A stretch of DNA of 19,164 bases. It comes from Deltaproteobacteria bacterium (GTDB lineage: Bacteria > Bdellovibrionota_F > JAHFAK01). The stretch covers positions 1 to 19,164 of the forward strand of contig JAHFAK010000032.1 of NCBI GenBank assembly GCA_023250585.1, given 5' to 3'. A program made the translations under genes and the position numbers. Below, piece after piece: positions 1-19,164 of this stretch; position 1 is the stretch's first letter, and each line of letters starts with the position of its first letter. The notes beneath the pieces are model-generated. The model had not been told where the DNA came from. It ran no database searches and saw only the letters and a program-made list of their open reading frames with translations.

Positions 1-3
1 GGT

Positions 4-3000
4 ATGAAAAAAAGATATGCGCTGGTAACATCAACGTTAACGAAACTCTTTCTTGTCTCTCTTATTATTCTTTGTCTCTTTTCTGGAAAAGAACTATATG
101 CTTTCAATCATTTAGAAACTACAAAGATTGTATCCGTTATCAACGGAGAAATCTATAGTACTATATTCCCTACTCAAGATGAGGATCTTGCCTATGTGAA
201 TTTCCCTTTTAGTAAGGGCGATGAAAACACTCTTGAACTCAGAATTTATATTCAGGGAAATCCTCGAGAACTACCCGAAAAATTAATATTAAGAACTAAT
301 TTGAATATAGAAATTAAAAGATTGAACGAAATCATTGAAACACTCTACACTTTGGTATCTGAGGATACGAGAAAAGAGCTCCTTGTTGAATTACGAGAAA
401 TTCTTCGTGCGGGACTCTTTGAAACTCGAATACCATCGAACGAATTAAAAATAGAAAAAGGAGAATTGTATTACTCATTCATCTTAAAACCTACGACAAG
501 TCAATTTGCTCGAGGATTTATTGAAAGTACAGGAGGTAAGAAAATTATGTTAGGTCTTTCTCGTCATAATACATTGCTTCCAGAATTTACAATGAAATTC
601 TATAAAAGAGAATTAACTCATGGAGTAGGAGTTTATGGTTTTAATATTAACTATGCCAAACCAGCGGACAGAGACGAAGAAGCTACTCAAATTCCTATTT
701 TTAACACAGCCCTTCTCAATCGATTGTACCTGAGTAAACTTCAAGTGGATGATGCAAAAAAGCTCCTCAGTCAAATAATCAAGGGGTTTTTGGAACAATT
801 AAGCTGGCCAAACGAAGGGTTGCTTGCAAAACGAGGGCTTCTCTTAACAAACGATAACACGAGGTTCGTTTTGAATGGGTACTATAATGGAGAAGTACGT
901 ATAGACGACTTACCCATTTCTTTTCATGAATTTTTACTAAATTTTCAACGCCAGGAATTACTTTCAATGATTGAAAAGTACTGGCAAAAATCATTGATGA
1001 ATGAAGAAGCCTTTTTATTACTCAAAAAAGCCTTTGGAGAACCTATCAATGAAGAAGCAGTTCCGTATGAAAACATATATACGTATCGTGTTGTAAAAGC
1101 TCCGGATGGTCAACCACTCCAGATCCCTGATTTTTATGAAACAAGTTTAGCAGTAACTACAGAGCAACTGGAGTTTGGTTTCAGCCATGTCTGGATTAAT
1201 CCTGGCGAATTTGAGAATGATAATAGAATTCCGGTGAACCCACTTACTTTTAATCTTAAAGACAAAGATAGAAGAGCTCATACAGTTTTTTGGGGATTAA
1301 GTGTCTCTGAGTTTCCTGCGGCTCTCATGTTGTATTCTCCTCGTGCAAGCCGAGGAAGCTCATTATTTGGTTCGAATGATGCACTCCAAAAAGCATTTGC
1401 TGCCTATAGAAAAAGTGGACTCGTTCCCATTATAGATTGGCCGGATCCTCATCACATAGCTCAAGTCGAGGGTTATGAGTTATCGGGGAGCGAAACATTA
1501 TACCGAAACCTTGATGAAGTGCTTAGGTTATTTGGTTATAGCAGAAAAGGACCTCACCCCATCAACATTCAAAATGATATCATCATAGATGAAGAAGGAC
1601 ATGAGATTCCCTTCTATCAATTGACTATGGCAAAGGGTCCATCTATTGATGAGGATTTAATCATAACTGAGTCCTACCCCAGAATGTCAGAAAAACCAGG
1701 AGCCCCGAATGAAATTGGGCATGGTCCATATTATAGTTCTCAGAGGGGTAATGATATATTCATGAGTTGGGGTAATGTTAATACACCCAAAACAGAAGAT
1801 GAATTGGTGAAGCTCCTATTTTGCCTTGCTAAACTAGATTTTTTAAGAACTATTACTGGTGGAAATTTAGATCAAAAATTTATTGTTCGCATTGATGCAC
1901 TACCCGCGTATTCTCATTTTAGGGAGACTTCTGGTAGGCCTCTTATTGAAGGGCTTTCTAATGTAGTACTCGCGGTATTTCCAAATTCACTTATTATGGG
2001 TGAAATCGTCGGTATGTTTACCGAGGAACAAATTACTCGTTATGCGAAATGGGTACATATCGTACAAGGTGCTCCTCTTGGTGCACTCAATACAGGGAGA
2101 TATGCCGAAACAGCGGCCCCAGGTCTTTATAAGAATGAAGGATCTCTGAGTAATGCGGAGACCATTCTTTTTGCAGCAAGCTTTATGAGCAGAGCTGGAA
2201 CTCCCGCTCCATTCAGAGACGTTACTGACCAAAAAGGTGCTGGTGCTACTTATAAAAGAGATTTTGTTGATAAGAAAGGTAATCCGGTAACGCGAGGAGA
2301 TTACCATGATAGCGCAAGCCTTTTTCCTAATTATATTTCACGAGGTTCAATTGGTCCTCGTGAAGTTGTAGCCAATAGGATGGGGCATAAAATTATAAAA
2401 GATCAACACCCATTCCAAACATTAGGCAGTTGGGCTTTCTATGCACTGGGAGGAGACGGTATTGCAATGACACTCCCAGGTCAATTTATTTGTAATCCAT
2501 GTCCGCAAGATTGGCAGGTATCAAATAAAGAAGGTGTATTTTTTATGCCACGAGATGATAAATATATAGTCCAAACTCTTGGACTTTCACCTGAGGAAGC
2601 AGAAGAAACAGAGGCTATCCGAGCATCAATACGAGAAATATCTGAGACATTTCATAAAAATTTTATACTATTTTATGCGTATATTCAGGAAAAAAAAGAT
2701 TTTACGGTTATTCCCATTAAACGATTAAGCGCGGATGGAAAGCTTATAGGTAAACTTCATATATCTCCTGCGTCTGGTTACTTTTTTCATTTTCTTAACA
2801 CTGATTTTCCCACTTTTTCGTTCCACCTTGATTTTGAAAAGCATCCTCACCCGAGAACTCCTCAGGAGACACCTCATATATCAGAAGAAGAATTCGCGTT
2901 ATTATTGAATGCAGCAAATAAATTTGGGGATCATTTAGTAGAATTGCCGTTGGGTATACCGAGAACCGATAGTTTAGCTGCTTCAATGCACCTTAAAAAA

Positions 3001-3222
3001 GAAAATGGATTTCTTATACTTGAGTTTAATCCGAGAACGAGAGGATATATTGACCATTATGAAACACTCATTGTAATGAATAGTGAATTACTCAATGGAT
3101 ACTATGAATATAAAAAAGAAAATGGAGAAAAAATAGTTGAAGCATCAAAGCATTTAGAAGAAGAAAAGAGAGCCTATGAAGAGGACAAGTTAAAAAAAGT
3201 ACGGAACTGTATAATATTTTAA
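4..3222 (+). CDS. Secreted protein with a divergent GH13 (alpha-amylase-like) core, probably not a standard hydrolase
   Basis: This is a 1072-residue protein with a Sec signal peptide (basic MKKR, hydrophobic residues 13-28, likely cleavage after about residue 33, LYA). Residues 34-430 match nothing I recognise. Residues about 440-760 follow the GH13 barrel order. A region I-like VPIIDWPDPHH has D478 and H483 at canonical spacing, but P482 replaces the usual Asn. A GNVN stretch lies at 590-593. Region II is VRIDALP, with R629 and the nucleophile position D631. Region III is MGEI, with the acid/base position E667. The AGTPAPFRD segment at 731-739 resembles the GTPxIYYGDE segment after region IV. 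No Asp occurs between 667 and 739, so the region IV Asp appears to be missing. The C-terminal 220 residues look beta-rich. The protein may be a glucan-binding or altered-activity member. It is first in a plus-strand series with an unknown membrane protein and malK. The region upstream of the ATG lies outside the window. The GH13 assignment rests on motif reading only. Confidence 0.62.
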   Translation: MKKRYALVTSTLTKLFLVSLIILCLFSGKELYAFNHLETTKIVSVINGEIYSTIFPTQDEDLAYVNFPFSKGDENTLELRIYIQGNPRELPEKLILRTNLNIEIKRLNEIIETLYTLVSEDTRKELLVELREILRAGLFETRIPSNELKIEKGELYYSFILKPTTSQFARGFIESTGGKKIMLGLSRHNTLLPEFTMKFYKRELTHGVGVYGFNINYAKPADRDEEATQIPIFNTALLNRLYLSKLQVDDAKKLLSQIIKGFLEQLSWPNEGLLAKRGLLLTNDNTRFVLNGYYNGEVRIDDLPISFHEFLLNFQRQELLSMIEKYWQKSLMNEEAFLLLKKAFGEPINEEAVPYENIYTYRVVKAPDGQPLQIPDFYETSLAVTTEQLEFGFSHVWINPGEFENDNRIPVNPLTFNLKDKDRRAHTVFWGLSVSEFPAALMLYSPRASRGSSLFGSNDALQKAFAAYRKSGLVPIIDWPDPHHIAQVEGYELSGSETLYRNLDEVLRLFGYSRKGPHPINIQNDIIIDEEGHEIPFYQLTMAKGPSIDEDLIITESYPRMSEKPGAPNEIGHGPYYSSQRGNDIFMSWGNVNTPKTEDELVKLLFCLAKLDFLRTITGGNLDQKFIVRIDALPAYSHFRETSGRPLIEGLSNVVLAVFPNSLIMGEIVGMFTEEQITRYAKWVHIVQGAPLGALNTGRYAETAAPGLYKNEGSLSNAETILFAASFMSRAGTPAPFRDVTDQKGAGATYKRDFVDKKGNPVTRGDYHDSASLFPNYISRGSIGPREVVANRMGHKIIKDQHPFQTLGSWAFYALGGDGIAMTLPGQFICNPCPQDWQVSNKEGVFFMPRDDKYIVQTLGLSPEEAEETEAIRASIREISETFHKNFILFYAYIQEKKDFTVIPIKRLSADGKLIGKLHISPASGYFFHFLNTDFPTFSFHLDFEKHPHPRTPQETPHISEEEFALLLNAANKFGDHLVELPLGIPRTDSLAASMHLKKENGFLILEFNPRTRGYIDHYETLIVMNSELLNGYYEYKKENGEKIVEASKHLEEEKRAYEEDKLKKVRNCIIF

Positions 3223-3265
3223 CTTAAGTAACTTGAAGATAGAATGCTTTTTTAACGAGGGGAAA

Positions 3266-5032
3266 ATGTATAATAAACAAACTCTTATCTTTTTTTTATT
3301 TTTTTATTCATTATGCGTAAGAGTTTTGGCTGATGACTCTGAACTTGAAAAACTACTTAAAATTAAATACAGCGGCTCTGAGGTTTTTTTTAGTGTTGGA
3401 GGAGATGGGTCCCTTGGTCATAATGAATTTATTGAACCTGAAAAAGTATCCATTAGAATACACGGGACAATAACGGATTTTCAAGATCCTAATTCACCAC
3501 AAGGAACTGTTGTTTTACATAAGCTATCTAATGTACCTGACACGTCAGCGTTTAAAAGAATTTCCTCACAGCAGTTTATTCAAAGAGTAGGAAATACCTT
3601 GCATGAACCACCAATAATAATTACTGAAGGATATATCCATCCTGATGATGAGCGCTTAATACGCCATCTCAAAGAAAAATATGGAGTTGATCCAATAGTA
3701 TTTGTAATTCCAGAGCCAGATCATCTTGATGAATGGATTTTGAAAATAAAAAAACGCGATGCTATTTCAGACGAAGAAATAACAAAACTCCTCTTAAAAG
3801 GAGAATTGAGAAAATTGATTGATAGAACACTAAAAACTGAAGATGAATTGCTTAAAAGAATACGCATTGATGACATCCGATGGATATTGTCAAAACTAGA
3901 AGAAGATACGCAATTGGATTCTAGAAGAATGCATGAATTGACGCATCTAAGGAGTTATTTTCAGGAATGTATTAACTCCAGGGAACATCTTTCTGAAGAA
4001 AAAAAAGCAGGTATTTCAGCGTTAGCGAATGTTAAAGATTTTTTTGTTCATCAATATAAAAAATCAAAATATATACGCGCTCCAATTACCATGGATGCGA
4101 TATTCGCAACAATACCAAGAGCATTAATTCCTTTCATTAATAGTAGTGTACTGCTTTTTATAAATAGAAATGAAGTAAGCTCAATTGAAAGAGGATTGTC
4201 GTATATTGCATTAAGTTTTGGATTTTCAGTTGGTTTCGGGTTGATATCACAGTCAGTACTGAATTGGATAAACTATTGGAGCGACTTTACTCGAGAAGGA
4301 TTAAGTCCAGCAATCAAAAGATTTAAAACGTATTTAGAGGATCAGGAAAGAAAATTAATCAATACACGAAGCGCACTAGAATCTACAAAAAATATTTTAA
4401 CAGCATTTAATCTTGCGCAATCTTCTTTAGTAAAAATTGGAAAATTAAGTGTACCTGTTTTACAATTGTTAAGTGCTCGAGGCGATGTATTGATTGCATG
4501 CCCATCTTTCGGCATATTTTGTGTTTATTTATCGCGACTCATTCTCGGTCCAATGGGTGAAACACATTCGGTTTTTACACTCTCAGGCGTTGGTATGGTT
4601 ATTTGGAATGTAGTTCTTGGAACTGTTGCTGGAGGTCCGTGGAACGAAATGATAACCCATTTACGGGCAGTGGGGAAAATTTCAAATAAATTAGCCATCT
4701 GGCTTGCTGCTTTAGATACCGTAAAGATGGAATTTGGAAGAGTCGCTGATTTTGGCTATCAAAAGCTCTATAATGTTATGCAAGTTATTTTTGCTACTAC
4801 TTTTTGGAGTACCCTTGCCATAACAAATTCACTCTACCCAAAATCCAATTCAACGTATGTAAAAGATTCAGCAAGTTTACGTTATCTTCAACAACTCTAT
4901 GAGAATTTCTCTCGTAATGAAGCCGTTATCAATGCACTCGAATGTAATAGATCAATCGATGAATCTAAGAAAGGTACAAACGGTTTAAAAAATACAATAA
5001 AGACCTTTTGTAGGAAGGTCTTCGGCAATTGA
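3266..5032 (+). CDS. Unknown exported, multi-spanning membrane protein
   Basis: This is a 588-residue protein of unknown function. The ATG at 3266 is chosen because GAGGGG lies just upstream and because it puts a clean signal peptide at the N-terminus (MYNKQ, hydrophobic core, VLA|DDSE). An upstream in-frame TTG at 3233 lacks both. After the signal peptide comes a charged region of about 240 residues, with a beta-rich first part (GGDGS near 45-49) and a helical, Glu/Lys-rich second part. Hydrophobic segments follow near 278-298, 310-334, 408-426, 436-455 and 500-520, so the C-terminal half is probably membrane-embedded. No catalytic motif, ATPase signature or known transporter motif was recognised. 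It lies 43 bp after the GH13-like gene and 42 bp before malK, all on one strand, which suggests co-transcription and a role connected with glucan uptake at the envelope. That role is inferred only from position. Confidence 0.8.
   Translation: MYNKQTLIFFLFFYSLCVRVLADDSELEKLLKIKYSGSEVFFSVGGDGSLGHNEFIEPEKVSIRIHGTITDFQDPNSPQGTVVLHKLSNVPDTSAFKRISSQQFIQRVGNTLHEPPIIITEGYIHPDDERLIRHLKEKYGVDPIVFVIPEPDHLDEWILKIKKRDAISDEEITKLLLKGELRKLIDRTLKTEDELLKRIRIDDIRWILSKLEEDTQLDSRRMHELTHLRSYFQECINSREHLSEEKKAGISALANVKDFFVHQYKKSKYIRAPITMDAIFATIPRALIPFINSSVLLFINRNEVSSIERGLSYIALSFGFSVGFGLISQSVLNWINYWSDFTREGLSPAIKRFKTYLEDQERKLINTRSALESTKNILTAFNLAQSSLVKIGKLSVPVLQLLSARGDVLIACPSFGIFCVYLSRLILGPMGETHSVFTLSGVGMVIWNVVLGTVAGGPWNEMITHLRAVGKISNKLAIWLAALDTVKMEFGRVADFGYQKLYNVMQVIFATTFWSTLAITNSLYPKSNSTYVKDSASLRYLQQLYENFSRNEAVINALECNRSIDESKKGTNGLKNTIKTFCRKVFGN
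5000..5022 (+). other. Perfect 8-bp hairpin at the 3' end of the membrane-protein gene
   Basis: AAGACCTT and AAGGTCTT pair perfectly around a 7-nt loop, overlapping the last codons before the stop at 5030-5032. No T-run follows, so it is not a standard intrinsic terminator. It could modulate read-through or mRNA stability before malK. Confidence 0.4.
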
Positions 5033-5074
5033 TTGTTGAAATATCTGCGTATTCTGATACTATTAAGGACTCTT

Positions 5075-6175
5075 ATGGCATGTGTAACACTCAAGAATAT
5101 TAATAAGTCTTTTGGAAAAATACAGGTTATTCATGAATTCAGTTTAGATATCGCTGATGGAGAGTTTGTCGTCTTTGTTGGACCATCAGGATGTGGGAAA
5201 ACGACATTACTACGAATGGTTGCTGGACTTGAAGACATAACTAAAGGAGAAATGTATATAGATGGTCAGCTCGTAAATAACATTGAACCAAAAGATCGTC
5301 GGATTGCGATGGTCTTTCAGAATTATGCACTGTACCCACATCTATCAGTAAGAAAAAATATTGAATTTGGATTAAAAATGCGCAGGTTTCCGAAAAAAGA
5401 GATTCAAGAAAAAGTTCTATGGGTATCACAATTACTGAAGATTGAAAATCTCTTAGATCGTAAACCAAAAGAACTATCGGGAGGCCAAAGGCAGCGTGTT
5501 GCTATGGGGAGAGCTATTGCACGTGAACCAAAAGTTTTTTTATTCGATGAACCTTTATCCAATCTTGATGCAGATTTACGGGTAACAATTCGTACCCAAA
5601 TAGCAAAACTCCATAATGACCTCAAGATTACAACTATTTATGTAACACATGATCAAACAGAGGCAATGACGTTGGCGCATAGATTAGTCATTATTAATGA
5701 GGGGATTATTCAACAGGTTGGATCCCCCATGGAAGTTTATCATAACCCAGTTAATCAATTTGTCGCTGGTTTTGTTGGGACCCCACAAATGAATTTTATA
5801 AGCATGGCACCTTCTTTTCAGGATACTACTATTCACTTTAAAAGGAGAGACTTTTCATTTTCACTTTCTAGCGAACGGTATGAACGATTACGGGTATATG
5901 AAAATCGGGCAATCATCGTTGGTATTCGACCTGAATTTATCAAAATATATCCTCAAAATGAACGTTATCCCATACAGCTGAGTGCAACTATAGAAGTTAA
6001 AGAGCTGCTTGGCCATGAGACTTTATATTCTATAAGTATTGGAGAGGAAAAGAAGTTATTCACTCGTTCATTCCCTTTTGAAGATTATCCCGTTGGCGAT
6101 GTTATCCCTGTTTCATTTCAGGAAGACAGACTTCTCTTTTTTGACAAAGAAACGCAAAAACGTATTTATATATAG
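5075..6175 (+). CDS. malK: Sugar ABC transporter ATP-binding subunit (MalK/UgpC/MsmX family)
   Basis: This 366-residue ATPase would power maltodextrin import at the cytoplasmic face of MalFG. The ATG at 5075 is chosen over an in-frame TTG at 5033 because AAGGA sits 5 nt upstream and the protein then begins with the family-typical MACVTLKNINKSFG. All nucleotide-binding elements are intact: Walker A GPSGCGKT (36-43), Q-loop Q82, signature LSGGQRQ (134-140), Walker B FLFDEP with D158 and E159, D-loop LSNLDA, and switch H192. Residues from about 235 to the end form the OB/TOBE regulatory domain typical of sugar-porter ATPases (VGTPQMNF, later GIRPEF). Length is normal for MalK. It lies on the strand opposite malEFG, and its stop is only 5 bp from the stop of the amylase gene. 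Partnering with MalFG is inferred because no other sugar permease is in view. A shared ATPase serving several porters (MsmX-like) is equally possible. Confidence 0.93.
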   Translation: MACVTLKNINKSFGKIQVIHEFSLDIADGEFVVFVGPSGCGKTTLLRMVAGLEDITKGEMYIDGQLVNNIEPKDRRIAMVFQNYALYPHLSVRKNIEFGLKMRRFPKKEIQEKVLWVSQLLKIENLLDRKPKELSGGQRQRVAMGRAIAREPKVFLFDEPLSNLDADLRVTIRTQIAKLHNDLKITTIYVTHDQTEAMTLAHRLVIINEGIIQQVGSPMEVYHNPVNQFVAGFVGTPQMNFISMAPSFQDTTIHFKRRDFSFSLSSERYERLRVYENRAIIVGIRPEFIKIYPQNERYPIQLSATIEVKELLGHETLYSISIGEEKKLFTRSFPFEDYPVGDVIPVSFQEDRLLFFDKETQKRIYI

Positions 6176-6180
6176 ACATC

Positions 6181-7782
6181 CTATTCGATTATTTGATCGT
6201 ATCTGCTATAGCCATTAGCGGGGATAACAATATTCGGTTTTAAAATGAATACTTCATAAGGAGGAATACCTAATTCTAAGGTTCCGGCATGTACAATAAA
6301 ACTTTTTTTCGATAGTAAATCGTTGAGTTCAGTATAATCTTGTATTTTACTTTCAGGTATTTGAATAAATTCTTGTATTTTTTTATTGGTTGGATTCATT
6401 ATTATGAGAATACATTCATGTATTGAATCTGTGGTACGCATAAAAGCAAAGCTCGTTTTGCTTGTAAGTTTTCGAAAGTTACCATAGCGTAAAGCTGGTT
6501 CACTTTTTCGAATGTGGATTAACCTTTTAAACAAGGTATATATTGAATTGGTGTTCTTTACTAAATCCCATCGCATTGGAGCTCTTTGGGCTGGGTCCTC
6601 GGCGCCTTTCATTCCAACTTCACTTCCATAATATATACACGGAGATCCCGGTAAGGTAAGTTGCAACACCTGAGCAAGTTTTATTTGAAAGGGCTTTTTG
6701 AGTATACTAGAAAGACGTTGTGTATCGTAATTATCCAGAACGATCCATGATTTTAAGATATTTTCTATTCCCGCATCGTGAATCATTTCTTCCCACATAT
6801 CGAGAGCTATTGGTCCCGAGATTTTTCCTTCTATCAAAGCAAGTATAAGTTGGCGTGCATGCATATTAATAATGCCATCAACAACAGTAAGCCACTTTTC
6901 TGGATAATTATACGTTTCTCCAATCGTTATGCTATCTGATTTTGCCGAATGAGCGGCAAGGGTAATTTTTTTGAGGGTAGAAAATCCAATATCATGGGCT
7001 ACATCAAGCCTCCATCCATCGATATTTTCATTGCGAAGGTAGGATTGAAGAATAGAATTTTGATCTAAAAATATATATTTTTGAACTGATTCATGGAGAA
7101 GATTCAGTTCTGGTAAACTCTTTGCATTACTCCATCCGATATAGGTATTATCCTGGGTAAATTTGAAAAAATCTCGGTAGGTACTTTGTTTGTTTTTTAA
7201 TGCATCAATAAACAGGGGGCTTTTATCACCCATATGATTAAAAACACCATCCAGAATAACACGCATTCCTTTTTTGTGAAGAACTTTAATGAGTTCAACA
7301 AGTTCCTCATGAGTTCCATAGGCAGGATCTATTTTTATATAATCAATCGTATCATATTTGTGATTAGTAAAAGCATGAAAAATAGGATGGAAATAGATAA
7401 CCTCGATCCCTAATTCTTTGAGATAGGACAACTTCTTTTTAAAACTTGCAAAATCGCCTCCCCAAAATTCTGTTTCATGGGACCAAACACTATACTTTTC
7501 TAAGTATTGTCCTTTCTTAGGTTTATCATTCCATGAGGTGTGTAATTTCTTTGGTGAGGGATAGAGGTATTTTTTTTTCTCTACATTTTCTGGTTGTGAA
7601 AATCTATCGAGAAAAACTTCATAGACAATATGGCCGATTCTCCAATCATTTTTTCGTTTTACAAAAAGGTCTTTTTCGTTAGATTGAATCATAGAGTGAG
7701 CACTTTTTAGGGTAATAAGTATATTTAATAAGAAGAGGAGATAGAAAGTCAATTTAAAATCCGAGTTGCATTGATGTTTCAT
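6181..7782 (-). CDS. Secreted alpha-amylase, GH13, neopullulanase/cyclomaltodextrinase-like
   Basis: This 533-residue glycoside hydrolase is predicted to cleave alpha-1,4-glucans outside the cytoplasm. The ATG at 7782 overlaps the malG stop as ATGA and begins a signal peptide (MKHQ, hydrophobic core, cleavage near AHS), so longer readings starting near 7893 are rejected. Barrel motifs, numbered from this start, are: region I VILDGVFNH (D178, N182, H183), region II GWRLDVAHD (R258, nucleophile D260), region III ITIGETYN (acid/base E289), and region IV LDNYDTQR (D353), where Tyr replaces the usual His. The HKYDTIDYIKIDPAYGT stretch and PELN before region II resemble maltogenic amylases and neopullulanases. 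PGSPCIYYGSEVGMKG follows region IV. The N-terminal carbohydrate-binding domain typical of true neopullulanases is mostly absent. As the last gene of malE-malF-malG, it would make the dextrins that this porter imports. Confidence 0.92.
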   Translation of the reverse strand: MKHQCNSDFKLTFYLLFLLNILITLKSAHSMIQSNEKDLFVKRKNDWRIGHIVYEVFLDRFSQPENVEKKKYLYPSPKKLHTSWNDKPKKGQYLEKYSVWSHETEFWGGDFASFKKKLSYLKELGIEVIYFHPIFHAFTNHKYDTIDYIKIDPAYGTHEELVELIKVLHKKGMRVILDGVFNHMGDKSPLFIDALKNKQSTYRDFFKFTQDNTYIGWSNAKSLPELNLLHESVQKYIFLDQNSILQSYLRNENIDGWRLDVAHDIGFSTLKKITLAAHSAKSDSITIGETYNYPEKWLTVVDGIINMHARQLILALIEGKISGPIALDMWEEMIHDAGIENILKSWIVLDNYDTQRLSSILKKPFQIKLAQVLQLTLPGSPCIYYGSEVGMKGAEDPAQRAPMRWDLVKNTNSIYTLFKRLIHIRKSEPALRYGNFRKLTSKTSFAFMRTTDSIHECILIIMNPTNKKIQEFIQIPESKIQDYTELNDLLSKKSFIVHAGTLELGIPPYEVFILKPNIVIPANGYSRYDQIIE

Positions 7783-8666
7783 TCTTTCACACTTCCTTTT
7801 GTTAATCCTTGCACAAGAAATTTTTGAGTAATCATGAAAATGATAACAATGGGGAGTCCTCCAAGAATTGTTGCCGCGGCAAATTTTCCCCATCGTATAT
7901 CATAAGCAGAAATAAATTCGCGCATCCCTACTGCAAACGTTAGGAGCTTTGGATCTTTGATGAGTATAGAAGGTATGACAAAATCTGAAAACACGGTAAT
8001 AAAAACCAAAATAAAAATAACAACGAGCATGGGTAGTGCTAACGGAAGTATTATTGAGTAAAATATAGTAAACTCTTTACAACCATCAATCATTGCAGCT
8101 TCAACAATAGATTTAGGGATCGTGCTAAAATAACTCTTTGTTAACCAAATAAAGAATGGAGTCATCCCGAGATAGGTAAGAATAAGACCAGCATGAGTAT
8201 CGAGTCCAAACCATGGGAAAAAAGTTCCGAGTTTTGAAAGAAGTAAAAATAAGGCAACCATACCCATCATCGAAGGAAACATTTGTAAGATAATAAGCGA
8301 AATCAAAAAATATTTTTTCCCGAAAAAAGTAAACCGGTAGAGGCCATAGGCAGCTAAAGTGCAAATAAAAAGAACAATGGCTGCAGTAATAGAAGCAATT
8401 TTTATGCTATTCTTAAACCATATGATGAAAGGATATGGGGACCTCACTACTTCTTGTGTTACTGTATTGATATAGTCTATTCCTAAAATATATTTCCAAT
8501 TATCTAAACTGAAATTTTGTACCGAAAATTCAATTACTAAGGTATCAGAACTTTCAAAGGAAGTTATCATAATGAAATATACTGGATACAATACAATCAA
8601 GAGGAAAAAAAGAAGTATAAGATTCGAACAAATTGCTATGGATTTTTTTTTGATTCGGTTCAACAT
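7779..8666 (-). CDS. malG: Maltodextrin ABC transporter permease MalG
   Basis: This 295-residue inner-membrane permease is of the binding-protein-dependent sugar type. Hydrophobic segments lie near 13-35, 86-110, 118-142, 157-178, 203-225 and close to the C-terminus, giving the usual six-helix plan. The cytoplasmic EAA loop (EAAMIDGCKEF, residues 189-199, continuing to LPLALP) is the docking site for the ATPase. The C-terminal GLTKGSVKE matches the typical MalG ending (GLTxGxVK). Its start overlaps the malF stop as TAATG, and its stop overlaps the amylase start as ATGA, so translation of the three genes is probably coupled. Nothing looks truncated. The sugar is inferred from MalE, from MalF and from the downstream amylase. 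Confidence 0.92.
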   Translation of the reverse strand: MLNRIKKKSIAICSNLILLFFLLIVLYPVYFIMITSFESSDTLVIEFSVQNFSLDNWKYILGIDYINTVTQEVVRSPYPFIIWFKNSIKIASITAAIVLFICTLAAYGLYRFTFFGKKYFLISLIILQMFPSMMGMVALFLLLSKLGTFFPWFGLDTHAGLILTYLGMTPFFIWLTKSYFSTIPKSIVEAAMIDGCKEFTIFYSIILPLALPMLVVIFILVFITVFSDFVIPSILIKDPKLLTFAVGMREFISAYDIRWGKFAAATILGGLPIVIIFMITQKFLVQGLTKGSVKE

Positions 8667-10066
8667 TATAGAGACTCTTCTTCTTTAAAAACTCCAGAAA
8701 TTTTAAAATTGAATATGCTCATCGATGCGATAAGAATAAAAATGATGACTGCAATTGCGGAGGCAAGACCAAAATTATTAGAGCCAGATGGGCCAAAAGC
8801 AAGTTTATAGGTATAGGATATAAGAAGATCGGTTTCACCTCCCATAGTGTTTGTGTCTACCATAGGAGGATTACCTCCACTAAAAAGATATATGAGGTTA
8901 AAGTTATTAAAGTTAAATGCGAATGTGCCAATCAGAATGGGAAGCATGGGTTTATAGAGCGATGGGAAGGTAATTTTAGTAAATCGATGAATAAACCCTG
9001 CTCCATCAATTTTTGCTGCGTCATAAAGATCTTGAGGTATTGATTGTATGAGGCCAAGACAAATAAGCATCATATACGGAAATCCAACCCATAAACCTAC
9101 CATAAGACAAGCAAGCTTTGCCCACAATGGATCGAGCAGCCAAGGAATTTTTATGTGCAAGATATAAGAGACGAGTTTATTCATAGGACCAAAACTGAAG
9201 TTAAAAATAGCTGACCATACCATTGCAGAAAGAAATACGGGAATTGCATAAGGTATGAGAAATCCTACTCGAAATATCTTTTTGCCATATATAGTTTGAG
9301 AACTGAGTAATGATGCAAGAATAAGACCAAATATGAATGCGGAAATAGTCGACCCTGCAGCCCACATAAGAGTCCAAAGAAAAATTTTGAGAAAAGGAAT
9401 TCCAAAAGAAGTGCCTTTGAAGAAATTGAGATAATTTTGGAACCCTATTCTTGTTACAAAACCAGGGAGGAGACGATCTCCAGAAGGTGTCTCAAAATAT
9501 CCAGTCGAAAAGTCTGGTTGATATGTACTATTCGTTTTCGTATCGATAATAGTACTAGTATTTAATTCCTTATACCGTTTTTGTACTTCACTGAGTGTAG
9601 TAAGGGAAGTAAGCTTATATATTCGATTTTCGATTTGAAAAGTAGTTCTCTCTAAATGTGTAAGATGCTCAATAAATTGTTCAGAAGTTGCGGTATTCTT
9701 ACACGATGAAAGTTTTTTATATTCATCAATTGAAATTTGAGTTCCGGTAAGTATCTCTTCAGTTTGAGTATTTCTTGGAAGAAAGATCTGATACGCTTTC
9801 CTTTCTGATTGTTTCATGTAGAGGATGAAGGCATTATTTTTTTCAAGTATATTAAAATCAAGTATAGCAGCATTGTCGGGATAAATTACTTCTTCTAAAA
9901 TAATCTTCTTTGCTTCAGTACAATTAAGAATATGTCCTGTGCCTAAATTGGTCAAAGATATATAAAAGGTATAGAGCAAAGGATATACGATGAGAAGCAA
10001 AAAAGAGACAATAGAAAAGAATAAATAGCAATAAGGTGTAATCTTTTTTTTACTCTTTACTTTCAT
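8666..10066 (-). CDS. malF: Maltodextrin ABC transporter permease MalF
   Basis: This 466-residue permease pairs with MalG. A first membrane helix (about 14-38) is followed by a hydrophilic, presumably periplasmic stretch of about 175 residues (41-215). Five more hydrophobic segments then follow (near 225-255, 265-290, 315-340, 372-392 and 432-455). The EAA loop is DAAKIDGAGFIHRF (349-362). The segment GGNPPMVDTN...TDLLISYTYKLAFG (397-425) is characteristic of MalF-type sugar permeases. In Escherichia coli MalF the big periplasmic loop comes after the third helix; here it directly follows the first, so the topology differs. The gene starts 9 bp after the malE stop, and I see no strong ribosome-binding site before its ATG, so it may rely on coupling to malE. 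It ends in a TAATG overlap with malG. Confidence 0.9.
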   Translation of the reverse strand: MKVKSKKKITPYCYLFFSIVSFLLLIVYPLLYTFYISLTNLGTGHILNCTEAKKIILEEVIYPDNAAILDFNILEKNNAFILYMKQSERKAYQIFLPRNTQTEEILTGTQISIDEYKKLSSCKNTATSEQFIEHLTHLERTTFQIENRIYKLTSLTTLSEVQKRYKELNTSTIIDTKTNSTYQPDFSTGYFETPSGDRLLPGFVTRIGFQNYLNFFKGTSFGIPFLKIFLWTLMWAAGSTISAFIFGLILASLLSSQTIYGKKIFRVGFLIPYAIPVFLSAMVWSAIFNFSFGPMNKLVSYILHIKIPWLLDPLWAKLACLMVGLWVGFPYMMLICLGLIQSIPQDLYDAAKIDGAGFIHRFTKITFPSLYKPMLPILIGTFAFNFNNFNLIYLFSGGNPPMVDTNTMGGETDLLISYTYKLAFGPSGSNNFGLASAIAVIIFILIASMSIFNFKISGVFKEEESL

Positions 10067-10075
10067 TAAGCATAA

Positions 10076-11269
10076 CTAGTTTCTCGAAGATTTTTTTATA
10101 ACATCGACAGCTCGATTTAATGCTTGAGAAACTGATTCTTTATCTCTCGTAATCAAACTAAGTGTTGTCTTCATGGTGCCAAAAACCGATGCCATTGTTC
10201 GAACATTTGGCATCGGAGCTCCTTCTACATAAGCATTTGAAAACCCTTCAAGATCAGCTTTATAAATTGGATCGTCTTTTAACTTATTGTATGCGGTCTT
10301 AATGGCGGGAGCTCTTCTTTCTTCTTTATATAATCTGATGAGAGCATCATCTTGGTAAATATAGTTTTCTATAAATGTCTTTATAAGAATTTTATGCGTA
10401 CTCATTCGCGAGACATAAAAACCATAACTTCCAATAAAAGGGAGTGCTTTTTTCCCTCGGATCGTTGGTATTGGTGCGATACCATAATCTATTTTGGCAG
10501 CTTGTAGCTTAGGTAAAGACCAAGCTCCGTTTATCATCATAGCAAGTTTTCCGGTGATCATAAAACGCATCATAGTATTATAATCAACATCAATAGGCAT
10601 AAGCGTTTTTTCCCCGGAACCCTTCGGAGGGATCGTAAAACTTTTAATATAGGTTGCCGCCTCGATTGCTCTTTTTGAATTGAGCCCAATATCCCTTGCA
10701 TTCGGTCCAAATATATATACATCGAAAGCTTTAAAGATAGGATAAGAAAAATAGAAGTCATTAACGGGAAAGAGAAAACCATAGTGATCATTTTTGGTGA
10801 AATTTTGTGCTACCTTTAAAAGCTCCTCAAAAGTTTTCGGAGGAATTTTTATCAGCTTTTTATTATAAATGAGTGCTATATGTTCAAAATTATAAGGATA
10901 TCCATAGAGCTTCCCATTATAGGTAAAAGCATCAAGTGCCACAGGAAATATTTCTTTTCGTACTGATGGAGAAATTTCAACGGATGTTATCAGTCCACTT
11001 TCAACGAGAGTTCCAATAATATCATGAGCCCATACAATTACATCTGGACCTTTTCCTCCTAGAGCGTTTGTTTTAAATTGCTCAACAGTATTATCAACAG
11101 TTGCTGCCGAGATCGTTACCTTATATTTTTTATTAAAAGGCTGAGCAATTTCATTAAGTATTTTCGCAATATTCCCGTTAGAAACCCACAAGGTAATTTC
11201 CTTCTCTTCTGCTTTACTCTGAAGAGAAGTGCTTACAAAAATGATACAAAGAAAAAAAAATACTTTCAT
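10076..11269 (-). CDS. malE: Periplasmic maltose/maltodextrin-binding protein MalE
   Basis: This 397-residue solute-binding protein delivers maltodextrins to MalFGK. The N-terminus is a Sec signal peptide (MKVFFFLCIIFVSTS, likely cleavage after SKA) without a convincing lipobox, so the mature protein is probably soluble in a periplasm. Family signatures of the bacterial maltose-binding type are clear: GGKGPDVIVWAHD (about 71-83), the YNGKLYGYPYNFEHIALIYNKK region (about 117-138), PPKTFEELLK, and the late MINGAWSLPKL segment (about 242-252). AAAGGAA lies at normal distance before the ATG. It is the first gene of the malE-malF-malG-amylase series, and a TATAAT box lies 33-38 bp upstream. Length matches the family. 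Ligand identity is inferred from these signatures and from the flanking glucan enzymes. Confidence 0.92.
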   Translation of the reverse strand: MKVFFFLCIIFVSTSLQSKAEEKEITLWVSNGNIAKILNEIAQPFNKKYKVTISAATVDNTVEQFKTNALGGKGPDVIVWAHDIIGTLVESGLITSVEISPSVRKEIFPVALDAFTYNGKLYGYPYNFEHIALIYNKKLIKIPPKTFEELLKVAQNFTKNDHYGFLFPVNDFYFSYPIFKAFDVYIFGPNARDIGLNSKRAIEAATYIKSFTIPPKGSGEKTLMPIDVDYNTMMRFMITGKLAMMINGAWSLPKLQAAKIDYGIAPIPTIRGKKALPFIGSYGFYVSRMSTHKILIKTFIENYIYQDDALIRLYKEERRAPAIKTAYNKLKDDPIYKADLEGFSNAYVEGAPMPNVRTMASVFGTMKTTLSLITRDKESVSQALNRAVDVIKKSSRN

Positions 11270-11301
11270 TGCACTATTCCTTTCGTATTTATTGCTAAAA
11301 A

Positions 11302-11330
11302 ATTATACGCTTCTGTGCACTATACGTCTC
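11302..11330 (-). promoter_or_regulatory. Candidate promoter for malEFG-amylase
   Basis: On the minus strand a perfect TATAAT (11302-11307) lies 33 bp before the malE ATG. The -35 position at 17-bp spacing (11325-11330) reads GAGACG, which keeps only the central GAC of TTGACA. A weak -35 box is what one expects of an activator-dependent or regulated promoter. The rest of the 122-bp gap shows no other clear signal. Co-transcription with the upstream GH57 gene is also possible. Confidence 0.4.
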
Positions 11331-11391
11331 TTTGTATTCTTTTCTCCTTCTATTGTCCAAAGAAAATTCTGATGGCTTTTCTGAATGGCTT

Positions 11392-13506
11392 TTATTGCAG
11401 TTTGATACAAGTAAGAACAATATTCAGTGAAAGACTTTCATCCCGATCAAGAATTAAGGGAAAAAGCCACGTAAATGAACTACCTTGATAGGTGAGTTCA
11501 AATCCGCCTTCGGAAAGCGACACGGTCTCAACCGGAAAATGCCAAAGCGTTGCGGTGAGTTCTTTATTCTGAGAATCAAGAACGCGACAGGTAAGTTCGA
11601 ATTTATCCCATTCATTGATAAGTGAAAATGAAGATGTTTCTTCGATAATGCATTCTTTTGGGAGCGTGATTTCTTTATTAAATTTGATATAGCGATCTGG
11701 TGCATCTTTGGCGAGCATGGAGAGATTGAGTTCAATCCCCAGTAAGTGATTAAGTTCGTCATGAGAATGATTCGTAAGCGTATATTGAGCAAGTAGCGAA
11801 GCGTCTTTGATCGAAAAGTTCTTTTTAAGGTGAACGGGATATTTTTTTTTGCCATCCGTGATGATGCCACTTCGTTGCAAGTATATGCCATTATCGATTG
11901 AATATTCGTAGGGGGATGTCAGAAAATCTCCAAGCTCTTGATGCGAACATTTGCGGAAATCTTCAAATGCAATTGATGGTGCAAAACAATGATCCATAAA
12001 AGAATAACGCTGGTAATTATCATAAAATAAATTATTGTTTACCCGATGATCTTTTATTTTTAATTTTTCATGAATTGATTTTGGCTTTCCATCATCCGGA
12101 ATAATTTTTTTAAGCCGTTCATGATATGCTTCATACCGTCGTGCAAGGCAATTAGAAATATTAAAGTGAGGTTTTTTAAAATCAATTTCAAAAATAGATC
12201 CGCCGTAGGAAGGTTTTATAAAGGCATTCATTTCATTATTCGAAAGCCGTACTTCTTTTAATCCATCGCTATCTAAATCTCTATCTTCAATTGCCTTGGC
12301 ATCCAAATATTTTTCTGCCGCAATTATATTTGCGTAATTTGCATGGCGAAGGTAATTTAAATACGTTCCTCCAAAAACTCCATGCCAATATGAACAGTTG
12401 CATTGACTCATATACAAATGCTTAGCGGCTTTGTCTGCATCACTGGTTCCAAAATAAGTGGGTTCTTGAATGCGTAACGCATTTACTTTTTTACTAACAT
12501 TCAGCATGCGTTTGTGCATGTTATTTACTTCTTCGTATTTTGTTAAAAAATTATTCCAAAAACCTCCACGAACAAATGGTTTGTATTCATCGTATACATT
12601 TTCTTCTTTCAGCTTATTCACCAAGTTTTGATAGGTGAGTATTGCGTGCGGAGGCATTGCCCATTCGAGCATTTCGTGATAGGAGGCGTTAGGAATATAC
12701 GTGCGTTTTGCGGGAGGAGCTTTCTGTAAGTAACGCCCAAAACTCGAAAATTCAATAGTGTCGCTTACTTTTGAAAATGCCTCAAAGAATCGATGGAGCC
12801 AGCGTTTTTCAGTAATAAAATTATACGTGCTTGGCCATAAACCAAATTTTTCACCATCATCGGCAAAGCTAATCGTGAGATCCTTATCTGGTTTTTCTTC
12901 ATGGATCTTTCGAAGATAATCAATAATTTCTTGAGGTTCTTTATAGGGAATAGCGTAACGAAGTTTCATATCAATGGGGAAGAGCTTTAGTGGATAACCT
13001 TCATGTTCAGTTATATAGTAGTCGGTAATTGTTGTATCTTGAATTCCCGCATAGCGAAAATGTGCATCATCAATAATGGTATATTCAATGCCAAGTTCAT
13101 TGAGCATTTTAGGAAGGGTTGGATCCCATATGCGCTCCGTAAGCCAAATGCCCTGTATGGTTCGGTTAAATCTTTTTTTGATATACTCCTGCATAAAACG
13201 TATTTGATTTTTTGCATCTCTCTCAGGAATCGATGGAAGGATGGGTTCGTAAAAACCTGCGCCCATAAGTTCGACTTGGTTTCTATCGGATAACATCTCA
13301 AGCAGCTCAAGTGCTTCATGGCCATTTTCTTCCATCCATTCTAGGACAGGTCCTGATATATGCAGAGAAAAAGATAAATTTGGATAATCCGCAATGGTTT
13401 TTAACAAAGGCAAATAGCAAACCGTGTATGCTTCTTTAAAAACATGTAAAAAATTTCCCACGGGTTGATGAATATGAATGCCAAATAAAAAGTTAATCTT
13501 TTTCAT
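11392..13506 (-). CDS. 4-alpha-glucanotransferase / alpha-amylase of family GH57
   Basis: This 704-residue cytoplasmic enzyme has no signal peptide. It is predicted to transfer alpha-1,4-glucan segments between chains (amylomaltase-type disproportionation), giving chains that suit the phosphorylase. GH57 motifs are in order: HIHQPVGNF (11-19), the MGAGFYEPILP segment (81-91), GIWLTERIWDP (119-129) with nucleophile E124, and SFADDGEKFGLWP (213-225) with the acid/base D216 or D217. These correspond to E123 and D214 of the Thermococcus litoralis enzyme. Residues from about 420 to the end match the beta-sandwich (DUF1926-type) C-terminal region of that enzyme. The protein is about 45 residues longer than the Thermococcus one. 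GAGGG stands about 12 nt before the ATG. The gene follows the phosphorylase by 25 bp, right after a palindromic repeat. Family members are annotated either as amylase or as glucanotransferase; the pathway context favours the latter. Confidence 0.9.
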   Translation of the reverse strand: MKKINFLFGIHIHQPVGNFLHVFKEAYTVCYLPLLKTIADYPNLSFSLHISGPVLEWMEENGHEALELLEMLSDRNQVELMGAGFYEPILPSIPERDAKNQIRFMQEYIKKRFNRTIQGIWLTERIWDPTLPKMLNELGIEYTIIDDAHFRYAGIQDTTITDYYITEHEGYPLKLFPIDMKLRYAIPYKEPQEIIDYLRKIHEEKPDKDLTISFADDGEKFGLWPSTYNFITEKRWLHRFFEAFSKVSDTIEFSSFGRYLQKAPPAKRTYIPNASYHEMLEWAMPPHAILTYQNLVNKLKEENVYDEYKPFVRGGFWNNFLTKYEEVNNMHKRMLNVSKKVNALRIQEPTYFGTSDADKAAKHLYMSQCNCSYWHGVFGGTYLNYLRHANYANIIAAEKYLDAKAIEDRDLDSDGLKEVRLSNNEMNAFIKPSYGGSIFEIDFKKPHFNISNCLARRYEAYHERLKKIIPDDGKPKSIHEKLKIKDHRVNNNLFYDNYQRYSFMDHCFAPSIAFEDFRKCSHQELGDFLTSPYEYSIDNGIYLQRSGIITDGKKKYPVHLKKNFSIKDASLLAQYTLTNHSHDELNHLLGIELNLSMLAKDAPDRYIKFNKEITLPKECIIEETSSFSLINEWDKFELTCRVLDSQNKELTATLWHFPVETVSLSEGGFELTYQGSSFTWLFPLILDRDESLSLNIVLTCIKLQ

Positions 13507-13530
13507 TATGATTATTTCCCTCTCCCAATT

Positions 13531-13602
13531 GTCATTCCCGCGAAGGCGGGGATCCAGTCTTGTTAAACTTTGTTTCTGGATTCCCGCCTTCGCGGGAATG
13601 AC
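13531..13602. repeat. Inverted pair of 27-bp palindromic repeats (CHSREGGNP-type, REP-like)
   Basis: Two 27-bp arms, 13531-13557 and 13576-13602, are inverted copies with one mismatch, separated by 18 bp. Each arm also folds on itself: ATTCCCGC pairs with GCGGGAAT around a 4-nt loop in the right arm, and the left arm does the same with one G-T pair. This is the widely scattered extragenic palindrome whose translation reads CHSREGGNP or PAFAGM. It is far more GC-rich than its surroundings. It lies at the phosphorylase/GH57 junction, and the phosphorylase stop codon (13532-13534) is inside the left arm. In the mRNA it would form a strong stem just upstream of the GH57 ribosome-binding site. Confidence 0.9.
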
Positions 13603-15499
13603 AGACTTTAGTTACTTCTTTCATGAGTGGAACATACGCTTTATCGCAATACTCTTGAATCATACGATGAGTTGAGAAGTAATGACATACTGATGCGAGC
13701 GCTTCTTTGTTCATGCTAATCCATGTATGAGGAAACGCGCTTGCTTGATTATAATACAATGGAAGAATTTGGGTTTCTAAGAGAGTATAGATGCTTTTAG
13801 CTTCTTCTTTATTTTGTTCTTCAATCGTTTTGTATTCTTTTGGCGTACCAATAATCCATCCATTTTTGCCATTGTAGGCTTCTTCCCACCATCCATCGGA
13901 AATACTTGCATTAAGACCACCGTTGAATGCAACTTTCATTCCGCTTGTTCCACTGGCTTCTTGCGGCCGCAACGGATTATTTAACCACATATCAACTCCT
14001 GCAACCAGAAACTTTGCCATTGAAATATCGTAGTTTTCGAGAAAGATCATTTTGGTTTTCAGGTTATGTTCTTTTATAAATGAAGTAATCATGTGGATAA
14101 GCATTTTGCCTTTAGCATCTTTAGGATGAGCTTTGCCTGCATAAATAATCTGGAGAGGATGTTCCGTATTGGTGAGCAGTTTGAGTAGTTGTTCAGAATC
14201 CTGCAGTAACAGTCCTGCGCGTTTGTATGTCGCAAATCTCCGCGCAAATCCAATCGTCAAATATTCAGGATTTAAAATCAGATTATGCGTTTTTTCAATA
14301 TACTGCATAAGCGCTTCTTTCATCTTTACGCGTACTTTAGAAAAAGATTCATCAGGAATGGTTTCAATTGTAGATCGCGATGCAAATTCTGCAGGGTTTT
14401 TTGTCCATTCCGGAGTAAGATGTTTATTCAAAAGCTCTTGCATTGGTCTGCCCATCCAGGTTGGATGATGAACTCCATTGGTAATAGAAATAATGGGAAC
14501 TTGGTCTTCAGTTTTTTCTGGAAAAAGTTTCATCCACATTTGTCGCGATGTTTTGCCATGAAGCTTACTTACTCCATTGCAGAATTGCGCAGACCGAAGT
14601 GCGCATACGGTCATGTTGAAATTCTCTTGAGGATCGCTTTCATTAATTTTTCCCAGAGCCATGAATTCATTGAGTGAAATTCCTAATTCTTTGAGATATT
14701 CGACAAAGTGATCTTCTATAAGTTTTTCATTGAACGTATCATGTCCTGCCGGAACAGGTGTGTGAGTAGTAAAAGTACAGAGACGAGCACATGCTGTTTT
14801 TGCTTCTTTGAATGAATAGTTTTTAGTGTTCATTAATGATCGAATAACTTCAAGTACAAGAAATGCGCTATGCCCTTCATTCATGTGATAAATACAGTTA
14901 TTATAGCCGAGCGCCTGGAGGGCTCGCACGCCGCCAATGCCGAGTACCATTTCTTGGCATAAGCGTTTTTCTTTATCTCCGCCATATAATGTATCGGTGA
15001 TTGCGCGATATTCAGGTTTATTTGCTTCATGATTTGAATCAAGAAGATACAGGCTCACGCGGCCAACCTGAACTTTCCAAATATAGGCAGAGACCAAATC
15101 TTTATTTATTGGAATAATAATACATAGTGGTTTTTTTACGTCATCAGTACATTGTTCAATGGGAATTTTTTTTGGCTCATTATCAAGATAGACTTCTTCT
15201 TGATGGCCTGATTCATTAATCGATTGGTTGAAATAACCCTGATGATAGAAAAGACCTACAGCGACAAGGGGCAGTCCTAAATCACTTGCGCTTTTTAAAT
15301 GATCTCCTGCAAGAATGCCAAGTCCACCTGAATATATTTTTAATGATTCATGAATACCAAATTCAGCAGAAAAATAAGCAATCGTAGGAGGAAGATCACC
15401 CACTGTTATTCCATATTTTTTTCGAAACCAGGAAATTTCTGGTTTTTTATCCGTTTCTTCCATAGAAGACAAAATATCTGTATGAGCTCCTGGCTGCAT
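13532..15499 (-). CDS. glgP: Alpha-glucan (glycogen/maltodextrin) phosphorylase, GT35
   Basis: This 655-residue PLP-dependent cytoplasmic enzyme releases glucose-1-phosphate from alpha-1,4-glucans. It is of the short bacterial/archaeal type. The TIAYFSAEFGIHES and YSGGLGILAGDHLKSASDLG segments (39-75), YHMNEGHSAFL, THTPVPAGHDTF, NGVHHPTW and EASGTSGMKVAFNGGLNAS follow the family order, with K522 as the PLP-binding Lys. An in-frame TAG lies five codons before the ATG at 15499, so the gene cannot extend upstream. It starts at WFRKKYG and lacks the DUF3417-type N-terminal extension of larger relatives. The start lacks an obvious ribosome-binding site; Met13 (15463) is an alternative. The last 23 residues (C633-E655, CHSREGGNP onward) are encoded by the palindromic repeat pair and replace whatever natural ending existed. 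It probably forms an operon with the downstream GH57 gene. Confidence 0.92.
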   Translation of the reverse strand: MQPGAHTDILSSMEETDKKPEISWFRKKYGITVGDLPPTIAYFSAEFGIHESLKIYSGGLGILAGDHLKSASDLGLPLVAVGLFYHQGYFNQSINESGHQEEVYLDNEPKKIPIEQCTDDVKKPLCIIIPINKDLVSAYIWKVQVGRVSLYLLDSNHEANKPEYRAITDTLYGGDKEKRLCQEMVLGIGGVRALQALGYNNCIYHMNEGHSAFLVLEVIRSLMNTKNYSFKEAKTACARLCTFTTHTPVPAGHDTFNEKLIEDHFVEYLKELGISLNEFMALGKINESDPQENFNMTVCALRSAQFCNGVSKLHGKTSRQMWMKLFPEKTEDQVPIISITNGVHHPTWMGRPMQELLNKHLTPEWTKNPAEFASRSTIETIPDESFSKVRVKMKEALMQYIEKTHNLILNPEYLTIGFARRFATYKRAGLLLQDSEQLLKLLTNTEHPLQIIYAGKAHPKDAKGKMLIHMITSFIKEHNLKTKMIFLENYDISMAKFLVAGVDMWLNNPLRPQEASGTSGMKVAFNGGLNASISDGWWEEAYNGKNGWIIGTPKEYKTIEEQNKEEAKSIYTLLETQILPLYYNQASAFPHTWISMNKEALASVCHYFSTHRMIQEYCDKAYVPLMKEVTKVCHSREGGNPETKFNKTGSPPSRE

Positions 15500-15508
15500 G
15501 ACCGCTGC

Positions 15509-15537
15509 ATCCTAGAAGAGATTGAGGGTGATGTCAA
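15509..15537 (-). promoter_or_regulatory. Sigma70-type promoter for the phosphorylase-GH57 operon
   Basis: On the minus strand a perfect TTGACA (15532-15537), a 17-bp spacer and TAGGAT (15509-15514, four of six consensus bases) stand right before the phosphorylase gene. Transcription would begin near 15502, only two or three bases before the ATG at 15499, implying a nearly leaderless message. Confidence 0.6.
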
Positions 15538-15554
15538 TTACGGCATTGCGTTTC

Positions 15555-15584
15555 TTGACAAATGAGCGTTCACCATCTTATTGA
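15555..15584 (+). promoter_or_regulatory. Candidate promoter for the two-component genes
   Basis: A perfect TTGACA (15555-15560) points toward the response regulator. The -10 position at 18-bp spacing reads TATTGA (15579-15584), which is weak. It stands back-to-back with the phosphorylase -35 box, with 17 bp between them. Transcription would start very close to the ATG at 15592. Confidence 0.3.
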
Positions 15585-15591
15585 AAATACC

Positions 15592-16281
15592 ATGAACATT
15601 CTCATAATCGAAGATGATCATGATATTGCGGAACTCATTGCCTATAATCTTAAGCAAGAAAAGATTAATTCCGAGATTTGCCCAAATGGTGCGCTCGGCT
15701 TGAATAAAGCCAAAAAACTGCTGCCAGACCTTATTATCCTTGATCTGATGCTTCCTGATATAGAAGGGTTAGAAATCTCAAGGCTTCTCAAACAAGATCA
15801 AAAAACAAAGCATATTCCGATTCTTATGCTAACAGCAAAAAGCGAGGAAATAGACCGCATTGTAGGTTTTGAAGTCGGCGCTGATGATTATTTGACTAAA
15901 CCATTCAGCCCGAGGGAATTGGTGTTACGGGTTAAGGCAATTGCGCGACGTCTTAAAGATGAGCCACAGAGCCAGGCAGAGAAGCAACCTGCTTCATTTG
16001 GTCTTCTATCTATTGATCCCCAAAAATTCGAAGTTCGAGTGAATAATAAAGAAATAAAACTCACCGCAATTGAATTTAAATTACTTGAGTATTTATTATC
16101 GACAAAAGGTCGAGTCGCAACGCGGGATATACTACTCGATCGAGTATGGGGATACTATGCCGCCATCACCACTCGTACGGTTGATACAACGGTGAAACGT
16201 TTGCGAGAAAAGATAGGCGAGGCAGGTGATTATATCGAAACTATCCGAGGGATAGGGTATCGTTTTAAAGAAAGGCCTTGA
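15592..16281 (+). CDS. OmpR/PhoB-family response regulator
   Basis: This 229-residue DNA-binding regulator combines a receiver domain (about 1-120) with a winged-helix domain (about 130-229). Receiver residues are intact: acidic pocket E7, D8 and D9, phosphoacceptor D51 (ILDLMLPD), switch T81 and K103 (TKPF). The effector domain ends in the typical TVDTTVKRLREKIG...IRGIGYRF. The ATG at 15592 gives the standard MNILIIEDDHD start; an in-frame ATG at 15562 would add ten atypical residues. Neither has a clear ribosome-binding site. The kinase gene follows after a single base, so the two are co-transcribed and probably a cognate pair. The overall look is PhoB-like, but no phosphate-transport gene is in view, so the signal and targets are unknown. 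It is divergent from the phosphorylase gene. Confidence 0.93.
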   Translation: MNILIIEDDHDIAELIAYNLKQEKINSEICPNGALGLNKAKKLLPDLIILDLMLPDIEGLEISRLLKQDQKTKHIPILMLTAKSEEIDRIVGFEVGADDYLTKPFSPRELVLRVKAIARRLKDEPQSQAEKQPASFGLLSIDPQKFEVRVNNKEIKLTAIEFKLLEYLLSTKGRVATRDILLDRVWGYYAAITTRTVDTTVKRLREKIGEAGDYIETIRGIGYRFKERP

Positions 16282-16282
16282 G

Positions 16283-19164: not shown

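Follow-up and report, generated by a model that had tools for sequence, protein, structure and literature searches.

The catalytic triad of GH13 enzymes consists of an Asp on strand beta4, a Glu on beta5 and an Asp on beta7. GH13-like proteins that depart from this set are on record: the rBAT/4F2hc ectodomains have an incomplete or unusual triad (PMC8537225), in BmaN1 the stabiliser Asp is replaced by His294 (PMC11448133), and incomplete or unusual triads also occur in some GH13_48 members from bacteria (PMC11239784). A GH13-like pseudo-enzyme would therefore have precedent. P0001, encoded at the very start of the 19,164-nucleotide stretch of DNA that was analysed here (the window), had been described in the initial annotation as a GH13-like protein with an eroded active site. 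Its sequence supports, weakly but above controls, a divergent secreted GH13-like protein, whereas the proposed erosion was not supported.

The features of the window are collected in Table 1. As had been proposed, the first open reading frame encodes a large protein with an N-terminal signal peptide, which, as judged by eye, is probably cleaved after residue 33. The window starts at a contig edge and shares its first 169 bases (window 1-169), apart from one mismatch at window 120, with an upstream contig (C119); on that contig the Shine-Dalgarno-like AGGAAAAGGT precedes the ATG at 4. A minus-strand gene further upstream on the same contig showed a weak match to the cupin domain of mannose-6-phosphate isomerase. 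In the region ahead of the putative barrel, which had been described as unexplained, the N-terminal ~350 residues gave no meaningful match in profile searches.

Table 1. Positions of the features discussed, in window coordinates (residue numbers refer to P0001)
Feature	Position	Strand	Remarks
P0001, putative GH13-like secreted orphan	4..3222	+	one open frame, 1072 aa, ATG at 4; start backed by upstream contig
Probable signal peptide, residues 1-33	4..102	+	positively charged start, then hydrophobic stretch, LYA/FN
beta2-like FGFSHVWINPGEFEN, residues 391-405	1174..1218	+	beta2 block scores highest here, 11.9 bits
CSR-VI-like FWGLSVSEF, residues 429-437 (GlgB SWGYQVTGY)	1288..1314	+	hhalign; MAFFT placement agrees
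CSR-I-like LVPIIDWPDPHH, residues 473-484, D478 and H483 (GlgB DWVPSHF)	1420..1455	+	blocks, hhalign
Proposed CSR-II KFIVRIDAL, residues 625-633, R629 and D631	1876..1902	+	R.D pair; block score -9.8, weak
CSR-III-like FPNSLIMGEIVGM, residues 659-671, E667	1978..2016	+	top CSR-III block placement, 8.8 bits; top hit of the C-terminal half
Candidate CSR-IV DYHD, residues 766-769, H768-D769	2299..2310	+	sole HD in the protein; block score near zero
CSR-VII-like GGDGIAMTLPGQF, residues 816-828	2449..2487	+	top beta8 block placement, 10.4 bits for 810-830
Orphan protein, signal peptide and about three membrane segments	3266..5032	+	588 aa; no Pfam match
MalK/UgpC-type ABC ATPase	5075..6175	+	NCBIfam, Pfam; similarity from codon 15 of the ORF starting at 5033
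AglB-like cyclomaltodextrinase (GH13), probably exported	6181..7779	-	Pfam/NCBIfam; probable start codon 39, adjoining malG end
MalG, MalF, MalE of maltodextrin importer	7779..11269	-	NCBIfam, Pfam
GH57 amylase/glucanotransferase and alpha-glucan phosphorylase	11392..15499	-	NCBIfam, Pfam

Searches with P0001, whole or in pieces, against Pfam, NCBIfam, PHROGs and PDB sequences gave nothing meaningful; in Pfam there was no match at E-values up to 1 (whole protein) or 10 (pieces). The PF00128 profile, run on the genome of origin, found AglB and not P0001. No relative was found in 59 or in 386 diverse genomes, nor in the second genome that represents the class, in a collection that holds only two genomes of the source phylum. 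None was detected in species genome contigs (two scans with different peptides), viral contigs (four scans) and plasmids, where the contig scans require exact matches of 7-8 residues, which distant relatives could escape. The frames of three weak hits were read, and these encode unrelated proteins. AlphaFold models of whole P0001 and of residues 371-880, both computed without relatives, had a pLDDT of 33, too low for a meaningful fold search.

The residues on which the GH13 assignment had been built (D478, H483, R629, D631 and E667) are present at the positions claimed, with P482 in place of the region I Asn. With free spacing, the pattern D....H / R.D / E occurs in 25% of shuffles (1.2% for a stricter version), and the bare motif set therefore proves little. 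For an ordered block test, 49 aligned GH13 domains supplied profile blocks of beta2, VI, I, II, III, IV and beta8, which were placed with free gaps. P0001 scored 40.8 bits (shuffles 26.2 +/- 4.9), a value reached by 4 of 500 shuffles and 2 of 182 real proteins used as decoys, none of them among the 45 with at least 800 aa; as several test designs were tried in succession, tail counts from those with a favourable outcome err somewhat on the optimistic side. True GH13 proteins obtained 108-205 bits in the same test. The beta2, I, III and beta8 blocks line up in order in P0001, where beta2, III and beta8 score higher at 391-405, 659-671 and 810-830, respectively, than anywhere else in the chain. 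When the C-terminal half was used alone, its first hit on a generic GH13 profile was again region III.

A second line of evidence came from hhalign, in which P0001 was compared with a profile of 22 branching enzymes (GlgB). Residues 429-520 aligned with a score of 32.2 (P = 0.0035) in the CSR-VI to CSR-I register of GlgB. None of 136 shuffles reached this score, and one of the 182 real-protein decoys was higher (34.5). The top two decoys (34.5 and 31.1) are GHL10 glycosidase-type barrels according to Pfam, and the best of the others scored 24.7. Ordinary HMM scores of P0001 did not exceed shuffle level, that of the GlgB profile included, and a block test restricted to GlgB, with spacings taken from the family, did not pick the GH13 path (23.3 bits, reached by 65 of 400 shuffles). 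Set against the four to seven conserved regions expected of GH13, CSR-VI, I, III and VII were found in order and above controls, and II and IV were weak.

The motif spacings of P0001 (153/36/102/48) fall outside those of GH13_8 and GH13_9 branching enzymes (70-71/53-54/68-69/36-50). Over the catalytic domain the branching-enzyme HMM scored at shuffle level, and hhalign aligned only CSR-VI/I. As the branching-enzyme profile, the spacings and the GH13 Pfam profile all gave negative results, P0001 was filed in neither group and is described as GH13-like. Other assignments were discarded. GH77 amylomaltase had been suggested by eye, from VRID and a stretch resembling GE-x-x-G close to regions II/III, and the GH77 profile gave an hhalign P of 0.2 at an irrelevant place; a eukaryotic-type debranching enzyme (GH13_25) was dropped, P0001 having no PF14701 match. 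When the P0001 core was aligned with AglB and two GlgB proteins from viruses, region III fell on the beta8 strand of GlgB, which was judged to be a misalignment.

Erosion of the active site had been deduced from the region I Asn and from the stretch behind E667. The Asn is likewise missing from the branching enzymes examined (0 of 22; all 22 have S, A or G there), and its absence does not indicate erosion. Residues 668-738 indeed contain no Asp, D739 being the first after E667. A region IV Asp need not, however, lie before 739, as the distance from the region III Glu to the region IV Asp spans 56-104 in 13 GH13 proteins; D739 (+72), D742 (+75) and D769 (+102) all lie within this range. Because the CSR-VII-like strand GGDGIAMTLPGQF, comparable to GGEGYLNFMGNEF in L062, is found at 816-828, region IV may lie up to about 800 and need not end at 739. 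From 739 to 769, ahead of this strand, the chain carries six Asp, of which one belongs to an HD pair. The distance from H768-D769 to CSR-VII is 48 residues, compared with 50 in GH13_8 and 36 in GH13_9, and an HD at such a spacing is expected by chance with a probability of about 0.03. Placed on D742 or D769, the region IV block scored about zero, and no candidate exceeded zero by more than 1 bit. The other two putative triad residues, D631 and E667, occupy plausible places. D769 is put forward as the candidate region IV Asp, and given the spacing of H768-D769 near that of GH13_8 the catalytic set may be complete. An alternative beta8 at RAGTPAPF (730-737) was rejected, the best beta8 placement being 810-830. 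For claims of a missing catalytic residue in general, an anchored beta8 strand is needed before a spacing is assumed.

A sugar porter had been placed beside P0001. The immediate neighbour is instead an orphan membrane protein, and it is the next gene that encodes MalK of a maltodextrin ABC importer locus. The orphan, for which no relative was found in 59 genomes, probably starts at ATG 3266 after GAGGGG rather than at TTG 3233. The genes for P0001, the orphan and the MalK-type ATPase lie on the same strand, and those from AglB to the phosphorylase converge on them. For AglB, which apparently has a signal peptide of its own, a start at codon 39 is probable because the longer ORF overlaps malG. 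In region IV this protein reads NYD (VLDNYDTQR), where NHD is usual. In the source genome (96.7% complete) GlgA, GlgB and GH77 were not detected above cut-off, though alpha-glucan phosphorylase is present, and a catabolic role of P0001 would therefore fit. Elsewhere in the window, 17553-19055 encodes a secreted protein in which about ten repeats of 105 bases (35 residues), 89% alike and of the WG_beta_rep kind, follow one another in tandem.

Of the readings considered, the least probable is that P0001 is not a TIM barrel and carries its motifs by chance. The frequency of the loose motif set in shuffles, the plain HMM scores at shuffle level and an anchoring that was partly chosen during the analysis speak for it, yet the block test and hhalign lie above nearly all controls with order and register right, and the gene sits inside a maltodextrin locus. 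P0001 is thus read as probably a glycosidase-type barrel. For a barrel of another kind, GHL10-like or of an undescribed family, speak the scores of the two GHL10 decoys against the GlgB profile, which flank that of P0001, and region II of P0001, which is not GH13-like. Pfam, however, detects both decoys easily and finds no GHL family in P0001, and GH13 is in keeping with the DW...H motif and with the maltodextrin setting. We therefore consider a barrel outside GH13 unlikely, and the balance of the evidence favours GH13 likeness.

A GH13-like barrel could still have lost the region IV Asp; P0001 would then be a secreted pseudo-enzyme that binds glucans next to the importer. The gap without Asp at 668-738, the low scores of all region IV candidates and the recorded proteins with incomplete or unusual triads (PMC8537225, PMC11448133, PMC11239784) are consistent with this. 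Against it, the spacing between regions III and IV extends up to 104 in GH13, the CSR-VII-like strand leaves six Asp at 739-769, one of them in HD, and absence of the region I Asn is normal in branching enzymes; a pseudo-enzyme appears improbable to us.

The reading that we prefer, to which we give somewhat less than an even chance, is that P0001 is a secreted, extremely divergent alpha-glucan-active enzyme of clan GH-H (GH13-like). Its barrel would span about residues 385-830, with long insertions, behind the N-terminal region. D631 would serve as nucleophile, E667 as acid/base and D769, together with H768, as stabiliser in the usual retaining mechanism. To judge from the locus, such an enzyme would probably cleave or rearrange external starch or glycogen; its products could then be imported by MalEFGK and, in the most economical model, broken down inside the cell by GH57 and the phosphorylase. 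It seems rather unlikely that P0001 is the first member of a new family of glycosidases or subfamily of GH13, so far of one genome in a deep bacterial lineage, and that it either has a non-standard catalytic set or, as a secreted protein, handles glucans without catalysis. If P0001 is a GH13-like enzyme, the alpha-amylase superfamily extends to a sequence that escapes standard profile libraries, and a maltodextrin-scavenging locus gains an extracellular step.

Among described systems, the readable motifs of P0001 (CSR-VI, I and VII) appear to resemble most those of branching enzymes. With GH13_8 and GH13_9 GlgB proteins it shares WG.xV[ST] in CSR-VI, S-S-x-F-G, DW...H without Asn and GG[ED]G in CSR-VII. 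Unlike GlgB it is secreted and without a Pfam match; insertions lengthen the I-II interval by about 80 residues and the III-IV interval by 33, whereas the II-III interval is 17 residues shorter. GHL10 glycosidase-like barrels (PF02638) obtain a similar hhalign score against the GlgB profile, but P0001 has no GHL10 match in Pfam. AglB, a GH13_20 cyclomaltodextrinase encoded nearby in the window, likewise belongs to the maltodextrin locus and is apparently exported, but it is an ordinary GH13 protein to which P0001 has no detectable sequence similarity. The rBAT/4F2hc ectodomains, BmaN1 and some GH13_48 members are of the kind that had been proposed for P0001 in the initial annotation; in P0001, D769, D739 and D742 are candidates for the region IV Asp.
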